Shown here: positions 1 to 64,000 of the stretch, piece after piece
Layout of the letters: the number at the start of each line of letters is the position of its first letter
Numbering within the stretch: the stretch's first letter is position 1
NCBI RefSeq assembly: GCF_014205335.1
Contig: NZ_JACHNH010000001.1
Coordinates: forward strand, 7,496,501 to 7,560,500
Length of the DNA stretch: 64,000 nucleotides
Origin: Amorphoplanes digitatis
Lineage (GTDB): Bacteria; Actinomycetota; Actinomycetes; Mycobacteriales; Micromonosporaceae
Direction of reading: 5' to 3'
Position numbers and translations under genes: made by a program
Notes under the pieces: model-generated
Told to the model about the DNA's origin: nothing
What the model saw: the letters and a program-made list of their open reading frames with translations, nothing else
Database searches by the model: none

Positions 1-1
1 C

Positions 2-97
2 GTGCGGGTCGGCGTGTCCGCACTCAACCGGGCCCAGTTCGGCGCGAAGCCCACCCCGTTCCGCGCCCGCTTCGCCCGGATCACGCTGACCTGCTGA
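2..97 (+). CDS. C-terminal end of an unidentified protein (partial)
   Basis: An open frame enters from the left edge and stops at TGA 95-97, leaving 31 codons. The peptide ends in FRARFARITLTC and is too short to place in a family. Codons end in G or C as in neighbouring genes, which supports a real coding tail. Confidence 0.5.
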   Translation: MRVGVSALNRAQFGAKPTPFRARFARITLTC

Positions 98-146
98 GGC
101 CCGACCGCACGCGGACGACGGGCCGGAACGCCCGTCTCCCGCGCCG

Positions 147-342
147 TCAGAGCTGCCGGATGATGCCCTGCCCCGAATCGACGACCATGACCGCGACGAT
201 GTCGCCGTCGCGGCGGAAGGTCACCGTCCTCGGGGTTCACGGACGGCAGCTGCGGATCCCAGGCGCCGCCGAACGCGAGGCCGTACGGGCCGTCCGCGAC
301 CACGGCCGGCTGCGGCGGCCCGCACGCCGCCAGCAGCTCCAC
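147..342 (-). pseudogene. Decayed remnant of a protein gene
   Basis: Read on the minus strand, a frame starting near 342 gives protein-like sequence (VELLAACGPPQPAV, then YGLAFGGAWDPQLPSVN). The reading then continues only after a one-base frame change near 225 as VTFRRDGDIVAVMVVDSGQG, ending IIRQL at the TGA complement 147-149. A stop lies directly before the GTG, and no ribosome binding site is present. The two halves read as one protein broken by a frameshift and cut off at its N-terminus. I cannot assign the family. An alternative is a sequencing error in a very short gene. Confidence 0.4.
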
Positions 343-469
343 TCAATAGCGGTGGACAGGCATGCGGGCGTGAGTCCTGGGCCGCGGCCCAGGTTTGGGA
401 CTCTCTCCGCCCTGCAACCCGGAGATCGCCTCCGGCGGCCATCGCGGCGGGACGACCACTGCACTCAGC

Positions 470-503
470 TAAGATCCCCGATCGATGAGCATGATCATGT
501 TCA
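470..503 (+). promoter_or_regulatory. Putative -10 box and palindrome before the LPXTG gene
   Basis: TAAGAT at 470-475 could be a -10 element. It is followed at 486-503 by an 18-base near-palindrome, TGAGCATGATCATGTTCA, with 16 of 18 positions symmetric. This lies in the leader of the gene starting at 529 and may be an operator. Confidence 0.35.
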
Positions 504-528
504 TTCAACGGGGAGGTACGAGAAAGAC

Positions 529-1275
529 ATGCTGTTCGCGTTTGCCCGCCGGCTGCTCGCCGCCGCGGCCGTGACCGCTTCGCTGCTCGCCGCCGTGCCG
601 ACTCCGGCCCAGGCCGCGCAGCCTGAGGTCACGATGGTTCTTCCGGACATGACCACGCCGGAGCGGACGGTGCTCGTGCCGCCGCAGGAGGACGACTCCA
701 ACCTCGTGCTCCAGCCGACCGTCACCTTCAGCGAGGACTACACGGCCACCAACATCAAGGCTCGCATCACGGTCGACAACGGGCTCTACCTGTCCCGCAT
801 CCGAGCATGTTGCACCCCGTGCGACCGGATCGAGCGCGGCGATATGACCTGCACCGACCTGGGCGGCTGGGCCTTCAAGGCAGGCAAGCCGGAGACCGCG
901 GACTTCGACTTCCTCTACGAGGTCTACCGACTCGGCGTATACGCCGGCCCGACCACCAAGCCCGGGACAGCCACCATGACCGTCACCTTCTGGATCGACG
1001 ACATCACCGTCACCGCCAGCGGGCCGGTGAGGGTGGAGGCCTGGCCGCCGCCATCGACCGGCGCCCCCACCGGCACGCCGAGCGCCACCCCGCCCAGCAG
1101 CAGCGCCGCGATCCCCAGCGCCTCACCGTCGGCTCAGGCGGCGGGGGAGGAAGACGACGACGTCCGGCTTCCGATCACCGGCCCGGCGACCGGCGGTCTC
1201 ATCGCGGGCGGCGTCGCCCTCCTGGTCGGCGGATTCCTCCTGGCCCGCCGCCGGCGAACCCGGTTCGAGGCCTGA
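529..1275 (+). CDS. LPXTG cell-wall-anchored surface protein
   Basis: A 248-residue protein with a Sec signal peptide (residues 1-28, ending AQA|AQ), a secreted domain with a cysteine cluster (ACCTPCDR and DMTCTD), a Ser/Thr/Pro/Ala-rich stalk, and a C-terminal sorting signal. The sorting signal is LPITG, a hydrophobic helix and a RRRRTR tail. By family knowledge this is a sortase substrate that becomes linked to peptidoglycan. The ATG at 529 is chosen because GGGAGG stands about 12 bases upstream and the signal peptide begins there; the longer in-frame extension to 160 has no signal peptide. No sortase gene is in the window. The function of the secreted domain is unknown. Confidence 0.8.
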   Translation: MLFAFARRLLAAAAVTASLLAAVPTPAQAAQPEVTMVLPDMTTPERTVLVPPQEDDSNLVLQPTVTFSEDYTATNIKARITVDNGLYLSRIRACCTPCDRIERGDMTCTDLGGWAFKAGKPETADFDFLYEVYRLGVYAGPTTKPGTATMTVTFWIDDITVTASGPVRVEAWPPPSTGAPTGTPSATPPSSSAAIPSASPSAQAAGEEDDDVRLPITGPATGGLIAGGVALLVGGFLLARRRRTRFEA

Positions 1276-1283
1276 GCACCCAG

Positions 1284-1327
1284 GGCGTGTTTCGTAACTG
1301 GACCCGACCCCAGTTACGAAACACGCC
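1284..1327. terminator. Perfect 18-bp inverted repeat, bidirectional terminator
   Basis: Arms 1284-1301 and 1310-1327 are perfectly complementary over 18 bp with an 8-base loop. The hairpin sits between the convergent LPXTG and VOC genes and touches the VOC stop codon. There is no clear U-tract, so a small mobile-element end is an alternative explanation. Confidence 0.65.
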
Positions 1328-2041
1328 TTAGTCCGTCCGCACGAGGCAGAACGGCTTGCCGGCCGGATCGGCGTAGACGCGCCAGTTCGGGCCGCCGCCG
1401 TCCAGGCGGGTGGCGCCGAGGGCTACGGCGCTCTGTTCCGCCGCGTCGAAGTCCCGGACGGTCACGTCGAGGTGGAGCTGCTGCGGGTACGCCGGATCCG
1501 GCCAGCGCGGCGCAACATACTGCTCCACCTGCTGGAACATCACCGGCTGCGCACCCTCCTCGCCGATCATGGCGACGCCGTCCGCCTCGTACGTCACCGG
1601 CTTGCCGAGTAGTTCCGCGTAGAAGTGGCTCAGCGTCTTCGCGGAAGGGCAGTCGAGCATCACGGCCATCAGGGTGGTCCGCGGGTCGTCCGGGTTGAGG
1701 CACAGGTCGAACGGGTGGCCGGCCGGGTCGGCCAGCGTGTGCCATCGCTCGTTGCGGCGCAGCAGGGTGGCGCCGAGCTGCTGGGCACGCTCGGCCGCCT
1801 CGTCGATGTCCGGTACCCGGAAATCAAGGTGGGCCTGCTGCGGCCGGTCCGGGTCCGGCCACTGGGGAGACACATGGTCGGTGGCCAGCTGCAGACCGAT
1901 CCGCCAACCGTCATCGGTGGTCAGCGTGATCCAGTCATCGCCGCCGTATACGCGTCGCCAGCCGGCGAGCTGCTCATAGAACGAGGCCAGTCGGTCGATG
2001 TCCGGGGCGTCCAGCGCCACGGCCCGCAGTGTGCCGGTCAT
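1328..2041 (-). CDS. VOC (glyoxalase/bleomycin-resistance) family protein, two domains
   Basis: A 237-residue protein with two tandem vicinal-oxygen-chelate modules, about residues 1-117 and 120-237. Each has a typical start (LDAPDIDRLASFYEQLAGW; LDCPSAKTLSHFYAELLG) and a C-terminal DPAGHPFDLC or DPAGKPFCLV strand carrying the usual end-of-module ligand region. The family includes metal-dependent lyases, dioxygenases and antibiotic-binding proteins; the substrate here is unknown. The gene starts 17 bases after the rph stop and is probably cotranscribed with it. The ATG at 2041 fits the domain boundary. Confidence 0.8.
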   Translation of the reverse strand: MTGTLRAVALDAPDIDRLASFYEQLAGWRRVYGGDDWITLTTDDGWRIGLQLATDHVSPQWPDPDRPQQAHLDFRVPDIDEAAERAQQLGATLLRRNERWHTLADPAGHPFDLCLNPDDPRTTLMAVMLDCPSAKTLSHFYAELLGKPVTYEADGVAMIGEEGAQPVMFQQVEQYVAPRWPDPAYPQQLHLDVTVRDFDAAEQSAVALGATRLDGGGPNWRVYADPAGKPFCLVRTD

Positions 2042-2058
2042 ACCCCGATCCTGCCGTG

Positions 2059-4647
2059 TCACTGCAGGATCTCGATATACCCATCGGTTCCGTGTACGCG
2101 GATCCGCTGCCCGTCGCGGATCAGCCGGGTGGCATCGGCCACGCCGACGACGGCCGGCAACCCGTACTCCCGGGCGATCACCGCGCCGTGGGTCATGAGG
2201 CCGCCGACCTCCGTCACCAGGCCCGTGATCGCGACGAACAGGGGTGACCAGCTCGGGTCCGTGTACGCCGTGACCAGGATGTCGCCGGCCTCGAGGTCGG
2301 CCTCCGCCATGTCGAGGATGACGCGGGCCCGGCCCTCCACCGTTCCGGCGGAGACCGGCAGGCCGACCAGGGCGCCGGCCGGCACGTCGTCGCGCCGGTA
2401 CGCGCCGACGATGGCCTCGCCGTCGGACGTGAGCACCCGGGGCGGCGTGAGCGCCTGATACGCCCGGAACGCCTCCTTGCGCTCCCGGATGAGCCGATCG
2501 TCGGACCGGTTGGTGCGTACGACGTCGTGCAACTCCTGGAACGTGAGGTAGAAGATGTCCTCCTTCGCCGCGAGTACCCCGGCCCGCACCAGGCGCTCGG
2601 CCTCCGCCAGCAGGGCGCGCTTGTAGACGAAGTAACGGCTGATGATGTTGTACTTCGGGTACTCCCGATAGCCGATGAAGGTTCGGACCCGGTCGATCAT
2701 CCGTTTGGTCTCGTCGGCCTTCGCCTCGCCGTCCGGCAGGGCGCGGAGGCGTTGCAGCAGTTCCTGTTCCTTGTCCCGCGCCTCCTGCCGGCCCTGTTCG
2801 AAGCGGCGCGCGGCGGCGCCCGGCTCGAACAGCTCGACGTTGTCGAGGATCAGGGGCACGAGCGTGGTGGGGCGTTCGCTCCAGCGCGGCCTCGTGATGT
2901 CGATCTCGCCGACGCAGCGCATGCCGTACCGGTCGAGGTAGGTCTCGATGGCGTCGCGCGCCTCGCTCCCGCCCGGGAGCTTCGGCAGTTCGTCCAGGAA
3001 GCCCTCGTCCTCGACGCGTTGCAGGAACGCGACCACCTCGGGGTACGGGCGGATCACGTCCGCGACGTCGAGCAGCGCGAGGCCCATCTCCGACGTGACG
3101 TTGTCGGGGGCTGACCGCGTGAGCGTGTCGGCCGCGTTCTTCTCGCCCAGCCACTCCGCCAGGCGGTCGTTGAGCCACCAGGTGGCCTCCATGCCCGCCA
3201 TGATCGCCTGAATGCTCAGCGAGTCACTGAGGACCCGCTTGTGCTCCTGGATCGCCTCCAGCAGGAAGTCGAAGAGCGCCGGCCCGGTCTTCGACCGGAT
3301 GTCGTGCCGCAGGGCGGCGGTGGACGTACGGGCGCGTTCGATCAGCTCGGTGACGATGCCCGGATCGGTCTCGATCTGGCCGGACCCGCCGTGCAGCGGC
3401 GGCCGGACGGGGGCGGCGTCGGTGAGCGCCGGGACGAAGTCGCCGCGGTCGAGGATGGTCTCCAGCGCGTCGCTGATCAGCGGGTCGGACCTGCCGACGA
3501 GTTCCATGAAGCCGGCGCGGCTTGCCGGCGCGGCCAGCAGCCTGGTGGCGTCGACGAACAGCCGCCCGCCGGCCTCGTGCATCGGCGCCATGGCCGTGAG
3601 CTGCCACATGGAGATGCCGAGGGGCTTCATGGCGTCGGTCATCATCTGCTGGTGGCCGACGGAGATGTAGACGTGGTTCTCAGCGTCGCCGATCTCGGGT
3701 ACGGGGAACAGCGTGGTGATCGGCCGGCTCTGCACGATGCGGAAGTCGTCGTCGATCAGGCACCATTCGATGTCCTGCGGGCGGCCGAAGTGCGCCTCGA
3801 TCCGCCGCCCGAGCCGCGCCAGCCGCACGGCCTGCGCGTCCGTCAGCGCGGGCTGCTCCTGCCGCGACGGGTCGATCGCCACCTCCCGCGTACCGCCCGC
3901 GGGCTGGGCGTGGATGGCGATCCGTTTGGCGCCGACCGTCTTGGCGACGATCTGGCCGTCGCGCACCGTGAAGACGTCGGGGTTCACCAGGCCGGAGACC
4001 AGCGCCTCGCCGAGTCCGAAGCCGGCGTCCACGGTGGTGACCTTCCGGTTGCCCGTGACGGGGTCGGCCGTGAAGAGGATGCCGGCCGCCTGCGGGAAGA
4101 CCATCTGCTGCACGACGACGGCCATGTGCACCTTCCGGTGGTCGACGCCGTTGCGCAGGCGGTAGATCACGGCCCGCTCGGTGAACAGCGACGCCCAGCA
4201 CCGGCCGAGGTGCTCGAGGATCGACGCCGGGCCGACGACGTTCAGGTACGTGTCCTGCTGGCCCGCGAACGAGGCCGTCGGCGTGTCCTCCGCCGTCGCG
4301 CTGGACCGGACGGCGTAGGCCGTCTGCCCGTCGAGCGCACCGGTGACCGCCGTCGCCACGTCGTCGGGGACGCCGGCACCTTCGATCGCCTGGCGGATCT
4401 CCGCGCTGAGCGCGCGGATCTCGTCCCGGGCGTCGGGGTCCAGCCGCGACAGCCGATCCAGTTGATCGTCGATCGACGGCGCCTGCGCCATGGCCCGCCG
4501 GAAGGCGTCCGTGGTCACGCAGAAGCCGGCCGGCACGTTGATGCCATCGATGCGCGACAGCTCACCCAGGTGCGCGCCCTTGCCACCGACGACCGCGACG
4601 TGCGCCTCGCCGACCTCTTGAAGATCCAACACGTATTGCTCGATCAT
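2059..4647 (-). CDS. rph: Rifamycin phosphotransferase
   Basis: An 862-residue cytoplasmic enzyme of the phosphoenolpyruvate synthase-like rifampin phosphotransferase family, which inactivates rifamycins using ATP. An N-terminal ATP-grasp domain occupies about residues 1-315 (GGKGAHLGELSR; VRSSATAEDTPTASFAGQQD). A central rifamycin-binding region follows, then a C-terminal swivelling phosphohistidine domain. The motif GGLMTHGAVIAREYGLPAVV places the catalytic His at about residue 820. Length matches characterised Rph enzymes (about 860-870) better than PEP synthases. The start at 4647 has GAGGGGG just upstream. A rifamycin-associated element lies 36 bases before the ATG, which strongly supports the assignment. 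Confidence 0.9.
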   Translation of the reverse strand: MIEQYVLDLQEVGEAHVAVVGGKGAHLGELSRIDGINVPAGFCVTTDAFRRAMAQAPSIDDQLDRLSRLDPDARDEIRALSAEIRQAIEGAGVPDDVATAVTGALDGQTAYAVRSSATAEDTPTASFAGQQDTYLNVVGPASILEHLGRCWASLFTERAVIYRLRNGVDHRKVHMAVVVQQMVFPQAAGILFTADPVTGNRKVTTVDAGFGLGEALVSGLVNPDVFTVRDGQIVAKTVGAKRIAIHAQPAGGTREVAIDPSRQEQPALTDAQAVRLARLGRRIEAHFGRPQDIEWCLIDDDFRIVQSRPITTLFPVPEIGDAENHVYISVGHQQMMTDAMKPLGISMWQLTAMAPMHEAGGRLFVDATRLLAAPASRAGFMELVGRSDPLISDALETILDRGDFVPALTDAAPVRPPLHGGSGQIETDPGIVTELIERARTSTAALRHDIRSKTGPALFDFLLEAIQEHKRVLSDSLSIQAIMAGMEATWWLNDRLAEWLGEKNAADTLTRSAPDNVTSEMGLALLDVADVIRPYPEVVAFLQRVEDEGFLDELPKLPGGSEARDAIETYLDRYGMRCVGEIDITRPRWSERPTTLVPLILDNVELFEPGAAARRFEQGRQEARDKEQELLQRLRALPDGEAKADETKRMIDRVRTFIGYREYPKYNIISRYFVYKRALLAEAERLVRAGVLAAKEDIFYLTFQELHDVVRTNRSDDRLIRERKEAFRAYQALTPPRVLTSDGEAIVGAYRRDDVPAGALVGLPVSAGTVEGRARVILDMAEADLEAGDILVTAYTDPSWSPLFVAITGLVTEVGGLMTHGAVIAREYGLPAVVGVADATRLIRDGQRIRVHGTDGYIEILQ

Positions 4648-4683
4648 TGAGCCCCCTCAGCCGACGATTCTGCGCCTCCTCGC

Positions 4684-4702
4684 GGGCCTTGCCGCAAGCC
4701 CA
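4684..4702 (-). promoter_or_regulatory. Rifamycin-associated element (RAE)
   Basis: The plus strand reads GGGCCTTGCCGCAAGCCCA. Its complement matches the published 19-bp RAE inverted repeat (GGGGCTTGCGGCAAGGCCC) at 18 of 19 positions. RAEs precede rifamycin-inactivation and tolerance genes in actinomycetes and mediate rifamycin induction. Here it lies just downstream of the predicted -10 box and 36 bases before the rph ATG. Confidence 0.88.
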
Positions 4703-4709
4703 CCACTGC

Positions 4710-4738
4710 GCTATAGGGTGAAAGAGAGGCCGCGTCAG
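4710..4738 (-). promoter_or_regulatory. Predicted rph promoter
   Basis: On the minus strand CTGACG (4733-4738) and TATAGC (4710-4715) are separated by 17 bases. The -35 box overlaps the stop codon of the upstream membrane-protein gene. Transcription would start near 4703, at the edge of the RAE. Confidence 0.55.
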
Positions 4739-5457
4739 CCGAGCTGTCCGAGGACGACCGAACCGGCGATGAACAGCAGGACCAGCGGTACCGTCCGCAG
4801 GACCGCGCGCCTGGACGGCCGGTCGGCGCCGCGCAGCAGCGTCACGCCGAGCGGCACGAACGCCACGACGAGACCGGCGACCTGCACGGCCGAGGCCCAG
4901 GTGCTCCCCTTGAGCACCCCGATCATCAGCCCGGACATCAGCCCCAGCGCGACGGCCGGCACCGCCCGCAGCGTCCCGGACAGGTAGCACCCGATCGCCA
5001 GGACGATCCAGCCGATCATCACGGCGGCCGTCAGGCTCGACACCACCCACTCCCGACGGCCGTAGTAGGCGCCGACGGCCTGCGTCGCCGCGCTCACACC
5101 CACGCTGTCGGCCAGCGCGAAGGCGAACGTGTTGACCCCGTAGTGGAACGCCCGGGCGAACAGGCCGAAGACCACCAGGCTGCCGCCCCACACCGCCCAC
5201 CCGGGCCGGGTGACCCCGACCCGCGCCGCGACCGCGACGACACCGGGCCACAGCGCGACGGTGCCGGCCAGGAACATCGCGTACGCGGTGGCGATCAGCT
5301 CCGGCCTTTCCCCGTACGCGGTGAGCTGGTCCGGAAAGAAGAACGGGACGCCGAGGCGGAGCAGCGTGCCCGTCAGCAGCAGGAGCGGCCCGGCGATCAG
5401 GGATACGCCACCCAACCACGGCCCCGGGAAGCTGAACGAGCCCCTCGCGGTGTTCAT
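4735..5457 (-). CDS. Polytopic membrane protein of unknown function
   Basis: A 240-residue protein with about seven hydrophobic segments, including residues 12-34, 57-82, 90-108, 139-160 and the C-terminal VLLFIAGSVVLGQL. I see no transporter signature or catalytic motif. It lies upstream of rph in the same orientation, and the predicted rph promoter overlaps its stop codon, so rph can be transcribed independently. The ATG at 5457 lacks a good ribosome binding site. Confidence 0.65.
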   Translation of the reverse strand: MNTARGSFSFPGPWLGGVSLIAGPLLLLTGTLLRLGVPFFFPDQLTAYGERPELIATAYAMFLAGTVALWPGVVAVAARVGVTRPGWAVWGGSLVVFGLFARAFHYGVNTFAFALADSVGVSAATQAVGAYYGRREWVVSSLTAAVMIGWIVLAIGCYLSGTLRAVPAVALGLMSGLMIGVLKGSTWASAVQVAGLVVAFVPLGVTLLRGADRPSRRAVLRTVPLVLLFIAGSVVLGQLG

Positions 5458-5482
5458 GCGGACGACTCTGCCACGCCTGGTT

Positions 5483-5488
5483 TAGGGT
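5483..5488 (+). promoter_or_regulatory. Leaderless -10 box TAGGGT
   Basis: TAGGGT ends 8 bases before the ATG at 5497, and no ribosome binding site lies between them. Confidence 0.55.
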
Positions 5489-5496
5489 CTGGCGCC

Positions 5497-6003
5497 ATGA
5501 CGGACACCGACTGGCTGGCCGACGTCGGCTGCGGCACCGGACGGGTCACCGCGCACCTGCACGGCCTCGGACTTCCCGCGTTCGGCGTCGACCTGTCCCC
5601 CGGAATGATCGCCATGGCGCGCCGGGACCACCCCGGAATCCGGTTCGACGTCGGCTCGATGACCGACCTCGACCTCGCCGACTCCTCTGTCACCGGACTC
5701 GTCGCGTGGTTCTCGATCATCCACGTCCCGGACGAGGAGGTCCGGGCGGCGTTCCATCGGTTCCGCCGCGTGCTGCGGCCGGAGGGTGCGCTGCTGCTCG
5801 GCTTCTTCGTCGGCGACGACTCGACGCTGCGGACGGAGGGCTACGGCGGGCACCCGATGCGGGTGTACGTGCACCGGCGTCCCGTCGAGCGGATCGCCGA
5901 ATGGCTGGAACAGGCCGGGTTCCGCGTCGAGGTGAGCATGCTGCACCACCCCTCCGAGACGGTGACCGGCGGAATGCTGATCGCGCGCCCGCGGCGAGGA
6001 TAG
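5497..6003 (+). CDS. Short class I SAM-dependent methyltransferase
   Basis: A 168-residue protein of the UbiE/Methyltransf_11 type. Motif I (DVGCGTGR, residues 7-14) binds SAM, followed by FGVDLSPGMIAMAR, GSMTDLDLADSSVTGLV and a LRPEGALLLGFF strand. Typical relatives have about 40 residues before motif I; here only six precede it. The N-terminal helices are therefore missing, but the leaderless -10 box argues the ATG at 5497 is genuine. An upstream GTG extension would run into the divergent gene's start. The substrate is unknown, and it may be a reduced but expressed gene. Confidence 0.65.
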   Translation: MTDTDWLADVGCGTGRVTAHLHGLGLPAFGVDLSPGMIAMARRDHPGIRFDVGSMTDLDLADSSVTGLVAWFSIIHVPDEEVRAAFHRFRRVLRPEGALLLGFFVGDDSTLRTEGYGGHPMRVYVHRRPVERIAEWLEQAGFRVEVSMLHHPSETVTGGMLIARPRRG

Positions 6004-6006
6004 GAG

Positions 6007-6042
6007 GCCCCGCCCGGCCGCAGGTGAACGGCCGGGCGGGGC
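6007..6042. terminator. Bidirectional hairpin terminator
   Basis: A perfect 14-bp stem (6007-6020 with 6029-6042) and 8-base loop lie between the convergent methyltransferase and ABC permease genes. Confidence 0.75.
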
Positions 6043-6048
6043 ACGGGG

Positions 6049-7230
6049 TCAGGCGGCGCCGAGCGCCTCCGTCGGCGCCAGGCGCGCCGCGCGGACGGCC
6101 GGATACCACCCGGCCACCGCCCCGATCACCACGGTCGCGCCGACCCCGCCGCACAGTGCCCACAGCGGCACCACGGTCGGCCAGGTCTGCGTACCCGCGT
6201 AGAACGCCGTCACCAGGAAACCGATGAGCACTCCCGCTACCCCGCCGGCCAGCGACAACAGCATGGACTCCGCGACGAACTGCACCCGGATCTGGCCGCG
6301 CGTCGCGCCCAGCGACCGGCGCAGCCCGATCTCGGCCCGCCGCTCCAGCACGGAGATCACCATGGTGTTGGCCACCCCGATCCCGCCGACAAGCAGCGCC
6401 ACCGCGCCCAGCCCCAGCAGCAGCTGGGTGAAGGTCCGGTCGGTGGCCCGCCGCGCCGCCAGCGCGTCCGAGGGCCGCGAGACCTTCACCTCATTGGGGT
6501 TCGACGGGTTGGCCGTCGCCGCCAGGACCCCGCGCACCGCGTTTACCTGCGCGTCCGCGGATCGCGTGTAGACGGTCGTCGGGTGCCCGTCGAACTTCAG
6601 GTAGTCCGCGGCCGACTTCCAGCCCACCAGCGCGGCCGAGTCCAGCTCCGGCGCCAGCGGCACCGGCTTCAGCACCCCGACGACGGTGAACCAGCGCCCG
6701 CCCAGGTAGACCGACGGCACCGTGCCGAGTCGCCGCGCCGCCGTCGCGCCGAGCACCACCGCCGGGTACCGCTCGGTCGCCGCGTTCAGCCAGCTGCCCG
6801 ACGCCAGCGAGGCGCCGACGGTCGACAGCAGGGCCGGCTGGGCCGCCGCCACCGAGATGCCGCCGGTCTGCGCCGCCGGGATCCGGTCCGTGCGGTAGAC
6901 ACCCATGTCGGAGACCGACCCGATCGCCGCGACCGCGTACACCGGGCCGATCCGGGAGATCATCGACACCGATTCGTCGGGCAGGGTCGCGTTGTCGCCG
7001 AACATCGTGTTGCCCGGCCCGACGGTCAGCAGGTTCGTGCCCAGCGCCTCCAGCGCGCGGTCCAGGTCGGCGCGGCTGGACGACGAGATACCGACGACCG
7101 CGGTCATCGCCGCGATGCCGATCGCGATGCCCAGCGCGGACAGCACCGCCCGCAACGGACGCGCCCGCAGCCCGGACAGGCCGACCCGGGCCAGGTCCGA
7201 GGCGCGCAGCCGGGCAGGTGACAGGGTCAT
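6049..7230 (-). CDS. MacB/FtsX-type ABC transporter permease
   Basis: A 393-residue inner-membrane permease. One helix near residues 27-50 is followed by a large extracytoplasmic domain (MacB_PCD type) and three C-terminal helices (about residues 270-290, 315-345, 355-378). The [20 protein letters not shown] loop is the hallmark cytoplasmic loop of the FtsX family. Family members couple ATP hydrolysis to export of peptides, lipoproteins or antibiotics. The start overlaps the ATPase stop by 4 bases, so the two are translationally coupled. It is the last gene of a four-gene operon reading leftward from 9522. Confidence 0.88.
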
Positions 7231-7892
7231 GGCTGGACCACCCGCCCGTCGAGCAGCGCGATCTGCCGGGGCAGCTCGTCGGCCAGTTCCCGGTCATGCG
7301 TGATCACCAGCACGGTCGTGCCGCCCGCGTGGAGTTCCCGCAGCAGCTCGACCACCCCCGATCCGGCGGCCGAGTCCAGGTTTCCGGTCGGCTCGTCCGC
7401 CAGCAGCAGCGCCGGCTCCCCGGCCACCGCCCGCGCTATCGCCACCCGCTGCCGCTCGCCGCCCGACAGCTGATGCGGCCGGTGCCCGAGCCGGCCGCCG
7501 AGACCGACCCGGTGCAGCGCGGCCTCCGCGCGCCGCTCGCGCTCTCTCCGGGGTACGCCCGCATACAGCAGACCGTCGGCGACGTTCGCGACGGCGGTGC
7601 GCCCGGGCGCGAGATGGAACTGCTGGAAGACGAACCCGATCCGGCGGGCACGCAGCGCCGAGAGCTGGCGGTCCGACAGGCGGGCCACGTCGTGCCCGTC
7701 GATGCGGACGGTGCCCGCCGACGGCCGGTCGAGCGTGCCGATCAGGTGCAGCATCGTCGACTTGCCCGAGCCGGACGGGCCGACGACCGCGGCGAGCTCG
7801 CCGTACTCGACGCCGAGGTCGACGGAGTCGAGCGCGGTCACGCCGCCCGGGTAGGACTTGGTCGCGCCGGAGAGCTCGATGACCTGGCTCAT
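7227..7892 (-). CDS. MacB-type ABC transporter ATP-binding protein
   Basis: A 221-residue ATPase of the LolD/MacB class. It shows Walker [10 protein letters not shown] (38-46), Q-loop FQQFHLAP, signature LSGGERQR, Walker [14 protein letters not shown] and the H-loop ITHDREL. It energises the permease encoded immediately downstream. The ATG at 7892 overlaps the membrane-fusion gene's stop by 4 bases. Confidence 0.9.
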
Positions 7893-8932
7893 TCCGGCAT
7901 CCCCACCTGCATGCCGTCCTTGATGCCGCCGCCGGACACCTCGACGCGGCCGTCGGCGAACAGGCCGGTCTCCACCGCGACGTAGCGCGCGGAGCCGCCC
8001 TCGACGACCTGCAGGCCGTACCCGCCCTCGGCGAGCGCGAGCAGCGCCGAGACCGGGACCGTCAGCACGTTCTTGCGCTCGGACGCGGTGAACGCCACGG
8101 TGACCGCCGCCTGGTCCAGCCCCTTCGGGGCCTTCTCGAAGGCGATGGTGACCGACAGGCTGGTGCTCGCGTCCTCGTTCCCCTCGGCGGGCGTCACCAC
8201 CGTCTCGACCTCCGTGATCCGGCCGGGCGCCTCGGTGCCGTCCGGCAGGGTCACCCGCACGGCCGCGCCCTTGCGGACCAGCCGCTGGTCGGAGATGTCC
8301 AGCTCGACGGTGGCGACCCGGCCGGTGCCGGTCGTGTCGAGCAGCGCGGTGCCGGGCTGCGCCGCGGCACCCGGCGCCGCCGATTGGGCGGCGACCCGGA
8401 CCGCGCCGGGCGCGTAGACGATCCGTGCCGGGTCGACCTTGCCGGTCTCCTCCAGCCCGAGATCGTCCTGCCAATCCCGTACGGCGGAAGCCGTCGCCGA
8501 CGAGTACGTCCGGTCGACGGTGAACCCGCGGTACCCCAGCGCCCACAGGTTCTTCTCGAACTGCTTGACGTCCCGCCCGGTGTCCCCCGCGGACAGGGTC
8601 CGGTACGCGGGCAGCGAGCCGTACAGCAGCACCACCGGGTCGTCGTCCACCCGGTAGAGCGGCTTGCCGCGCCGCACCGTCGACTCCGCCGCGGCGAGCC
8701 AGGTCACCGTCCCGGACAGCCGGCTGACGTGCGCGGTCGTGTCCCCGTACCCGAGTTCGCCGTCGGCGTCCTGGGTGTCGACGAGCGTCTCCCGCTTCAC
8801 CTCGGCCGTCAGCGGGGGTACCGACGCCTCCGCCTCGGCCTGCCCGTCCGGCAGCCCGGCCACGACGACGACCGCGGCGCCCGCGGTGAGCGCCGCCGCC
8901 GCGGCGACGGCGATGCCCAGCCGGCGCCTCAT
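7889..8932 (-). CDS. Membrane fusion-like protein with peptidoglycan-binding domain
   Basis: A 347-residue exported protein with an N-terminal signal or anchor helix (residues 5-27) and a HlyD/RND-adaptor-like lipoyl/barrel architecture. A peptidoglycan-binding (PG_binding_1) domain is inserted at about residues 110-160 ([19 protein letters not shown]). This layout is common for adaptors of MacB-type exporters in Gram-positive actinobacteria, where the domain may dock the pump to the wall. It overlaps the genes on both sides by 4 bases. Confidence 0.82.
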
Positions 8933-9522
8933 CCCCGCTCCGAATTCAGTTCGAGGGACGAGCCGCCGCCGGAGGTGTCCTCATGCTTGTTCGTGCCGGA
9001 ATTAGGTCCCTCCGGGCGGAACTTGGAGCAGGCCTCCTCGGCCTTGTCGAACGTCGGGTCACCGGGGCCCATGCCGACCTTCCTGCCGTCGATCTGGATG
9101 CTTCCGTCGGGTTTCGGGTCGGGGAACTTCTCGACGCCGTTCTCGCGCATGCACTGCGCCATCTGCCGGGCCTGTTCGAGCATCTCCGGGTCGGCCGGCC
9201 CGTGGTCGCCGCCGTTCGGCGCCCACTTCTTGCAGGCCTCCATGGCGGCGTCGATCTTCGCCTTGTCCGTACCCTTGGGGGGTCTGATCTGAATTCCCCC
9301 GTCGGGCTTCGGGTCGGGGAACCAGCTCAGGCCCTGCTCCCGCATGCACTGCGCGAACTTCAGCGGTGCGTCCTCGTCCCTCTGATCGGGTGCGTCGGCC
9401 GTGGCCGACGTCGTCGGCGTCCCGCCGACCGAGGCAACCCCGTCGCCGGCGGCGGCCTCTCCGCAGCCGGCGGCCGCCGCAGTGAGCAGCAGGCCGAGCG
9501 CGAGAATCCTCCAGCTCCGCAT
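8929..9522 (-). CDS. Lipoprotein with duplicated cysteine module
   Basis: A 197-residue lipoprotein. The signal peptide ends in the lipobox AAAGC. The mature part holds two copies of one module: [20 protein letters not shown] followed by EACKKW, and [20 protein letters not shown] followed by EACSKF. Each copy therefore has a spaced cysteine pair. A highly charged tail follows. The start is placed at ATG 9522 because GAGGGAG stands 7 bases upstream; the ATG at 9537 lacks one. It is the first gene of the export operon and overlaps the adaptor gene by 4 bases. Related proteins are common beside MacB operons in actinobacteria, but their role is unknown; substrate capture is a guess. Confidence 0.75.
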
Positions 9523-9622
9523 CGTCTTCTCCCTCATCGGCGGCCGGACGGCCGCCACGGGATGCAGTGAAGTCCCCGGCGGGTTTCCCGGCCGTCACGC
9601 AAAACGATGACGCCCACGTGAC

Positions 9623-9637
9623 GTGACCGTGGGTCAC
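9623..9637. promoter_or_regulatory. Palindrome GTGACC-GTG-GGTCAC, candidate operator
   Basis: A perfect 6-3-6 inverted repeat lies in the 124-base gap between the divergent export operon and the response regulator gene. It is a plausible binding site for that OmpR-type regulator. It overlaps possible GTG starts (9623, 9629) of the regulator. Confidence 0.45.
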
Positions 9638-9646
9638 CATGGAGGC

Positions 9647-10303
9647 ATGCGCATCCTGGTGGTCGAGGACGAGCCGCTGCTGGCCGACGCCGTCGCGGAG
9701 GGCCTTCGGCACGACGCCCACGCGGTGGACGTGGTCTACGACGGCGCCGCCGCGCTCGAACGCGCCCAGGTCAACGACTACGACGTGCTGGTACTCGACC
9801 GGGACCTGCCGGTCGTGCACGGCGACGAGGTGTGCCGGCAGCTGGCCGGGCGGGACGCGACGATGCGGATCCTGATGCTGACGGCGGCGGCCGAGATCGA
9901 CGACCGGGTCGAGGGGCTGGCGCTCGGCGCGGACGACTACCTGCCCAAGCCGTTCGCGTTCCGGGAGCTGTCCGCCCGGGTCGCCGCGCTCGGCCGCCGG
10001 TCGCGCCCGGCCGCGCCGCCGGTGCTGCGCCGGGCCGGCATCAGCCTTGACCCGCACCGGCGCGAGGTCTTCCGCGACGGCCGGTACGTGCCGCTGTCCC
10101 GCAAGGAGTTCGCGGTCCTGGCCGAGCTGCTGCGGGCCGACGGCACCGCGGTGTCGGCGGAACAGCTGCTGGAGAAGGCGTGGGACGAGAACGCGGATCC
10201 GTTCACCCACGCCGTACGGATGACGATCCTGAAGTTGCGCCGCAAGCTCGGCAACCCGCCGGTGCTGCTCACGGAGCCCGGAGTGGGGTATCGGATCGGA
10301 TGA
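9647..10303 (+). CDS. OmpR/PhoB-family response regulator
   Basis: A 218-residue two-domain regulator. The receiver domain (1-115) has acidic pocket residues E7/D8, phosphorylation site D51 in VLDRDLP and the conserved Lys in LPKPFAF. A C-terminal winged helix (about 128-218) ends with the typical GVGYRI strand. It overlaps the kinase gene by 4 bases and is divergent from the lipoprotein/ABC operon, its likely target. ATG 9647 begins exactly at the receiver fold; GGAGG is only one base away, so the GTG at 9629 or 9623 is possible. Confidence 0.88.
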   Translation: MRILVVEDEPLLADAVAEGLRHDAHAVDVVYDGAAALERAQVNDYDVLVLDRDLPVVHGDEVCRQLAGRDATMRILMLTAAAEIDDRVEGLALGADDYLPKPFAFRELSARVAALGRRSRPAAPPVLRRAGISLDPHRREVFRDGRYVPLSRKEFAVLAELLRADGTAVSAEQLLEKAWDENADPFTHAVRMTILKLRRKLGNPPVLLTEPGVGYRIG

Positions 10304-11427
10304 GACTTACCGTGCGAGGCCGCCTGACCCTGGTGTACGGCAGCCTCTTCCTCGCGTTCGGCGTCGTGATGCTCGGCGTCACCTATGTCCTCGTCTGGCA
10401 GCAGTTGCCCGGCAAGGCCGTCATCCGGGGGGCGACGAACCTCGGGCCCGTCCCCGCGGATCCGACCCTGCCGAAGCCGGAGGCCTACTTCCAGGAGGTC
10501 GTCCGGGAGACCCGCGACGACGCGCTGACCGTGCTGCTCACCCAGGGCGGGATCGCCCTGCTGGTGGTGAGTGCGGTCGCGATCGCGCTGGGCTGGCTGG
10601 TGGCCGGGCGGATGTTGCAGCCGCTGCACCGGATCACCGAGACCGCGCGGCGGATCGCCGAGTCGCCGGCGGCCGACCGCGGCCTGCACGAGCGTATCGC
10701 GCTGACCGGCCCGGACGACGAGATCAAGCAGCTGGCCGACACGTTCGATCTCATGCTGACGCGGCTGGACCGCTCGTTCGACGGGCAGCGGCGGTTCATC
10801 GCGAACGCGTCGCACGAGCTGCGCACCCCGCTGACCCTGAACCGGACCCTGCTGGAGGTCGCGCTCCAGCAGGAGTCGGCGTCGGTGGAGGTGCGGCAGC
10901 TCGGCACGACCCTGCTGGCGATCAACGACCGGCACGGCCGGCTGATCGACGGGCTGCTCACCCTGGCCCGCTCGGAGCGGGAGCTGACCGAGCGCTCGTA
11001 CGTCGACCTCGCGGACATCGCCTCGCACGTGAGCGCGGACGACGTACAGGTCGACCTGGCCGAGGCCGCCACCGTCGGCGATCCGGTCCTGCTCGAACGG
11101 CTGGTGCAGAACCTGGTCGACAACAGCGTGCGGCACAACCTGGCGGACGGCGGCTGGGTGCGGGTCGCCACCTACACGAAGGACGACCTGGCGACGCTTG
11201 AGGTCAGCAACACCGGGCCGGTCGTGCCCCGCTACGAGGTCGAGACGCTCTTCGAGCCGTTCCGCCGGCTCGGCCGGGACCGGCTCGCCGGCCCCGGCGT
11301 CGGCCTGGGCCTGTCGATCGTGCGGGCGGTGGCCCGCGCGCACGGCGGCGAGGTGCACGCCGTGCCCCGCGACGAGGGCGGCCTCGTCGTGACGGTCACC
11401 CTCCCGGCGGCCCGGCCCTGGCAGTAG
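10300..11427 (+). CDS. Two-component sensor histidine kinase
   Basis: A 375-residue membrane kinase. TM1 lies near residues 10-33, followed by a short extracytoplasmic loop, TM2 near 84-106 and a HAMP region. The HisKA domain has H172 in FIANASHELRTP. The HATPase domain has N-box LVQNLVDNSVRHN and G-box GPGVGLGLSIV. It phosphorylates the regulator encoded 4 bases upstream. The short sensor loop (about 50 residues) suggests sensing at the membrane, as in many antibiotic-responsive kinases placed next to MacB-type exporters. Confidence 0.9.
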   Translation: MRLTVRGRLTLVYGSLFLAFGVVMLGVTYVLVWQQLPGKAVIRGATNLGPVPADPTLPKPEAYFQEVVRETRDDALTVLLTQGGIALLVVSAVAIALGWLVAGRMLQPLHRITETARRIAESPAADRGLHERIALTGPDDEIKQLADTFDLMLTRLDRSFDGQRRFIANASHELRTPLTLNRTLLEVALQQESASVEVRQLGTTLLAINDRHGRLIDGLLTLARSERELTERSYVDLADIASHVSADDVQVDLAEAATVGDPVLLERLVQNLVDNSVRHNLADGGWVRVATYTKDDLATLEVSNTGPVVPRYEVETLFEPFRRLGRDRLAGPGVGLGLSIVRAVARAHGGEVHAVPRDEGGLVVTVTLPAARPWQ

Positions 11428-11527
11428 CGATCACGGGCGGGTGTGACAATTTCTGGACGGCCGGTGACGGGTTGACCGCCAGATGGGAGCTCCGGCACAC
11501 CACCGGGGGCCGGGCAATCCGGGGCAT

Positions 11528-11533
11528 TAGGCT
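11528..11533 (+). promoter_or_regulatory. Candidate serA -10 box TAGGCT
   Basis: TAGGCT ends 9 bases before a GTG at 11543 that is in frame with serA. Transcription starting there gives either a leaderless, 19-residue longer protein or a leader of about 57 bases to the preferred ATG at 11600. Confidence 0.45.
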
Positions 11534-11599
11534 GGTGCGCCTGTGAACTGGGCTTCGGTGTGGCGGCCCGGATGGTCCTCCCGACATGAACGGAAAGTG

Positions 11600-12814
11600 A
11601 TGACCGACCAAGCCAACGTGCGAGTCCTGCTGCTCGAGAGCATTCACCCGGACGCGGTGTCCCGGCTCGAGGCGGCGGGTTACCAGGTCGAGTCCGTCCG
11701 CAACGCCCTCGACGAGGTCGAGCTGATCGAGCGCATCAAGGGTGTGCATCTGCTCGGCGTCCGATCCAAGACGCAGGTCACCGCGAAGGTCCTCGAGGCC
11801 GCGGACAGCCTGGTCGCGATCGGCGCGTTCTGCATCGGCACCGATCAGATCGACCTCGGCGCCGCGTCGCAGGCCGGAATCGCCGTCTTCAACGCGCCCT
11901 TCTCCAACACCCGCTCAGTGGTCGAGCTGGCCCTCGCCGAGATCATCGCGATGACCCGCCGGCTCACCGAGAAGAACAACCTCATGCACGAGGGCGTCTG
12001 GGACAAGGCCGCCGTCGGCAGCCACGAGGTTCGCGGCCGCCGCCTCGGCATCGTCGGTTACGGCAACATCGGCACCCAGCTGTCGGTGCTCGCCGAGAAC
12101 CTGGGCATGCATGTGTCCTTCTACGACACCGCCGACAAGCTGGCCCTCGGCAACGCTCAGCGCTGCGCGAGCATGGACGAGCTGCTGGCGACCTCGGACG
12201 TGGTGACGCTGCACGTCGACGGGCGGCCCGGCAACGCCGGCTTCTTCGGCGCCGAGCAGTTCGCCAGGATGCGCCCGGGCGCGATCTTCCTCAACCTGTC
12301 CCGCGGCATCGTGGTCGACCACGTCGCCCTGCGCGAGTCGCTGGCCAGCGGGCACCTCGTCGGCGCGGCCGTCGACGTCTTCCCGACCGAGCCGAAGGGC
12401 CGCGGCGACGAGTTCGTCTCCGAGCTGCGCGGCCTGCCGAACGTCATCCTCACCCCGCACATCGGCGGGTCCACCGAGGAGGCACAGTCGGACATCGGCG
12501 ACTTCGTCGCGAACAAGCTGGCGCTCTTCGTGCGCGAGGGCAACACCACGCTGAGCGTCAACCTGCCCACCATCACGCTGCCGGCCACCACCGGCACGAG
12601 CCGGATCATCCACGTGCACCTGAACATGCCGGGCGTCCTGGCACAGGTGAACAGCATCCTGGCCGAGCACAGCGTCAACGTCGAGGGCCAGCTGCTAAGC
12701 ACCCGCGGCGAGTACGGCTACCTGATCACGGACATCGGCGGCAGCTACAGCGCCGACGTGCTCGACCGGCTGCGCGGCATGAGCCAGACGGTGCGGCTCC
12801 GGGTCCTCTCCTAA
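11600..12814 (+). CDS. serA: D-3-phosphoglycerate dehydrogenase
   Basis: A 404-residue enzyme for the first step of serine synthesis (3-phosphoglycerate to phosphohydroxypyruvate, NAD-dependent). Motifs are the nucleotide-binding GIVGYGNIG, the NLSRGIVVD strand holding the active-site Arg region, and the catalytic His in TPHIGGSTEEAQ. A C-terminal ACT domain starts near IIHVHLNMPGVLAQVN. Length and layout match the short E. coli-type SerA (about 410) rather than the long mycobacterial type (about 530). The start at 11600 is preceded by GGAAAG. Confidence 0.9.
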   Translation: MTDQANVRVLLLESIHPDAVSRLEAAGYQVESVRNALDEVELIERIKGVHLLGVRSKTQVTAKVLEAADSLVAIGAFCIGTDQIDLGAASQAGIAVFNAPFSNTRSVVELALAEIIAMTRRLTEKNNLMHEGVWDKAAVGSHEVRGRRLGIVGYGNIGTQLSVLAENLGMHVSFYDTADKLALGNAQRCASMDELLATSDVVTLHVDGRPGNAGFFGAEQFARMRPGAIFLNLSRGIVVDHVALRESLASGHLVGAAVDVFPTEPKGRGDEFVSELRGLPNVILTPHIGGSTEEAQSDIGDFVANKLALFVREGNTTLSVNLPTITLPATTGTSRIIHVHLNMPGVLAQVNSILAEHSVNVEGQLLSTRGEYGYLITDIGGSYSADVLDRLRGMSQTVRLRVLS

Positions 12815-12839
12815 CCGAGGCCGGCGGGCCCGGGTCGCG

Positions 12840-14261
12840 CTACTTGACGGTTTCGACCGAGAGGAGCGTGACCCGGGTCTCCGCGGTCACGTCGTAGCGG
12901 TCGTTCGTCGCCCAGCCCTTCGGGGTCAGCGTCGAACCCGGCTCGACGTCGCGCAGCGTCCGCGCGCCCGCCGCGACGGTCTTCGCGCCGCCCTGCATCT
13001 TCACCCGGACCGGGTTGCCCTGCGGCGAGGTCAGCGCGAGCTCGTCGATGACCCCGGTGATCTTCAGCGCCACCGTGCCGGCCGGCTCGGGAAGGGCGAT
13101 CTCGGTGACCCGGGACCCGCCGATCAGGTCGATGGCGCCGATCGCGCCGCCGGCGAAGTTGATGCGCTGCTCGTCGACGGCGCCGGACAGGCGCAGGTTC
13201 CACATCACCTGGTTGGAGAGCACGACCTCCACCGCGCCGGAGCCGCCGTCGCCGCCGGGAACCAGCTTGAGCTGTACCCGGTCCTTGTCGACGACGGCCT
13301 TCGGCAGGATCCCGGCGTCCTCGGCGGTCGAGATCCGGTAGAGGTCCTCGCCGAGGTCCTCGCTGCGCATTGTCAGCTTGGTCGCGGCGGTGGCCAGCTC
13401 GAAGGAGGCCACCGTACGGCCGTCGACGGGCGCGGTGACCGTCCGGTCGCCGGAACCGCCCGCGCCGAGTTCGAGCACCGACGTGAGGCTCTTGTCCGGG
13501 CCGGAGAAGTAGGAGACGCCGGCGACGACGCCGCCGAACAGCACGGCCGCGCTCAGCGCGACACCGGCGACGAACACGCCCCGGCCCCCGCCCCGCGGCG
13601 GCCCGGCCAGGACGGCCTGCTCGCCGGTCGCATGCGGGTGGCGGGCGGCGCGGTGCGGCCGGATCTCACGGCCCGGTCCGCCGATGAAGTCACCGATGCC
13701 GTCGTCCTCGCCCACCGCGTACGGCGTCCGGGCCTGGCGGGATCTGGCCAGCACGGATTCACCGGTGACGGAGCGGACCGGGTGCGGCTCGGGCGACCGG
13801 GGTTCGGGCGACCGCGGTTCGGGCATCCGCGGCTCCGGCAGGCGCGGCGCGGGCATCCGCGGCTCCGGCTTGCGGGGCGCGGGCGGCGGGACGGCGGGCG
13901 GGAACTGCGCGCCGGTGGCCGGCGCGGTCCTGGCGTTGTGGTTGCCGCTGATCGGGCCGGCGGAGAACCCGAACGACGCGCGGCCGGGGCCGGCCGGCGG
14001 CGCCGGGCCGTACGCGGGCTCCGGCGGGTCGGCGGGTGTGCCGTGCGCGTCCGCGGACGAGGGTGTGGCGGGCGAACCGAAAGCACTCCAGCTCTGGGAG
14101 TCGGCCATGTCTTCCTCATCAGCATCGTCACGGAACGAGTTCACAGCGGGAGGCCGCCGGTAGGGCGCGCCGTCGCGGTTGGCCCAGTCGGCGCCGGAGT
14201 TGGACATCAGGCCCGCCGCCGGTACGGACACATCGGACGAATCGGCGTGTTGTCGTTCCAC
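12840..14261 (-). CDS. Single-pass membrane protein with Pro-rich cytoplasmic repeat
   Basis: A 473-residue protein. The long disordered N-terminus (1-228) contains six to seven copies of a five-residue (x)PEPR-like repeat at about 130-160. One transmembrane helix (229-251) follows. The C-terminal outer domain is rich in short beta-strands (VDGRTVASFELATAATKLTM; IDLIGGSRVTEIALPE), resembling solenoid-type DUF4097/adhesin folds. The GTG start at 14261 is supported by GGAGGG six bases upstream. The inside-out layout suggests an envelope protein with a cytoplasmic interaction arm. No family name is recognised. Confidence 0.6.
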   Translation of the reverse strand: MERQHADSSDVSVPAAGLMSNSGADWANRDGAPYRRPPAVNSFRDDADEEDMADSQSWSAFGSPATPSSADAHGTPADPPEPAYGPAPPAGPGRASFGFSAGPISGNHNARTAPATGAQFPPAVPPPAPRKPEPRMPAPRLPEPRMPEPRSPEPRSPEPHPVRSVTGESVLARSRQARTPYAVGEDDGIGDFIGGPGREIRPHRAARHPHATGEQAVLAGPPRGGGRGVFVAGVALSAAVLFGGVVAGVSYFSGPDKSLTSVLELGAGGSGDRTVTAPVDGRTVASFELATAATKLTMRSEDLGEDLYRISTAEDAGILPKAVVDKDRVQLKLVPGGDGGSGAVEVVLSNQVMWNLRLSGAVDEQRINFAGGAIGAIDLIGGSRVTEIALPEPAGTVALKITGVIDELALTSPQGNPVRVKMQGGAKTVAAGARTLRDVEPGSTLTPKGWATNDRYDVTAETRVTLLSVETVK

Positions 14262-14358
14262 GCGATGCCCTCCAACCCGCGCCGGCGCCGTCGACTTCTG
14301 GGGGCGCTCCAGCGAGAAGTACGGATGCCGCGGCGTATCGGATGAGTACGATCGTGAA

Positions 14359-15021
14359 TTACTCTCCGTTATTTCTGTGCGGGCTGAGTAGGCCCCGGCG
14401 GGTGGCGACCGCGACCGCCTCCAGCTGGCTGTGCGCGCCGAGTTTGCCCAGCACGGCCTTCACGTAACCGCGGCACGTGTGCACGCTGATGCCGAGCCGC
14501 CGGGCGATGGCCCGCGGGTCGAGCCCGGAGCCCATCAGGACCAGCACCTCTCGCTCGCGCGCGGTCAGCCCGCCGGCCCGCGGCCCGACCACCGGCGAGG
14601 TGCTGCGCAGCAGCCGCGCCAGGATGTCGGTGGAGACCGTCATGCCGCCGCCGTGCGCGGTGTGCACGGCGTTCAGCACGTCGCCGAGCGGGCCGTTCTT
14701 CGACAGGAACCCCGACGCGCCGGCCGCCGTCGCCCGGCCGACCAGGGCGGATTCGTTGTTCGCCGTCAGAATCACGAACCGGGTGTCCGGCTGCCGGTGC
14801 CGCAGCAGCTCCGCGATCGCGATCCCGTCCGCGTCCGGAAGGTCCGGATCGAGCAGTACCACGTTGGGCCGTAACTCCTGCACGAGCCGGATGGCCTGCT
14901 CACCGGTGCGCGCATGACCGATGTACCGAAGCTCCGGCTGCCCGGCCAGCGCCACGCCGAGCAGCTCGGCGAACGTCTGATGCCCATCAACCACGAGCAC
15001 CGTGATCGCCTCGCCCACCAT
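14359..15021 (-). CDS. LuxR/NarL-family response regulator
   Basis: A 220-residue protein. The receiver domain (8-125) has candidate phosphoacceptor D58 in VLLDPDLPDADG and the conserved Lys in LSKNGPLG. The C-terminal LuxR-type HTH begins LTAREREVLVLM and contains ISVHTCRGYVKAVLGKLG. The usual DD pair near the N-terminus is VDGHQ here, so one metal-coordinating acid is missing and phosphorylation may be altered. No kinase gene is adjacent. The ATG at 15021 has GGAGG upstream. It is divergent from the BTAD gene. Confidence 0.85.
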   Translation of the reverse strand: MVGEAITVLVVDGHQTFAELLGVALAGQPELRYIGHARTGEQAIRLVQELRPNVVLLDPDLPDADGIAIAELLRHRQPDTRFVILTANNESALVGRATAAGASGFLSKNGPLGDVLNAVHTAHGGGMTVSTDILARLLRSTSPVVGPRAGGLTAREREVLVLMGSGLDPRAIARRLGISVHTCRGYVKAVLGKLGAHSQLEAVAVATRRGLLSPHRNNGE

Positions 15022-15261
15022 TCGCGCCTCCTGATCCGCCAGCGCTGGAAGTCTATGTGTCTCTCGCCCGAAGCCAAGGCGTACCAACAGTCGGACAGCA
15101 CCCGCGAGCCAAGCCGATCGGGCGGTACGCCCGCCGTCCGGATGAGGCCGAGCGGCCGCCATAACTCGTATCTTCGGTGGACAGGACCCCTCGCTTTCGG
15201 GGTGCGGAACGACGCGGCGGACGCTTGTCGCGCGGCCCACTCCCATAGAGGGTCTTACGCC

Positions 15262-16125
15262 ATGTACGAAATCCAGCTCTTCGGTCGACTCGAGGTCCGC
15301 ACACGCGGCGTGCGCCTGACGGGTCAGGACTTCGGCGGCGAAAAGCCCCGGCAGATTCTGGCACTGCTCGCGCTCCGTGGCGAGACGAACGGCGCGGAGT
15401 TGGCGGAACTGCTCTGGTCCGGACGCCCACCGGCCGGCCACCGGACCACGGTGGAGGGTTATGTGTCCCTTTTGCGGCATCGTCTCGACCCGGCGGGCGA
15501 CTCCCGTGACTCCGCGATCACCAGCCGCGACGGCGGCTACGCCCTCGTCGACGAGCGGGTGCGGGTGGACGTGGCCCGCTTCGACGAGCTGGTCGCGGCG
15601 GCCTCGGGCCGTACGGCGGGGCGCGCGCTGCGGCCGCTGACCGCCGCCGCCCACCTGGCCGGGCGGCCGCTGCTGGAGGACGTCGAGCACCCGGAGTGGG
15701 CGGCCGAGGCCCGCGAGCGCTACCGGACCCGCCTGGTGACGACGCTGCTCGACGCGGGCGGGCTCGCGCTGGCGGCCGGGGAGCCGAGCACGGCGCTGGA
15801 GCTGGCGGGCCGCGCGGTGGACATCGACCCGGTCGCGGAGCGCGGTTGGGCGATCACGATGGCGGCGCACCGCTCGCTCGGCGACCGGGTGGCGGCGCTG
15901 CGGGCATACGACCTCTGCCGCCGGCGGCTCGCCGAGGACCTGGGCGTCGAGCCGTCCGCGGAGACCCGCGCTCTGTTCCTGGAGCTGCTGCGGTACGACG
16001 GCTCGGACCCCGCAGTGGACGGCGCGGTCGCGGCGATCCTGGCGGCGGCCGGCGAGGCACACCGGCCCGGCACGGTGGCGGACCTGCTGCGCCGGGCCGC
16101 GGAGCTGGCCGCCCGGCCGCAGTGA
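15262..16125 (+). CDS. SARP-type regulator (winged helix plus BTAD)
   Basis: A 287-residue transcription regulator. The N-terminal OmpR-like winged helix starts MYEIQLFGRLEVRTRGVRL with PRQILALLAL, and a bacterial transcriptional activation domain lies at about 105-260 (VDVARFDELVAAA; LAEDLGVEPSAETRALF). Family members activate secondary metabolism or developmental genes. No biosynthetic cluster is adjacent, so the target is unknown. The 240-base gap to the divergent LuxR regulator presumably holds both promoters. Confidence 0.85.
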   Translation: MYEIQLFGRLEVRTRGVRLTGQDFGGEKPRQILALLALRGETNGAELAELLWSGRPPAGHRTTVEGYVSLLRHRLDPAGDSRDSAITSRDGGYALVDERVRVDVARFDELVAAASGRTAGRALRPLTAAAHLAGRPLLEDVEHPEWAAEARERYRTRLVTTLLDAGGLALAAGEPSTALELAGRAVDIDPVAERGWAITMAAHRSLGDRVAALRAYDLCRRRLAEDLGVEPSAETRALFLELLRYDGSDPAVDGAVAAILAAAGEAHRPGTVADLLRRAAELAARPQ

Positions 16126-16180
16126 CGTGACGCGGGTCAAATAGCGGGCGCCCGGGGCGGAAACCGCGAAGAATCGCCGC

Positions 16181-16813
16181 GTGCACACGACGCTGCTGCC
16201 CGTACCCCTGGCTCCGGAGATCTCGCTGCACCTGGCCGACGGCCGGGTGGGGTTGTTCGACGAGAACGGCGGCGCGTTCAGCAGTGACGTGCCGCCGCCG
16301 TTCTGGCTGTTCGTCTGGGCCGGCGGCCAGGCCCTGGCCCGTTACGTCCTGGACCACCCCGAGATCGTGCGGGGCAGGACGGTGCTCGACATCGCCACCG
16401 GCTCGGGCGTGGCGGCGATCGCGGCGGCCCGGGCGGGCGCGGCCCGCGTCACGGCGCTGGACGTCGATCCGCGGGCGGCGCAGGCGGCGGCCCGGAACGC
16501 GGCGGCGAACGACGCGGCGGTGGACACCCGGGTCGCGGACGTCGCGCAGGCGGACTCGACCGCGGAGGTGATCCTGGCCGGCGACGTCTTCTACACCCGC
16601 GGCGTCGCCGACCGGATGGCGGCGCGGCTGCGCCGGGCGGGCCGCGAGGGCGCCCGGGTCCTGGTCGGCGACCCCGGCCGGGGGTTCTTCCCGGAGCGGC
16701 TGTTCGCCCGGGTCGCGGAGTACGTGGTGCCCGTGCCGGCCGCGCTGGAGGAGACCGAGTCGCTGGTCACCGGCGTCTGGGAGCTGCGAACCCGGGCCAC
16801 CACCACCGGCTGA
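16181..16813 (+). CDS. Class I methyltransferase of the ETFB-lysine/PrmA-like type
   Basis: A 210-residue protein. PPFWLFVWAGGQALARYVLD followed by motif I DIATGSGVAAIAA and GDVFYTRGVAD match the lysine-methyltransferase group related to ETF-beta methyltransferase and ribosomal L11 methyltransferase. It probably trimethylates a protein lysine; the substrate is not evident. The GTG start at 16181 fits the family N-terminus. Confidence 0.72.
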   Translation: MHTTLLPVPLAPEISLHLADGRVGLFDENGGAFSSDVPPPFWLFVWAGGQALARYVLDHPEIVRGRTVLDIATGSGVAAIAAARAGAARVTALDVDPRAAQAAARNAAANDAAVDTRVADVAQADSTAEVILAGDVFYTRGVADRMAARLRRAGREGARVLVGDPGRGFFPERLFARVAEYVVPVPAALEETESLVTGVWELRTRATTTG

Positions 16814-16874
16814 CGCAGATGCTTTCATCAACCAACAAGCTGTACGCTACACGTATCTTGGCGGGAGGTGCGTG

Positions 16875-17360
16875 ATGACGAAATCGGACGCGGGTGACGC
16901 CACCGGACGGCTCGCCGACGAGATTGCGCGATTCGCCGGGCTCGGCGCGCGCGCCAAGGGCATGCTCAACGCGGGAGACCTCGGTGCCGAGTTCTCCGCG
17001 CTCATGCTGCTCTTCCCGATGCAGCACCTGGGGCCGATGCGGGTCACCGACCTCGCCGAGGTGAAGGGCGCCGACCCCTCGACGGTCAGCCGGCAGGCGG
17101 CGCAGCTGGTCAAGGCCGGCCTCGCCCGCCGCGAGGCCGACCCGGCCGACGGCCGGGTGTCGCGGCTCGCCGTCACCGAGGCGGGCCACTCGGCCTGCCA
17201 CCGGCTGCGCGAGGCGCGGCACGCGCTGCTCAGCGAGGCGCTGAGTGGCTGGCCGGCCGAGCGCGTGAGCGCGTTCGCCGACCTGTTCGCAGAATTCAAC
17301 AGCTCCGTCGCGGCGCTCCTGCGCAGCGACCCGGCCGTACCAGCACGGGAGAACGCGTGA
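16875..17360 (+). CDS. MarR-family transcriptional regulator
   Basis: A 161-residue winged-helix repressor. The HTH and wing are visible as RVTDLAEVKGADPSTVSRQAA and LARREADPADGRVSRLAVTE. The ATG at 16875 is six bases after GGGAGG. The stop overlaps the GTG of the MFS exporter (GTGA), so the two are coupled. By analogy with MarR/EmrR-linked pumps it probably represses its own operon and responds to a compound the pump exports. Confidence 0.88.
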   Translation: MTKSDAGDATGRLADEIARFAGLGARAKGMLNAGDLGAEFSALMLLFPMQHLGPMRVTDLAEVKGADPSTVSRQAAQLVKAGLARREADPADGRVSRLAVTEAGHSACHRLREARHALLSEALSGWPAERVSAFADLFAEFNSSVAALLRSDPAVPARENA

Positions 17361-19090
17361 GTGACTCCGGCACCACCGCATCGGCGGAGGACGGATCGGC
17401 GGCGGGCGCGCCAGGCGCCGGCATGCCCTCGGTGGAATTCACCCACCGGCAGATCCTGACCATCCTGACCGGCCTGATGATGGGCATGTTCCTCGCCGCC
17501 CTCGATCAGACGATCATGGCAACGGCGACCAAGACCATCGCGGACGACCTCAACGGCTTCAACCTCCAGGCCTGGGCGACCACGGCGTTCCTGATCACGT
17601 CGACGATCTCGACCCCGCTGTACGGCAAGCTGTCCGACATCTACGGGCGGCGGCCGTTCTTCCTGTTCGCGATCGCGGTCTTCATCATCGGCTCGATCCT
17701 CTGCGGTCTCGCGCAGAGCATGTACGGGCTGGCCGCCTTCCGCGCGATCCAGGGCATCGGCGCCGGCGGCCTCATGTCGCTGGCCCTGGCGATCATCGGT
17801 GACATCGTGCCGCCCCGCGAGCGCGCCAAGTACCAGGGCTACTTCCTGGCCGTCTTCGGCACCGCGAGCGTCGTCGGCCCGATCCTGGGCGGCTTCTTCG
17901 CGGGCGCCGACACGATCCTGGGCGTCGACGGCTGGCGCTGGGTCTTCTACATCAACGTGCCGATCGGCGCCGCCGCGATGATCGTCGTGGCCCGGGTGCT
18001 GCACCTGCCGCACATCCGCACCCCGCACCGCATCGACTGGCCCGGCGCGCTCTTCCTCGTCGTCGGCCTGGTGCCGCTGCTTACCGTCGCCGAGCAGGGC
18101 CGCACCTGGGGCTGGGACTCCGGCCGCGCGTTCCTCTGCTACGCGATCGGATTGATCGGCATCGTGGCCTTCATCTTCGCGGAGCGGGCCTACAAGGACG
18201 AGGCGATGCTGCCGCTGCGGCTGTTCAACAACCGCACGGTCGCCGTCGGCGCCACCTCGAGCACCATCCTGGGCATGGCGATGTTCGGCGGCCTGATGAC
18301 CGTCCCGCTGTACCTCCAGATCGTGAAGGGCGCCTCGCCGACCGTCGCCGGCCTGGAGATGATCCCGTTCGTGGCCGGCATCATGGCCGGCTCGATCACC
18401 GCCGGCCAGCTCATCGCCCGGACCGGCCGCTACCGGATCTTCCCGATCATCGGCAGCGTGCTGATGGCGACCGCGCTGGCCCTGTTCGCGCTGATCGACG
18501 CGGACACCCCACTGTGGCGCACCATGCTGATCATGGTGCTGATGGGCCTCGGCCTGGGCGGCAACATGCAGCCGATGATCACCGCGGTGCAGAACGCGGT
18601 GTCGCCGCGGGAGATCGGCGTCGCGACCAGCACTGTCACCTTCTTCCGGTCGATGGGCGGCACGCTGGGCACCGCGATCTTCCTGTCGGTGCTCTTCAAC
18701 GTGCTACCGGGAAACATCAACGACGAGCTGACGGCGGCGCGGGAGACGCCCGCGTACCAGCAGGCGGCATCGGACCCGGCGCAGCTGAAGATCCTCCAGC
18801 AGGCGCAGCACGAGGGGCTGAGCGACACGTCGTTCATCGGCAAGCTGTCCGACGTCATGGCGCACCCGTTCAAGGCCGGCTTCTCCGACAGCTTCCAGGT
18901 GGTCTACCTGATGGCGCTGGCCATCATGCTGATCGGCCTGATCGTGGTGCTCTTCCTGCCGGAGATCCCACTGGCACAGCGGTCGGCGCAGCAGCAGCGC
19001 GCCGACGACGCCGCGGCCGCGGCCAACTGCGACGGTGTGCCCGGCGGGGTCGGCGCCGGCCCCGACGCGGAGATCAAAAGCTCCTATTGA
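17357..19090 (+). CDS. DHA2 (EmrB/QacA) family MFS drug exporter
   Basis: A 577-residue, 14-helix proton antiporter. LAALDQTIMATATKTIADDL is the family motif in helix 1, KLSDIYGRRPFF is the loop 2-3 motif A, and the region after GTASVVGPILGGFF is motif C, which marks exporters. The GTG start overlaps the MarR gene. The C-terminal tail is hydrophilic and alanine-rich. A hairpin terminator follows 20 bases after the stop. Substrate unknown; multidrug efflux is likely. Confidence 0.9.
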   Translation: MSDSGTTASAEDGSAAGAPGAGMPSVEFTHRQILTILTGLMMGMFLAALDQTIMATATKTIADDLNGFNLQAWATTAFLITSTISTPLYGKLSDIYGRRPFFLFAIAVFIIGSILCGLAQSMYGLAAFRAIQGIGAGGLMSLALAIIGDIVPPRERAKYQGYFLAVFGTASVVGPILGGFFAGADTILGVDGWRWVFYINVPIGAAAMIVVARVLHLPHIRTPHRIDWPGALFLVVGLVPLLTVAEQGRTWGWDSGRAFLCYAIGLIGIVAFIFAERAYKDEAMLPLRLFNNRTVAVGATSSTILGMAMFGGLMTVPLYLQIVKGASPTVAGLEMIPFVAGIMAGSITAGQLIARTGRYRIFPIIGSVLMATALALFALIDADTPLWRTMLIMVLMGLGLGGNMQPMITAVQNAVSPREIGVATSTVTFFRSMGGTLGTAIFLSVLFNVLPGNINDELTAARETPAYQQAASDPAQLKILQQAQHEGLSDTSFIGKLSDVMAHPFKAGFSDSFQVVYLMALAIMLIGLIVVLFLPEIPLAQRSAQQQRADDAAAAANCDGVPGGVGAGPDAEIKSSY

Positions 19091-19109
19091 CGACAGACCG
19101 ACGACCATC

Positions 19110-19138
19110 GGGTACGGGCGCAGCGCGCGCTCGTACCC
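19110..19138 (+). terminator. Hairpin terminator after the MFS gene
   Basis: A 12-bp stem with one G-U pair (GGGTACG pairing with CGTACCC at the base, GCGC inner arms) is followed by TTTGT. Its right arm contains the -10 box of the next gene. Confidence 0.7.
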
Positions 19139-19139
19139 T
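19134..19139 (+). promoter_or_regulatory. Leaderless -10 box TACCCT for mhuD
   Basis: TACCCT ends 7 bases before ATG 19147 and overlaps the descending arm of the preceding terminator. Confidence 0.55.
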
Positions 19140-19146
19140 TTGTCGT

Positions 19147-19449
19147 ATGGCAGTCGTGAAGATCAACGCAATCGAGGTGCCCGAGGGCGCCGGTCCCGAG
19201 CTGGAGAAGCGCTTCGCAGCGCGGCAGGGAGCCGTGGAGAACGCGCCCGGTTTCCTGTCTTTCGAGCTGCTGCGCCCGGTGGCGGGCGAGACCCGCTACT
19301 TCGTAGTCACCCGCTGGTCGAACGATGAAGCCTTCAGAGCATGGTCAGAAGGAAGCGGTCGCGCGGCACACGCCGGGGAGCGCGCCCGCCCCGTCGCCTC
19401 GGGCGCCAGCCTGCTGGAGTTCGAGGTGGTCCAGCACGTGACGAAGTAG
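19147..19449 (+). CDS. mhuD: MhuD-like haem-degrading monooxygenase
   Basis: A 100-residue IsdG/MhuD-family protein closely resembling M. tuberculosis MhuD (start VVKINAIEVP, end ASLLEFEVV). The catalytic positions are all present with the same numbering: N7, W66 and H75. By family knowledge it cleaves haem to release iron, and MhuD produces mycobilins without CO release. It is transcribed separately from the MFS gene, from a leaderless promoter. No haem-uptake genes are adjacent. Confidence 0.9.
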   Translation: MAVVKINAIEVPEGAGPELEKRFAARQGAVENAPGFLSFELLRPVAGETRYFVVTRWSNDEAFRAWSEGSGRAAHAGERARPVASGASLLEFEVVQHVTK

Positions 19450-19453
19450 CCCT

Positions 19454-20362
19454 TCAGCCCTCAGCGTTGCGGGCGGCCGCCGCGATCAGCCGCTCGGCGA
19501 CCGCCCGGCGGTCCATGCCGAGGCGCTGCGCGGTCTCCCGCAGCACGTCGTAGGCCTCCTGCACGCCGCAGCCGCGCTGCGCGATGATCACGCCGGCCGC
19601 CCGGTCGACGGTGGCGCCCTCGCTCAGCCCCTCGCGCCTGCGCAGCTCGCCCAGCAGAACCTCGGCCTGGTTGACCACCGCCATGGTGGTGAGCAGCAGA
19701 TCGGGGGCGATGCCGCCCGGCTGGCCGACGAAGAGGCTCAGCGAGCCGACCGAGGTGCGCTGCACGTCGAGCGGGAACGACACGACGCCGTACACCCCCT
19801 CGGCGCGGGCGCACTCGGCGAGCTCGGGCCAGCGCGGGTCGGACTGCAGCTCGCCGGCGGTGACCAGCACGCGGTTGCGGGCGGCCTCGAGACCGGGGCC
19901 GTTCCCGGTGCCGTACTGCCGGTCGTCAAGGGCCTTCGCCCTGGCGCCGGAGGCGGCCAGCATGGGCGGGCCGCCCTCGCCGATCAGCGCCACGGAGCAG
20001 CGCAGCACGCCCGGAACCGCGCCGGCCACGAAGGCGGCGAGGCGGTCCAGGGCCTGCGGCACGGCGTCGGCGCCGAGAATGCGGACGGACAGCTCGTGCA
20101 GCAGCCCGGCGAGCTCCACCGGATGCGGACCCGCGGAAAGGCCGTCGCCCGGCCGGATCGCCGGGACGAGGTCGGTGACGGGGGGCTCGGGCACCGCCAG
20201 CTCGCCGGTCACGGCCCCGGCCGCCGACCCGGACTTGGCGGGCAGGGGTACGCGAACACGGCTCACGGCGCGGGTCTGGCCGGCAGGATTTCCCGGGGTG
20301 CCGGAGGCCGGCGGAACGCGATGCGAGGCGAGCCGCCCGGAGCTCCGTTGCGGGGCTGACAT
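19454..20362 (-). CDS. GAF-ANTAR RNA-binding antiterminator regulator
   Basis: A 302-residue protein with a GAF sensor domain (about 85-225; ALIGEGGPPMLAASG, FPLDVQRTSVGSLSLF) and a C-terminal ANTAR domain (about 228-290; GATVDRAAGVIIAQRGC, EAYDVLRETAQRLG). ANTAR domains bind paired RNA hairpins and prevent termination. The signal is unknown. The start is uncertain: ATG 20362 has a weak GGGCAA upstream, and a longer GTG form to about 20410 is possible. It converges on mhuD with a 4-base gap. Confidence 0.82.
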   Translation of the reverse strand: MSAPQRSSGRLASHRVPPASGTPGNPAGQTRAVSRVRVPLPAKSGSAAGAVTGELAVPEPPVTDLVPAIRPGDGLSAGPHPVELAGLLHELSVRILGADAVPQALDRLAAFVAGAVPGVLRCSVALIGEGGPPMLAASGARAKALDDRQYGTGNGPGLEAARNRVLVTAGELQSDPRWPELAECARAEGVYGVVSFPLDVQRTSVGSLSLFVGQPGGIAPDLLLTTMAVVNQAEVLLGELRRREGLSEGATVDRAAGVIIAQRGCGVQEAYDVLRETAQRLGMDRRAVAERLIAAAARNAEG

Positions 20363-20841
20363 TTGCCCGATATTGCCATGCGCATCGGCGAACACGAAAG
20401 TCGTGTCCACTACCGAGTGCCCATCGGGGCGATACGGTCCGCTCTCCCGCGGCGCTCCGGGAACGGATCCGGGACGCCCGCCCCGGCCTCGCGAGGGCGG
20501 GCGCGGGGCGCCCCGGTGACGGCTTCCCGGCATTCCGAGGGCGCGCTGATCGGCATGGTCGTGGGCCATGGAGATCAACTACCCGAATCCGGCCGCTACG
20601 AACCCCTCGCGGGCAAACAAGTGCGCCGCCCCCGGAACCCGGGAGCGGCGCAGATGAAGATGTCGGTGCGCAGGTCGCCTCTCGGCGAAAGGCTCAACGC
20701 GGCTCCAGCCGAACGGTATTCCGCGAAGGCAAAGGGTGAGGCCCGGGGACACTGATCGCACCGACATCCACCCCAACCGTCGGCGGGGTGCGGTGATTCC
20801 GGTAGCCGTTGTGACCCAGACCACACCTGCGGCGGGGCCGC
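20363..20841. other. Non-coding stretch between ANTAR and DUF6158 genes
   Basis: No frame in these 479 bases shows a start, ribosome binding site and protein-like composition. It holds the ANTAR promoter and one hairpin (20623-20651). Confidence 0.5.
20623..20651 (-). terminator. Hairpin, probable terminator of the DUF6158 gene
   Basis: 13-base arms with one mismatch around an AAC loop. On the minus strand it is followed by ACTTGTTTG, consistent with ending the transcript from 21099. Confidence 0.5.
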
Positions 20842-21099
20842 TCAGAAGTCCTGGGTGAGCCGGGACGGATCGATCTCCCGGCCGGGGTGCCGGGCCAGAT
20901 ATTCGCTCTCCAGCTCGGCCGTGCGCCGCAGATGCGTCGACAGCGCCGCCTCTGGTGCGTGCCGCAACGCGTCGAGCCGGGTCCGGTGCAGGCTGGCCAG
21001 CTCGCGCAGGAGGTCGTCGTCGGCCAGGCCCGCGGGGTCGATGCCGGTCTCGAAGACGACGGGCTGGTCGTCACCGGGGCCGAGCCGGGCGTCCTTCAT
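20842..21099 (-). CDS. Small conserved actinobacterial protein (DUF6158-like)
   Basis: An 85-residue soluble helical protein. Its core ([39 protein letters not shown]) resembles a small family of unknown function found widely in actinobacteria, which I recall as DUF6158. The ATG at 21099 is preceded by GGTGGAG. It lies divergent from the next membrane-protein gene. Confidence 0.68.
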
Positions 21100-21177
21100 G
21101 ACTCCACCTGCCTTGATTCGCCGAACGTGCCTCACGCAACCGGTTGCCCGATCATCATGCCGCGAAACCCGCGCCGG

Positions 21178-21183
21178 TACGCT
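21178..21183 (+). promoter_or_regulatory. Leaderless -10 box TACGCT
   Basis: TACGCT ends 7 bases before ATG 21191. Confidence 0.5.
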
Positions 21184-21190
21184 GACCGAC

Positions 21191-21616
21191 ATGAGGAGGC
21201 TGTGGACCCCCGCGTGGATCGCGCGCCACGCCCTCGCCCTGGTGCTTGTCGCCGGATTCCTGGGCCTGGGCTGGTGGCAGTTCAGCCGGGCCACCGGCGG
21301 CAACTCGCTCAGCTGGGGCTACACCTTCGAATGGCCGGTGTTCGCCGCGTTCGTCGTCTTCCTGTGGTTCCGCGAGGTCCAGCAGGAGCGCCGCGCGGGA
21401 CGCGCGCCGGAGCAGGACGCCCAGGAGCCGGAGCAGCCCGCGCAGGGCGACCAGCCGGTGACGGTGCGCCGCCCGGTCCGTGTCCCGGTGGCCGGCGCGG
21501 CACCCGCCGACGACGACCCCGAGCTGGCGGCGTACAACGAGTACCTGAGCTGGCTGGCCGCCCACCCCGGGGCCCGGCCCGGCGACTATCCCGGACGCCG
21601 CACCAAGACCAGTTGA
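21191..21616 (+). CDS. Two-helix membrane protein, unknown function
   Basis: A 141-residue protein with two transmembrane helices (about 11-28 and 42-60; [20 protein letters not shown] between them). A charged cytoplasmic tail ends in a conserved-looking [12 protein letters not shown] segment. It is followed after 17 bases by a DUF3817 gene, a pairing that recurs in actinobacteria, and the two are probably cotranscribed. Function unknown. Confidence 0.72.
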
Positions 21617-21633
21617 ACCAAAGGACGTGGATC

Positions 21634-21960
21634 GTGCAGGGAGCCCTCACCCGCTACCGGATCATCGCCTGGATCGTCGGCGTGGTCCTGATCGTGCTCG
21701 TCGTGGTCGGCATGCCGCTGAAGTACATCGGCGACGACGACACGGTGGTGGCCGCCGTCGGGCCGTTCCACGGCTTCCTCTACATGCTCTATCTCGCCGC
21801 CACGTTCGACCTGAGCCGCCGCGTGGGGTGGCCGCTGCGCCGGATGCTGCTCGTGATGCTGGCCGGCACGGTCCCGTTCTTCTCGTTCTGGGCCGAACGG
21901 GTCGTCACGCACAAGTGGGCCGTCGAGGCCGTAGACGCCCCACCCGCCATGGCGGAGTAG
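21634..21960 (+). CDS. DUF3817 integral membrane protein
   Basis: A 108-residue protein with three helices and the family segments VGPFHGFLYMLYLAATFDLSRR and FWAERVVTHKW. The GTG at 21634 has AAGGAC seven bases upstream. DUF3817 proteins have no established function. Confidence 0.8.
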   Translation: MQGALTRYRIIAWIVGVVLIVLVVVGMPLKYIGDDDTVVAAVGPFHGFLYMLYLAATFDLSRRVGWPLRRMLLVMLAGTVPFFSFWAERVVTHKWAVEAVDAPPAMAE

Positions 21961-22057
21961 GCAAAAGTCACGCTGCGAATCGGCCTTGTCGCCGCCCGCT
22001 ATCCGGATCATTCCGATGTTTGTGATCATTGGCGCAAGTCACTCTTCTGGCTCTTGT

Positions 22058-22086
22058 GTTAATGCCGAGCGCCGATAAGTTAATGC
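22058..22086 (+). promoter_or_regulatory. GTTAATGC direct repeats upstream of the riboswitch
   Basis: GTTAATGC occurs at 22058-22065 and 22079-22086, exactly 21 bases (two helical turns) apart. This is in the presumed promoter region of the P60 gene, and a regulator site is possible. A weak TTGTGT/TAAGTT promoter pair overlaps it. Confidence 0.35.
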
Positions 22087-22186
22087 GGTTGGTCCGGTCC
22101 GCAGCCACACCCCTCGGTGGCGCCGGCCAGCGCCGTCGAATCCTCGCCGGCGGAAATGGGACGACCCCGATCCCCCAGGGTCACCG

Positions 22187-22303
22187 CTTCCGCCGCGACG
22201 AACCGGGGAACCACCGAGCAGCATCGGGGTGAATCCGCGCAAGCGGTAGGGCCTTCTTCCCGCCCGAATCCGTCAGCTAACCCGGTAGGCGGCCAAGCGG
22301 AAG
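22187..22303 (+). promoter_or_regulatory. Cyclic di-AMP riboswitch (ydaO type)
   Basis: Conserved ydaO segments occur in order: CGACGAACCGGGGAACCACC, GGGGTGAATCCGC, GGTAGGG and CCGTCAGCTAACCCGGTAGG. Closing helix P1 forms between CTTCCGC (22187-22193) and GCGGAAG (22297-22303). It lies just before the start of the NlpC/P60 gene. In actinobacteria this riboswitch typically represses cell-wall hydrolase genes when c-di-AMP is high, linking wall remodelling to osmotic and potassium balance. Confidence 0.9.
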
Positions 22304-22318
22304 AAAGGCCCCGTACCG

Positions 22319-23278
22319 TTGCCACACGCCCGAACCAGGCTCCGCGCGCTGGCGGTCGCCGTCCTGGCGATCGCGATCTCCGGCACCTCCGCGACCGCCG
22401 CACACGCGGAACCGTCGAAGGCCGAGCTCACCAAGAAGATCGATAAGGCGTCCGACCAGCTCGAGGACGTCGTCGAGTCGTACAACAAGATGAAGATCAG
22501 CCTGAAGAAGACGAAGGCTGACGAGAAGCAGCTCATCGCCTCGCTCGAGCCGGCCAAGGTGGCCCTGGTCGCGGCCAGCGCGCAGATGAAGTCCATCGCG
22601 TCGTCGGCCTACAAGACCGGCAACGTCGGCACCATGAACGTCATGCTCGAGGGATCCGACAACCTCATGGAGCGGATGAGCATCCTCGAGCAGATCTCCC
22701 GCAGCCGCAGCCGGGACGTCCAGAAATACACCGAGACGACGCAGACCTTCGCCGATCGTCAGACCGCCCTCAAGGCGACCCAGGACCGGCAGGCCGCGGA
22801 GCTCAAGGAGCTGTCGGACCGCAAGAAGAAGATCGAGGGCGACCTCAAGAAGCTCTTCGCGATGCGCACCGCCGCGTTCGGCTCGGCGACCGAGACCGGC
22901 AGCAGGTACACGGGGCCCATCCCGAACATCGCGGGCTCGGCCGGCAAGGCGGTGACGTTCGCCTTCAACGCCATCGGCGTCATGTACGACTACGGCGCCG
23001 ACGGCCCGAACGGCTACGACTGCTCCGGCCTGACCTCCGCCGCCTGGCGTGCGGCCGGCAAGTCGCTGCCGCACAACGCCGCGGCGCAGTACAGCGCGAC
23101 CGCCAGGATCAGCAAGTCCGACCTGAAGGCCGGCGACCTGGTGTTCTACCGCAGCCTCGGCCACGTCGGCATCTATGTCGGCGGCGGCCAGATCATCGAC
23201 GCGTCCCGAGCGGGCCAGCCGGTGAAGAAGCGGTCGATCAACATCATGACCCCGTACGGCTACGGCCGGGTCACCTGA
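22319..23278 (+). CDS. Secreted NlpC/P60 peptidoglycan endopeptidase (RipA-like)
   Basis: A 319-residue exported hydrolase. The signal peptide (1-30, cleavage after AHA) is followed by a long coiled coil (about 35-185) and a C-terminal NlpC/P60 domain (205-319). Active-site residues are C235 (YDCSGLTSAAW) and H282 (GHVGIYVGGG). It cuts D-Glu to diaminopimelate bonds in peptidoglycan stems. The coiled coil probably keeps it inactive or docks it to a regulator, as in RipA-type enzymes. The TTG start at 22319 follows GGAAGAAAGG and the riboswitch. Confidence 0.88.
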   Translation: MPHARTRLRALAVAVLAIAISGTSATAAHAEPSKAELTKKIDKASDQLEDVVESYNKMKISLKKTKADEKQLIASLEPAKVALVAASAQMKSIASSAYKTGNVGTMNVMLEGSDNLMERMSILEQISRSRSRDVQKYTETTQTFADRQTALKATQDRQAAELKELSDRKKKIEGDLKKLFAMRTAAFGSATETGSRYTGPIPNIAGSAGKAVTFAFNAIGVMYDYGADGPNGYDCSGLTSAAWRAAGKSLPHNAAAQYSATARISKSDLKAGDLVFYRSLGHVGIYVGGGQIIDASRAGQPVKKRSINIMTPYGYGRVT

Positions 23279-23296
23279 GCAAGGTCAGTCACGGCG

Positions 23297-23330
23297 AAAG
23301 GCCGGCGCCCCCTCGGGGGTGCCGGCCTTT
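23297..23330. terminator. Strong bidirectional terminator
   Basis: AAAGGCCGGC (23297-23306) pairs with GCCGGCCTTT (23321-23330), with an inner CCCCC/GGGGG stem. T-rich ends lie on both strands, between the convergent P60 and sigma genes. Confidence 0.88.
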
Positions 23331-23362
23331 TCGTTGATCGTGGGCTTGTCGTTCCTTGCGGG

Positions 23363-24364
23363 TTACGCGGCCTGGAGGCCCTCGGCCCGGGCCAGCTCGC
23401 GCAGCCGGCCGAGCGCCTGGATCTCGAGCTGGCGGATCCGCTCGCGGGAGAGCGAGAAGCGCGACGCCACCTCGGTCAGCGAGTGCTCGCGACCGTCCTC
23501 GAGGCCGTAGCGGGCGCGCATGATGCCCGCCGACCGGTCGTCGAGGTGGTTCAGCAGGCCCTCGATGCGCTGACGCTCCAGCGCGGTCAGGACGATCTCC
23601 TCCGGCGACGGGGCGTCGCTGTCGGCGACCAGGTCGCCGAGGTTCGTGTCGCCGTCGTCGCCCACCGGGGTGTCCAGCGAAACGGTGTCCTGTGCCCAGC
23701 GGGTCAGTTCGGTGACGCGCTCCACCGTCACGCCCAGTGCCGCGGCGACCTGCGCGGGCTCCGGGTCGGCGCCGAGCTCGCGGACGAGCTGGCGGGTGAC
23801 GTTGCGCATCCGGTTGACGTCCTCGACCAGGTGCACGGGCAGGCGCACGGTGCGCTCCTGCTGGGCGATCGCCCGGCTGATCGCCTGGCGGACCCACCAC
23901 GTGGCGTAGGTGGAGAACTTGTAGCCGCGCTCGTAGTCGAACTTCTCGACGGCGCGGACCAGGCCGGTGTTGCCCTCCTGGATGAGGTCGAGCATCGGCA
24001 TGCCCGAGCGCACGTAGCGACGCGCGATCGACACGACGAGTCGCAGGTTCGCGCGGATGAAGAGATCCTTCGCCCGCTTGCCCTCGGTGGCCAGTCGCTC
24101 CAGTTCCTCCCGGCTCACGCCGCGACGGACCTCGCCGCTGTCGAGCAGGTGCTCGGCGTAGAGCCCGGCCTCGATTGCCTTCGAGAGGTCGACCTCCCGG
24201 GCGGCATCCAACAGCGGCGTCCGGGAGATCTCGTGCAGGTAGACTCCGACGAGGTCGCGCTCCTCGGCGACCTGGTCGGTCCGCATCACGGTGTTCTTCT
24301 CCACGTTGCCCACGGTCCCCTCGTTGCCTTCACTAACCCTGTTACGGGCAATACCTGCGTCCAT
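23363..24364 (-). CDS. Group 2 (principal-like) RNA polymerase sigma factor
   Basis: A 333-residue sigma-70 family protein of the HrdA/SigB class. Region 1.2 is DLVGVYLHEISRTPLL. Region 2 is IRANLRLVVSIARRY, with DLIQEGNTGLVRAVEKFDY and FSTYATWWVRQAI. Region 4.2 is LTEVASRFSLSRERIRQLE. It lacks the long N-terminal extension of the essential HrdB/SigA. The start at 24364 is preferred because GGGGAAGG lies just upstream; the ATG at 24397 has none. Such factors direct stress or stationary-phase transcription with promoters like those of the housekeeping factor. Confidence 0.88.
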   Translation of the reverse strand: MDAGIARNRVSEGNEGTVGNVEKNTVMRTDQVAEERDLVGVYLHEISRTPLLDAAREVDLSKAIEAGLYAEHLLDSGEVRRGVSREELERLATEGKRAKDLFIRANLRLVVSIARRYVRSGMPMLDLIQEGNTGLVRAVEKFDYERGYKFSTYATWWVRQAISRAIAQQERTVRLPVHLVEDVNRMRNVTRQLVRELGADPEPAQVAAALGVTVERVTELTRWAQDTVSLDTPVGDDGDTNLGDLVADSDAPSPEEIVLTALERQRIEGLLNHLDDRSAGIMRARYGLEDGREHSLTEVASRFSLSRERIRQLEIQALGRLRELARAEGLQAA

Positions 24365-24397
24365 CAGCCTTCCCCGTAACGTCCGCTGCTCGTGCAT

Positions 24398-24900
24398 TGC
24401 GGTGCGGACACCTACATGAACAGAAGACGGCGTGTACTGATTCCGGCTGGTGGTTCGAAAGTGTCACGAATGTCTGAGTGTCACCTGAGAGCCGCATGCA
24501 TACTTACTGAGGAAGGCCCTCTCAGAGGCATTCGGAGCCGCACCCGGCGTGGATGCGTCGATACACGCATACCCTTGCGCCTACTACATGACACCATCGG
24601 CCCCTCATTCGTCACAGCGACGGGCATCACGCGTCTCCCTGCGATGCTCGTCACTACCCAGTACGGCCGGGTAGCCAAATGGGTTCACATCCTGCATCGA
24701 CAGGTTGTCGCCGGGCCTGAAGCAAATGCCACGGCAAAAGATCCCGCCGCTGCTCGGACCGGGACCAACTGCCACGATGCGCCACGACGAGCCGCAGTTC
24801 ACTAGCCCGCCCGGGTGACACACGCATGGATGACGGCCGTTCGGATCGGCGCGGTGCACCCTTCGGCCCATCCTCGCGATGGTGAGCAAAAACACACGGC
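24398..24900. other. Non-coding divergent region upstream of the sigma gene
   Basis: About 500 bases without a convincing gene. It contains two AGTGTCAC copies (24460-24467, 24477-24484; 17 bases start to start). An inverted pair CTGAGAG/CTCTCAG lies at 24485-24491 and 24519-24525. These are candidate control sites for the sigma gene. The only long frame (24392-24805) has a composition unlike the neighbouring genes. Confidence 0.45.
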
Positions 24901-24906
24901 TAACGT
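24901..24906 (+). promoter_or_regulatory. Leaderless -10 box TAACGT
   Basis: TAACGT ends 7 bases before ATG 24914. Confidence 0.55.
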
Positions 24907-24913
24907 GAGCCCT

Positions 24914-25597
24914 ATGGAGCGCAGCGTGCTGGTTACGGGTGGGGTTGGCGGGCTCGGTGAGGCCGTCGTCGAGATACTGCGGGATCAGAACTGGCGGGTC
25001 GTGGCTCCCGTCCGGGCCGGCGCGGTCGGCCGGCTCGCCAAGGGCGCCGTCGGGATCGAGGCCGACCTGAGCGTGCCCGCGGACGTGCGGGCGGCCGTTG
25101 CCCTCGCGGCGGGTGAGCCGGACGCGCCGCTGCGCGCCGTGGTCAACCTGGTCGGCGGGTACGCGGGCGGCGGCCTCGTGCACGAGACGGCGATCGAGGA
25201 CTTCGAGGCGGTCATCCGGGCGAACCTGCGCCCGACCTACCTGGTGACGGCGGCGGCGCTGCCGCATCTGGTTGACGCCGGCGGCGGCTCGGTGGTGTGC
25301 GTCTCGTCCCGCGCGGCCGTGGCCCCGTTCGCCGGCGCGGCCGGTTACGCGACCGCCAAGGCCGCGGTGCTGGCCTTCGCCAACGCCGTCGCGGTCGAGT
25401 ACCGAAAGAGCGGTGTGCGTTGCAACACAGTGCTGCCGAGCGTGATCGATACCCCCGCAAACCGGGCCGGGCAGCCGGACGCGGACTTCTCGCGCTGGGT
25501 CGCGCCGGCCGACATCGCCCAGGTGATCGCCTTCCTGGCCGGCGACGGATCGAAGCCGACGAGCGGCGCGACGGTACCCGTCTACGGCCGAGCGTGA
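24914..25597 (+). CDS. Short-chain dehydrogenase/reductase
   Basis: A 227-residue classical-type SDR. The N-terminal Rossmann motif is TGGVGGLGEAV, and the catalytic segment shows CVSSRAAVAP with the Tyr/Lys pair in GYATAKAAVLAFANA. The usual YxxxK is present as Y-A-T-A-K. The substrate is unknown. It converges on the kinase-like gene with a 7-base gap. Confidence 0.85.
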   Translation: MERSVLVTGGVGGLGEAVVEILRDQNWRVVAPVRAGAVGRLAKGAVGIEADLSVPADVRAAVALAAGEPDAPLRAVVNLVGGYAGGGLVHETAIEDFEAVIRANLRPTYLVTAAALPHLVDAGGGSVVCVSSRAAVAPFAGAAGYATAKAAVLAFANAVAVEYRKSGVRCNTVLPSVIDTPANRAGQPDADFSRWVAPADIAQVIAFLAGDGSKPTSGATVPVYGRA

Positions 25598-25604
25598 GCG
25601 GGCG

Positions 25605-26414
25605 TCAGAAGCCCTCGGCCAGCTGGTAGGTCAGCGCCGACGCCGCCGCGAGCGTCGCGCCGGCCAGGAGCAGCATGCGGCCGTGTGACACGAGCGCCGC
25701 GGCCGGACCGCGGCGCCCGACGGGTACCCGCGCCGTCGGGACCGCAACGGCCGGCGGCGGCGTGGTCAGGTAGCCGATCAGGGCCGCGCCCACCTCGGCC
25801 GGGGTGCCGTTCGCATCGATCACCACGAAGTCCGGGCGCTCCGGCAGCGCCTCGTAGGCGGCCGACGCCGCCCGCAGGTAGGCCATCTCCTCGTGGTCGT
25901 AGCCGCGCCGCTCGATCCGGTCGTACGCGATCGCCGGGTCGACCGCGAGCAGGAACGTCACGTCCGGCTTCGGGAAGACCCGGTAGGCGAGCCGGGCCCG
26001 GCGCTCGGCGCGGTTGAGCCGGCCGGGGCGGGGGGTCTTGGCGTGCGCGCGGATGCTGGCGTACTGGCAGACCGCGTACCTGTCCATGATCGAGATCTCG
26101 CCGGTGATCCGGCGGCGCAGAAGGGTCCGCAGGATGGCGAGCCAGCGCAGCACCGACTCGACGAAGAGCATGGCCCGGCGGCCGAGCAGATGCTCGCCGT
26201 CCATGCGGCCGAGGGCGACGGCGAGCCGGCCGAACCAGCGGCGTCCGCCGGCGTTGCGCCGGTAGGTCGCGGGCAGGCCGCGGGCGGCCAGCGCCGTCGC
26301 CAGCTGGTGCGCCTGGGTCGTCTTTCCGGACCCGTCGATGCCGACGAGCGCCACCGTGCGCAGACGGCCGCCGCCGGAACGGGACACCGGGAGGGAATCA
26401 AGGTCAGGGACCAT
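25605..26414 (-). CDS. Thymidylate kinase-like P-loop protein with C-terminal helix
   Basis: A 269-residue protein. The P-loop is GIDGSGKTT (about 23-31), followed by IMDRYAVCQYASIR (DR motif), FLLAVDPAIAYDRIERRG and the EALPERPDFVVIDAN strand of the dTMP-kinase fold. Beyond the kinase domain it has an extra tail with a hydrophobic helix (MLLLAGATLAAASALTY), which true Tmk enzymes lack and which could tether it to the membrane. It may phosphorylate another nucleotide-like substrate. ATG 26414 is taken because a TACCGT -10 box lies 8 bases upstream. Confidence 0.72.
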   Translation of the reverse strand: MVPDLDSLPVSRSGGGRLRTVALVGIDGSGKTTQAHQLATALAARGLPATYRRNAGGRRWFGRLAVALGRMDGEHLLGRRAMLFVESVLRWLAILRTLLRRRITGEISIMDRYAVCQYASIRAHAKTPRPGRLNRAERRARLAYRVFPKPDVTFLLAVDPAIAYDRIERRGYDHEEMAYLRAASAAYEALPERPDFVVIDANGTPAEVGAALIGYLTTPPPAVAVPTARVPVGRRGPAAALVSHGRMLLLAGATLAAASALTYQLAEGF

Positions 26415-26422
26415 ACCCACCA

Positions 26423-26428
26423 ACGGTA
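26423..26428 (-). promoter_or_regulatory. Leaderless -10 box TACCGT
   Basis: On the minus strand TACCGT ends 8 bases before ATG 26414. Confidence 0.5.
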
Positions 26429-26597
26429 CCTGTGGGAGTCACGGACGGTTCGGGCGTGGACGAGGCTGTCCGCGTACAAAATGGGGTCAAGCAGTTTATT
26501 TTGACCTTGGCACCGCGTGCTGCTCGGGGTGTGAGGGGTCGACCGCTCGGGTAGTCGCTGGAGTGGCAAACGCACACCGAGGACTCAGGGGGACCGC

Positions 26598-27182
26598 ATG
26601 CCGCACCGGGTGGATGAGGGCCTGGTCAACACGCTCAAACGGGTGGCCTCTGTCCTGAAGCAGGCGGAGATCCCGTTCGCGCTCGGCGGCAGCTTCGCGG
26701 TGTACGCGCACGGCGGCCACTCCAGCGACCACGACGTCGACTTTCTGATCCGCGAGAAGGACAAGCCGCGTGCGCTCGAGGAGCTGTCCGCGGTCGGCTT
26801 CGAGGTGCAGCAGCCGCCCGAGGACTGGCTGGTCAAGGTCTACGACGAGGGCCGGATGGTGGATCTGATCTACCGGCCGGTCGAGTCGCCGGTGACCGAC
26901 GCGACCCTGCGCGACACCGTGATGCGCCCCGTCGAGGCGATCAACATGCCCGTGCTCTCGGCGACCCAATTGATGATCCACAAGCTGCTCAGCTACACCC
27001 AGCATTACTGCGACTTCGCCACCGGACTGCCCGTCGCCCGCTCGCTGCGCGAGCAGATCGACTGGGACCGGGTACGCGCGGAGACCACGAGATCACCGTA
27101 CGCGGAGGCGTTCCTCGTCCTGCTGGACCGCCTCGACGTGGTCGCGTTGCCGGGGGACGCCGACCTGACAGTAGGGGGATGA
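26598..27182 (+). CDS. Nucleotidyltransferase-fold protein
   Basis: A 194-residue protein with the minimal nucleotidyltransferase signature. GGS (30-32) lies in PFALGGSFAVYAHGG, followed by the acidic residues D44, D46 and D48 in SSDHDVDFLI. The start follows AGGGGGA at a spacing of six. It heads a tight three-gene operon with a BON-domain protein and a calcineurin-like phosphoesterase. It resembles substrate-unknown relatives of antitoxin-type and aminoglycoside nucleotidyltransferases; no toxin partner of the HEPN type is adjacent. Confidence 0.72.
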   Translation: MPHRVDEGLVNTLKRVASVLKQAEIPFALGGSFAVYAHGGHSSDHDVDFLIREKDKPRALEELSAVGFEVQQPPEDWLVKVYDEGRMVDLIYRPVESPVTDATLRDTVMRPVEAINMPVLSATQLMIHKLLSYTQHYCDFATGLPVARSLREQIDWDRVRAETTRSPYAEAFLVLLDRLDVVALPGDADLTVGG

Positions 27183-27183
27183 G

Positions 27184-27438
27184 ATGGCACCACAGCTCGA
27201 CGAATACCTGGAGGCGGAGATCCAGCGCCTGCTCACCGAGAGCGGGGCGATCGCCGAACAGGGCATCACCCTGCAACGCCGCGAACACGTGCTGGTGCTC
27301 GGCGGCGAGGTGGAGAGCGCGCGGCGCCGCGACGAGATCTGCCGGCTGATCGCCACCAGCTTCCCGGACGTGGAGATCGCCTGCGACATCGGCATCATCC
27401 GCGCCGCGGCACCCACCGAGGTGGAGGAGATTTCATGA
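27184..27438 (+). CDS. Small BON-domain protein
   Basis: An 84-residue protein with one BON-like domain (ITLQRREHVLVLGGEVESARRRDEICRLI). These domains bind lipids or small ligands and are usually exported; this copy has no signal peptide and should be cytoplasmic. It starts one base after the nucleotidyltransferase stop and overlaps the phosphoesterase by 4 bases. Confidence 0.7.
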   Translation: MAPQLDEYLEAEIQRLLTESGAIAEQGITLQRREHVLVLGGEVESARRRDEICRLIATSFPDVEIACDIGIIRAAAPTEVEEIS

Positions 27439-28178
27439 TCCGGATCGCGGCGGTGGGCGACGTCCACGTGGACAAGGACGTGCTGGGCCGCTACCGGCCC
27501 GCGCTGGAGGAGTTGCCGGGTGTCGCCGACGCGCTGCTGATCGCCGGTGACCTGACCCGGCACGGCACGGTCGAGGAGGCCCAGTGCATGGCGACGGAGT
27601 TCGGTGACCTCGGCGTGCCGGTCATCGTCGTGCTCGGCAACCACGACCACCAGAGCGACCAGGAGGCTCAGGTCACCGACGTGCTGCGGGACGCGGGCAT
27701 GACCGTGCTCGAGGGCGACGGCACCGTGCTCGAACTGCACGGACACCGGCTCGGCATCGCCGGGGCCAAGGGCTTCGGCGGCGGCTTCGCCGGTGCCTGC
27801 GCGAGCTCGTTCGGCGAGCGGGAGATGAAGGACTTCGTCGGCACCACCGAGGCGAGCGCCGAGCGGCTCGGCGCCGCGCTGCGCGGACTCGACTGCGACG
27901 CGCTGGTGGCGCTGACCCACTACTCCCCCGTGCCGGAGACCCTGGCCGGTGAGCCGCTGGAGATCTATCCGTTCCTGGGCTCGTACCTGCTCGGGCAGGC
28001 CATCGACTCGGCGCCGACCGCGCTGGCCCTGCACGGGCACGCGCACCACGGCACCGAGCGGGGGCGCACGCCCGGCGGCGTGCCGGTCCGCAACGTGTCG
28101 CACCCCGTGATCAAGCAGGCGTACAACGTGTACCAACTGCTCTCCGGCGACGTCGATGCCGGCCTCGTGGCCGTCTGA
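27435..28178 (+). CDS. Calcineurin-like metallophosphoesterase
   Basis: A 247-residue enzyme with the full two-metal motif set: GDVHVDKD (D9, H11), AGDLTRHG, LGNHDHQ, LTHYSP and HGHAHHG. It probably hydrolyses a phosphodiester or phosphomonoester; the substrate is unknown. Four-base overlap with the BON gene makes it the third member of the operon. Nucleotidyl transfer by gene 1 and hydrolysis by gene 3 suggest opposing reactions, which is inference only. Confidence 0.82.
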   Translation: MIRIAAVGDVHVDKDVLGRYRPALEELPGVADALLIAGDLTRHGTVEEAQCMATEFGDLGVPVIVVLGNHDHQSDQEAQVTDVLRDAGMTVLEGDGTVLELHGHRLGIAGAKGFGGGFAGACASSFGEREMKDFVGTTEASAERLGAALRGLDCDALVALTHYSPVPETLAGEPLEIYPFLGSYLLGQAIDSAPTALALHGHAHHGTERGRTPGGVPVRNVSHPVIKQAYNVYQLLSGDVDAGLVAV

Positions 28179-28223
28179 TCCGGTCGAGGTTTTCGATTCG
28201 AGCGCCCGGGGTATCCGACCTGC

Positions 28224-28367
28224 ATGTCACTGTTGCTCTGGATCCTCGCAGTCATTCTCGTGGTCGCCGGCGTCCTCGCGCTCTTTCGGCGGCAGATTCT
28301 CTGGGGTGTCGTCCTGATTATCGTCGGGCTGCTTGTCGGTCCCGGCGGTGTCAGCATCTTCACCTGA
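28224..28367 (+). CDS. GPGG-motif small membrane protein
   Basis: A 47-residue protein with two hydrophobic helices (residues 2-20 and 25-40) joined by FRRQ. It ends GLLVGPGGVSIFT, the diagnostic motif of a small actinobacterial membrane-protein family. It is followed by a 15-bp hairpin. Function unknown. The ATG at 28224 is the only start that gives the family length. Confidence 0.82.
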   Translation: MSLLLWILAVILVVAGVLALFRRQILWGVVLIIVGLLVGPGGVSIFT

Positions 28368-28386
28368 TCGGTAGCCAAACACTCAC

Positions 28387-28420
28387 GACCCGGGGCCGCG
28401 CATTCGCGCGGCCCCGGGTC
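28387..28420. terminator. 15-bp hairpin terminator
   Basis: Perfect arms 28387-28401 and 28406-28420 with an ATTC loop, placed 20 bases after the small membrane protein gene. Confidence 0.8.
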
Positions 28421-28521
28421 TCTGCGTGTAGCGGAGCGCACACGACGTGCGTTGTCCCACATCGGACCTATGGCTCAATCCTCTGCGTCCTGTTCCCGAC
28501 ATTTCGCGAGGGTGTGACGCA

Positions 28522-29448
28522 GTGGCCGAGGTCCATCACTTCACCTACGGAGCATTCAATCCGGTCGCGGCCTACCTGGTCGCGGTCCTCGGCTCCTTCC
28601 TCGGACTGCTGTCCACCGGCCGTGCCCGCAGCGCCCGCTCCCGCGGCCGCCGCAACCGCTGGTTGATCATCGCCGCGTTCGCGATCGGCGGTGCGGCCAT
28701 CTGGCTCATGCACTTCACCGCGATGCTGGGCTTCGACGTGCCCGAGAGCCCGGTGCGCTACAACCCGCTGCTCACCATGGTCAGCCTCGGGCTGGCGGTG
28801 GTCGCCGTCGGCCTCGGCCTGCTGGTGGTCGGCCACGGCCGGCGCAGCGTCGTGAAGACCATGATCGCCGGCGTCCTGACCGGCGCCGGGGTGCTGGCGA
28901 TGCACTACACCGGCATGATCGGCCTGCACGTGTCCGGCCGGATCCATTTCGACCCCCCGCTGGTCGCCGCCTCCGGCGTCATCGCCGTCGCCGCGTCCAC
29001 CGCCGCGCTGTGGTTCGCCGTCTCGGTACGCGGCTGGCGCCCGATGATCGGCGCCGCCTCGATCATGGGCCTGGCCGTCTGCGGGATGCACTACACCGGC
29101 ATGGCCGCCATGTCAGTCGAACTCAGCACCAAGGTGTCCACCTCGGTGAGCGGCATCCGGCCACTGCTGATGATCGTGCCGATCACCCTGATCAGCGCGG
29201 CCACGATCCTCGGCGTCGCGCTCAGCGCGCTACAGGCGATGACCGAGGAGGAGTTCACCGAGGGCGACGGCAAGCCGCACCGCGGCATGCACGCCGAGAA
29301 CCCCTGGTCGCTCAAGCAGGCGTCGATGTCGGCGATGCGGCGGGCGCCCGGCAGCCGCCCGTCGCCGGGCGTGCGGCCCTCGCCGCGGCCGGTTCCGCCG
29401 CGGGCCAAGCCGCTGACGGACGAACCTTTGCTCGACGTGCCTTCCTGA
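28522..29448 (+). CDS. MHYT-domain integral membrane sensor
   Basis: A 308-residue protein with about seven helices and three MHYT-type motifs (WLMHFTAMLGF, AMHYTGMIGL, GMHYTGMAAM). The His and Met residues are thought to bind a metal, perhaps copper, and sense O2, CO or NO. No GGDEF, EAL or kinase output domain is attached; the cytoplasmic tail (about 240-308) is proline-rich and disordered. The GTG at 28522 follows GAGGG. Confidence 0.85.
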   Translation: MAEVHHFTYGAFNPVAAYLVAVLGSFLGLLSTGRARSARSRGRRNRWLIIAAFAIGGAAIWLMHFTAMLGFDVPESPVRYNPLLTMVSLGLAVVAVGLGLLVVGHGRRSVVKTMIAGVLTGAGVLAMHYTGMIGLHVSGRIHFDPPLVAASGVIAVAASTAALWFAVSVRGWRPMIGAASIMGLAVCGMHYTGMAAMSVELSTKVSTSVSGIRPLLMIVPITLISAATILGVALSALQAMTEEEFTEGDGKPHRGMHAENPWSLKQASMSAMRRAPGSRPSPGVRPSPRPVPPRAKPLTDEPLLDVPS

Positions 29449-29490
29449 CCGGCGCACACGGAGCGCCTCCGTCCGGTATACCTGTTCGGC

Positions 29491-30210
29491 ATGGCGCCAA
29501 GGATGCTGCTGACGATGCCGTTGCACGCGATCACCGAGGTCTACGGCGAGGCCGGGCTCCGCGAACGGTTCGCCCTCGAGCTCCAGGAGCTGCCGCCCGC
29601 CGACCGGCGGCAGCTCGAGGAGGCGCTGGAGCTGGCGGCCCGGCTGCACGCCGAGGACCGCCGCGTCCGGGAGCCGTACCTCAACCACCTGCTGCGGGTG
29701 GCGATCCGGATCATGAGGTATTACGGGATCCACGACGTGGACGTGCTGACGGCGGCGTTGCTGCACGACGCCGTCGAGGACCACCCGGCGGAGCTGGCCG
29801 GCCTGCCCGCGTCGCTCGGGCACCAGGTGCTGACGGACGCCGCCGTCGCCGAGCTGGCCCGCCGGTTCAACCCCCGGACGGCCGAGCTGGTGCGCTCGGT
29901 CACCAACCCGGAGTACGACCCCGAGTACGACCGGCACGAGCAGTACCGGGCGCACGTCGCGGACAGCCTCGAGCGCGACCCGTGGGCCCGGGTCATCAAG
30001 GTTTCCGACTTCACCGACAACGGCGTCGGGGTCATTCACACCACATACGACAAGGCCCGCAGCTCCGCGATCAAGTACCGGCCGCTGGTGCCGAAGCTGC
30101 GCGAGCTGGTCGGACGCCCGGACACCCCGCTCTCGGTCGCCGCCAAGGACCACATCCTGGACCAGCTCGATTTAGCAGAGGAGCGGTTCGCCGCGATTCT
30201 CGACGGATAG
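29491..30210 (+). CDS. HD-domain hydrolase related to RelA/SpoT hydrolases
   Basis: A 239-residue protein with the HD metal site: H66 in YLNHLLRV, H92-D93 in LLHDAVED, and a distal Asp in IKVSDFTDN. The arrangement resembles the (p)ppGpp hydrolase domain of SpoT and small alarmone hydrolases. No synthetase, TGS or ACT domain is present. Other nucleotide substrates are possible. TATACC 8 bases before the ATG could allow leaderless expression. Confidence 0.72.
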   Translation: MAPRMLLTMPLHAITEVYGEAGLRERFALELQELPPADRRQLEEALELAARLHAEDRRVREPYLNHLLRVAIRIMRYYGIHDVDVLTAALLHDAVEDHPAELAGLPASLGHQVLTDAAVAELARRFNPRTAELVRSVTNPEYDPEYDRHEQYRAHVADSLERDPWARVIKVSDFTDNGVGVIHTTYDKARSSAIKYRPLVPKLRELVGRPDTPLSVAAKDHILDQLDLAEERFAAILDG

Positions 30211-30216
30211 CGCGAC

Positions 30217-30222
30217 TAGCCT
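30217..30222 (+). promoter_or_regulatory. Leaderless -10 box TAGCCT
   Basis: TAGCCT ends 7 bases before ATG 30230, directly after the HD-hydrolase stop. Confidence 0.55.
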
Positions 30223-30229
30223 GGGTGCC

Positions 30230-31861
30230 ATGCCGTCCCGTACAGACAACTGGTGGCGCAGCGCCGTCATCTACCAGATCTATCCGCGCTCGTTCGCCGA
30301 CAGCAACGGCGACGGGATGGGCGATCTGCCGGGCATCACGGCACGCCTGAGCGACCTCCGCCACCTCGGCGTCGACGCCGTCTGGCTCTCGCCGTTCTAC
30401 CCGTCGCCGCAGCACGACGCCGGGTACGACGTTGCCGACTACCGCGCCGTCGATCCGCTCTTCGGCGACCTCGGCGACGCCGACAAGATGATCAGCGAGG
30501 CTCACGCGCTCGGGCTCAAGGTCATCATCGACCTGGTGCCCAACCACACCTCGAACGAGCACGCCTGGTTCACCGCCGCGCTGGCCGCCGGACCGGGCAG
30601 CCCCGAGCGGGAGGCATACATCTTCCGCGACGGGCGCGGGCCGGACGGCAGCGAGCCGCCCAACGACTGGCACAGCGTCTTCGGCGGCCCGGCGTGGGAG
30701 CGCGTCCCCGACGGCCAGTGGTACCTGCACCTGTTCGACGTCTCCCAGCCCGACCTCAACTGGGGCAGCGGGAAGGTCCGCGCCGAGTTCGAGGCGATCC
30801 TGCGCTTCTGGCTCGACCGCGGCGTCGACGGCTTCCGGGTCGACGTGGCGCACGGCCTGATCAAGGACGCCACCCTGGCCGACTGGCAGTACGCCGGCGT
30901 GATCCTCGGCGGGCTCGCGCCCGAGGGCGCCCCGCCGCCGCCGATGTGGGACCAGGACGGCGTGCACGAGGTCTACCAGCGGTGGCGCACGGTCCTCGAC
31001 GAGTACCCCGGCGAGCGCATCCTGGTGGCCGAGGCCTGGGTGCAGCCGGCCGAGCGGCTGGCCCGCTACGTACGCCCGGACGAGATGCACCAGGCCTTCA
31101 ACTTCGAATACCTGGACGCGCCCTGGTCCGCCGACCCGCTGCGCCGGATCATCGGCTCCACCATGGCCGCGAACGCCGCGGTCGGCGCGCCCACCACCTG
31201 GGTGCTCTCCAACCACGACGTGGTGCGGCACGCGACCCGGCTGGGCTACCCGGTCGGTGAGCCGCGCCGGCACGGCATCGGCGCCGGCGACCCGCAGCCC
31301 GACGCCGGCCTGGGGCTGCGCCGGGCCCGGGCGGCCACGCTACAGATGCTCGGACTGCCCGGCTCCGCGTACCTCTACCAGGGCGAGGAGCTGGGGCTGC
31401 CCGAGGCGACCGAGATTCCGGACGAGTTCCGGCAGGATCCGGCCTGGGAGCGGTCGGGGCACGCCGAGCGCGGTCGCGACGGCTGCCGGGTGCCGATCCC
31501 GTGGGAGGCCGACGCGCCCTCGTACGGCTTCGGCCCGTCGGACGCGAGCTGGCTGCCGCAGCCTGCGACCTGGGCCGAGTACGCCCTGGACCGCCAGCGG
31601 GACGTCGCCGGCTCCACCTACGAGCTGTACCGCTCCGCGCTGCGCCTGCGTGCCGGGCACGGCCTCGGCGCCGGGGCGCTGACCTGGGTGGACACCCCGG
31701 CCGACGTGCTGGCGTACCGCAACGGCGACCTGCTGGTGTTGACCAACTACGGCACCGCGCCGGCCGAGCTGCCGCTCAACGCCCGGGTCCAGCTCTCCAG
31801 CGAGCCGCTGGCCGCCGACGGTCGCGTACCGCAGGACGTCACGGTGTGGGCGCGGGTCTGA
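30230..31861 (+). CDS. GH13 alpha-glucosidase / oligo-1,6-glucosidase
   Basis: A 543-residue cytoplasmic glycoside hydrolase of family 13. Conserved regions are IIDLVPNHTS, GFRVDVAH (nucleophile D205), VAEAW (acid/base E268) and LSNHDVVRH (D330). WWRSAVIYQIYPRSFADSNG is the usual start of alpha-glucosidases, and no signal peptide is present. It hydrolyses alpha-glucosidic oligosaccharides after uptake. The last 23 bases overlap the convergent MFS gene. Confidence 0.9.
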   Translation: MPSRTDNWWRSAVIYQIYPRSFADSNGDGMGDLPGITARLSDLRHLGVDAVWLSPFYPSPQHDAGYDVADYRAVDPLFGDLGDADKMISEAHALGLKVIIDLVPNHTSNEHAWFTAALAAGPGSPEREAYIFRDGRGPDGSEPPNDWHSVFGGPAWERVPDGQWYLHLFDVSQPDLNWGSGKVRAEFEAILRFWLDRGVDGFRVDVAHGLIKDATLADWQYAGVILGGLAPEGAPPPPMWDQDGVHEVYQRWRTVLDEYPGERILVAEAWVQPAERLARYVRPDEMHQAFNFEYLDAPWSADPLRRIIGSTMAANAAVGAPTTWVLSNHDVVRHATRLGYPVGEPRRHGIGAGDPQPDAGLGLRRARAATLQMLGLPGSAYLYQGEELGLPEATEIPDEFRQDPAWERSGHAERGRDGCRVPIPWEADAPSYGFGPSDASWLPQPATWAEYALDRQRDVAGSTYELYRSALRLRAGHGLGAGALTWVDTPADVLAYRNGDLLVLTNYGTAPAELPLNARVQLSSEPLAADGRVPQDVTVWARV

Positions 31862-33257
31862 TCCTCGCCTCCGCCTCCTGCTCCGCCCGGTAGGTGGCCA
31901 GGGCGGCGTGGGTGTCCGCCATGTCCCGGGCCACCGTCCGGCTGGCCAGCCAGTACATGACGCCGGTCGGCACGAAGAAGAACTGGAACGCGGCCAGGCC
32001 GACTGCGTAGTTCAGCGGTGGCGGGAAGGCGCCGGACAGGCCCCGGAACGCCACCGCGATCAGCACGTTGCCGCCGGCCCGGCCGAAGCCGTTTACCAGG
32101 TTGCCGAGGCTGTAGACGGTGCCGCGATGCTCCGGCGGGTTCACGTCCGCGATGAGCGCGAACCAGTTCGGCGAGTTCGCCGAGGTCAGCGCGAGGGCGA
32201 AGATGGCGGTGGCCAGGCTGAGCCCGACGGTCGGCTCGGTGTAGACGTTGCGCAGGATCGCGCCCACCACGGCACCCGTACTGCCACCGTCCGGCACGTC
32301 GATGTGGAACGGCACGAAGAACAGCACCACGTAGAACGGCACCGCGGCCAGGACGCCGACGGCCGCGACCAGGGCCCGGCCCCGGGGCGTGCGGCGTTGC
32401 AGCCGGTCGCCGACGAGGCCGCCGAGGATCGACAGCGCGCCGCCGAGCTGGAACATCGTGGCGAAGACGCTGCCCACGATCACCGCGGTCGGCGCCGAGT
32501 AGCCCTGGTCCTCGGCGCGGGCCCGGAACAGCACCGGCAGCCAGACCAGCGAGCCGAAGGCCACCTGCGCGGAGAAGCCCTGGAGGATCAGCCAGACGTT
32601 GGTGCGCCGGGCCAGGATCCGCGGCAGGTCGTCGCGGTGGATCCGCTCCTCGTAGTGCACGCCCCGCAGCTCCGGCTGGCTGTCGCCGCGCGGGACGTCG
32701 TAGGTCAGCAGGTAGGCCAGGGTGGCGATCAGGCCCGCAACGGCGACGACCAGGAACGGCCGCCGCCAGTCGGTCGAGCCGAGCAGGCCGCCGATCAACG
32801 TCCCGGCGAGCGTGCCGATGCCCTGCGACAGCCCCCAGAAGCTCATCACCAGGCCACGGCGGCGCGGCGAGATCAGGTCGCTGACCACGGAGAAGCTGAC
32901 GCTGGCCACGCCGCCCAGGCCGATCGCCGCGAGCACCTGCGACAGCAGGAACGACGAGTAGCTGCCGGCCAGGCCTGACCAGGCGGTGCCCAGGACCCAG
33001 ATCACCGTGCCGGCGATCAGCACCGGCTTGCGGTTGGTGCGGTCGCCCGCGTACGCCCAGCCGATCGCCGCCACCGCGCTGATCAGGAACATCACCGTGG
33101 TGGCAAGCGCGATCCGCCCCTCGCCGACGCCGAGCTCCTTGCCGATGTCGCGGTACAGCGGCGGGACGAGGCCGATCGCGACGTTGTCCAGGGACGCGAG
33201 GATGACGAAGACGACAACGCTGTACGCGCGATGTGCCGGTCCTCCCCGCAAGCTCAC
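31839..33257 (-). CDS. MFS transporter, 12 helices
   Basis: A 472-residue carrier of the MFS_1 superfamily. The loop 2-3 motif is GWAYAGDRTNRKP, followed by the SDLISPRRRGLVMSFWGLSQ segment and two six-helix halves split by a charged loop near residue 215. The GTG start lies 10 bases after the xylB stop, so it may be read with xylAB. It also has its own leaderless TAACCT box overlapping the xylB stop. Sugar uptake would fit the neighbourhood, but the sequence alone does not fix the substrate. Confidence 0.8.
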   Translation of the reverse strand: MSLRGGPAHRAYSVVVFVILASLDNVAIGLVPPLYRDIGKELGVGEGRIALATTVMFLISAVAAIGWAYAGDRTNRKPVLIAGTVIWVLGTAWSGLAGSYSSFLLSQVLAAIGLGGVASVSFSVVSDLISPRRRGLVMSFWGLSQGIGTLAGTLIGGLLGSTDWRRPFLVVAVAGLIATLAYLLTYDVPRGDSQPELRGVHYEERIHRDDLPRILARRTNVWLILQGFSAQVAFGSLVWLPVLFRARAEDQGYSAPTAVIVGSVFATMFQLGGALSILGGLVGDRLQRRTPRGRALVAAVGVLAAVPFYVVLFFVPFHIDVPDGGSTGAVVGAILRNVYTEPTVGLSLATAIFALALTSANSPNWFALIADVNPPEHRGTVYSLGNLVNGFGRAGGNVLIAVAFRGLSGAFPPPLNYAVGLAAFQFFFVPTGVMYWLASRTVARDMADTHAALATYRAEQEAEARIRPAPTP

Positions 33258-33264
33258 GCGGACG

Positions 33265-33270
33265 AGGTTA
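33265..33270 (-). promoter_or_regulatory. Leaderless -10 box TAACCT overlapping the xylB stop
   Basis: On the minus strand TAACCT ends 7 bases before GTG 33257. Its TAA is the xylB stop codon. Confidence 0.5.
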
Positions 33271-34683
33271 GCGGGATACCTTGTCGATCACCGCTTCCCG
33301 GGCCGAAGCGTATTGCTCCCGGATCAGCGGGACGCTGTCGTCCTCGTATATCTCGGGTGGCTCCGCGGACCAGGCCGGCGGCGCGTCGCCGCCCCGGGCG
33401 ACCCAGGCGGCCTGGCGGGCGGCCCCGTCCGCGACGTACTCGCCCGGCGGCGGCACCAGCACCGGCAGGCCGAACAGCGCCGGCGCGATCCGGCGGACCG
33501 CCTCGCTGCGCGCGCCGCCGCCGACCAGCACGATGCGGTTGGCCGTCGCACCGCACGCGACCAGGGCGTCCAGGCCGTCGGCGAGCGCGCAGAGCATGCC
33601 CTCGACCGCCGCCCGGGCCAGGTGCGCCGGGTCCGAGGTGCGCAAGGTGAGGCCGTGGATGGCACCCGTGGCGTTCGGCCGGTTCGGTGTCCGCTCGCCC
33701 TCCAGGTACGGGATCAGCACCAGGCCGTCCGCGCCGGCGGGCGCGGACAGCGCGAGCCGGGACAGCTCCTCGTGATCGACGCCGAGCAGCCGGGTCGCCG
33801 CGTCGAGCACCCGGGCCGCGTTGAGCGTGACGACGATCGGCAGGAACCGGCCGGTCGTGTCGGCGAAGCCGGAGACGGCGCCGCTCGGATCGTCCGGCGC
33901 GACGTCGGAGGAGACGAAGACGGTGCCGGAGGTGCCGATGGAGATCACCACGTCGCCCGGCAGCGCGCCCGCGCCGAGGCCGGCCGCGGCGTTGTCGCCG
34001 GCGCCCGGGCCGAGCGGCGCGCCGTTCGGCAGGGTGCCGGCGATGCCGGTCGGCCCGAGCACCTGCGGCACCCGGATCCGCCGGCCGAAGCCCAGTTCGA
34101 GCAGTTCGTGACGGTACTCGTCGGCGGCGGCCGACCAGTAGAGGGTGCCGCTGGCGTCGCTGCGGTCGGTGCGCAGGCCCTCCAGTCCGTGCGCGCCGGA
34201 CAGCTTCCAGGTCAGCCAGTCGTGCGGCAGGCAGACCGCCGCCACCCGGGCGGCGTTCTCCGGCTCGTTGCGGGCCAGCCACCGCAGCTTGGTCAGCGTG
34301 AAGCTCGCGACCGGGACGATGCCGACGGCGTCGACCCAGGCCCGGCGGCCCTTGTCGCCGCCGCCGAGCTCCTCGATCAGGTCGGCGGCCGCGCCGGCGC
34401 TGCGGGTGTCGTTCCACAGCAGCGCCGGGCGCACCACCTCGCCGTGCTCGTCCAGGACCACCATGCCGTGCTGCTGGCCGGCGACCGACGCGGCGGCGAC
34501 GTCGTCCAGGCCGCCCGCCTCGTCGATCGCCTGCCGCAGCGCGGTCCACCAGGCGTCGGGATGTACCTCTGTGCCGTCGGGGTGGCCGGCCCGCCCCTGC
34601 CGGATCAGCTTGCCGGTCTCGGCGTCACGGATGACCACCTTGCAGGACTGGGTGGAGGAATCGATCCCGGCTACCAGCGTCAT
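33268..34683 (-). CDS. xylB: Xylulokinase
   Basis: A 471-residue FGGY-family kinase that phosphorylates D-xylulose to xylulose 5-phosphate. [11 protein letters not shown] (phosphate 1), GQQHGMV (69-75, xylulokinase-specific), [11 protein letters not shown] with catalytic D230, and [16 protein letters not shown] (adenosine motif) are present. It follows xylA by 22 bases in the same operon. Confidence 0.93.
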
Positions 34684-34705
34684 GGGTTCACCTTCCCGTT
34701 CGGAG

Positions 34706-35893
34706 TCAGTTCGCGCGCAGCAGGTGATCGATGGCGAGCTGGTGCAACCTCACGAAGTGGTAGCCCTGTGCGCCGGCCGCGTCGACGTCGTAGTCCTCGA
34801 AGGAGCCGCGGTCGTCGAGCAGGTCGGTGTAGGTCTCGCCGGGTGCCAGCGTCGGGGTGGAGAGCTCGAGGACCTTGCTGGCCGCCAGCGCCTCCTGCAC
34901 CGCCGGGTCGGCGCGGAACGCCTGCGCCCGCTCCTTGAGCAGCAGGTACATCCGCATGTTGGCCTCGGCCGAGTGCCAGACGCCGGTGTAGTCCTCGGTG
35001 CGCGAGGGCTTGTAGTCGAAGTGCCGGGGGCCCTCGTAGGTCGGCCCGCCACCCGGTCCGCCGTTCTCCAGCAGGTCGACGAGCGAGAACGCGTTGAGCA
35101 GGTCGCCGTGGCCGAAGACCAGGTCCTGGTCGAACTTGGGGCCGTGCTGGCCGTTGAGGTCGATGTGGAACAGCTTGCCGTGCCACAGCGCCTGGGCGAT
35201 GCCGTGCGTGAAGTTGAGGTTCGACATCTGCTCGTGGCCGACCTCGGGGTTGATGCCGAACAGCTCCGGGCGCTCGAGGTCGTGCACGAAGGCGATGGCG
35301 TGGCCGGCCGTGGGCAGCAGGATGTCGCCGCGGGGCTCGTTGGGCTTGGGCTCGATGGCGAAGCGCAGCCCGTAGCCGCGGTCCTCGGAGTACTGCGCGA
35401 GCAGGTTGAGTGCCTCGCGGTAGCGGTCGAGGGCGGCGTGGATGTCCTTGGCGGCGTCGTACTCGGCGCCCTCGCGGCCGCCCCAGAGCACCAGGGTCTC
35501 GGCGCCCAGCTCGGCGGCCAGGTCCATGTTGCGCAGCACCTTGCGCAGCGCGTAGCGGCGCACGCCGCGGTCGTTGCTGGTGAAGCCGCCGTCCTTGAAG
35601 ACCGGGTGGGTGAACAGGTTGGTGGTCACCATCGGCACCACCATGCCCGTCTCGTCCAGGGCCTTCTTGAAGGCGGCGATGATGCCGTCGCGGCTCTGCG
35701 CGTCGGAGCCGAACGGCACGAGGTCGTCGTCGTGGAACGTGATGCCGTAGGCGCCGAGCTCGGAGAGCTTGTGCACGGCCTCGATCGGGTCGAGCGGGCC
35801 CCGGGTGGCCTCGCCGAACGGGTCCCGGGCCTGCCATCCGACGGTCCAGAGACCGAAGGAGAACTTGTCGTCGCGGGTGGGCTGGACCGACAC
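34706..35893 (-). CDS. xylA: Xylose isomerase
   Basis: A 395-residue enzyme interconverting D-xylose and D-xylulose. It aligns closely with the well-known Actinoplanes and Streptomyces class I enzymes. Catalytic H54 ([14 protein letters not shown]) and metal or substrate ligands E181 and K183 ([10 protein letters not shown]) are in standard positions. The GTG at 35893 is chosen because GGAGGT stands 4 bases upstream and the N-terminus ([19 protein letters not shown]) then matches the family. It is the first gene of xylAB, controlled from the divergent ROK region. Confidence 0.95.
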
Positions 35894-35934
35894 GGTTACC
35901 TCCACGTAACAGCGTTGATTTGTTTATTGGTTGA

Positions 35935-35963
35935 ATTATTTGAGCGGCGTGTGGCATTGTCAA
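35935..35963 (-). promoter_or_regulatory. xylAB promoter (TTGACA-17-AATAAT) with AT-rich operator region
   Basis: On the minus strand a perfect -35 TTGACA (35958-35963) and AATAAT (35935-35940, 5 of 6 to consensus) are 17 bases apart. The adjoining 35912-35940 stretch is strikingly AT-rich with repeated CAAAT/CAATAAA-like words, a likely binding site for the divergent ROK repressor. Confidence 0.72.
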
Positions 35964-35967
35964 GGGT

Positions 35968-37161
35968 GTGACGGGTCGGCTGATGAGTGCGACGGGTTCG
36001 CCGGTCCGGCAATCGAGCGTGCGGGCACATAATCTCGCGCTCGTTCTGCAAACCGTGGCGAACAACACAAACCCGATATCTCGGGCATCCGTGGCCGCGG
36101 CCACCGGGCTGACCCGGGCCACCGTCTCCGCGCTCGTCGACGACCTCGTCACCGGCGCGCTGCTCACCGAGGTCGATCCCGCGCCGCGCAGCGGCGCCGG
36201 GCGGCCCGCGGTCGGGCTGACCCTCGCACCCGACGGCCCGGCCGGGCTCGGGCTGGAGATCAACGTCGACTACCGGGCCGCCTGCGTGGTCGACCTGGCC
36301 GGCGCGCTCCGGCACCGCCTCGTCGAGGCCGGCGATCAGCGCCTGACCGATCCCGGCACCGCCCTCGCCGCGCTCGGCCGGCTCGCGGCCCGGGCGCGGG
36401 CGCTGGCCGAGGCGGACGGGCTCACCGTCGCCGGCGCGGCCCTGGCCGTGCCGGGCCTGGTCACGGCCGACGGGGTCGTCCGGATCGCACCCAACCTCGG
36501 CTGGCAGGACGTCGCCGTCGGCGACCTGCTCGGCGACCTGCCGGTCGCGGTCGACAACGAGGCGAACCTGGCCGCGCTCAGCGAGCTCGGCACCGCCGAT
36601 CCGCCACGCGACTTCGTCTACATCTCCGGCGAGATCGGCATCGGCGCCGGCATCGTGCTGGACGGCGCGCTCTACCGCGGCACCCGGGGCTGGAGCGGCG
36701 AGATCGGCCACATCCCGATCAACCCCGACGGCCCGGCCTGCCGCTGCGGCTCCCGCGGCTGCCTCGAGCAGTACGCCGGCCAGGAGGCGGTGCTGCGCGC
36801 CGCCGGCGTGACCGGCGTCGAGGAGCTGGCGCGCGCCGCGGCCGGCGGCGGAACCGCCGCGCTGAGCGCGCTGAGCGCGCTGAGCGCCGCCGGCGGCGCG
36901 CTGGGCACGGCGGTGGCCGCGGTGGTCAACCTGCTCGACGTGAAGACCATCGTGCTCGGCGGCAGCTACGCCTCGCTGGTGCCCTGGCTGCGCGAACCGA
37001 TCGCGGCCGAGGCCGGCCGGCGGGTGCTCACCGCGGCCTGGTCGCCGGTGCTGCTGCGCGCCGCGACGTTCGGCCCCGACGCCGCGATGCGGGGCGCGGC
37101 CGGTTCGGTCATCCGCGGGCTGCTCGACGACCCCGCCGCGTGGCTCGCCCGCCGGCAGTGA
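35968..37161 (+). CDS. xylR: ROK-family xylose repressor
   Basis: A 397-residue regulator. The N-terminal winged HTH is SRASVAAATGLTRATVSALVDDL. The ROK fold contains GEIGIGAGIVLDGALYRG, WSGEIGHIPI and the zinc motif CRCGSRGCLEQ. Divergent placement from xylAB with a 74-base shared region indicates it represses them until xylose binds. The segment near residues 297-306 holds a tandem ALS repeat from three GCGCTGAGC units (36859-36885). GTG 35968 is the likely start. Confidence 0.88.
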   Translation: MTGRLMSATGSPVRQSSVRAHNLALVLQTVANNTNPISRASVAAATGLTRATVSALVDDLVTGALLTEVDPAPRSGAGRPAVGLTLAPDGPAGLGLEINVDYRAACVVDLAGALRHRLVEAGDQRLTDPGTALAALGRLAARARALAEADGLTVAGAALAVPGLVTADGVVRIAPNLGWQDVAVGDLLGDLPVAVDNEANLAALSELGTADPPRDFVYISGEIGIGAGIVLDGALYRGTRGWSGEIGHIPINPDGPACRCGSRGCLEQYAGQEAVLRAAGVTGVEELARAAAGGGTAALSALSALSAAGGALGTAVAAVVNLLDVKTIVLGGSYASLVPWLREPIAAEAGRRVLTAAWSPVLLRAATFGPDAAMRGAAGSVIRGLLDDPAAWLARRQ

Positions 37162-37165
37162 CCAC

Positions 37166-37636
37166 TCAGGCCGTACGGGCGGCCGCGGGGGGATCGGCGG
37201 CCGCGGCGAACTCGGTCAGGCCGCGCACCAGCGCCGCGCGGCCCGCGGGGGTCATCCGCTCCAGCACCTCCGCGAGCAGGTCCCGGCGGGTGGCCCGCAG
37301 GCGCTCCAGGAGCTCCCGCGAGGACGGTGTCAGATACAGCGCGATCTCGCGCCGGTCGGCCCGGCCCGGCACCCGCTCGACCATGCCGGAGGCGACCAGG
37401 CGGTCGCAGAGGCGGCTCGCCGAGGAGAGGATCATCTTGAGCTCTGCGGCCAGGCCGCGCAGGTTGACACCCGGCTCGCGCTCGATCACCAGCAGGGCGT
37501 TCAGCTGGGACGAGGAGAGCCGGGGAGTCATCCGCTCGCGGGCGGCGTCCCACGCGGCCAGCAACGCGGGCGCGGCGTCGTCGACTGCCGCGGCACGCAT
37601 CGGGTCCGGCTCCGCCGGCCCATGGTGTTCGGCCAT
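37166..37636 (-). CDS. MarR-family transcriptional regulator
   Basis: A 156-residue protein with the MarR winged helix (LNALLVIEREPGVNLRGLAAELK; RLVASGMVERVPGRADRREIAL). It is divergent from the SpoIIE-type phosphatase gene with a 50-base gap, and TAGTCT lies 10 bases before its ATG. The ligand is unknown; it may control the phosphatase. Confidence 0.85.
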   Translation of the reverse strand: MAEHHGPAEPDPMRAAAVDDAAPALLAAWDAARERMTPRLSSSQLNALLVIEREPGVNLRGLAAELKMILSSASRLCDRLVASGMVERVPGRADRREIALYLTPSSRELLERLRATRRDLLAEVLERMTPAGRAALVRGLTEFAAAADPPAAARTA

Positions 37637-37686
37637 GGTGCAGCAGAGACTACCCGTGATGGGGACACTGTCGAGGTGGTGAAGCC

Positions 37687-38814
37687 TTGTCCGACCGAAT
37701 GATCGCCGCGCGGCGCGCCCTGACCGACGCGCCGGCCGACCGCATCGTCGAGTGCCTGGCGGAGGTCGTCGCCCGGGACTACGCCGTCGACATCGAGCTG
37801 CTGCTCGTCGACTACCGCCTGGCCGCGCTGCTGCCGCTGACCGGCGGCCCGCCGGTGCGCAACCCCGGCGAACCGGCCTGGCGCTCGTTCGACCACCAGT
37901 CCGAGGTCCGGGCCGGCGAGGTCGGCTACCTTCCGGTGACCGGGCGCGGGGAGCGCATGGGCGTGCTGCGCTGCGAACCCGGCCCCGACTCGCCGGACGC
38001 CCGGGGCGAGCTCGCCGAGATCGCCACGCTGCTCGCGCACGAGCTACAGGCGGCGGCCGCGGGCACCGACCGGTACGCGGCGGCGGCCCGCACCACCCGG
38101 CTCACGCTTGCCGCGGAGATGCAGTGGGAGCTGCTGCCGGGCCGCAGCCGGGTCCGGCCGTCGTTCAGCCTGGCCGGGCAGCTCGAGCCCTCGTACGCGG
38201 TCCGCGGCGACAGCTTCGACTGGGCGGAGCAGGACGGCCGCCTCTACCTGAGCGTGCTCAACGGCCACGGCGAGGGCACCAGCGCCGCGCTGCTCACCTC
38301 GCTGGCCACGTACGCGCTGCGCAACGCCCGCCGCGCCGGGCTGCCGCTTGCCGACCAGGCCTCCCTCGCCGACCAGGCGGTCTTCGCGCAGCACCGGGGC
38401 GACCGGTACGTGGAGACGCTGCTGCTGGAGCTGGACCTGCACTCCGGCGAGCTGCTGGCGGTCGACGCGGGGTCGCCGCGGATGATGCTGCTGCGCGACC
38501 GCGAGGTCCTGGACCAGCCGCTCGAGGCGCAGTTCCCGCTCGGCATGTTCGAGTCCTCGGACTACGCGCCGCAGCCCCTCGCCCTGCGCACCGGCGACCG
38601 GCTCTTCATCGTCAGCGACGGCGTGTTCGACGCCGCGACCGGCACCAGCCGCTACGGGGAGGCCGCCCTGCACCGCTTCGTGCGGCGGACCGGGTCGCTC
38701 GCGCCCCTGCAAGCGGTGCGCTCACTGCTCGGCGACCTGCGGGCGTTCGTCGGCGGCGACCTCGAGGACGACGCCGTGGCCGTCTGCCTGGACCTGACCG
38801 CCGCGGCCGGGTAA
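37687..38814 (+). CDS. SpoIIE/RsbU-type PP2C phosphatase, divergent
   Basis: A 375-residue protein with an N-terminal GAF-like region (about 1-130) and a C-terminal PP2C-like SpoIIE domain (about 140-372). Recognisable are YAVRGDSFDWAEQDGRLYLSV, FIVSDGVFDA and EDDAVAVCLDL. In canonical enzymes the second motif reads DVMGHG; here it is SVLNGHGEG, so a usual metal-binding Asp is absent. This matches a divergent actinobacterial subgroup whose activity is unproven. The TTG at 37687 follows GAGGTGGTGAAG; ATG 37699 is an alternative. It may act in a partner-switching sigma pathway. Confidence 0.78.
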   Translation: MSDRMIAARRALTDAPADRIVECLAEVVARDYAVDIELLLVDYRLAALLPLTGGPPVRNPGEPAWRSFDHQSEVRAGEVGYLPVTGRGERMGVLRCEPGPDSPDARGELAEIATLLAHELQAAAAGTDRYAAAARTTRLTLAAEMQWELLPGRSRVRPSFSLAGQLEPSYAVRGDSFDWAEQDGRLYLSVLNGHGEGTSAALLTSLATYALRNARRAGLPLADQASLADQAVFAQHRGDRYVETLLLELDLHSGELLAVDAGSPRMMLLRDREVLDQPLEAQFPLGMFESSDYAPQPLALRTGDRLFIVSDGVFDAATGTSRYGEAALHRFVRRTGSLAPLQAVRSLLGDLRAFVGGDLEDDAVAVCLDLTAAAG

Positions 38815-38819
38815 CGAAA

Positions 38820-38852
38820 CGGCCGCCGGACCCCTGAGGGATCCGGCGGCCG
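38820..38852. terminator. Bidirectional hairpin terminator
   Basis: CGGCCGCCGGA pairs with TCCGGCGGCCG, with a short inner stem, between the convergent phosphatase and VWA genes. Confidence 0.75.
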
Positions 38853-38870
38853 GGTGCTTCGTGGCGAACG

Positions 38871-40637
38871 TCAGCGCGCGGCGCCCGCGCGGGACGAGAT
38901 CGCCTCGAGGAAGATCTCACCGATCTTCGCCGGGTCCTGCGCGATGAAGACGCCGCCCGAGCTCGTGGCCTTGGTGATGACCTCGAGCTCGTTGCGGTCG
39001 ACACCGGGTCCGATGCCGATGATGACCATGCGCACCGGGCGCTTCGGGTCCGCGAGCTTCTTCAGCTCGTTGACCAGGGTCTTCTGGTTGATGCCGTCCT
39101 TGTTCTCGTTCTGCCCGTCGGTGAAGAGCAGCACCGAGTTGACCCGGCCGGCCTGCCAGGTGTCCTGCACGTTCTTGTACGCGGCCAGCGCGGTGTCGTA
39201 GAGACCCGTGCCGCCGTTCGGCTTCGGCCTGATCTTCTCGATCGACTCCTGGATCTCGGCCCGCTTCGACGTGAGCGGGCTGATCGGCACGATCTGCTTC
39301 CAGGGCTGCTTGCCGACCATCTCGGTCGAGAAGAGCCAGACGCCGACCGCCCACTTGTCGTCGAAGAGCGCGAGGCCCTGCGACGCCGCTGCGCGGGTCA
39401 CCGTTGCGCGGTCCACGTTGCGGGCCGTCGGCACCTTGTCGAGCATCGAGCCCGACACGTCGAAGACGGCGAGCGCGCGGCCCGGCAGGGTGATGGCGGC
39501 CCAGCTGCCCAGCACCTGGTTGATCGAGCCGGCGTCGAGGCCCGCCGCGGCGGTGCCCTCGGTGCCGGTCGCGGGTGCCTCGGCGGGCGGGCTGGCCTGC
39601 GGCGCACCGACCGGGCCGGAGAAGCCGGCGCCGACCGTGCCGTCGGGGGCACGCAGGCCGACCGAGGCGAGCTGGTCCTTGAAGCTGGGCTGCTGGAGCG
39701 CCTCGCGCAGCCCGGTGGCGGCCGCGGACCTGGTCAGGTCGACCTCGGGCATGACCGCGAACGGGTAGTCCAGCGACGGGGTCTGGTCGAGGTAGAGCGC
39801 GGCGAGCTTCACCTGCGGACGCTCGGCGTTGTACGCGATCACGTCCTCCTCGGACAGCGGCGCGGCACTCACGGCGCTGGCGAGGTCGGCCGCGTCGAGC
39901 GACCGCGGGAACTTCTGCATGAGGTCGTCGCGCAGCGAGGAGCTGCCCGCCGCCAGGGCGCGCAGCGCACCCACCTGTGTCGCCTTCGCCTCTGGGCCGG
40001 CGCCGGCGGCGCCGCCCAGCGCGAGCAGACCGGCGAGGCCGGCCGAGTCGCGGGTCGGATCGACGATGCCGGTCCGCAGCGAGTTGCCGGTCGTCATCTG
40101 CTGGAGAAGGTCTTTCCAGGTCAGCTTCTTGTCGGGCCAGCCGACCTGCTGCGCGATGGGCTCGGGCATGGCGACCACGACGGGGCTCTTCGCGATCGAC
40201 TTACCGTCGGTCGGCACGAAGCCGGACGCCTCCGACCGCAGACGCAGCAGCCAGGTCGACGAGTCCGCGATCCACACGTCCGGCAGGACGGCGGACTTGC
40301 CGCCGGAGCCGATGCCGGTGAGGGAGACGCCGTGCTTGGCCGCCACGGTCGAGGCCGTGGTAGCGGGGTTGACGCCGGACACGCTCACGGCGACACAGGT
40401 TCCGTTGACGTTGGCACCGCCGGCTGTCCACTGCTGGGCAGCTTGTTCCACGGCGGGAGCGATCTCGGTGGCGGCTGCGACGGTCAGCTTGATCTGACCT
40501 GTGCACCCGGCATCGGCGAGACTCTGATAGCCGAGCCAGGAACCGGCGAGGACGACCACGATCGCCATCGCAGATGCGACGACGCCGGCTCCCCTGAGAC
40601 TGAAGTTTCTGCGATGGCGGCCTGACACGCGCTCCAT
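38871..40637 (-). CDS. Membrane-anchored substrate-binding/VWA-domain fusion
   Basis: A 588-residue protein. An N-terminal signal anchor (about 15-37) is followed by a periplasmic binding-protein-like domain (about 48-335; DVWIADSSTWLLRL, SAGLAGLLALGG). A Pro/Ala/Gly linker then leads to a C-terminal von Willebrand A domain (385-580) with intact MIDAS D393-S395-S397 (FDVSGSML) and FTDGQNENKDG. The VWA part should bind a metal-dependent partner outside the cell. ATG 40637 is preferred because GGAG is suitably spaced; ATG 40646 abuts it. Ligand and partner are unknown. Confidence 0.82.
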   Translation of the reverse strand: MERVSGRHRRNFSLRGAGVVASAMAIVVVLAGSWLGYQSLADAGCTGQIKLTVAAATEIAPAVEQAAQQWTAGGANVNGTCVAVSVSGVNPATTASTVAAKHGVSLTGIGSGGKSAVLPDVWIADSSTWLLRLRSEASGFVPTDGKSIAKSPVVVAMPEPIAQQVGWPDKKLTWKDLLQQMTTGNSLRTGIVDPTRDSAGLAGLLALGGAAGAGPEAKATQVGALRALAAGSSSLRDDLMQKFPRSLDAADLASAVSAAPLSEEDVIAYNAERPQVKLAALYLDQTPSLDYPFAVMPEVDLTRSAAATGLREALQQPSFKDQLASVGLRAPDGTVGAGFSGPVGAPQASPPAEAPATGTEGTAAAGLDAGSINQVLGSWAAITLPGRALAVFDVSGSMLDKVPTARNVDRATVTRAAASQGLALFDDKWAVGVWLFSTEMVGKQPWKQIVPISPLTSKRAEIQESIEKIRPKPNGGTGLYDTALAAYKNVQDTWQAGRVNSVLLFTDGQNENKDGINQKTLVNELKKLADPKRPVRMVIIGIGPGVDRNELEVITKATSSGGVFIAQDPAKIGEIFLEAISSRAGAAR

Positions 40638-40814
40638 ACTGCGCATCTCCGGACCTGAATGCCATATACGTTCGGACGAAACTTACTCGGATTGGAAATT
40701 CCAGTTACCTAATTCACTTTGTGTAGCGAAGCACATCCAGGCAGTGTGCGGATCTTGGCGGGTTATGCCGGATTTAACCCTTAACGCCCCCAAGGCGCCC
40801 CCGTCCGCTATCGG
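40638..40814 (-). promoter_or_regulatory. AT-richer upstream region with TGGAA-A-TTCCA palindrome
   Basis: This 177-base gap before the VWA gene is noticeably AT-richer than its surroundings. It contains a perfect short palindrome at 40693-40703, and it presumably carries the VWA promoter. Confidence 0.35.
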
Positions 40815-41873
40815 TCATCCAATGACCTGGATACCGCTCCAGCGCAACAGGCACGTCGGACTGCCTTCGCCCACCGGCTCGCCCTGCGACTGCGGAATAC
40901 CGGTGTCCGGGTCGATGCGGAAGATCGTGACGTTGTGTGAGCGCTCGTTCGCTACATAGAGATGGTCGCCGAGCAGAGCGATGTGCCGAGGCCAGACACC
41001 GCCGACGGCCACCTCGGCGACCAGCGTGCCGCCGCCGGGCTCCCACGAGAAGACCGAGACGGTGTCCGGGCCGCGGTTGGCCACGTAGACGAAGCGCCCG
41101 TCGCGACCGGCGGTCAGCTCCGACGGGTAGTTCGGCTTCCCGGCGCTCGTCGTCGCGCCGCCGGCCTGCAGCAGGCCGCCGTCGGCCGGGTCCGGGCGGT
41201 ACCAGGTCAGCTCGCCGGCCAGCTCGCCGACCAGCAGCAGCGCGCCGTCGGCGGAGTGCAGCAGGTGGCGCGGGCCGGTGCCGGGCGTCGCGACGACGGC
41301 CGGGCCGGCCAGGACCAGCCGGCCGGAGATCGGGTCGAGGCGGGCACGCCACACCCGGTCCGAGCCGAGGTCGGAGATGAGCACGTCCGGGCCGTTCGGA
41401 TCCGGCGCGACCATGTGCGGGTGCGGGCCCTCCTGGCGGTCCGCGACCGGGCCCCGGCCCTCCAGGTGGAGCAGGTCGCAGTGCTCACCCGGTACGCCGT
41501 CGGCGTCGAGCGGGAACACGGCGACGCTGCCGCCGGCGTAGTTGGTCACCAGCAGGTGCCGGGCGTCGGAGGCGACGGCGAGGTGGCACGGCGCCGCGCC
41601 GCCGGTGGACCGCACCGCAAGCGGGGTCAGGGAGGCCTCCGGTCCGACCGCGAACGCGCTCACCCGGCCGGCGGCCAGCTCGTTGGCCGCGTACAGCACC
41701 GGCAGGCGCGGGTGCTGGGCCAGAAAGGACGGCGAGGGTGTGCGGGCGACTACACCCAGCCGGGTCAGGTCGCCGGTGGCCGGATCGCGGCGCAGCAGCG
41801 CGATGCCCTCGCCCTCGCCACCGGTCTCGCCCGTGTAGCAGCCGACGAAGACGTACTCATCATTCGCGCCCAT
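40815..41873 (-). CDS. Seven-bladed propeller lactonase family protein
   Basis: A 352-residue protein of the lactonase (YbhE/muconate-cycloisomerase-like propeller) family. YVFVGCYTGE, HPRLPVLYAANEL, PHPHMVAPDPNG, GPRHLLHSADG and RFVYVANRGPDTVSVF mark successive blades. The family includes 6-phosphogluconolactonase of the E. coli Pgl type, but most members have unknown substrates. No signal peptide is seen. ATG 41873 is chosen over an upstream TTG. Confidence 0.82.
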   Translation of the reverse strand: MGANDEYVFVGCYTGETGGEGEGIALLRRDPATGDLTRLGVVARTPSPSFLAQHPRLPVLYAANELAAGRVSAFAVGPEASLTPLAVRSTGGAAPCHLAVASDARHLLVTNYAGGSVAVFPLDADGVPGEHCDLLHLEGRGPVADRQEGPHPHMVAPDPNGPDVLISDLGSDRVWRARLDPISGRLVLAGPAVVATPGTGPRHLLHSADGALLLVGELAGELTWYRPDPADGGLLQAGGATTSAGKPNYPSELTAGRDGRFVYVANRGPDTVSVFSWEPGGGTLVAEVAVGGVWPRHIALLGDHLYVANERSHNVTIFRIDPDTGIPQSQGEPVGEGSPTCLLRWSGIQVIG

Positions 41874-41952
41874 GCCCCGATCCAATCACGCGGAAGCGAC
41901 GGCCGCGCGGACCCCCGTCCGACCCGCGCGACCGCCGCCCGCCTTGAGGTGC

Positions 41953-42759
41953 TCACTCGTTCAGCAGCTCGTAAGCGGCCTCCGTCGCCTTCTGCTGCTG
42001 GTCGGCCGCGGGTACCGCCGGCGCCGGCGCCTTGCCGAAGTCGCTGTAGGTCACCTCGTACCTGGAGGCCTTGAACTTCCCGGCCGCCGGGATCTTCACG
42101 ACCGCGGAGGTCAGCCGGCCCTGGCCGTCGACGGTCGCCTCGAACGGCACCGCCCTGGCCCGCGCGCCGAGCGCCGCGAGCCGGTCCGGCTCGACGATCT
42201 CGAGATCGCCCTGCCGGGTGAGGTCGGTGGTGCCGGCGAACTCCCCCGCACCGGTCTGCCGGACCTCGACGATCGCCCGGAGCACCGCGCCGGCCTCGCC
42301 CGGGTCCGTCTCGCCGGCGTAGCCGAGCGGGATGTCGTCCTTGTTCTTGATCTTCGCCGGGTCGATCAGCATCCACTTCTTCGGCAGCTTCGGAAGCCCG
42401 AGGCCCTCGGCGTCGGTGAACTTCATCCTGATCCAGGTCTGCTCCTCGACGACCAGGAAGTCGGAGTGCAGCGTGAAGCCGAACTCCGGCTCCCGGTAGC
42501 GCAGGTCGATCCGGTAGCTGTGCCGGTCACCGTCGAAGGCGCCGGACGCCGACATCCCGCCGTCCTTGGCGGTGAAGCGGAAGCTGCCGCTGCTCACGTC
42601 CGGCAGCGACTTGAGCAGCGTCTCCCGTGGTCCGAGCGGCGCCGGCGAGCCGGACGCGGCCGGGCCCGGTGCGGCATCGGCGAGGCAGCCGCCGGTGGCG
42701 ACGGCGCACGCCACGACAAGGGCGGCGAAGGCGGCCGGCCGAACTTTGCGAACATTCAT
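41953..42759 (-). CDS. Lipoprotein of unknown function
   Basis: A 268-residue exported lipoprotein with lipobox ATGGC near residue 25. The mature domain (RETLLKSLPDVSSGSFRFTA, TWIRMKF, ATVDGQGRLTSAVVKIP) resembles LppX/LprG/DUF-type actinobacterial lipid-carrier-like lipoproteins. The resemblance is by pattern only. It lies upstream of the lactonase in the same direction with an 80-base gap. Confidence 0.65.
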   Translation of the reverse strand: MNVRKVRPAAFAALVVACAVATGGCLADAAPGPAASGSPAPLGPRETLLKSLPDVSSGSFRFTAKDGGMSASGAFDGDRHSYRIDLRYREPEFGFTLHSDFLVVEEQTWIRMKFTDAEGLGLPKLPKKWMLIDPAKIKNKDDIPLGYAGETDPGEAGAVLRAIVEVRQTGAGEFAGTTDLTRQGDLEIVEPDRLAALGARARAVPFEATVDGQGRLTSAVVKIPAAGKFKASRYEVTYSDFGKAPAPAVPAADQQQKATEAAYELLNE

Positions 42760-42923
42760 CGACTCATCGCTTTCTCAGCGCGGCGGCCGGGTTTTCCGGT
42801 CCGCCTGTCGGGTTGACGCATTGAAGCCTCGGAGACAGTGCTGCCATCGCTCTGCGGCTATGCTGCTGCCGGCTGCCGTTCCGCTGCCGTTTCACATACG
42901 TGCTGCTCAAGGGGGTTGGCGCC

Positions 42924-44630
42924 GTGACAGACGCGCCCGCGAGCCTCGCGCTGAGGTTCGAGATCCTCGGCGAAGTCCGGGCACTGCGCGGCGATGAACG
43001 GCTGGATCTCGGCCCGGCCAAGCAGCGCGCGGTGCTCGCGGTCCTGCTGCTGGACGCGGGCCGGCCGGTGCCGACCCACCAGATCGTCGACGCGGTGTGG
43101 GGCGACGGGCCGCCGGAGAACGGCGCCAACGTCGTGCAGAAGTACGTGGCCGGGCTGCGCCGGGTGCTGGAGCCCGACCGCTCGCCGCGTACACCGGGCG
43201 AGCTGATCGCGCTGACCGACGGCGGCTACGTCCTGCGAACCGACCCCGGCACGCTGGACGCCGAGCGGTTCCAGTCCGGCCTCGCCCGGGCCTCCGCGCA
43301 GCGCCGGGCCGGGCAGCTCGCCGAGGCGGCCGAGACCCTGCGCGAGGCGGTGGCCCTCTGGCAGGGCGAGGCGCTCGCCGGGCTACCGGGGCCGGTCTTC
43401 GAGGCCGCCCGCAACCGGCTCACCGACGCCCGCGCCACCGCCTGGGAGAAGTGGGCGGACATCGAGCTGGCCCGGGGCAACCACACCGGGCTCATGCCGG
43501 ACCTGGTCCGGCTGGTCGAGCAGTTCCCGCTGCGCGAGGGGCTGCGGGCCCAGCTGATGATCGCCCTGCACCAGGGCGGACGGCAGGCCGAGGCGCTTGC
43601 GGTGTTCCGCGACGCCCGCGCGTACTTCCTCGACGAGTTCGGCGTGGAGCCGGGCGAGCGGATGCAGGAGACGCACCGCCGCATCCTGCGCGGCGAGCCC
43701 TTCTACTCCGAGCCCGTCGACCCGTGGGCCGCGAGCGACGACATCCCGGCGCCCCGTGGTCCGGTCGGCGTCACCCCGCCCGCCGCGCCGATCGCCTCCG
43801 GCTCGCTCGCCGTGCCGCCGTCGGCCTACGTCCAGCAGTACGTCCCGCCGGACCCCACCGAGATCGTGCCGGCACCCGCGTCGCCGGTCCACCCGCCGCT
43901 GTCGCCGTGGGGTGTCGGCGCCCCACCCCCGCCGCCGGCGTACGCGGTGCCGCGCCGGCGGTTCCCGGTCGGCGAGGTGATCTTCGCGGCGCTGACCCCG
44001 CTCGTCGTGTGCTCGTTCGGCAGCTGGATCTACTTCGTGTACGCGGGCGCACGGCGCCGGGACCGGCGCCAGTATCTGGTCGCGGCCGGCTACGCCGCGC
44101 TGTTCGTCGTCGCGTTCGTCGTCTTCGCCGCGATCGACCCGACGTCGGTCGAGAGCGTCGAGCTGAGCAACGCGGAGACGATCGGCTTCCTGATGCTCCT
44201 GGGCCTCCCCGTCGCCGCGTCCGTGCACGGCGCGGTCCTCGCCTCGCACCCCGGCGACACCCCGAAGACCCGGAACCTGCGGGAGCAGGCACGCCGGTTC
44301 GCGCTCTTCGACCCGGCCCGCGCCCGCCAGCTGGGCATCGGCCGGCCGGACCTGCTGCGCGCCTTCGACGACGGCGGACTCGTCGACCTCAACCACGTGC
44401 CGGGGCACGAGCTGGCCCGGCTGCCCGAGCTGAGCTCGGAGCAGGCACACCGGATCGTGATGGACCGCCTCAACCGCGGGCCGTACCACCGGCCCGATGA
44501 GCTGATCGCGCGCGGAGTCTTGCCCGCGCGGACGGTCGCCCGGCTCGCCGGCCGGCTGATCTGCCTGCCGCCGACCCCGCTGGACACCCCGTCGGGCTGG
44601 CACTCACCGCACTCGACGCCACACGGCTGA
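42924..44630 (+). CDS. Membrane-bound SARP/BTAD regulator fused to a helix-hairpin-helix module
   Basis: A 568-residue fusion. The OmpR-like winged helix (about 12-107; PAKQRAVLAVLLL, VQKYVAGLRRVLEPD) and BTAD (about 114-256; LDEFGVEPGERMQETHRRIL) make a complete SARP. A Pro-rich linker (265-345), three transmembrane helices (349-374, 384-404, 418-441) and a ComEA-like helix-hairpin-helix region (about 486-549; DLNHVPGHELARLPELSSEQ) follow. The last two parts resemble a separate actinobacterial membrane-HhH family. The DNA-binding head would face the cytoplasm while tied to the membrane. GTG 42924 follows AAGGGGG; GTG 42900 is an alternative. Confidence 0.8.
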   Translation: MTDAPASLALRFEILGEVRALRGDERLDLGPAKQRAVLAVLLLDAGRPVPTHQIVDAVWGDGPPENGANVVQKYVAGLRRVLEPDRSPRTPGELIALTDGGYVLRTDPGTLDAERFQSGLARASAQRRAGQLAEAAETLREAVALWQGEALAGLPGPVFEAARNRLTDARATAWEKWADIELARGNHTGLMPDLVRLVEQFPLREGLRAQLMIALHQGGRQAEALAVFRDARAYFLDEFGVEPGERMQETHRRILRGEPFYSEPVDPWAASDDIPAPRGPVGVTPPAAPIASGSLAVPPSAYVQQYVPPDPTEIVPAPASPVHPPLSPWGVGAPPPPPAYAVPRRRFPVGEVIFAALTPLVVCSFGSWIYFVYAGARRRDRRQYLVAAGYAALFVVAFVVFAAIDPTSVESVELSNAETIGFLMLLGLPVAASVHGAVLASHPGDTPKTRNLREQARRFALFDPARARQLGIGRPDLLRAFDDGGLVDLNHVPGHELARLPELSSEQAHRIVMDRLNRGPYHRPDELIARGVLPARTVARLAGRLICLPPTPLDTPSGWHSPHSTPHG

Positions 44631-44662
44631 GCGCGTGACCGCCCGGCCGCGGCGCCGAGCCG

Positions 44663-45262
44663 CTAGCGGGAGCCTGCGGCCAGCAGCTGCCGGCGGGCGA
44701 CGTACTCGACCAGCTCGATCAGGACGTTGCGGGCGGCCAGCGGCTGGCGCGCGTCGAACTCCACCACCGGAACGTCGGGGTCGAGGTCGAGCGCCCGGCC
44801 GACCGCCTCGGCGCCGAACCGGCGGTCCGAGTCGAAGCAGTTCACGGCGACCACGAACGGCGTGCCGCGCTGCTCGAAGTAGTCGATCGACGGGAAGCAG
44901 TCCGCCAGGCGACGGGTGTCGGCGAGCACGACGGCGCCCAGCGCGCCCTGCGACAGCTCGTCCCAGAGGAACCAGAACCGGTCCTGCCCGGGCGTGCCGA
45001 AGAGGTAGAGCTGCAAGTCCTCGGTGATCGTGATGCGACCGAAGTCCATCGTCACCGTGGTCGTGCGCTTACCCTCCACGCCGGAGGTGTCGTCGGCGCC
45101 CTCGACGCCGGTCAGCACCTCCTCGGTCTGCAACGGCCGGATCTCGCTGACCGAGCCGACCATCGTGGTCTTGCCCGCACCGAACCCGCCGGCGATGAGG
45201 ATCTTGAGCGCGACCGGGATGCGAGAGCGCGTGCCGTCTCGGTCAGAGCGCACGGAGTCCAT
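44663..45262 (-). CDS. cvnD: Conservon GTP-binding protein CvnD
   Basis: A 199-residue small GTPase of the conservon/MglA-like type. P-loop GGFGAGKTT, switch II GTPGQDRFWF and VVAVNCFDSDRR (NCxD in place of NKxD) are visible. It overlaps cvnC by 20 bases. In Streptomyces, conservon products form membrane-associated signalling complexes resembling eukaryotic G-protein systems. Confidence 0.9.
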   Translation of the reverse strand: MDSVRSDRDGTRSRIPVALKILIAGGFGAGKTTMVGSVSEIRPLQTEEVLTGVEGADDTSGVEGKRTTTVTMDFGRITITEDLQLYLFGTPGQDRFWFLWDELSQGALGAVVLADTRRLADCFPSIDYFEQRGTPFVVAVNCFDSDRRFGAEAVGRALDLDPDVPVVEFDARQPLAARNVLIELVEYVARRQLLAAGSR

Positions 45263-45629
45263 TGACAACCGCCTTGAGTACGTCGACGTCGTGCGGCTGA
45301 CAGGCCGCAGGGGGCTCGTAGAGCGAAATGAGTCCCGCTGAGCGTAGATCACCCAGCAAAACCCGGACGACTCCGAGGGAGAGGTCCAGTTTGGAGGCTA
45401 GTTCGACAATCGGCGTCGGCTCACACGCCGCGCCGACGATCGCATGATGCTCCGGTTGTAAAGAAGGCGACGGTGCCGCCTGGCTCATCGTCGCCACCAC
45501 GAAGGCGACGAGGTCGAATTCACCGCCGGACGGTGCGACGCGGCCCTGCGTCATCGCGTACGGCCGGACCACCGGACCCGCGTCGTGGTCCAGCCAGTCG
45601 TGCGGCGCACGCAATGGGTCACCGCGCAT
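45243..45629 (-). CDS. cvnC: Conservon DUF742 protein CvnC
   Basis: A 128-residue DUF742 protein (VVRPYAMTQGRVAP; LDLSLGVVRVLLGDLRSAGLISLYEPP). A winged-helix-like core is suggested. It overlaps cvnB by 11 bases and cvnD by 20 bases. Confidence 0.9.
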   Translation of the reverse strand: MRGDPLRAPHDWLDHDAGPVVRPYAMTQGRVAPSGGEFDLVAFVVATMSQAAPSPSLQPEHHAIVGAACEPTPIVELASKLDLSLGVVRVLLGDLRSAGLISLYEPPAACQPHDVDVLKAVVNGLRAL

Positions 45630-46038
45630 GGGACCCGTTGGGCCGCTCGGGTGCGTCCATCGTCTGGCCCACCCGGACCACGAGCATGGCCATCTCGTAC
45701 GCGATCAGGCCCAGGTCCGCGTCGCTGGTGGCCACCACCGCGAGGCATGCGCCCAGCCCGGCCGCCGTGACCAGGAGGAACGCGTCCTCCATCTCGACAA
45801 CGGTCTGGCGCACCGGGCCGGCCCGGAAGTGCCGGCTCGCCCCCTTGGCCAGGCTCTGGAAGCCGGCGGCCATCGCGGAGAGATGCTCGGCGTCCTCCCT
45901 GCTCAGAGCGGCGGATGCGCCCATCATGAGCCCGTCCGCCGACAGCACCACCGCCTGCTGCACCGACGGCACCCGCTCGACGAGGTCGTCGAGGAGCCAG
46001 GTGAGGTTGGCGCTCTGGTGGTTCGTCGTGTGTGCCAC
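45619..46038 (-). CDS. cvnB: Conservon roadblock/LC7 protein CvnB
   Basis: A 139-residue roadblock/LC7-domain protein (LTWLLDDLVERVPSVQQAVVLSADG in two halves around residues 12-36; AGLGACLAVVATSDADLG). Such proteins act as GTPase-regulating partners, here of CvnD. The GTG start overlaps the cvnA stop by one base. Confidence 0.9.
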   Translation of the reverse strand: MAHTTNHQSANLTWLLDDLVERVPSVQQAVVLSADGLMMGASAALSREDAEHLSAMAAGFQSLAKGASRHFRAGPVRQTVVEMEDAFLLVTAAGLGACLAVVATSDADLGLIAYEMAMLVVRVGQTMDAPERPNGSHAR

Positions 46039-49000
46039 TATGCGTCCTTCTCCGGCCGGTTCTCGTGGTTCTCGTGGTTCTCTTCGGGCGCGCTGTCATC
46101 ACCTGCGGGAATCCCGGCCACCACCGGGCTCTGCACCGCCGGGAACGTGACGGTAGCCGCCTCCGACAACGCCCGCGCCCCCAGCGTCCCCTCTTTGTCA
46201 GTGACTGATGTCTCGTCGGTTTTCTCCGGGCTCTTCCCGGTGCTCAGGGCGGCCGCCGCGAGACGGCCCTCGGAGGTGCCGCGCTGTAGCGCGCTCATCA
46301 GGTTGCGGACCTGCTCCGGTGAGCGGGAGGTGCCGGCGGTGACGCGCTCGGCGACCGGACCGCGCAGCTGCGGCGCGAGGCTGGCCTGCCGCACCCGCCG
46401 GGGCAGCAGCTCCTCGTCGGCCTCCTCCAGCGACTCGCCGGACACCGGCGGCAACTGGCCGGGCACCGGCGGCGACTCGCCGGGCACCCGCGGCGCGAGA
46501 TCCGCCTCGGGCACGAACGGGTCGGAGCCGAGCAGGTCGGGCTCGTTGCCCGGCAGGGCGGGATCCGCCGCGGGAGCGATCGGGTCGGGCTCGGCGCGCG
46601 GGGCGGGGATGCGGGGCTTGAGCGGCGCCGGTGCGGGGCCTGACAGGGCCGTCGGACCGTCGCCGTGCCGCAGCGGGGTGCCGCCGGCCAGCCCGTTGCC
46701 GCCCGCCAGCCCGTTGCCGCCCGCCAGCCCGTTGCCGCCCGCCAGCCCGTTGCCGCCCGCCAGCCCGTTGCCGCCCGCCAGCCCGTTGCCGGCCGACGGG
46801 AGCTCCATCGGGGTCAGCCCGGCGGGCGAGGTCAGGTTCGGCGGAAGCAGGGCCGGCGGCGCCGAGGGCCCGCCCTTGGCGGGGCGCGGCCGGGTGCGGC
46901 GGCGCTGCACCAGGCCGTCCTCGGTGAGCCCCTCGACCACCGCGCTGGGGCTCGGCCCGCTCGGCTCGGCCGGCGGCCCCAGGTCGATGGCCGTGTCGGC
47001 CAGGTCCGGGCCGGCCGTGGCGGTTCCGTTGATCGTCACCGGGCGGCCGGCCACCGAGATGGAACGCAGCTCCTCGGTGCCCTGCCACTGCAACTCCGCG
47101 AGCGAGGGGCGGGACGGATCCTCGGTGCCCGTGCCGACCAGCGGGCGGTCCCACGACCTGTCGGCGGGCGACGGCCCGAGGGGCAGCGCGTTGCGGCCCG
47201 GCCCGGGCGTGACGAGATCGCCCGGCACCAGCACCACCGCGGTCACGCCGCCGTAGCCGCTCGTGCGCAGTGACACCCGGATGCCGTGCCGGTTGGCCAG
47301 CTGGGCGACCACGAAGAGGCCGAGCCGGGCGCTGTCCGCCGGGTCAAAGTCGGGCGGCTCGAGCAGCTTGCGGTTGGCCTCGGCGAGCGCCTCGGGCGAC
47401 ATGCCCAGGCCGCGGTCCTCGATCTCCAGCGCGTAGCCGTTCGGCAGGACCTGGCCCACGACCTGGACCCGGGTCCGCGGCGGGGAGAACGAGGCCGCGT
47501 TCTCCAGCAGCTCGGCGACCAGGTGGATGACGTCGCCGACGGCCCGGCCGAGCACCGCGGCGGCCTCGATCGAGACGATGTCGACCCGCTTGTAGTCCTC
47601 GACCTCGCTGATCGCGCCGCGGACGACGTCGATCACCGGCACCGGGTTGCGCCAGCCGCGACCGGGCGCGGCGCCGGCCAGGATCACCAGGTCCTCGGCG
47701 TGGCGGCGCATCCGGGTGGCGAGGTGGTCGACGCGGTAGAGGTCCTCGAGCTCGTCGGGCTCGGTCTCGCGCCGCTCCATGCGGTCGAGCAGCGCGAGCT
47801 GGCGGTGCAGCAGGGTCTGGCTGCGCCGGGCGATGTTGAGGAAGACCTCGTTGATACCGCGCCGGACGTTGGCCTCCTCGACCGCCGACTGCACGGCCGT
47901 GCGCTGCACCTCGTTGAACGCGCGGCCGAGCTCGCCGATCTCGTCGCGGCCGTACTCCATGGGCGGGGTCTCGACCTCGACGTCGACCGCCTCGCCGCGC
48001 TGCAGTCGCCGGACGACCGACGGCAGCCGCTCGGTGGCCATCTCCAGCGCCTCGCCGCGCAGCCGGGTCAGGCGCCCGACCATCGAGCGGCCGACGCGCA
48101 GCGACACCACGACCGAGACGACGACCGCGATCAGGCCGAGCAGGCCGGCCAGCCCGAGCCGGATGAGCACCTTGGTGGCGACCGGTATGGCCTCCTGCGC
48201 GAGCGAGTCCGCGGCGTTGATCTCGAACGCGCGCACCTGCTGCACGGAGGTGTCGAAGGCCGGCTGCCACGACGCGTCCGTCACGGGCGCCGTGAGGCCG
48301 GGGCGGCTGTCACTGACCAGAATGTCCTGCAGCTCGCGGAGCCGGTTGAACGAGGCGCCGTTGCTGAGCCGCCGGTACGCCGCGCGGTCACGGTCGGGCA
48401 GGTCGAGGACGCCCTGCGAGAGCAGGAAGCGCGAGGTGGCGATCGACTGCAACAGCTCGGTGCGGCCGGCCGGGCTGAGCTTGCCGGCCGCGTGCGCGCC
48501 CGCGACCAGCGAGTCCGTGCGGTTGAGGTGCTCGCGGCCGCGGCCGATCATGGTGAGGCCGCGGATCTGGCGGTCGATGCGTTCGTCGTTGAACGTGGCG
48601 AGCGCCGCGTACATCTGGAACGTGCCGTCGACCATGCCGTTGTAGAGGTTGTGCGCGCCGATCGGGTCGACCTCGCGGCGGTCGATGTGCAGGCGGTTGG
48701 CGGCCAGCCCGTCGAGGTCGGAGAAGACCTGCTGGATCCGGGCCTCGAGCGTGTCGGTCGCGGCGCCCCGGGCATCGTCGCTGGCCGCGGTGCGCCGGAA
48801 GTCGGTGGCGGCCCGGTCGGTGGCGGCGCGCTGCGCGATGAGCGCCGCGGAGCTGCTCTTCTCGTCGGAGAGGAACTCCACGGAGAGCCTGCGCTCGCGC
48901 TGAAGCTCGCCCGTCAGCACCTCGCCGGGGGTGCCAACGGTGTCCAGCAGGGTCTGTGCCGACATCAGGTTGAGCGCCGGGCCGACGGTCAGCGCCGTCG

Positions 49001-49088
49001 CGAAGACCCAGAGCGCGAGCAATGCCGCCAGCGGCACCGCCACCATCGCGATGATCTTCGAACGGATCGACCAGTTGCGGGTTCTCAT
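46038..49088 (-). CDS. cvnA: Conservon sensor histidine kinase-like protein CvnA
   Basis: A 1016-residue membrane protein. TM1 (about 12-35), an extracytoplasmic nitrate/nitrite-sensing (NIT) domain, TM2 (about 300-322), HAMP and a HATPase domain follow in order. N-box LLENAASFSPP, G1 EDRGLGMSPEAL and G2 LGLFVVAQLANRHG are present. As in other CvnA proteins there is no clear HisKA phosphoacceptor His. A long disordered C-terminus contains six GNGLAG units (765-800). ATG 49088 follows GGAG; an upstream start at 49136 has no support. Confidence 0.88.
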   Translation of the reverse strand: MRTRNWSIRSKIIAMVAVPLAALLALWVFATALTVGPALNLMSAQTLLDTVGTPGEVLTGELQRERRLSVEFLSDEKSSSAALIAQRAATDRAATDFRRTAASDDARGAATDTLEARIQQVFSDLDGLAANRLHIDRREVDPIGAHNLYNGMVDGTFQMYAALATFNDERIDRQIRGLTMIGRGREHLNRTDSLVAGAHAAGKLSPAGRTELLQSIATSRFLLSQGVLDLPDRDRAAYRRLSNGASFNRLRELQDILVSDSRPGLTAPVTDASWQPAFDTSVQQVRAFEINAADSLAQEAIPVATKVLIRLGLAGLLGLIAVVVSVVVSLRVGRSMVGRLTRLRGEALEMATERLPSVVRRLQRGEAVDVEVETPPMEYGRDEIGELGRAFNEVQRTAVQSAVEEANVRRGINEVFLNIARRSQTLLHRQLALLDRMERRETEPDELEDLYRVDHLATRMRRHAEDLVILAGAAPGRGWRNPVPVIDVVRGAISEVEDYKRVDIVSIEAAAVLGRAVGDVIHLVAELLENAASFSPPRTRVQVVGQVLPNGYALEIEDRGLGMSPEALAEANRKLLEPPDFDPADSARLGLFVVAQLANRHGIRVSLRTSGYGGVTAVVLVPGDLVTPGPGRNALPLGPSPADRSWDRPLVGTGTEDPSRPSLAELQWQGTEELRSISVAGRPVTINGTATAGPDLADTAIDLGPPAEPSGPSPSAVVEGLTEDGLVQRRRTRPRPAKGGPSAPPALLPPNLTSPAGLTPMELPSAGNGLAGGNGLAGGNGLAGGNGLAGGNGLAGGNGLAGGTPLRHGDGPTALSGPAPAPLKPRIPAPRAEPDPIAPAADPALPGNEPDLLGSDPFVPEADLAPRVPGESPPVPGQLPPVSGESLEEADEELLPRRVRQASLAPQLRGPVAERVTAGTSRSPEQVRNLMSALQRGTSEGRLAAAALSTGKSPEKTDETSVTDKEGTLGARALSEAATVTFPAVQSPVVAGIPAGDDSAPEENHENHENRPEKDA
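46687..46794 (-). repeat. Six tandem 18-bp repeats inside cvnA
   Basis: The unit GCCAGCCCGTTGCCGCCC occurs six times in tandem. The first five copies are identical and the sixth has one substitution. They encode a six-residue Gly-Asn-Gly-Leu-Ala-Gly repeat in the C-terminal tail. Near-identity suggests recent expansion by slippage. Confidence 0.92.
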
Positions 49089-49515
49089 CAGACTCCGCCC
49101 GAGGGGATGCAGGACCTGCGTGGCGCAGGCCGACACGGCCGTCGACGCATGTTAACGGCCGTTTTCGAGCTGAGCACGCCTTCGGCAGGATACGTAATGG
49201 ACGCGATCGGAGCTAGCTCCAGTACGTGCCATAATAAAGCGGACTGTCCTAATTGTCCTGGGGGAACGACATGCGTATCAGGTCGCTCTTTAACAAATCT
49301 CACGACAAACAACCCCGCACCGGCCCGGCCGCGCCGGGGTCGCCGGGCGATCTGTCCGCTTCCGGTCAGTCGAGGGGCGCCACCGGGTCGGCGCCGGTCC
49401 GCAACGAATCGGGTTCTCCGACCACACAGACGGAGGGTTTTCACGCCGGGCTGTCGAATCGGATTGATGACCCTGGTTGGGTGGGCATATCCAGGGGTGA
49501 AGAAGGAGGAATCCG
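49089..49515. other. Divergent region between the conservon and FVDSP genes
   Basis: A 427-base gap that must carry promoters for both directions. It contains the 12-bp perfect palindrome GGAGCTAGCTCC (49209-49220) and CATAAT (49230-49235, plus strand). The minus strand has repeated AGGACA words near 49243-49260. A frame from ATG 49270 (82 codons) has GGGGGA upstream but mixed codon usage; I treat it as unproven. Confidence 0.45.
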
Positions 49516-50160
49516 ATGTCCCCCACAGTCGTGATCATTCTCATCGTCGTCGCGCTGCTGGTCGTCGCCGCCGTTGTCTACGGCGTACGCACCGGCCGCC
49601 GCAAGCAGCTGCGCACCAGGTTCGGCCCCGAGTACGACAAGGTGGTCGGTGACGCCGACAGCCGTTCGGAGGGCGAGCGGGAGCTCCGCGAACGCGAGAA
49701 GCGGCACGCCGAGCTCGAGCTCAAGGAGCTGTCGGCCGAGTCGAAGGCGAAGTACTCGGTCGCCTGGGAAGAGGTCCAGATCCAGTTCGTCGACTCACCC
49801 GGCGAGGCCGTGTCCACCGCCGACGGGCTGGTCACCCAGCTCATCACCGAGCGCGGCTACCCGACCGGCGACTACGACGACCGGCTGGCCGACCTCTCCG
49901 TCGCGCATGCACAGACCCTCGAGCACTACCGCGACGCGCACGCGATCAGCGAACGCAGCGCGGCCGGCGAGGCGAACACCGAGGACCTGCGCCAGGCACT
50001 GGTCCACTACCGCGCACTCTTCGCCGACCTGCTCGGCGAGAACCCCGTCCGCACCGACGGCGCCTCCGACGCGGCGTCCACGCCGACGGTACCGACCCAG
50101 AAGATCAACAACCACGACAGCGACGTCGCGGGCTCCCGTCCCGACGCCACGAGCCGCTGA
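49516..50160 (+). CDS. Membrane-anchored protein with FVDSP domain
   Basis: A 214-residue protein. An N-terminal helix (about 4-25) anchors a charged, coiled-coil-prone segment (SRSEGERELREREKRHAELE). The conserved domain follows: YSVAWEEVQIQFVDSPGEAV, DRLADLSVAHAQTLEHYRDA and LRQALVHYRALFADLLG. AAGGAGG is six bases before the ATG. The domain recurs in the next gene. Proteins of this kind are frequent in actinobacteria but have no known function. Confidence 0.75.
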   Translation: MSPTVVIILIVVALLVVAAVVYGVRTGRRKQLRTRFGPEYDKVVGDADSRSEGERELREREKRHAELELKELSAESKAKYSVAWEEVQIQFVDSPGEAVSTADGLVTQLITERGYPTGDYDDRLADLSVAHAQTLEHYRDAHAISERSAAGEANTEDLRQALVHYRALFADLLGENPVRTDGASDAASTPTVPTQKINNHDSDVAGSRPDATSR

Positions 50161-50172
50161 GGAGCCCTGATC

Positions 50173-51288
50173 ATGAGATTCTTCTCCAACGACGCGCGCG
50201 AAGCCGACGACGAGTTGGCGCTCGACGACCGGCCTGATCGGGTCCAGTCCGACCCGGTCGCGGTGCCGAACCAGCGGCCGCCGTCGCCCTGGTCGAACAC
50301 GCCGTCGGCCGGCGACGGCGACCGCGAAACCGCGGACGACGAGCCGCGCGACCGCACCGCCGACCCGGCCGCCGACGCGGTGGACGACCCGGCGGACGAC
50401 GACAAGACCGCCGGGCCCGGTGACCGGACCACCGCCTTCGGCGTCGCGTCACCTCAGGAGAACCGGTGGGGCGCCGTGCCCGACGCGGACACCCCGTACG
50501 CGGGCAGCGCCGCCGTCACGGCCCCGGCCGACACCCGGCTCGACGACGAGGACCGCGTGGACGCGCACGACCACGGCGGCCCGGCCGACGATGTCGACGT
50601 CCCCCTGGACGAGCCCGCCGCGGGCGAGAAGTCCGAGGAGGACGAGGACGCCGAGGAGGCCCGGGCGCGGTCCGATGAGGGCGACCCGGACGCGGTCGGC
50701 TCCGAATCCGCCGAGGAGGAGGACGAGGACGAGGACGACGGTCCCGAGGCCGTCGGGACCGCCACCGACGCGGCCGGCGACGACGTGCCGGCCGACTCCG
50801 AGACCGCTGTCGACGACACCGACGAGCCCGCGGACGAAGATCGGCCCGGCGAGCCCGCGGCCGTCGCCCCGGTGACCGACGCGCCGCTCGCGGCCGACGA
50901 CACCCCGGCGGCCGACGAGACCCCGGCGACGGACGAGCCCGCCACGGACGACACCGCGGCGGCCGACACCGTTGCCGCCGCTGCCGCCGTACCGGTGGCG
51001 GTGGGTGCGGCCGCGACCGGGGCCGCCGCCAAGACCGAGACGATCTTCGGCGCGGACGACGCCAAGTCGTTCCAGGAGCGCTGGCGCGAGGTGCAGCTGC
51101 GCTTCGTCGACAGCCCGAAGGACGCCGCCGCCGAGGCGACGACGCTCATCGACGAGGCGGTGGACAAGCTGACGGCCGGCCTGAAGGCGCAGCGGGACGA
51201 GCTGATCGACGACACCGAGGACACCGAGCGGCTGCGCCTTCAGCTGCGCGGGTACCGGGACATCCTCAACCGCATCCTCAGCCTGTAG
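50173..51288 (+). CDS. Acidic disordered protein with C-terminal FVDSP domain
   Basis: A 371-residue protein. Residues 1-285 are Asp/Glu/Ala-rich and disordered (EEEDEDEDDGPEA). The last 75 or so residues repeat the neighbouring gene's domain (FQERWREVQLRFVDSPKDAA, ending LRGYRDILNRIL). No membrane helix is clear, although AVPVAVGAAATGAAA is mildly hydrophobic. It starts 12 bases after the previous gene and is cotranscribed. The pair may form a complex through the shared domain (inference). Confidence 0.72.
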   Translation: MRFFSNDAREADDELALDDRPDRVQSDPVAVPNQRPPSPWSNTPSAGDGDRETADDEPRDRTADPAADAVDDPADDDKTAGPGDRTTAFGVASPQENRWGAVPDADTPYAGSAAVTAPADTRLDDEDRVDAHDHGGPADDVDVPLDEPAAGEKSEEDEDAEEARARSDEGDPDAVGSESAEEEDEDEDDGPEAVGTATDAAGDDVPADSETAVDDTDEPADEDRPGEPAAVAPVTDAPLAADDTPAADETPATDEPATDDTAAADTVAAAAAVPVAVGAAATGAAAKTETIFGADDAKSFQERWREVQLRFVDSPKDAAAEATTLIDEAVDKLTAGLKAQRDELIDDTEDTERLRLQLRGYRDILNRILSL

Positions 51289-51299
51289 CTTCCGGCGCA

Positions 51300-51328
51300 C
51301 CGGCCGCCTGCCCTGCGCAGGCGGCCGG
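51300..51328 (+). terminator. 12-bp hairpin terminator
   Basis: CCGGCCGCCTGC pairs with GCAGGCGGCCGG around a CCTGC loop, 12 bases after the FVDSP gene stop. Confidence 0.75.
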
Positions 51329-51343
51329 TGCCATGCTGGGCTG

Positions 51344-52375
51344 ATGCGCGCGTCCCGGCTCCTCTCCCTGCTGCTGTTGTTGCAGGCGCGCGGGCGGATG
51401 ACCGCGCAGGAGCTCGCCGGCGAGCTCGAGGTGTCCGTGCGGACGGTCTACCGCGACGTCGAGTCGCTCGGCGCGTCCGGGGTGCCGATCTACGCCGACC
51501 GGGGGCCGGCGGGCGGCTATCAGCTGCTCGACGGCTACCGCACCCGGCTGACCGGCCTGACCGGCGACGAGGCCGGGACGTTGTTCCTGGCCGGGATGCC
51601 CGGGCCGGCCGCGGAGCTCGGCCTCGGCTCGGTACTGGCGGCCGCGGAGCTCAAGCTGCGTGCGTCGCTGCCGGGCGAGCTGGCGGACCGCGCCGATCGG
51701 GTACGCGAGCGCTTCCACCTGGACGCGCCCGGCTGGTTCCGGGCCGACGAGCCGACCCCGCACCTGGCCTCGGTGGCCGACGCGGTCTGGCGGGAGCGGC
51801 TGCTCGAGGTGCGCTACCGGCGCTGGAAGGCGCCCCGCGAGGTGACCAGGACGCTGTCGCCGCTCGGACTGGTCCTGAAGGCGGGCCGGTGGTATCTCGT
51901 GGCACTGTCGCGCGACCGGGTCACGGCGTACCGGGTGGCGAACGTGCTGGAGGCGGCGCTGCTCGACGAGCCGGCGCGGCGCCCGCCGGACTTCGACCTC
52001 GCATCGTTCTGGAGCGACTGGACCGAGCGGTACGAGCGCAGCGTCTACACCGCGCGGGCGACGGTACGGATGACCGTCGGTGCCCTCGACCGGATGACGT
52101 ACCTCTTCCCGCCGGAGATGTCGCGAGTGGCCCGCGACTCGGCCGGTCCGGTCGGCGACGACGGCCGGCTGACCACGACCGTGCCCATCGAATCGATCGC
52201 GCACGGCCACACGGAGCTGCTGAAGCTGGGCGCCGACGCCGAGGTGCTGGACCCGCCGGAGCTGCGCGAGCGCTTCACCGAGACCACAAGCCGCCTCGCG
52301 GACACCTATCTCGGTGCGGAGCAACGGGACGCGGACGCCGCCGGCCGGGCTCAGGCGGTCGACGCCTCGACGTAG
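51344..52375 (+). CDS. HTH-WYL family transcriptional regulator
   Basis: A 343-residue YafY-like regulator. The N-terminal HTH is TAQELAGELEVSVRTVYRDVESLG and the central WYL domain is EVRYRRWKAPREVTRTLSPLGLVLKAGRWYLVAL. A C-terminal WCX extension follows. WYL domains bind nucleotides or single-stranded DNA and tune repressors. CATGCT six bases before the ATG may give a leaderless transcript. The 3' end overlaps the convergent gene by 25 bases. Confidence 0.87.
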   Translation: MRASRLLSLLLLLQARGRMTAQELAGELEVSVRTVYRDVESLGASGVPIYADRGPAGGYQLLDGYRTRLTGLTGDEAGTLFLAGMPGPAAELGLGSVLAAAELKLRASLPGELADRADRVRERFHLDAPGWFRADEPTPHLASVADAVWRERLLEVRYRRWKAPREVTRTLSPLGLVLKAGRWYLVALSRDRVTAYRVANVLEAALLDEPARRPPDFDLASFWSDWTERYERSVYTARATVRMTVGALDRMTYLFPPEMSRVARDSAGPVGDDGRLTTTVPIESIAHGHTELLKLGADAEVLDPPELRERFTETTSRLADTYLGAEQRDADAAGRAQAVDAST

Positions 52376-52818
52376 ACCTTCTGGGTCTCCACGTCGGACG
52401 GCGGAGACGGCGGAGACGGCGGCGCGCCGGGGTCGGCCGGCGCGGTGGTGGTCGGCTTCGTCGGCGGGTCGCTCTGGTCGCCGACCGTCTTCGAAGGGCT
52501 CGGCGACGACGTCCCCACCGGCGGGGTCGGCGACGTGACCGACTCGGACGGAGACGGGCCGGCCGAGGTCGGCCCGGGACGCGCGGTCCTGGTCGACCTG
52601 GGCTTGTTGCCGGGATTGTTGTCGATCACCTCGGTGTCGGTCGGCGCGTCACCGGCGCCGAAACCGCCCCGCGGCGTGCCGTTCTCCTGGACGGTCACGG
52701 ACGACGCCGGCTGGTCCGGTGTCTGGGACACCTGGCCGAACTGCGCGCCGAGCCACATTGCCGGTCCGAGGCCTATCGCGACGATGGCCCCGAAGAGCGC
52801 CATCGGTCCCCGATCCAT
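52351..52818 (-). CDS. Single-helix membrane protein with Ser/Thr/Pro-rich tail
   Basis: A 155-residue protein. An N-terminal helix (about 6-27; MALFGAIVAIGLGPAMWLGA) is followed by a low-complexity Pro/Ser/Thr exterior. ATG 52818 follows GGAGGGGCGCT. No family recognised; it may be a surface stalk or glycosylation target. Confidence 0.62.
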   Translation of the reverse strand: MDRGPMALFGAIVAIGLGPAMWLGAQFGQVSQTPDQPASSVTVQENGTPRGGFGAGDAPTDTEVIDNNPGNKPRSTRTARPGPTSAGPSPSESVTSPTPPVGTSSPSPSKTVGDQSDPPTKPTTTAPADPGAPPSPPSPPSDVETQKVYVEASTA

Positions 52819-53014
52819 AGCGCCCCTCCCCCCTGTCAGTGACAATCATCGCTGTCCGTGCCGCCTGCTTCTACCCCGTTTCGGCGAACGGTAAGCGGAT
52901 GACGCCGAACCCATCATGACGCCCGGTGACAACTCGGTTACTCCTGAGTCGGGCATGCGACCCACTACCAAGGAGCACGCTTCGGGGGCGCGAACGGTTC
53001 AGCGGGGAGGGTGA

Positions 53015-55465
53015 CTATCTGGTACGGGACAGGAACGCTACGGCGTCGTCGAGGGCGGCCCAGCCGCCGGGAAGTTCGTCGGAGTCGAGCGCGGTCCGCA
53101 GCCTCAGCGTGCCGCCGTCGCGCAGGCTGAGATCCCAGCTCCGGCGCCGGGCCCGCGTGGCGCCGGCGACCTCGGCGTAGGGCACGAACCGGCTGCCCGG
53201 CACGTCGGCGTCGCGCTGAGGCGCGTCGGCCGCGGCGAACCGCGCCAGCCGCCGCTTCGCGGAGCCGTTCTGCGAGCGCGGCAGCCCGGGCACCAGGAAC
53301 AGCCCGGTGTCGACGATCAGCACGTCCGTCCGGGCGCCGTCGACCACCAGGTTGACCACCCCGCCGACCACCTCCGGCCGGGCCTGCGCGGCCTCCGCGC
53401 CGGGCGCGGCCGCGGCGTCGATGCCCAGGGCGGCCAGCCGCTCCCGGGCGGCGGCGACCGTCGCCGGGTCGCTCGCCTGCGCGGCCAGGCCGCCGAGGTC
53501 GAGGTGGGAGGAGTCGGCGGCGACGAGCTCGGCGGAGCCGGTCCAGCTGTGCCGCCAGCGCGCGGCGCCGCTGCGCAGCGCGGCCAGCGCGAGTAGCAGC
53601 GTGACCAGCTCGGCCACCCGGCCGGCGGTGTCCTCGTCGGACAGGCCGGTGAAGACGGACTCGGCGGCCTTGTGCAGTCGGCCGTCCGCGGCGAGGTCCA
53701 GCACGTCCGCGGCGTTCACCACGGGCTCGCCCGCGGCGCGCGAGATCGTGGCCAGGGCGGCGTCGGCCTCGCGCTGCATCTCGACGGTCCGGGCCACGCC
53801 GAAGAACGCGTCCCAGCCGACGGTGGTGCGGCCCTGCGGCGGGAACGCGACGCCCTGTAGCGCCCGGCCCAGCCCGGGCAGATCGGGAACGAGATCCCCG
53901 GCGGGCGCGCCGAGCCCGGCGCCGTCGCGGATACCCGTGGCGGCCCGCGTGGCGGCACCGGCCGCCGCCGTCCCGGTGCCCGGCACCGAAGCGGCCCCCG
54001 CATCCGGGTCCGCGCCGCGCGCGGCCTGGTGCCCCGCGGGCTCCCCCGGGCCGGTCGCCGCGGAATCCCCGGGCGCGCCGGCCGACAGGCCCGACGCCGC
54101 CGGCACATCCTGGCCACCAGGGCCGGCCGTCCCGGCACCCGGCTCCTCGGCCGGCACGACCGAAGCCTCGCCCTCCGCGACTGGGGCTCCAGCCTCCGCG
54201 ACCAGAGCACCGGCCTGCGCAGTCGGGGCTCCAGCCTCCACGATCAGAGCGCCGGCGTGCGCGGAAGGAGCGCCGGCCTGCGCAGTCAGGGCTTCACCCT
54301 GCGCGGGCGCGCCACCGGCCTGCGCGGGCGCGCCACCAGCCTGCGCGGACGCGGCACCAGCCCGCGCGGACGCGCCACCGGCCTGCGCCTGCGTGGCACC
54401 GGCCCGCGCGGACGCGCCACCAGCCTGCGCCTGCGCAGCACCGGCCCGCGCGGACGCAGCACCAGCCTGCGTGGACGCAGCACCAGCCTGCGCCTGCGTG
54501 GCATCGGCCTGTGCGGACGCCGCTCCGGTCTTCGTGTTCGGGGCTTCGGTCAGGGCCAGGGCGGCGAGGCGGTCCGCCACCGGCGGGTGGGTGTCCCAGG
54601 CCGGCGGCGTGCCCGGGTCGCGGGCGCGCAGCACCGCGACGTCGTTCGCGCGGGCCGCCAGCACCCGCAGGAAGCCGCCGAAGATGTCGTCCGGCACGTG
54701 ACCGGCCTGCCAGCCCGGCCCGAGGTATTCCGCGTGGAAGATCCGCTGGAGGGCGTCGAGGGCGGGCAGGTCGCGCAGCACGGCCATCGCCGTGGTGCGG
54801 CCCGCGTATTCGGCGGCGATCCGGTCCGCGGCCAGCTCCTGCGCCCGGCTGAACGGCGCGTCGACCCGGCGGTAGAACTTCGCGTAGGTCTGGATCAGCG
54901 GGCCGGCCGGGTTGCGCCGCGAGATGCGTGGCACCGTCCGGGCGACCGCCACCCGCCCGCGGTAGGCCAGCGGCGCGAGCCGGCCCAGCCGGGGCGAGAA
55001 GTGGCCGAGCTCGTGCGCGGCGACCGCCCGCAGGTGCGCCTCGTCCCAGGCCTGTAGCAGCGGCAGGCCCAGGTAGAGATCGCGACGGCCGCCGATCAGG
55101 CCGAGCAGGTGCGTGCGTTCGATGATCTTCGCGGTGGCGTCGGCGACGATCGTGACCCGGTCGGGCGCCCGGGTGCCGGCCGCCGCGGCGGCGCCGTCGA
55201 GCAGCGCCCAGAGCTGCGGCGCGTCGGGGCGGGCCACCGGGATGCCGATCGGCTCCCGGCGCCGGGTGTGCAGGGCACGCCAGGTCGCGTAGGCCATCAC
55301 GCCGACGGTGGCGATGCAGACCGGCACGCCGAGCCGCAGCGCGGTCCGGCCCGGGAGCATCGAGAGCAGCAGCAGGACCGGCACCACGACGAGCGCGAGC
55401 TGCGCGCCCGCGACGATCAGAAATCCGCCAAGCGCGGTCGCCGACGCCAGCACCCTGTTCTGCAC
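53015..55465 (-). CDS. M48-type membrane zinc peptidase with heptapeptide repeat insert
   Basis: An 816-residue protein. Two N-terminal helices (12-38, 44-62) precede an HtpX/Ste24-like domain with HELGH (H151, E152, H155) and third ligand E210 in RAQELAADR. A DTHPPVADRLAAL segment closes the peptidase. A long Ala/Gly/Gln tract of about 17 seven-residue repeats (about 312-432) separates it from a C-terminal region (about 540-816). That region has a PH-like end (RFVPYAEVAGATRARRRSWD). The GTG at 55465 is supported by a leaderless TAGGCT box. It is probably an envelope quality-control protease. Confidence 0.8.
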   Translation of the reverse strand: MQNRVLASATALGGFLIVAGAQLALVVVPVLLLLSMLPGRTALRLGVPVCIATVGVMAYATWRALHTRRREPIGIPVARPDAPQLWALLDGAAAAAGTRAPDRVTIVADATAKIIERTHLLGLIGGRRDLYLGLPLLQAWDEAHLRAVAAHELGHFSPRLGRLAPLAYRGRVAVARTVPRISRRNPAGPLIQTYAKFYRRVDAPFSRAQELAADRIAAEYAGRTTAMAVLRDLPALDALQRIFHAEYLGPGWQAGHVPDDIFGGFLRVLAARANDVAVLRARDPGTPPAWDTHPPVADRLAALALTEAPNTKTGAASAQADATQAQAGAASTQAGAASARAGAAQAQAGGASARAGATQAQAGGASARAGAASAQAGGAPAQAGGAPAQGEALTAQAGAPSAHAGALIVEAGAPTAQAGALVAEAGAPVAEGEASVVPAEEPGAGTAGPGGQDVPAASGLSAGAPGDSAATGPGEPAGHQAARGADPDAGAASVPGTGTAAAGAATRAATGIRDGAGLGAPAGDLVPDLPGLGRALQGVAFPPQGRTTVGWDAFFGVARTVEMQREADAALATISRAAGEPVVNAADVLDLAADGRLHKAAESVFTGLSDEDTAGRVAELVTLLLALAALRSGAARWRHSWTGSAELVAADSSHLDLGGLAAQASDPATVAAARERLAALGIDAAAAPGAEAAQARPEVVGGVVNLVVDGARTDVLIVDTGLFLVPGLPRSQNGSAKRRLARFAAADAPQRDADVPGSRFVPYAEVAGATRARRRSWDLSLRDGGTLRLRTALDSDELPGGWAALDDAVAFLSRTR
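54170..54530 (-). repeat. Degenerate 21-bp tandem repeats in the M48 gene
   Basis: About seventeen 21-base units encode AGAASAQ-like heptapeptides. Central units (for example 54300-54363) are nearly identical while the edges are more diverged. Confidence 0.85.
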
Positions 55466-55472
55466 GCGGGCA

Positions 55473-55478
55473 AGCCTA
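55473..55478 (-). promoter_or_regulatory. Leaderless -10 box TAGGCT
   Basis: On the minus strand TAGGCT ends 7 bases before GTG 55465. Confidence 0.55.
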
Positions 55479-55630
55479 GGGGTGGCCTCCGACAGGCCGA
55501 CATCCGCCGCTCGGCCTTCAGCCACGATCAACGGACCGAACACCGCCGGGACGTGCGGAAATCTAGTACGGAAGACATATTCCGGTCATCGAGATTTAAG
55601 AAAGATTTCGGTACGCCCGCGGGGAACAAG

Positions 55631-57130
55631 CTAGCTCCAGCGGATCTCGGGCGACGGATGGAACGCGACGCCCTGGTTGCGCCAGCGCGGCGCGAACGCG
55701 GCAAGGCGGGCGCGCAGCGACTCCCAGTCGCGGCTGCCCCGCGGCGACCAGCCGATCTCCGCGATCGCCGGCAACCGGGGGAAGGTCATCGTCTCGACGT
55801 CGGCGAGGCTGCGCAGGGTCTCCGACCACAGCGGCGCCTCGACCCCGAGCAGCGACTCCTCGCCGACACCGGGCAGGCGGTCGGCCGGGTCCCACCCGTA
55901 CGCGCGCTCGACGTCGATGTGGCCCGCCCAGTCCAGGCCGAGCGGGCTGTCCGCGGCGTACTTCATGTCCAGGTAGGTGCGGTCGGCCGGCGACATGATC
56001 ACCTTGCTGCCGTTCGCCGCCGCGCGGGCCGTTCCGTCGTCGGTGGCCTCGATCCGCCAGTACTGCGGGATCGCGGTCTCCGGCAGCTCGACGCCGGCCA
56101 TCTCGTGCCAGCCGATCACGCGCTTCTCGTGCTTGGCGACGAGCGGCAGCACGCGCTGGATGAACGTGCGGTAGTCCTCGGCCGTGGTGGCCTGCGCCTC
56201 GTCACCGCCGATGTGCAGGTAGGGACCCGGCGTCAGCGCGGCGACCTCACGCAGGACGTCCTCGATGAACGCGTACGTGTTCTCCTGGTCTGCGACGAAC
56301 GAGCTGTAGCCGACCTCGCGGTCCGTGCGCTGCGGCACGGGTAGCCCGTCCGCGGTCAGCTCCGGGTACGCGTGCTGCGCCGCGTTGACGTGGCCCGGCA
56401 TGTCGATCTCGGGCACGATCGTGACGAACCGCTCGGCCGCGTACGCGACGATCCCGGCGTAGTCGGCCTTGGTGAGAAAGCCGGGCCCGGTGCCGTCGAC
56501 GCCCGTACCCTCGCCGCCGCTGACCGCGGTCAGGGCGGGCCAGCCGTCGATCTCGATCCGCCAGCCCTGGTCGTCCGTCAGGTGCAGATGCAGATGATTG
56601 ATCTTGAATTGGACGATCGCGTCGATGTAGGACCTGATCTCGTCCGGGGTGAAGAAGTGCCGGGCGATGTCGAGCATCGCGCCGCGGTAGGCGAACCGGG
56701 GCCGGTCGACGATCTCCCCGCCGGGCAGCACCCAGGCGCCCCGCTGCGGCGTTCCCGCGTCGATCGCGGCCGGCAGCAGCTGCCGCAGCGTCTGCACGGC
56801 GGCGAACAGCCCGGCGGGCGCGGCGGCGCGCACTGTCGCGCCGGCGGCGCTCACCGTGAGGTGGTAGCCCTCGTCGCCGAGCGCGTCGTCGCCGTCGAGC
56901 AGCAGCGCGATCGCGCCGGGCCCCTCGCCGACCGGCAGGGCGAAGCCGGTCGCGGGCCGCAGCAGGGCCGCCAGGTGCTCGCCCACCCACCGCGCCTCGG
57001 CCGATCCCGGCGCCGTGCGGATCGCCGTACCCGCATCGATCGTGAAGGTCGCGGCCGGTTCGGGCCGCACGTCGGCCGGCGCCGGGATCACGTCGCCGAG
57101 CCCTCTGCGCTCGAATACCGGTTCGCTCAC
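55631..57130 (-). CDS. GH20 beta-N-acetylhexosaminidase
   Basis: A 499-residue family 20 hydrolase releasing terminal N-acetylglucosamine or N-acetylgalactosamine. The N-terminal GH20b domain (about 15-140) precedes the catalytic barrel (FAYRGAMLDIARHFF; INHLHLHLTDDQGW). Catalytic pair D310-E311 lies in LHIGGDEA. No signal peptide is seen, which suggests an intracellular role in recycling chitin or peptidoglycan sugars. GTG 57130 follows GGGGAGG. Confidence 0.92.
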   Translation of the reverse strand: MSEPVFERRGLGDVIPAPADVRPEPAATFTIDAGTAIRTAPGSAEARWVGEHLAALLRPATGFALPVGEGPGAIALLLDGDDALGDEGYHLTVSAAGATVRAAAPAGLFAAVQTLRQLLPAAIDAGTPQRGAWVLPGGEIVDRPRFAYRGAMLDIARHFFTPDEIRSYIDAIVQFKINHLHLHLTDDQGWRIEIDGWPALTAVSGGEGTGVDGTGPGFLTKADYAGIVAYAAERFVTIVPEIDMPGHVNAAQHAYPELTADGLPVPQRTDREVGYSSFVADQENTYAFIEDVLREVAALTPGPYLHIGGDEAQATTAEDYRTFIQRVLPLVAKHEKRVIGWHEMAGVELPETAIPQYWRIEATDDGTARAAANGSKVIMSPADRTYLDMKYAADSPLGLDWAGHIDVERAYGWDPADRLPGVGEESLLGVEAPLWSETLRSLADVETMTFPRLPAIAEIGWSPRGSRDWESLRARLAAFAPRWRNQGVAFHPSPEIRWS

Positions 57131-57229
57131 CGCTGCGCCTCCCCGTCTCCCGACCGCCGATCGGTCGGCACGACTCTAAACCCTGTTTCCAGTTTCCGGG
57201 TGCCGCCATGAAGCGCGTCACGCCGCCGT

Positions 57230-57235
57230 TATCGT
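57230..57235 (+). promoter_or_regulatory. Leaderless -10 box TATCGT
   Basis: TATCGT ends 6 bases before ATG 57242. Confidence 0.5.
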
Positions 57236-57241
57236 GGCGCC

Positions 57242-57781
57242 ATGGCGACCACGACCCGGCCGGCAGTCTCGGCGGACGCGTCCGATCTGCATGAGCTCGC
57301 GGCACGCACCTTCGGGCTGGCCACGCCGCCCGGCACGCTGCAAACCGACATCGACGCGTTCATCGAGGAACACCTGGCACTGTCCAGCTTCGACAAGTAT
57401 CTGGCAGACCCGGCCCGGAGCCTGCTGCTTGCCGAGGAGGACGGCGCCACGATCGGCTATTCCATGCTGGTCGCCGGGCCGATTGCCGATCCGGCGCTGG
57501 CGTGCACGGTTGCGGCCGCCGGGCCCGGTCCGGCCATCGAGCTCAGCAAGTTCTACGTCGCCCCGGACAGTCACGGCTCCGGCGTCGCGGGCACGCTGAT
57601 GGCCGCGACGCTCGCGGCGGCCGCGGCGACCGGGGCACGGCAGTGCTGGCTCGGCGTCAATCAGCAGAACGCGCGGGCCGTGCGGTTCTACACCAGGAAC
57701 GGCTTCGAGATCGTCGGCACCAAGCGCTTCCTGGTCGGCGAGATCTGGCACGACGACTACGTCCTGGCCCGCCCGCTCTGA
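57242..57781 (+). CDS. GNAT-family N-acetyltransferase
   Basis: A 179-residue acetyltransferase. ELSKFYVAPDSHGSGVAGTL is the acetyl-CoA motif A, followed by CWLGVNQQNARAVRFYTRNG (motif B). The N-terminus is typical of small-molecule GNATs. The acceptor is unknown. Confidence 0.85.
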   Translation: MATTTRPAVSADASDLHELAARTFGLATPPGTLQTDIDAFIEEHLALSSFDKYLADPARSLLLAEEDGATIGYSMLVAGPIADPALACTVAAAGPGPAIELSKFYVAPDSHGSGVAGTLMAATLAAAAATGARQCWLGVNQQNARAVRFYTRNGFEIVGTKRFLVGEIWHDDYVLARPL

Positions 57782-57792
57782 CCCGCGACGGG

Positions 57793-58281
57793 TCAGAGGC
57801 TGTGCACGGCCGGGGCGCTGAACCACGCGCCCGGTCCCGGCAGCAGGGCCCATTCGATGCGCTGGCGGGCCAGCTCCGAGATCGGCGGCAGGTCCGCCAG
57901 GCCGAACCAGCCGACGGCCAGCGACTCGTCGTCGTTCACCCGGGCCTCGCCGCCGACCGCGCGGCACCGGAAGGTGATGTCGACGAACTCCGTCTGGTCG
58001 CCGTTCGGGTAGGTGTTCGGCGGCTGGGTGAGCACGCTGGTGACCCGCTCGGGCACGACGTGGACCGCCGTCTCCTCGTACACCTCGCGGACCACGGTCT
58101 CGGCCGGCTGCTCGCCCGGGTCCATGACCCCCGCGACCAGCGCCCAGCGGCCATTGTCGGAGCGCTGCCCCAGCAGGAGCCGGCCGGCGTCGTCGAAGAC
58201 GACGGCGGTCACGCCGGGCAACAGCAGCGGGCGGTGCCCGACGACCTCACGGAGGCTCTTGATATACGGCGAAATGGGCAT
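57793..58281 (-). CDS. Nudix hydrolase
   Basis: A 162-residue NTP or nucleotide-sugar pyrophosphohydrolase. The Nudix box starts GVMDPGEQPAETVVREVYEE and ends TAV, matching GX5EX7REUXEEXGU except for Ala in place of the last Gly. The substrate is unknown. ATG 58281 has a leaderless TATCTT box 7 bases upstream. Confidence 0.87.
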   Translation of the reverse strand: MPISPYIKSLREVVGHRPLLLPGVTAVVFDDAGRLLLGQRSDNGRWALVAGVMDPGEQPAETVVREVYEETAVHVVPERVTSVLTQPPNTYPNGDQTEFVDITFRCRAVGGEARVNDDESLAVGWFGLADLPPISELARQRIEWALLPGPGAWFSAPAVHSL

Positions 58282-58288
58282 GCCGGAC

Positions 58289-58294
58289 AAGATA
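58289..58294 (-). promoter_or_regulatory. Leaderless -10 box TATCTT
   Basis: On the minus strand TATCTT ends 7 bases before ATG 58281. Confidence 0.5.
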
Positions 58295-58337
58295 ATGCCG
58301 TCGGGCGGCACCGCCGACCACGCCGCGCAGCGTGTTG

Positions 58338-59180
58338 TCAGCCGATCAGCGGGCGGACCTCCTCCGCGACGAACCTGACGAAACCCTCCGGCTCCGGGTC
58401 GTCGGCGGTCGGCTGGAGCACCACCGTCGTCGCGCCCGCCTCGGCGAAGCGCTCGATCGTCGCCGCCACCGCCTTGGCGTCCCCGGCCGCACCGGCGAAG
58501 TCCATGCCCGAGCTCTCCTGCTGCTTCGCGATCCGCCGCTCGGCCGTCGGCCCGGTCGCGGCCGGCACGAACACGACAAGCTCGTGTCCCTCGCGGCCGC
58601 CGATCTGCGCACGGGCCGCCGCCACGCCCTCCGGCGACGTCCCGGCGACCAGGATGGTGCCGTCGGCCAGCTCGCCCGAGAGCCGCAGCGTCTTCGGCCC
58701 CGTCGCGCCGAACAGCAGCTCGGGCGCGGGGTCCGGCACCCAGTCCAGCGCGACCGCGTCGAGCCGCACGTAGCGGCCGTGGGTGGTCACCGTCTCGCCG
58801 TGCAGCAGGGCGCGCAACGCGGTGGCGTGCTCGCGCAGCAGGGTCATCGGCGAGGCCGCCTTGGCGCCGACCTGTGCCATCCACTCCTGCACACCGTGGC
58901 CGATGCCGACGATCGCGCGGTCGCCGAACATCCGGCGCATCGTGGCGATCTCCATCGCCGCGAGGGCGACGTTGCGGAACGGCACCGGCACGATGCCGAT
59001 GCCGACGCTGAGCCGGGTGGTCCAGGCGAGGGCCGCCGAGGCCGCGGCGACGCCGCCGTTGAGGAAGCAGTCCTCCCACAGCCAGAGCTGTTCGAGGCCG
59101 GCCTCGTCGGCGGCGCGGGCGATGTCGCGCAAGCGTTCGGGTGGGTTGGAGGGCAGGAAGACGGCGCCTAGTTTCGTCAT
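58338..59180 (-). CDS. LLM-class (F420-dependent) oxidoreductase
   Basis: A 280-residue luciferase-like barrel protein (LRDIARAADEAGLEQLWLWED; TRLSVGIGIVPVPFRNVALAAMEIATM; RAIVGIGHGVQEWMAQVG). The small size and short loops are typical of actinobacterial F420-dependent enzymes rather than flavin luciferases. Substrate unknown. Confidence 0.83.
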   Translation of the reverse strand: MTKLGAVFLPSNPPERLRDIARAADEAGLEQLWLWEDCFLNGGVAAASAALAWTTRLSVGIGIVPVPFRNVALAAMEIATMRRMFGDRAIVGIGHGVQEWMAQVGAKAASPMTLLREHATALRALLHGETVTTHGRYVRLDAVALDWVPDPAPELLFGATGPKTLRLSGELADGTILVAGTSPEGVAAARAQIGGREGHELVVFVPAATGPTAERRIAKQQESSGMDFAGAAGDAKAVAATIERFAEAGATTVVLQPTADDPEPEGFVRFVAEEVRPLIG

Positions 59181-59220
59181 GGCGCCATCGTCCCCGGCGC
59201 CTGTGACAGAAACCGGCCGC

Positions 59221-59784
59221 TCACCGCTCACCGCCGAGGCGGGCGCGCGCCTCCATGAGCGCGAAGCCGAGCAGGTTGAGCCCGCGCCACCGGGCCGGGT
59301 CGGCGGCGCGCTCGTCCGTGGCCGCCAGGCCGATGCCCCAGATCCGGTCGGTGGGGCTCGCCTCGACCAGGATCCGCTCGCCCGTGCCGACCAGGAAGTC
59401 GCGCAGCTCCGGGCGCTGGCCGAACTTGGCGACGCTCGCGTCGACCACGATGGCGCGGCGCTGGTCGGCCCAGGTCCGCTCGTCGAAGCCGTGCACCCGC
59501 CGGCCCAGCATCTTGGCCTGGCGCGGGTGGCTCGCCGCGACGATGCGGCGCGCGGCCTCGTCGTCGCCGAAGAGCAGGGCCTTGCGCCACATCATGTAGT
59601 GCTCGGCCGAGGCGAACCGGACGCCGTCCACCGTGAAGGCCGACGGCCACCACTGGCTGAGGCAGCCGGTGCCGATGGAGCCGTCCCGCTGGGGGCGATG
59701 GCCCCAGAAGAACACGTATTTCACCCGCCGGCCCGACCGCGCCAGCTCGATCACCTCGTCGACGGTGCCCGGCATCTCGCTCAC
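59221..59784 (-). CDS. NADAR (YbiA-like) domain protein
   Basis: A 187-residue NADAR-family protein. FFWGHRPQRDGSIG, LSQWWPSAFTVDGVRFASAEHYMMWRKALLF (in segments) and RIWGIGLAATD are family motifs. Members act on ADP-ribose-linked substrates, such as N-glycosidic damage intermediates of riboflavin synthesis or ADP-ribosylated guanine. GTG 59784 lies 7 bases after CATAAT. The ORF ends 40 bases before the LLM start. Confidence 0.88.
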   Translation of the reverse strand: MSEMPGTVDEVIELARSGRRVKYVFFWGHRPQRDGSIGTGCLSQWWPSAFTVDGVRFASAEHYMMWRKALLFGDDEAARRIVAASHPRQAKMLGRRVHGFDERTWADQRRAIVVDASVAKFGQRPELRDFLVGTGERILVEASPTDRIWGIGLAATDERAADPARWRGLNLLGFALMEARARLGGER

Positions 59785-59791
59785 GCCGGGA

Positions 59792-59797
59792 ATTATG
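59792..59797 (-). promoter_or_regulatory. Leaderless -10 box CATAAT
   Basis: On the minus strand CATAAT (5 of 6 to TATAAT) ends 7 bases before GTG 59784. Confidence 0.5.
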
Positions 59798-59946
59798 CCG
59801 CCGACCCCCGACATCCTCACCGCGATTTCGGGGGGATATTAGTTGAGATTTATATAAGCTAAGCCGCAAACACCGGGCGAAAATGTCGGTGGTGATCGAT
59901 AGATTCATCGTGCGGATCGGCGCCACGGGGGCGCCGATCCGTCCAT

Positions 59947-60903
59947 CTATCCGGCGGTGCCGCGCAGCAGGGTCTCGGCCGATTCACGGATCCGGGCCGG
60001 CAGCTCCGGCGGTGACTCCACAGTGAAGTCCGCGCCCATCGCGCCGAGGATCATGACCGGCCAGCTCAGGTCGTCCACCCTCATCCGCAGCCGGCACTCG
60101 GCCGGCGACACGTCCTCGACCGTCGCCCAGTGGCCGACGAACTGCCGCACCGGCTCTGCCGCCCGGTGGATCACGACGGACACGTCGTAGCGGTTCGGCG
60201 CCACGGCCAGCCGGGTGCGCATCCAGGCGACGGGATCGCCGCCGGGTATCTCACGCGGGCGGAAGCGCGCACCCGTCGCGGCCGGCGCCGCCAGCCGGTC
60301 GACGCGGAAGCTGCGCCAGTCGCCCCGGTCCAGGTCCCAGGCCACGAGATACCAGCGGCGGCCCAGCGACACCAGGCGGTGCGGCTCGACGTGGCGCGCC
60401 GAGGACTCGCCGTCGCGCGGCGTATAGCCGAAGCGCAGCCGCTCCTCGTTGCGGCAGGCCATCGCCAGCGTCGTCAGGGTCGTCGCGTCCAGCGTCGGGC
60501 CGCCGCCGAAGACGCCCGGCGCGGTCGCGGCCTGCAGGGCGTCGATGCGCCGGCGCAGCCGGGGCGGAAGCAACTGGATGACCTTCGCCAGCGCGCGCAC
60601 CGAGGTCTCCTCGAAGCCGGCCACCGCGCCCGCCGCCGCCGTACGCAGGCCGATCGCGATGGCGACCGCCTCCTCGTCGTCGAGCAGCAGGGGCGGCACC
60701 GCCGCACCCGCCTGCAGCTGATATCCGCCGGCGACGCCGCGCGCCGCGTCGACGGGATAGCCCAGCTCCCGCAGCCGGTCGACGTCGCGGCGGAGCGTGC
60801 GAGGGCTGACCTCGAGCCGCTCGGCCAGCTCGGTGCCGGGCCAGTAGCGGTGGGTCTGCAAGAGCGAGAGCAGCCTCAGCATCCGAGCACTCGTGTTCGC
60901 CAT
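59947..60903 (-). CDS. HTH-WYL family transcriptional regulator
   Basis: A 318-residue YafY-like regulator (HTH GTELAERLEVSPRTLRRDVDRL; WYL EERLRFGYTPRDGES and SLGRRWYLVAWDLDRGDW). It is divergent from the DrrAB-type exporter with a 62-base gap containing an inverted repeat, so it probably controls the exporter. Confidence 0.87.
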   Translation of the reverse strand: MANTSARMLRLLSLLQTHRYWPGTELAERLEVSPRTLRRDVDRLRELGYPVDAARGVAGGYQLQAGAAVPPLLLDDEEAVAIAIGLRTAAAGAVAGFEETSVRALAKVIQLLPPRLRRRIDALQAATAPGVFGGGPTLDATTLTTLAMACRNEERLRFGYTPRDGESSARHVEPHRLVSLGRRWYLVAWDLDRGDWRSFRVDRLAAPAATGARFRPREIPGGDPVAWMRTRLAVAPNRYDVSVVIHRAAEPVRQFVGHWATVEDVSPAECRLRMRVDDLSWPVMILGAMGADFTVESPPELPARIRESAETLLRGTAG

Positions 60904-60924
60904 GGATTCAGTCTCGCCTCAATT

Positions 60925-60943
60925 GCGGTCTAAAACTGGCCGC
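60925..60943. promoter_or_regulatory. Inverted repeat GCGGTC-N7-GGCCGC, candidate WYL operator
   Basis: Arms match at 5 of 6 positions, placed in the middle of the divergent WYL/exporter promoter region, 9 bases before the exporter -10 box. Confidence 0.45.
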
Positions 60944-60952
60944 TTTGAACCC

Positions 60953-60958
60953 TAGCGT
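60953..60958 (+). promoter_or_regulatory. Leaderless -10 box TAGCGT
   Basis: TAGCGT ends 7 bases before ATG 60966. Confidence 0.55.
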
Positions 60959-60965
60959 GGGACCC

Positions 60966-61937
60966 ATGATTGAGACGCACGAGCTCACCAGGCACTTCAA
61001 GGACGTACGCGCCGTGCAGGGCATCGACCTCACCGTCGCCCCCGGTGAACTGGTCGCGCTGCTCGGCCCGAACGGCGCCGGGAAGTCGACCACCCTGCGC
61101 ATGCTCACCACGCTCATCGCGCCGACCTCCGGCACCGCGCGGGTCGCGGGCTTCGACGTGGTCCGCCGGCAGCGCGAGGTGCGGCAGCGGATCGGCTACA
61201 TCGGACAGGGCAACGGCGCCGGGCACAGCCAGCGCGGCCGCGACGAGCTGATCAGCCAGGGCCGCGCGTACGGGATGAAGGTCGTCGCGGCGCGGCGGCG
61301 GGCCGCCGAGCTGATCGACTCGCTCGGCCTCGGCGAGGTCGCCGACCGGACGGTGTCCACGCTCTCCGGCGGCCAGCGCCGCCGGCTCGACATCGCCATG
61401 GGCCTGATCCACGCGCCGGAGCTGCTCTTCCTCGACGAGCCGTCCACCGGGCTCGACCCGCAGAACCGCGCCAACCTGCAAGAACACATCCTGCGGCTGC
61501 GCGAACGGCACGAGACCACGATCGTGCTGACCACGCACTACCTCGACGAGGCCGACTCGATGGCCGAGCGGGTCATCGTGATCGACCACGGCCGGATCAT
61601 CGCCGACGACACCCCCGCGCGGCTCAAGACCGAGCACGTCGGCGACCGGATCATCCTGGGCTTCGACCACGAGGTCGACGCGGCGGCGGCCGCGGCGAGC
61701 ATCGCGCATCCCCTGCGGCGCCACGGCACCCGGCTCACGATCTCCGTACCGAACGCGCCCCGGCTCGTGCCCGACCTGCTCGAGGACCTGCGGGCCGCGG
61801 GCGTACCGGCGGCCGAGGTGGAGGTCAGGCGCCCGACCCTCGACGACGTGTTCCTCACCCTGACCGGCCGCAGCCTGCGCGAGGGCGGCGCGGCCGCCGA
61901 GACCACCGAACGCGACAACGCACTCGTGGAGGCCTGA
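60966..61937 (+). CDS. DrrA-type ABC exporter ATP-binding protein
   Basis: A 323-residue daunorubicin-resistance-type ATPase. Walker A GPNGAGKSTT, signature LSGGQRRRLDIAMGL, Walker B LLFLDEPSTGLDPQNR and H-loop TTHYLDEAD are present. The C-terminal domain ends VEVRRPTLDDVFLTLTGR, typical of DrrA. With the adjacent permease it forms an ABC-2 exporter for drugs or lipids. Confidence 0.9.
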   Translation: MIETHELTRHFKDVRAVQGIDLTVAPGELVALLGPNGAGKSTTLRMLTTLIAPTSGTARVAGFDVVRRQREVRQRIGYIGQGNGAGHSQRGRDELISQGRAYGMKVVAARRRAAELIDSLGLGEVADRTVSTLSGGQRRRLDIAMGLIHAPELLFLDEPSTGLDPQNRANLQEHILRLRERHETTIVLTTHYLDEADSMAERVIVIDHGRIIADDTPARLKTEHVGDRIILGFDHEVDAAAAAASIAHPLRRHGTRLTISVPNAPRLVPDLLEDLRAAGVPAAEVEVRRPTLDDVFLTLTGRSLREGGAAAETTERDNALVEA

Positions 61938-61940
61938 GCC

Positions 61941-62678
61941 ATGTCCAACCTCGTCACCGACACCGGCGTCGTCTTCAGCCGCGAACTGCGCCCGATGCTG
62001 CGCAACCCGTTCGGCATCGTCTTCTCCATGGTCCAGCCGCTGGTCTTCCTCGGCCTGTTCGCGCCGCTGCTGCCCGACGACCTGGCGCTCCAGTGGTTCG
62101 TGCCCGGCATCGTGGTGATGTCCTGCCTGTTCGGCACGTCGATGACCGGCTCGAACCTGCTCTTCGAGATACAGACCGGCTCGCACGAGCGGATGCTCGT
62201 CACGCCCCTGCGCCGCCCCGCGCTGCTGATCGGGCGCGCGCTCAAGGAGATCGTGCCGGTGATCGCCCAGGCGGCGGTGATCGTGGCGATCTGCCTGCCG
62301 TTCGGCTTCGAGCTGCACCTCGGCGGCGCGCTGCTCGGCCTCGCCATCCTGTGCGTCTTCTGCCTGGGGCTCGGCGCCCTGTCGTACACGCTGGCGCTGG
62401 CCGCGAAGAACCAGGAGTGGCTCTTCTGGACCGTGCAGCAGACGCTGCTCTTCCCCCTGCTGCTGCTCGCCGGCATGCTACTGCCGGTCTCGGCCGGACC
62501 GGGCTGGTTGCAGACCCTGTCGAAGTGGAACCCGCTCACCTATGTGGTCGACGCGGAGCGCGCACTCTTCGGCGGCGACGTCTGGGCGACGACGACGGTG
62601 ACCGGCGCGGTCGCCGCGACCGGCGTCGGCGCGGTTGGCCTGCTCGTCGGTGTCCGGGCGATGAAGCGCTCCGACTGA
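61941..62678 (+). CDS. DrrB-type ABC-2 permease
   Basis: A 245-residue permease with six helices. The ABC-2 signature region is visible as FGTSMTGSNLLFEIQTGSHE, RMLVTPLRRPALLIGRALKE and LPVSAGPGWLQTLSKWNPLTY. It starts 3 bases after the ATPase stop. It pairs with the ATPase as a homodimeric pump. Confidence 0.9.
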   Translation: MSNLVTDTGVVFSRELRPMLRNPFGIVFSMVQPLVFLGLFAPLLPDDLALQWFVPGIVVMSCLFGTSMTGSNLLFEIQTGSHERMLVTPLRRPALLIGRALKEIVPVIAQAAVIVAICLPFGFELHLGGALLGLAILCVFCLGLGALSYTLALAAKNQEWLFWTVQQTLLFPLLLLAGMLLPVSAGPGWLQTLSKWNPLTYVVDAERALFGGDVWATTTVTGAVAATGVGAVGLLVGVRAMKRSD

Positions 62679-62862
62679 TCGCACCGGGCGGAGTACCGGA
62701 CCGGCCCACTTGCCACCGCGTGCAGATCATGGAAACTGGACGGGATTCGCGCCCCGCGGATCCTCCTCCGGGCGCCGCGGCGCCGGACTGTGCGGCGCGG
62801 GGCGGCGCGGAACGGTTACCGTCGTTCCCGCATGTGCTGCGAGCGACGGGGGACCACGGGCG

Positions 62863-63966
62863 ATGTTCGGGCGAGGGCGGCGCGAGGTGCCGCTGATCCC
62901 GCGTACGTTCGGCCGGCTGATAGAGGGCCTGAACCGGCCCCGGCGCGCGATCCCGCAGGCGCGGCGCGAAAATCCCGATGCCGTCGTCGACTGCGCCGTC
63001 TATCACGACGGGACCAGGCGGCCCGGGCCGGTGCACTACGCCGACGCCGCCCGGCGGGCACACCGCCAGCGCGACGCCTTCGTGTGGCTCGGCCTGCACG
63101 AGCCCGACGAGGCCACCATGGCCGACATCGCCCGGGTCTTCGGGCTGCACGAACTCACCGCCGAGCAGGCCGCCGCCGCCGGGCACCGGCCGGCCGCCGA
63201 GACGCTCGGCGACGTCACCCGGCTGGTGCTGCGGACCGCGCGCTACGTCGAGCACCAGGAGCTCACCGCCACCTCCGAGGTGGTCGACACCGGCGACGTC
63301 ACCGTGCTGATCGGGCCGCGGTTCGTGATCACCGTCCGGCACGGCGCCGCCGGGGCGCTCAAGCCGGTACGCGAGGAGCTCGAGCAGCGGCCCGCCCTGC
63401 TCGCACAGGGCCCGTGGGCGGTCGCGTACGCGGTGTGCAGCCGCATGGTCGACCTCTACCTCGACGTCGCCGGGCACGTCGAGCACGACCTGGAGGCCCT
63501 CGAAGAGGTCGCCTTCTCCGCGAGCAAGCCGCCGGACATCGCGCACATCTACCAGCTCAAGCGGGAGATGGTCGAGTTCAAGCGTGCCGTGATACCCCTG
63601 CAAGAGCCGTTGCAACGGCTGCTCGACCGCGGCGTCGTGCCGGCGGAGCTCCAGCCGTACCTGATCGACCTGCGCGGGCGGCTCGCCCGGGCCGTCGACC
63701 GGGTCGCCGGCTTCGACGACCTGCTCAACTCGATCCTCCAGGCGCGGCTGGCGCAGGTCTCGGTCGACCAGAACAATGACATGCGCAAGATCGCTTCATG
63801 GGCGGCGATCGCGGCCGTGCAGACCGCCATCGCCGGGGTCTACGGCATGAACTTCGAATACATGCCGGAGCTGCAATGGCGGTACGGCTACCTCGGCGCG
63901 CTGCTGCTGATGGCCACCGCCGCCGTGCTGCTGCACCGCAGGCTGAAGAAGGCGGGTTGGCTGTGA
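62863..63966 (+). CDS. CorA-type magnesium/cobalt channel
   Basis: A 367-residue CorA-family protein. The cytoplasmic funnel (about 1-300) is followed by two C-terminal helices, with the diagnostic pore motif YGMNFEYMPE between them. GGGGGA stands about 9 bases before ATG 62863. An upstream TACCGT (62817-62822) could be the -10 box. The stop overlaps the next GTG by one TGA (GTGA). Confidence 0.9.
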   Translation: MFGRGRREVPLIPRTFGRLIEGLNRPRRAIPQARRENPDAVVDCAVYHDGTRRPGPVHYADAARRAHRQRDAFVWLGLHEPDEATMADIARVFGLHELTAEQAAAAGHRPAAETLGDVTRLVLRTARYVEHQELTATSEVVDTGDVTVLIGPRFVITVRHGAAGALKPVREELEQRPALLAQGPWAVAYAVCSRMVDLYLDVAGHVEHDLEALEEVAFSASKPPDIAHIYQLKREMVEFKRAVIPLQEPLQRLLDRGVVPAELQPYLIDLRGRLARAVDRVAGFDDLLNSILQARLAQVSVDQNNDMRKIASWAAIAAVQTAIAGVYGMNFEYMPELQWRYGYLGALLLMATAAVLLHRRLKKAGWL

Positions 63967-64000
63967 CGATCGCGGAGCCCGAGGAACGCTGGGCCGCCCT
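63963..64000 (+). CDS. N-terminus of an unidentified protein (partial)
   Basis: A GTG overlaps the corA stop codon and opens MTIAEPEERWAA before the window ends. The coupling suggests an operon with corA; the product cannot be identified. Confidence 0.5.
   Translation, partial: MTIAEPEERWAA

Follow-up and report, generated by a model that had tools for sequence, protein, structure and literature searches.

The window analysed here, a stretch of 64,000 nucleotides, contains a gene for a SARP-type regulator that carries its own membrane module (Table 1). The reading frame is open from a GTG at 42924 to a TGA at 44628-44630, and AAGGGGG just 5' of the GTG is a plausible ribosome site. The product consists of an AfsR-like SARP head (winged helix plus BTAD), a Pro-rich linker, three hydrophobic segments, a GRPD...DGGLxDxN stretch, and a helix-hairpin-helix (HhH) domain. 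A lipoprotein gene is transcribed divergently across a 164-bp gap that holds an array of CTGC-type repeats, and a conservon-type gene set converges on the regulator gene from the other side.

Table 1. Features of the regulator locus (positions in the window; aa, residues of the regulator)
Feature	Position	Strand	Basis
Divergent lipoprotein gene, probable target	41953..42759	-	Synteny, lipobox Cys
GAGGCT, possible -10 of the divergent lipoprotein gene	42825..42830	-	SAGNCT-type hexamer; promoter role inferred
Predicted SARP operator, five CTGC-type repeats at 42841, 42852, 42863, 42873, 42884	42841..42889	.	Conservation, repeat positions
TATGCT, likely -10 of the regulator gene, inside the array	42859..42864	+	TATGCTG in 31/31; promoter role inferred
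SARP-TM-HhH regulator CDS, 568 aa	42924..44630	+	Open frame, Pfam, one-frame orthologues
OmpR-type winged-helix DNA-binding domain, aa 10-105, recognition helix NVVQKYVAGLRR	42951..43238	+	Pfam Trans_reg_C, AfsR match, contact residues
BTAD activation domain, aa 111-255	43254..43688	+	Pfam, fold match to AfsR and EmbR
Pro-rich low-confidence linker, aa 266-345	43719..43958	+	pLDDT, identity
Hydrophobic segment 1, aa 352-375, re-entrant or membrane-spanning	43977..44048	+	Hydropathy
Hydrophobic segment 2, aa 385-404, predicted membrane helix (model helix 381-402)	44076..44135	+	Hydropathy, flanking charges
Hydrophobic segment 3, aa 421-440, predicted membrane helix (model helix 416-441)	44184..44243	+	Hydropathy, flanking charges
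Amphipathic helix (predicted cytosolic) and GIGRPDLxRxFDDGGL segment, aa 443-486, TM-HhH family signature	44250..44381	+	Invariant residues
Helix-hairpin-helix domain, aa 487-549, degenerate hairpins	44382..44570	+	Pfam HHH_3, fold matches
Convergent conservon-type GTPase	44663-45352	-	Pfam
Convergent conservon-type DUF742-like	45243-45629	-	Sequence reading and gene order
Convergent conservon-type roadblock-like	45619-46038	-	Sequence reading and gene order
Convergent conservon-type NIT/HATPase sensor	46038-49136	-	Pfam

The head has the domain order that defines a SARP, a winged helix followed by a BTAD, with Pfam matches to Trans_reg_C at aa 32-104 (E 1.9e-9) and to BTAD at aa 111-255 (E 6.6e-37). 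Its best solved relatives by sequence are AfsR (E 3.7e-48) and EmbR, and a fold search with the head finds the same two proteins, AfsR with E 5e-19 and a TM score of 0.92 over the target. The AfsR-DNA structure shows backbone contacts by Q48, W74, P79, R94, and K95 and base contacts by T88 and R92 (PMC10936776). In a pairwise sequence alignment, the backbone-contacting residues correspond to Q34, P64, R79, and R80, which are present in 35 of 35 fused proteins, and to W59, which is present in all 34 that have a residue there; R80 in place of AfsR K95 is a conservative swap. T88 and R92 are replaced by K73 and G77, both also invariant in the 35 fused proteins. Since the backbone contacts are kept and the base contacts are changed, the head should bind DNA but with a different sequence preference than AfsR.

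The sequence-only reading had described a complete SARP head and a membrane part in one protein, and the Pfam matches, hydropathy, and one-frame orthologues bear this out. A search of 61 genomes yields full-length orthologues in one frame down to 54% identity. Of the 68 genomes of the genus, 41 carry the one-frame fusion. It also occurs in about ten further genera of the same family, in one more family of the order and, outside the order, in Actinoallomurus. A scan with an alignment of the tail, using one genome per species, detects 80 loci, 30 fused to a SARP head and 50 stand-alone. Most of the fused loci (25 of 30) come from Actinoplanes, Amorphoplanes, Paractinoplanes, Winogradskya, Pseudosporangium, and Nucisporomicrobium, and the other five from Catellatospora (n=3), Micromonospora (n=1), and Actinoallomurus (n=1). 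Across the family, the tail module occurs in 158 of 301 genomes, and 11 of 19 further loci fetched from it carry the SARP fusion. All fused proteins form one group in a tree of SARP heads; the membrane-only proteins L215, L216, L217, and L219 fall inside this group and L032 adjoins it. The fused frame is a genuine, conserved gene, and the fusion recurs far beyond chance.

A frameshift or misassembly that joins two neighbouring genes would be the trivial explanation, and split orthologues were what the sequence-only reading had named as its mark. Stand-alone TM-HhH genes do occur elsewhere, and one Micromonospora locus (L196:5989-7781, minus strand) carries both parts in different frames. However, the frames of L196 overlap inside the Pro-rich linker, which resembles what a single frame change would give, and L196 is the only genome seen split; the stand-alone tails have no SARP gene within 4 kb at any of the 50 loci. 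The artefact is refuted because independent assemblies share the fusion: the junction is identical across 41 genomes of the genus and recurs in assemblies from many other genera. It can be set aside with near certainty.

The linker that follows the head has pLDDT values below 50 over most of aa 272-343, and leads into the three hydrophobic segments. Mean net charge is +2.9 in loop 1, -4.1 in loop 2, and +3.2 after segment 3, and these signs hold in 35 of 35 fused proteins. By the positive-inside rule, the loop charges predict that loop 1 and the C-terminus, and with it the tail, are cytosolic. For the SARP head to be cytosolic as well, the same pattern calls for a re-entrant or interfacial segment 1. 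The full-length AlphaFold model gives segment 1 as helix-break-helix, whereas a tail-only model gives one continuous helix, and the segment may enter the membrane as a re-entrant hairpin instead of crossing it. The sole part predicted to lie outside is the short acidic loop at aa 405-420, and no extracytoplasmic sensor domain is seen. Judged by Pfam and hydropathy, a single protein joins a domain for DNA binding to one or more predicted membrane segments, as in transmembrane regulators. Segment 1 and the basic loop suggested a CD225/IFITM-like membrane module; no Pfam match to such a family was obtained, and this candidate was rejected.

The most conserved part of the tail is the GRPD...GGLxDxN block, which is also found in stand-alone relatives. 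R453, P464, G473, R474, P475, D476, G484, G485, and L486 are invariant in 35 fused proteins. The HhH domain that follows is matched by Pfam HHH_3 at aa 486-545 (E 3.4e-6), with 27.5 bits barely above the curated cut-off of 27.0. It has the HhH fold but is only ComEA-like in its hairpins: the fold search ranks the photosystem subunit PsbU first, ComEA and Tex are matched as well, and there is a match to a KIF22 domain. The external location of ComEA after a single membrane helix is not reproduced, as the tail follows three hydrophobic segments and the charges place it inside in 35 of 35 proteins. L215, L216, L217, and L219, which form one clade with full support, have cleanly lost the HhH and kept the head, membrane part, array, and synteny.

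The 50 stand-alone Pro-rich/membrane/HhH loci (among L064-L118) belong to Streptosporangiales and Glycomyces. Their products share the hydrophobic segments, the GRPD...GGLxDxN block, and the HhH with the regulator but have no SARP head. At 37 of these loci, all in Streptosporangiales, at least three nuo (complex I) genes lie alongside, with a Pfam check of L083. In that example, the stand-alone gene (L083:3749-4618, plus strand) sits between nuoI-like and nuoH-like genes, on the opposite strand, inside a complex I cluster. A respiratory or membrane-energy signal for the regulator is possible and offers a lead.

The array upstream of the regulator gene, which the sequence-only reading did not mention, belongs to an element of about 50 bp with CTGCSG repeats around an invariant TATGCTG, found in 31 of 31 fused loci. 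In the window (42841-42889) the pattern is CTGCCG-5-CTGCSG-N-TATGCTGCTGCCGGCTGCCGTTCCGCTGCCG, and the repeat pitch is 11, 11, 10, and 11 bp. TATGCTG is present in all 31 upstream regions and CTGC words occur at -18, -7, +4, +14, and +25 in most of them, with information content dropping to background on both flanks. Among the further fused loci from the family, the core lies within 400 bp upstream in all except L178 and L181. In other families of the order, L030 has a shorter form of the element and L031 has four repeats about 11 bp apart. A SARP site consists of direct repeats spaced by 11 or 22 bp, and 8 bp separate its 3' repeat from the -10 (PMC10936776); direct repeats at a pitch of about 11 bp are found upstream of the gene in orthologues. 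By this layout, the array is probably a SARP operator, a predicted site shared with the divergent lipoprotein gene. In most orthologues, though not in every lineage, a minus-strand hexamer of the SAGNCT type follows the last repeat at a distance of 10 bp; if it serves as the minus-strand -10, its spacing from the array is 10 bp and not the exact 8 bp of SARP sites. The hexamer is comparable to the weak -10 of the AfsR target afsS, CACTGT (PMC10936776).

The regulator's own genome has one exact core only, and a search there for a wider regulon, allowing one mismatch in the core or using a three-repeat pattern, gives extra sites only at control level. Within the genus, the exact core is found in 45 of 45 genomes with the SARP-TM gene (41 fused and 4 membrane-only) and in 1 of 23 genomes without it (G035), where it is not beside a SARP gene. 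This co-occurrence is partly expected because the array and the gene share one locus; it shows one conserved site per genome, not independent co-evolution. Extra exact cores in G026, G518, and G030 are at control level and have no full array. In G026 and G518, a second exact core, CTGCCGTTATGCTGC, lies near genes that look signal-peptidase-like by sequence reading (L220 at ~3461 and L221 at ~3432, both minus strand). As these copies in two related genomes occur at control frequency, they are possibly due to chance.

The lipoprotein gene is the divergent neighbour in 25 of 25 Actinoplanes-group loci. A divergent lipoprotein is also present in Micromonospora and several other genera, and sequence reading finds a similar one at L031, in another family. 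The lipobox Cys25 is invariant. Searches for the identity of the lipoprotein gave no Pfam or PDB match and a weak, sub-threshold match to the SCO4651 lipoprotein family. The Catellatospora locus L066 showed no divergent lipoprotein, and the divergent gene of the Actinoallomurus locus L110 seems to encode a membrane protein of another kind. Downstream of the lipoprotein gene, the window has genes for a solute-binding/VWA protein and a 7-bladed lactonase (38871-40646 and 40815-41885, minus strand); among Actinoplanes-group loci, the lactonase occurs in most and the VWA gene in many.

SARPs are classic switches of antibiotic production. The neighbourhood of this regulator gene consists of the lipoprotein gene and the conservon, with no evident biosynthetic cluster. 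The conservon set (44663..49136, minus strand) lies beside the regulator gene in 24 of 25 Actinoplanes-group loci and in one other genus (L181). It was not seen around the remaining fused genes, and it is therefore unlikely to be a general partner of the regulator. The C-terminal part of its sensor contains tandem GNGLAG-type repeats (window ~46665-46850).

We consider it fairly probable that the regulator is a membrane-anchored one-component SARP that controls its own divergent promoter. The cytosolic SARP head would bind the single CTGCSG array, with its 10-11 bp pitch, in the 164-bp gap and, by analogy with AfsR, would recruit RNA polymerase at the lipoprotein promoter. The same array covers the likely -10 (TATGCT) of the regulator gene, and its occupation would limit the regulator's own synthesis. 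Activation of the lipoprotein gene would thus be coupled to autorepression. The membrane module, made up of segment 1, two membrane helices, and the short acidic outside loop, would keep the protein at the envelope and would probably serve to sense the state of the envelope or membrane. The cytosolic HhH would serve as an accessory interaction or positioning domain and not as a DNA binder on the outside.

Other roles for the tail can be weighed against this model. If the HhH were a second cytosolic DNA-binding domain, the head would grip the operator and the HhH neighbouring DNA, pinning the locus to the membrane. The confirmed fold with its ComEA and KIF22 matches is consistent with such a role, as are the predicted cytosolic location of the tail and a mildly basic net charge of +1.55 in 11 fused proteins (A3) versus a mean of -5.7 in stand-alone relatives. 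However, over 35 fused proteins the mean is only +0.7, with 14 negative, and the GhG signature of DNA-binding hairpins is degenerate: hairpin 2 has it in 0 of 35 and hairpin 1 keeps its second glycine in only a few. Moreover, the top fold match is the photosystem subunit, and the clade that lost the HhH retains the operator and synteny. A second DNA-binding domain is therefore unlikely. Because of the GhG loss, the acidic stand-alone relatives, and the clade without the HhH, this domain is rated accessory and is probably not a DNA binder. The sequence-only reading had proposed three helices and a ComEA-like HhH tail that may contact DNA, in a one-protein membrane-to-DNA regulator or DNA tether. 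The three hydrophobic segments, the HhH fold, and, by virtue of the intact fusion, the candidate regulator remain from this proposal; the first segment may not cross the membrane, the hairpins depart from GhG, and both HhH-DNA contact and tethering through the HhH are disfavoured.

A tail on the opposite, outer face had been entertained as well. Placed there, it could bind external DNA in the manner of a ComEA-like receptor and pass a signal to the SARP head, an arrangement compatible with the ComEA-family match and with a naive count of three hydrophobic segments, which puts the C-terminus outside. This arrangement would invert the positive-inside pattern seen in 35 of 35 proteins, and the degenerate hairpin signature also argues against it, making an external receptor very unlikely. 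At the other extreme, the membrane and HhH part might be a passive anchor without regulatory effect, leaving the head as an ordinary constitutive small SARP. The linker, the least conserved part of the protein at 39% identity among close orthologues, and the fast-diverging membrane part, at 25% identity outside the group, would suit an anchor, as would an HhH that is dispensable in one clade. Such freedom to diverge does not extend to the GRPD...GGLxDxN block, invariant in 35 fused proteins and present in stand-alone relatives, and the membrane part is retained in every examined relative with the operator, including L030. A purely passive role is accordingly judged quite unlikely.

Several known systems can be compared with the regulator. 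AfsR of Streptomyces coelicolor, a large SARP (PDB 8hvr, 8jke, 8k60), has an N-terminal SARP head of the same fold, with phosphate-contacting residues that are kept or conservatively replaced in the regulator, and the same 11-bp direct-repeat operator logic. It differs in its base-contacting residues and repeat sequence and in having NOD and TPR parts where the regulator has a membrane module and HhH, and no description of AfsR as a membrane protein is known. EmbR of Mycobacterium tuberculosis (PDB 2fez, 2ff4) likewise joins a SARP head to one extra C-terminal domain, but this is a soluble FHA domain, and there is no membrane part. The HhH fold is shared with ComEA and other HHH_3 proteins (PDB 8dss; PsbU, 4yuu), although the regulator lacks the GhG signature and its domain is predicted to be cytosolic rather than external. 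CadC and ToxR are single-pass proteins with a periplasmic sensor domain. The regulator instead combines a BTAD with two or three hydrophobic segments, and is predicted to expose only a short loop outside and to have its tail in the cytosol. What it shares with ToxR/CadC-type regulators, as presented in a transmembrane-regulator survey (PMC10269533), is a one-component design of a cytosolic OmpR-type winged helix with membrane helices.

The SARP types recognised in a 2024 review are small, medium, large, and LAL, and membranes are not mentioned there (PMC10972967). SARP, BTAD, and actinobacteria are not named in the main text of the transmembrane-regulator survey (PMC10269533). No described membrane-bound SARP was found in the literature searched, in agreement with the sequence-only reading, which knew of no characterised example. 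Judged by sequence, the regulator would fit both the transmembrane one-component definition, as given in that survey (PMC10269533), and the sequence definition of a SARP, a combination not found described in the literature searched. With its operator and target predicted, a conserved clade of SARPs anchored in the membrane would provide a simple system for asking how a membrane-fixed factor finds and activates one promoter. It also gives a testable function to an unannotated membrane-HhH family otherwise found among complex I genes. A broader view is that these proteins form a new class of polytopic SARPs in the membrane, in which the TM-HhH part, with its stand-alone relatives encoded in complex I gene clusters, would sense envelope or respiratory state. 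Each would act on one genomic operator, and this locus would stay at the membrane for as long as the regulator is bound; we regard this as a speculative extension that is possible but doubtful.

BTAD genes in other families of the order (L030, L032) encode SARP heads followed by two hydrophobic modules, with no HhH, an architecture that suggests a wider set of membrane SARPs. The window itself holds a second, small SARP-like gene at ~15257-16125 (plus strand), with a BTAD match at 15565-15990.

Follow-up and report, generated by a model that had tools for sequence, protein, structure and literature searches.

Peptidases of family M48 such as HtpX and Ste24/ZMPSTE24 combine N-terminal membrane helices with an HExxH motif and an invariant Glu downstream of it; according to PMC9263693, the proteolytic domain of HtpX faces the cytoplasm. 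Periscope proteins, as presented in PMC8201768, are membrane-tied bacterial proteins that vary in length through tandem repeats, with repeat numbers that differ between strains, the repeats being folded domains that form stalks on the cell surface. For folds of seven strands and a C-terminal helix, a comparison is offered by the bacterial PH-like domains described in PMC2817789 (PHb, PF08000 and related families). Low-complexity regions of prokaryotes, in the account given by PMC6821194, are enriched in Ala, Gly and Pro and depleted in hydrophobic residues, and the stress is laid on conserved regions.

We compared with these systems a gene in a window of 64,000 nucleotides from Amorphoplanes digitatis, the genome of which is a single contig of 9.13 Mb. 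The predicted protein has the HExxH motif, the downstream Glu, the N-terminal membrane helices and the Pfam M48 assignment in common with HtpX and Ste24/ZMPSTE24; unlike them, it possesses a linker followed by a helical plus PH-like module (Table 1), and no later hydrophobic stretch rises above threshold except residues 617–635. Its last domain is predicted to have the strands and helix of bacterial PH-like domains; however, it has no Pfam PH match and is fused to an M48 peptidase. Tandem-repeat length variation in a membrane-tied protein recalls periscope proteins, but here the repeats are seven-residue units, predicted to be disordered and probably cytosolic, rather than folded domains. Finally, the linker has the composition of prokaryote low-complexity regions, although it is not conserved between species. 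A literature search at the level of titles and abstract openings found no description of the M48-helical-PH-like architecture, its absence from print being unproven.

RESULTS

The gene and its domains

Table 1. Features of the gene and of its predicted protein (window coordinates)
Feature	Coordinates	Strand	Residues	Remarks
Coding sequence, GTG start	53015..55465	minus	816 aa	M48 peptidase, disordered linker (predicted), helical part and PH-like part, in this order
N-terminal hydrophobic hairpin	55274..55438	minus	10–64	two predicted membrane helices, then LHTRRRE
Pfam Peptidase_M48 match	54554..55063	minus	135–304	E 2.3e-9, Pfam search
HExxH zinc motif HELGH	55001..55015	minus	151–155	sequence and alignment of 13
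Glu210 (EL.AD motif)	54836..54838	minus	210	invariant in alignment A1; probable third zinc ligand
Low-complexity hypervariable linker	53897..54556	minus	304–523	comparison of relatives and pLDDT
Heptad tract	54173..54529	minus	313–431	17 units of 21 bp or 7 residues each, similar to AGAASAQ; higher-order periods of 42 and 63 bp
Mostly helical part	53396..53815	minus	551–690	no Pfam match above cut-off; includes hydrophobic window 617–635
PH-like domain	53018..53386	minus	694–816	seven strands and C-terminal helix in model
Loop of PH-like part	53189..53233	minus	745–759	low-complexity inserts in many orthologues, not in the window's protein

An earlier note, made from the letters of the window, had read this gene as an M48 membrane protease, and the reading frame was indeed found at 53015–55465, with a match to PF01435 that scores 37.8 bits against a cut-off of 20.3 and thus exceeds the curated threshold for peptidase family M48. 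In the window's frame, 26 further codons are open upstream of 55465; because an in-frame stop lies 12 nt before the equivalent GTG in relatives L093, L094 and L095, position 55465 is the earliest start that they have in common, later starts being possible. The locus is mostly syntenic: in 60 of 64 loci the protease gene has upstream of it, in the same orientation, a gene that looks GH20-like from its sequence, and in 60 of 64 a gene for a small protein follows it downstream, again in the same orientation.

Residues H151, E152, H155 and E210 were invariant in alignment A1 (13 sequences); the role of Glu210 as third zinc ligand is presumably that known from the M48 family. No PDB entry matched the protease part by sequence at E 1. 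Structural comparison of the model (VIA-align 2) matched the protease fold to ZMPSTE24 (Z 9.7, rmsd 5.7, 184 aligned), abylysin (Z 8.1, rmsd 3.0, 101 aligned) and HtpX (Z 8.0, rmsd 2.7, 91 aligned); Ste24p reached Z 10.6 but with rmsd 13.8, and BepA was also among the structural matches. By motif and predicted fold, then, the protein is an M48 zinc peptidase. With the HtpX equivalog NCBIfam model PRK05457.1 it scored 12.4 bits, far below the cut-off of 245.

Ahead of the protease domain, Kyte–Doolittle analysis gave hydrophobic windows at residues 5–43 and 42–60, and the AlphaFold model has helices at 2–34 and 39–66. The basic stretch LHTRRRE follows these two helices; therefore, by the positive-inside rule, the charges suggest that the protease domain and the linker lie on the cytosolic side. 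One later window exceeds the threshold (residues 617–635, mean 1.69) and overlaps model helix 610–631; should this stretch be membrane-spanning, the PH-like part would come to lie on the other side.

The last 123 residues model as a PH-like domain, as the earlier note had proposed, with strands and helix predicted in the order of the PH superfamily. The best PH-type fold match (VIA-align 2) was MTMR1, both for the whole model (Z 10.2, rmsd 2.0, 79 aligned) and for the C-terminal model (Z 8.9, rmsd 1.8, 77 aligned), Z values little above the usual best background of 7–8. Most of the listed PDB matches to residues 694–816 are taken to be PH-superfamily domains, and the list is fairly uniform. 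Foldseek gave no match to the models at E <= 0.001, and Pfam gave nothing above cut-off for the C-terminal part, the PH families included. Residues 694–816 are supported as PH-like at the level of predicted fold; the fold searches barely probe the helical part (551–690), to which no fold is assigned. Matches to the C-terminal part were seen in 77 of 150 family genomes, the window's own included, and in five of 197 class genomes (own included; two of the five belong to the family and three are weak).

A heptad array made by duplication of DNA

About seventeen heptapeptide repeats over about 120 residues had been claimed, and this count stood: the tract comprises 119 residues in 17 units of seven. 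AG[AG] opens 14 of the 17 units and Gly is present in 16; the tract holds five Pro and seven hydrophobic residues in 119, and 44% of it is Ala. Over 20 units (residues 313–452) the protein is identical to itself at lag 7 at a rate of 0.51, far above the 0.21 +/- 0.03 of 10,000 shuffles of the same stretch (maximum 0.33); at lag 14 the value rises to 0.59. DNA identity of the same stretch at lag 21 is 0.68, with slightly higher values at lags 42 (0.72) and 63 (0.70). Redealing codons while keeping the protein gave a lag-21 mean of 0.60 and a maximum of 0.66; because the observed identity exceeds all 10,000 redeals, the heptads are duplicated DNA, with a unit of 21 bp and longer multiples. In TRF, the best row for the tract has a 63-bp period (score 272), and the 21-bp row scores 229.

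The central units had been described as nearly identical, which is true of pairs 10/11 and 6/8 (one base of 21 differs in each) and not of units 3–11 overall, where units differ on average at about 18–19% of sites. Comparison of the units with one another gives a pN/pS of 0.82 over all 17 and of 0.95 over units 3–11. For units 13–17, where pairs are few, diverged and not independent, it is 0.48, which could reflect some constraint.

The tract does separate the protease from the C-terminal part, as had been noted; however, it makes up only about half of the linker, which is 220 residues long. AlphaFold gives pLDDT < 50 over residues 310–524, and within the heptad tract block values of 24–44 with one low-confidence helix at 317–338. 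We conclude that the linker is probably disordered, low pLDDT from 13 sequences being a weak sign of disorder.

The linker among relatives

We searched 67 genomes of the genus for the protease part and found it in 65 at E 1e-100; in the other two the gene is split or fragmented (in a first search of the genus, 60 of 60 genomes had matched). Linkers could be measured in 64 of the 67 genomes, the window's included. Locus L057, at a contig end and devoid of a C-terminal part, was left out of all length counts; also outside the 64 are G001, split over two contigs (linker of 100 aa, read in L165), and the fragmented G032. L079 was omitted from the correlation and the tree.

The linkers range from 11 to 285 aa with a median of 34.5, a comparison between species in which the window's own is represented by one strain. 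By protease domain, the closest named relatives are Amorphoplanes auranticolor and A. nipponensis. The three nearest relatives are 87–91% identical to the window's protein in this domain, the identity of L182 being taken from two pieces; their linkers, which lack the window's heptads, measure 142, 178 and 236 aa. Together with the window they form a supported clade (100/97) with long linkers throughout (142–236 aa). The claim that the spacer evolves fast was thus borne out: among orthologues it proved neither absent throughout nor constant in length. Orthologue pairs 95–98% identical in the protease domain differ in the linker as well (109/117, 58/37 and 72/105 aa).

The orthologue of the nearest relative (L182 of genome G166, 3395–4313) is read in two frames with a break near residue 83, caused either by an assembly error or by damage to the gene; its length count is that of the second piece.

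Two adjacent AG[AG] heptads were found in none of 57 orthologues scanned and in none of seven more read by eye. Other linkers bear unrelated units: VSGPGAPATSA in L045, SPEPAA in L055 and a 24-residue unit in L058. When 23 orthologue linkers of at least 40 aa were scanned for period, lag 7 was best in L054 only, where the heptad, KEDTGPA, is charged and unrelated to that of the window.

Linkers of 20 aa or less occur in 23 of 62 orthologues; because these keep both domains, a long tether, judging from the sequences, is not needed. A paralogue of the same architecture has 13–25 aa at the equivalent joint in 22 of 22 loci read (the best 22 of 33 long second matches).

Two C-terminal loops, at about residues 606–611 and 745–759, also accumulate low-complexity inserts in orthologues. 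Between linker length and C-terminal inserts the Spearman coefficient is −0.24 (p 0.06; 62 orthologues, kinship uncorrected), and more than 30 aa of extra C-terminal length is present in 10 of 23 short-linker orthologues vs 7 of 39 longer-linker ones; in 10 orthologues there is little of either. One could see here a hint of a trade-off between linker length and C-terminal inserts.

Many short-linker orthologues (L069–L089, as compared with the rest) bear inserts in the PH-like loop at about 745–759. L071 (genome G057) has a 16-aa linker, five low-complexity inserts totalling 349 residues in two C-terminal regions, and tandem units of its own.

Tandem arrays in the same genome

In a sample of 800 kb spread evenly over the genome, TRF reported 205 arrays with score >= 50, the best period being divisible by three in 182 of them. 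As many as 13 arrays scored at least 272, the heptad array's own value; the heptad array is, therefore, typical of its genome.

We also considered a dispersed repeat or mobile element and rejected it: scoring of 40 of the 241 candidates in its own genome showed the 359-bp tract complete at a single place, and a second match of 37 bp (E 1.2e-4) was taken as chance after inspection. Among the 67 genus genomes, with ten candidates scored in each, only three others matched at E 1e-10, none of them at the orthologous place.

Another array is located within the window at 46679–46795 (TRF score 220; six and a half 18-bp copies with 97% matches). It encodes the hexapeptide GLAGGN in the C-terminal tail of a gene that we named by eye as sensor-kinase-like (46038–49136, minus strand), and it is a coding minisatellite of the same kind. 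Elsewhere in the genome, in L115, two arrays of a 138-bp unit (9370–11082 and 17666–19422, about 12–13 copies each, 6.6 kb apart) score far above the heptad array. At 49516–51288 of the window, two adjacent plus-strand genes have, by eye, a similar C-terminal stretch, W..VQ..FVDSP..A; the second of them contains a long Asp/Glu/Ala/Thr low-complexity tract.

DISCUSSION

We regard it as likely that the gene encodes a membrane-anchored, probably cytosol-facing M48 protease with a disordered, weakly constrained tether that was lengthened by in-frame tandem duplication. Slippage or unequal exchange would have made tandem copies of the 21-bp unit, and of its 42- and 63-bp multiples, where sequence and length are under weak constraint, with selection keeping the reading frame; the heptads would then be a species-specific coding minisatellite. 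Duplication of this kind would explain the repeat, the units peculiar to other lineages and the inserts in the C-terminal loops. As to function, we infer a disordered cytosolic tether carrying the helical plus PH-like module on the membrane-bound protease. By analogy with HtpX, and this is the weakest step, the protease would probably work in membrane-protein quality control; its PH-like part may bind a partner or the membrane. Some observations count against this explanation: long linkers are kept in the window's clade, pN/pS is low in units 13–17, and the hydrophobic window 617–635 is present.

The long linkers of the clade, where length persists and sequence does not, could instead mean that a selected length sets the range of the PH-like module from the protease, periscope-like but on the cytosolic side. 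Length differences between orthologues of nearly identical protease domains and the fixed short joint of the same-domain paralogue in the loci read would fit such an adjustable distance; yet orthologues with linkers of 20 aa or less retain both domains, inserts at about 606–611 and 745–759 would not set such a reach, and comparable arrays are common genome-wide, so we consider this reading improbable. A shade less probable again is the speculation that in this genus the bulk of the disordered tract is conserved, whereas its sequence and even its position (in the linker or in a loop of the PH domain) shift; evolution would then tune a cytosolic tether, or a crowding element, in a protease of membrane quality control, with the paralogue fixed.

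Neither of the roles that the earlier note had thought possible for the spacer, that of a helical rod and that of setting its reach across the wall, was supported. Ala-rich heptads in a rod or coiled coil could fix the distance between domains or dimerise the enzyme, as the seven-residue period over 17 units, the Ala content and the low-confidence helix might suggest; but Gly in 16 of 17 units, five Pro, so few hydrophobic residues and pLDDT of 24–44 make this very unlikely, large hydrophobic residues predominate at no position of the heptad (3 of 17 units at the most), whereas they would at positions a and d of a coiled coil, and among the orthologue linkers scanned a best period of seven recurs only in L054, with an unrelated unit. 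Stalks rich in Ala, Gly, Gln, Pro and Ser are frequent in surface proteins, and the protein is predicted to be membrane-anchored, both points in favour of an extracellular spacer across the cell wall; however, the charges of the N-terminal hairpin put both ends of the hairpin in the cytosol, the protein has no LPxTG motif, and the related HtpX has, as cited above, a cytoplasm-facing proteolytic domain. We would give such a spacer hardly any credence.

Under the preferred explanation, tandem duplication where constraint is weak, the array is a coding minisatellite of an ordinary sort, within an M48 protease of soil actinomycetes: the heptad is one species' version of a linker that is probably just a tether. 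A striking repeat in a single genome is, as a matter of caution, poor ground for assigning function. The M48-helical-PH-like architecture, with a C-terminal part that has no Pfam match above cut-off, represents a small annotation gap in a bacterial family. The locus also provides a natural series (one mostly syntenic place, 64 linkers of 11–285 aa and a paralogue as internal control) in which the growth of disordered linkers through coding minisatellites could be measured for high-GC actinomycetes.
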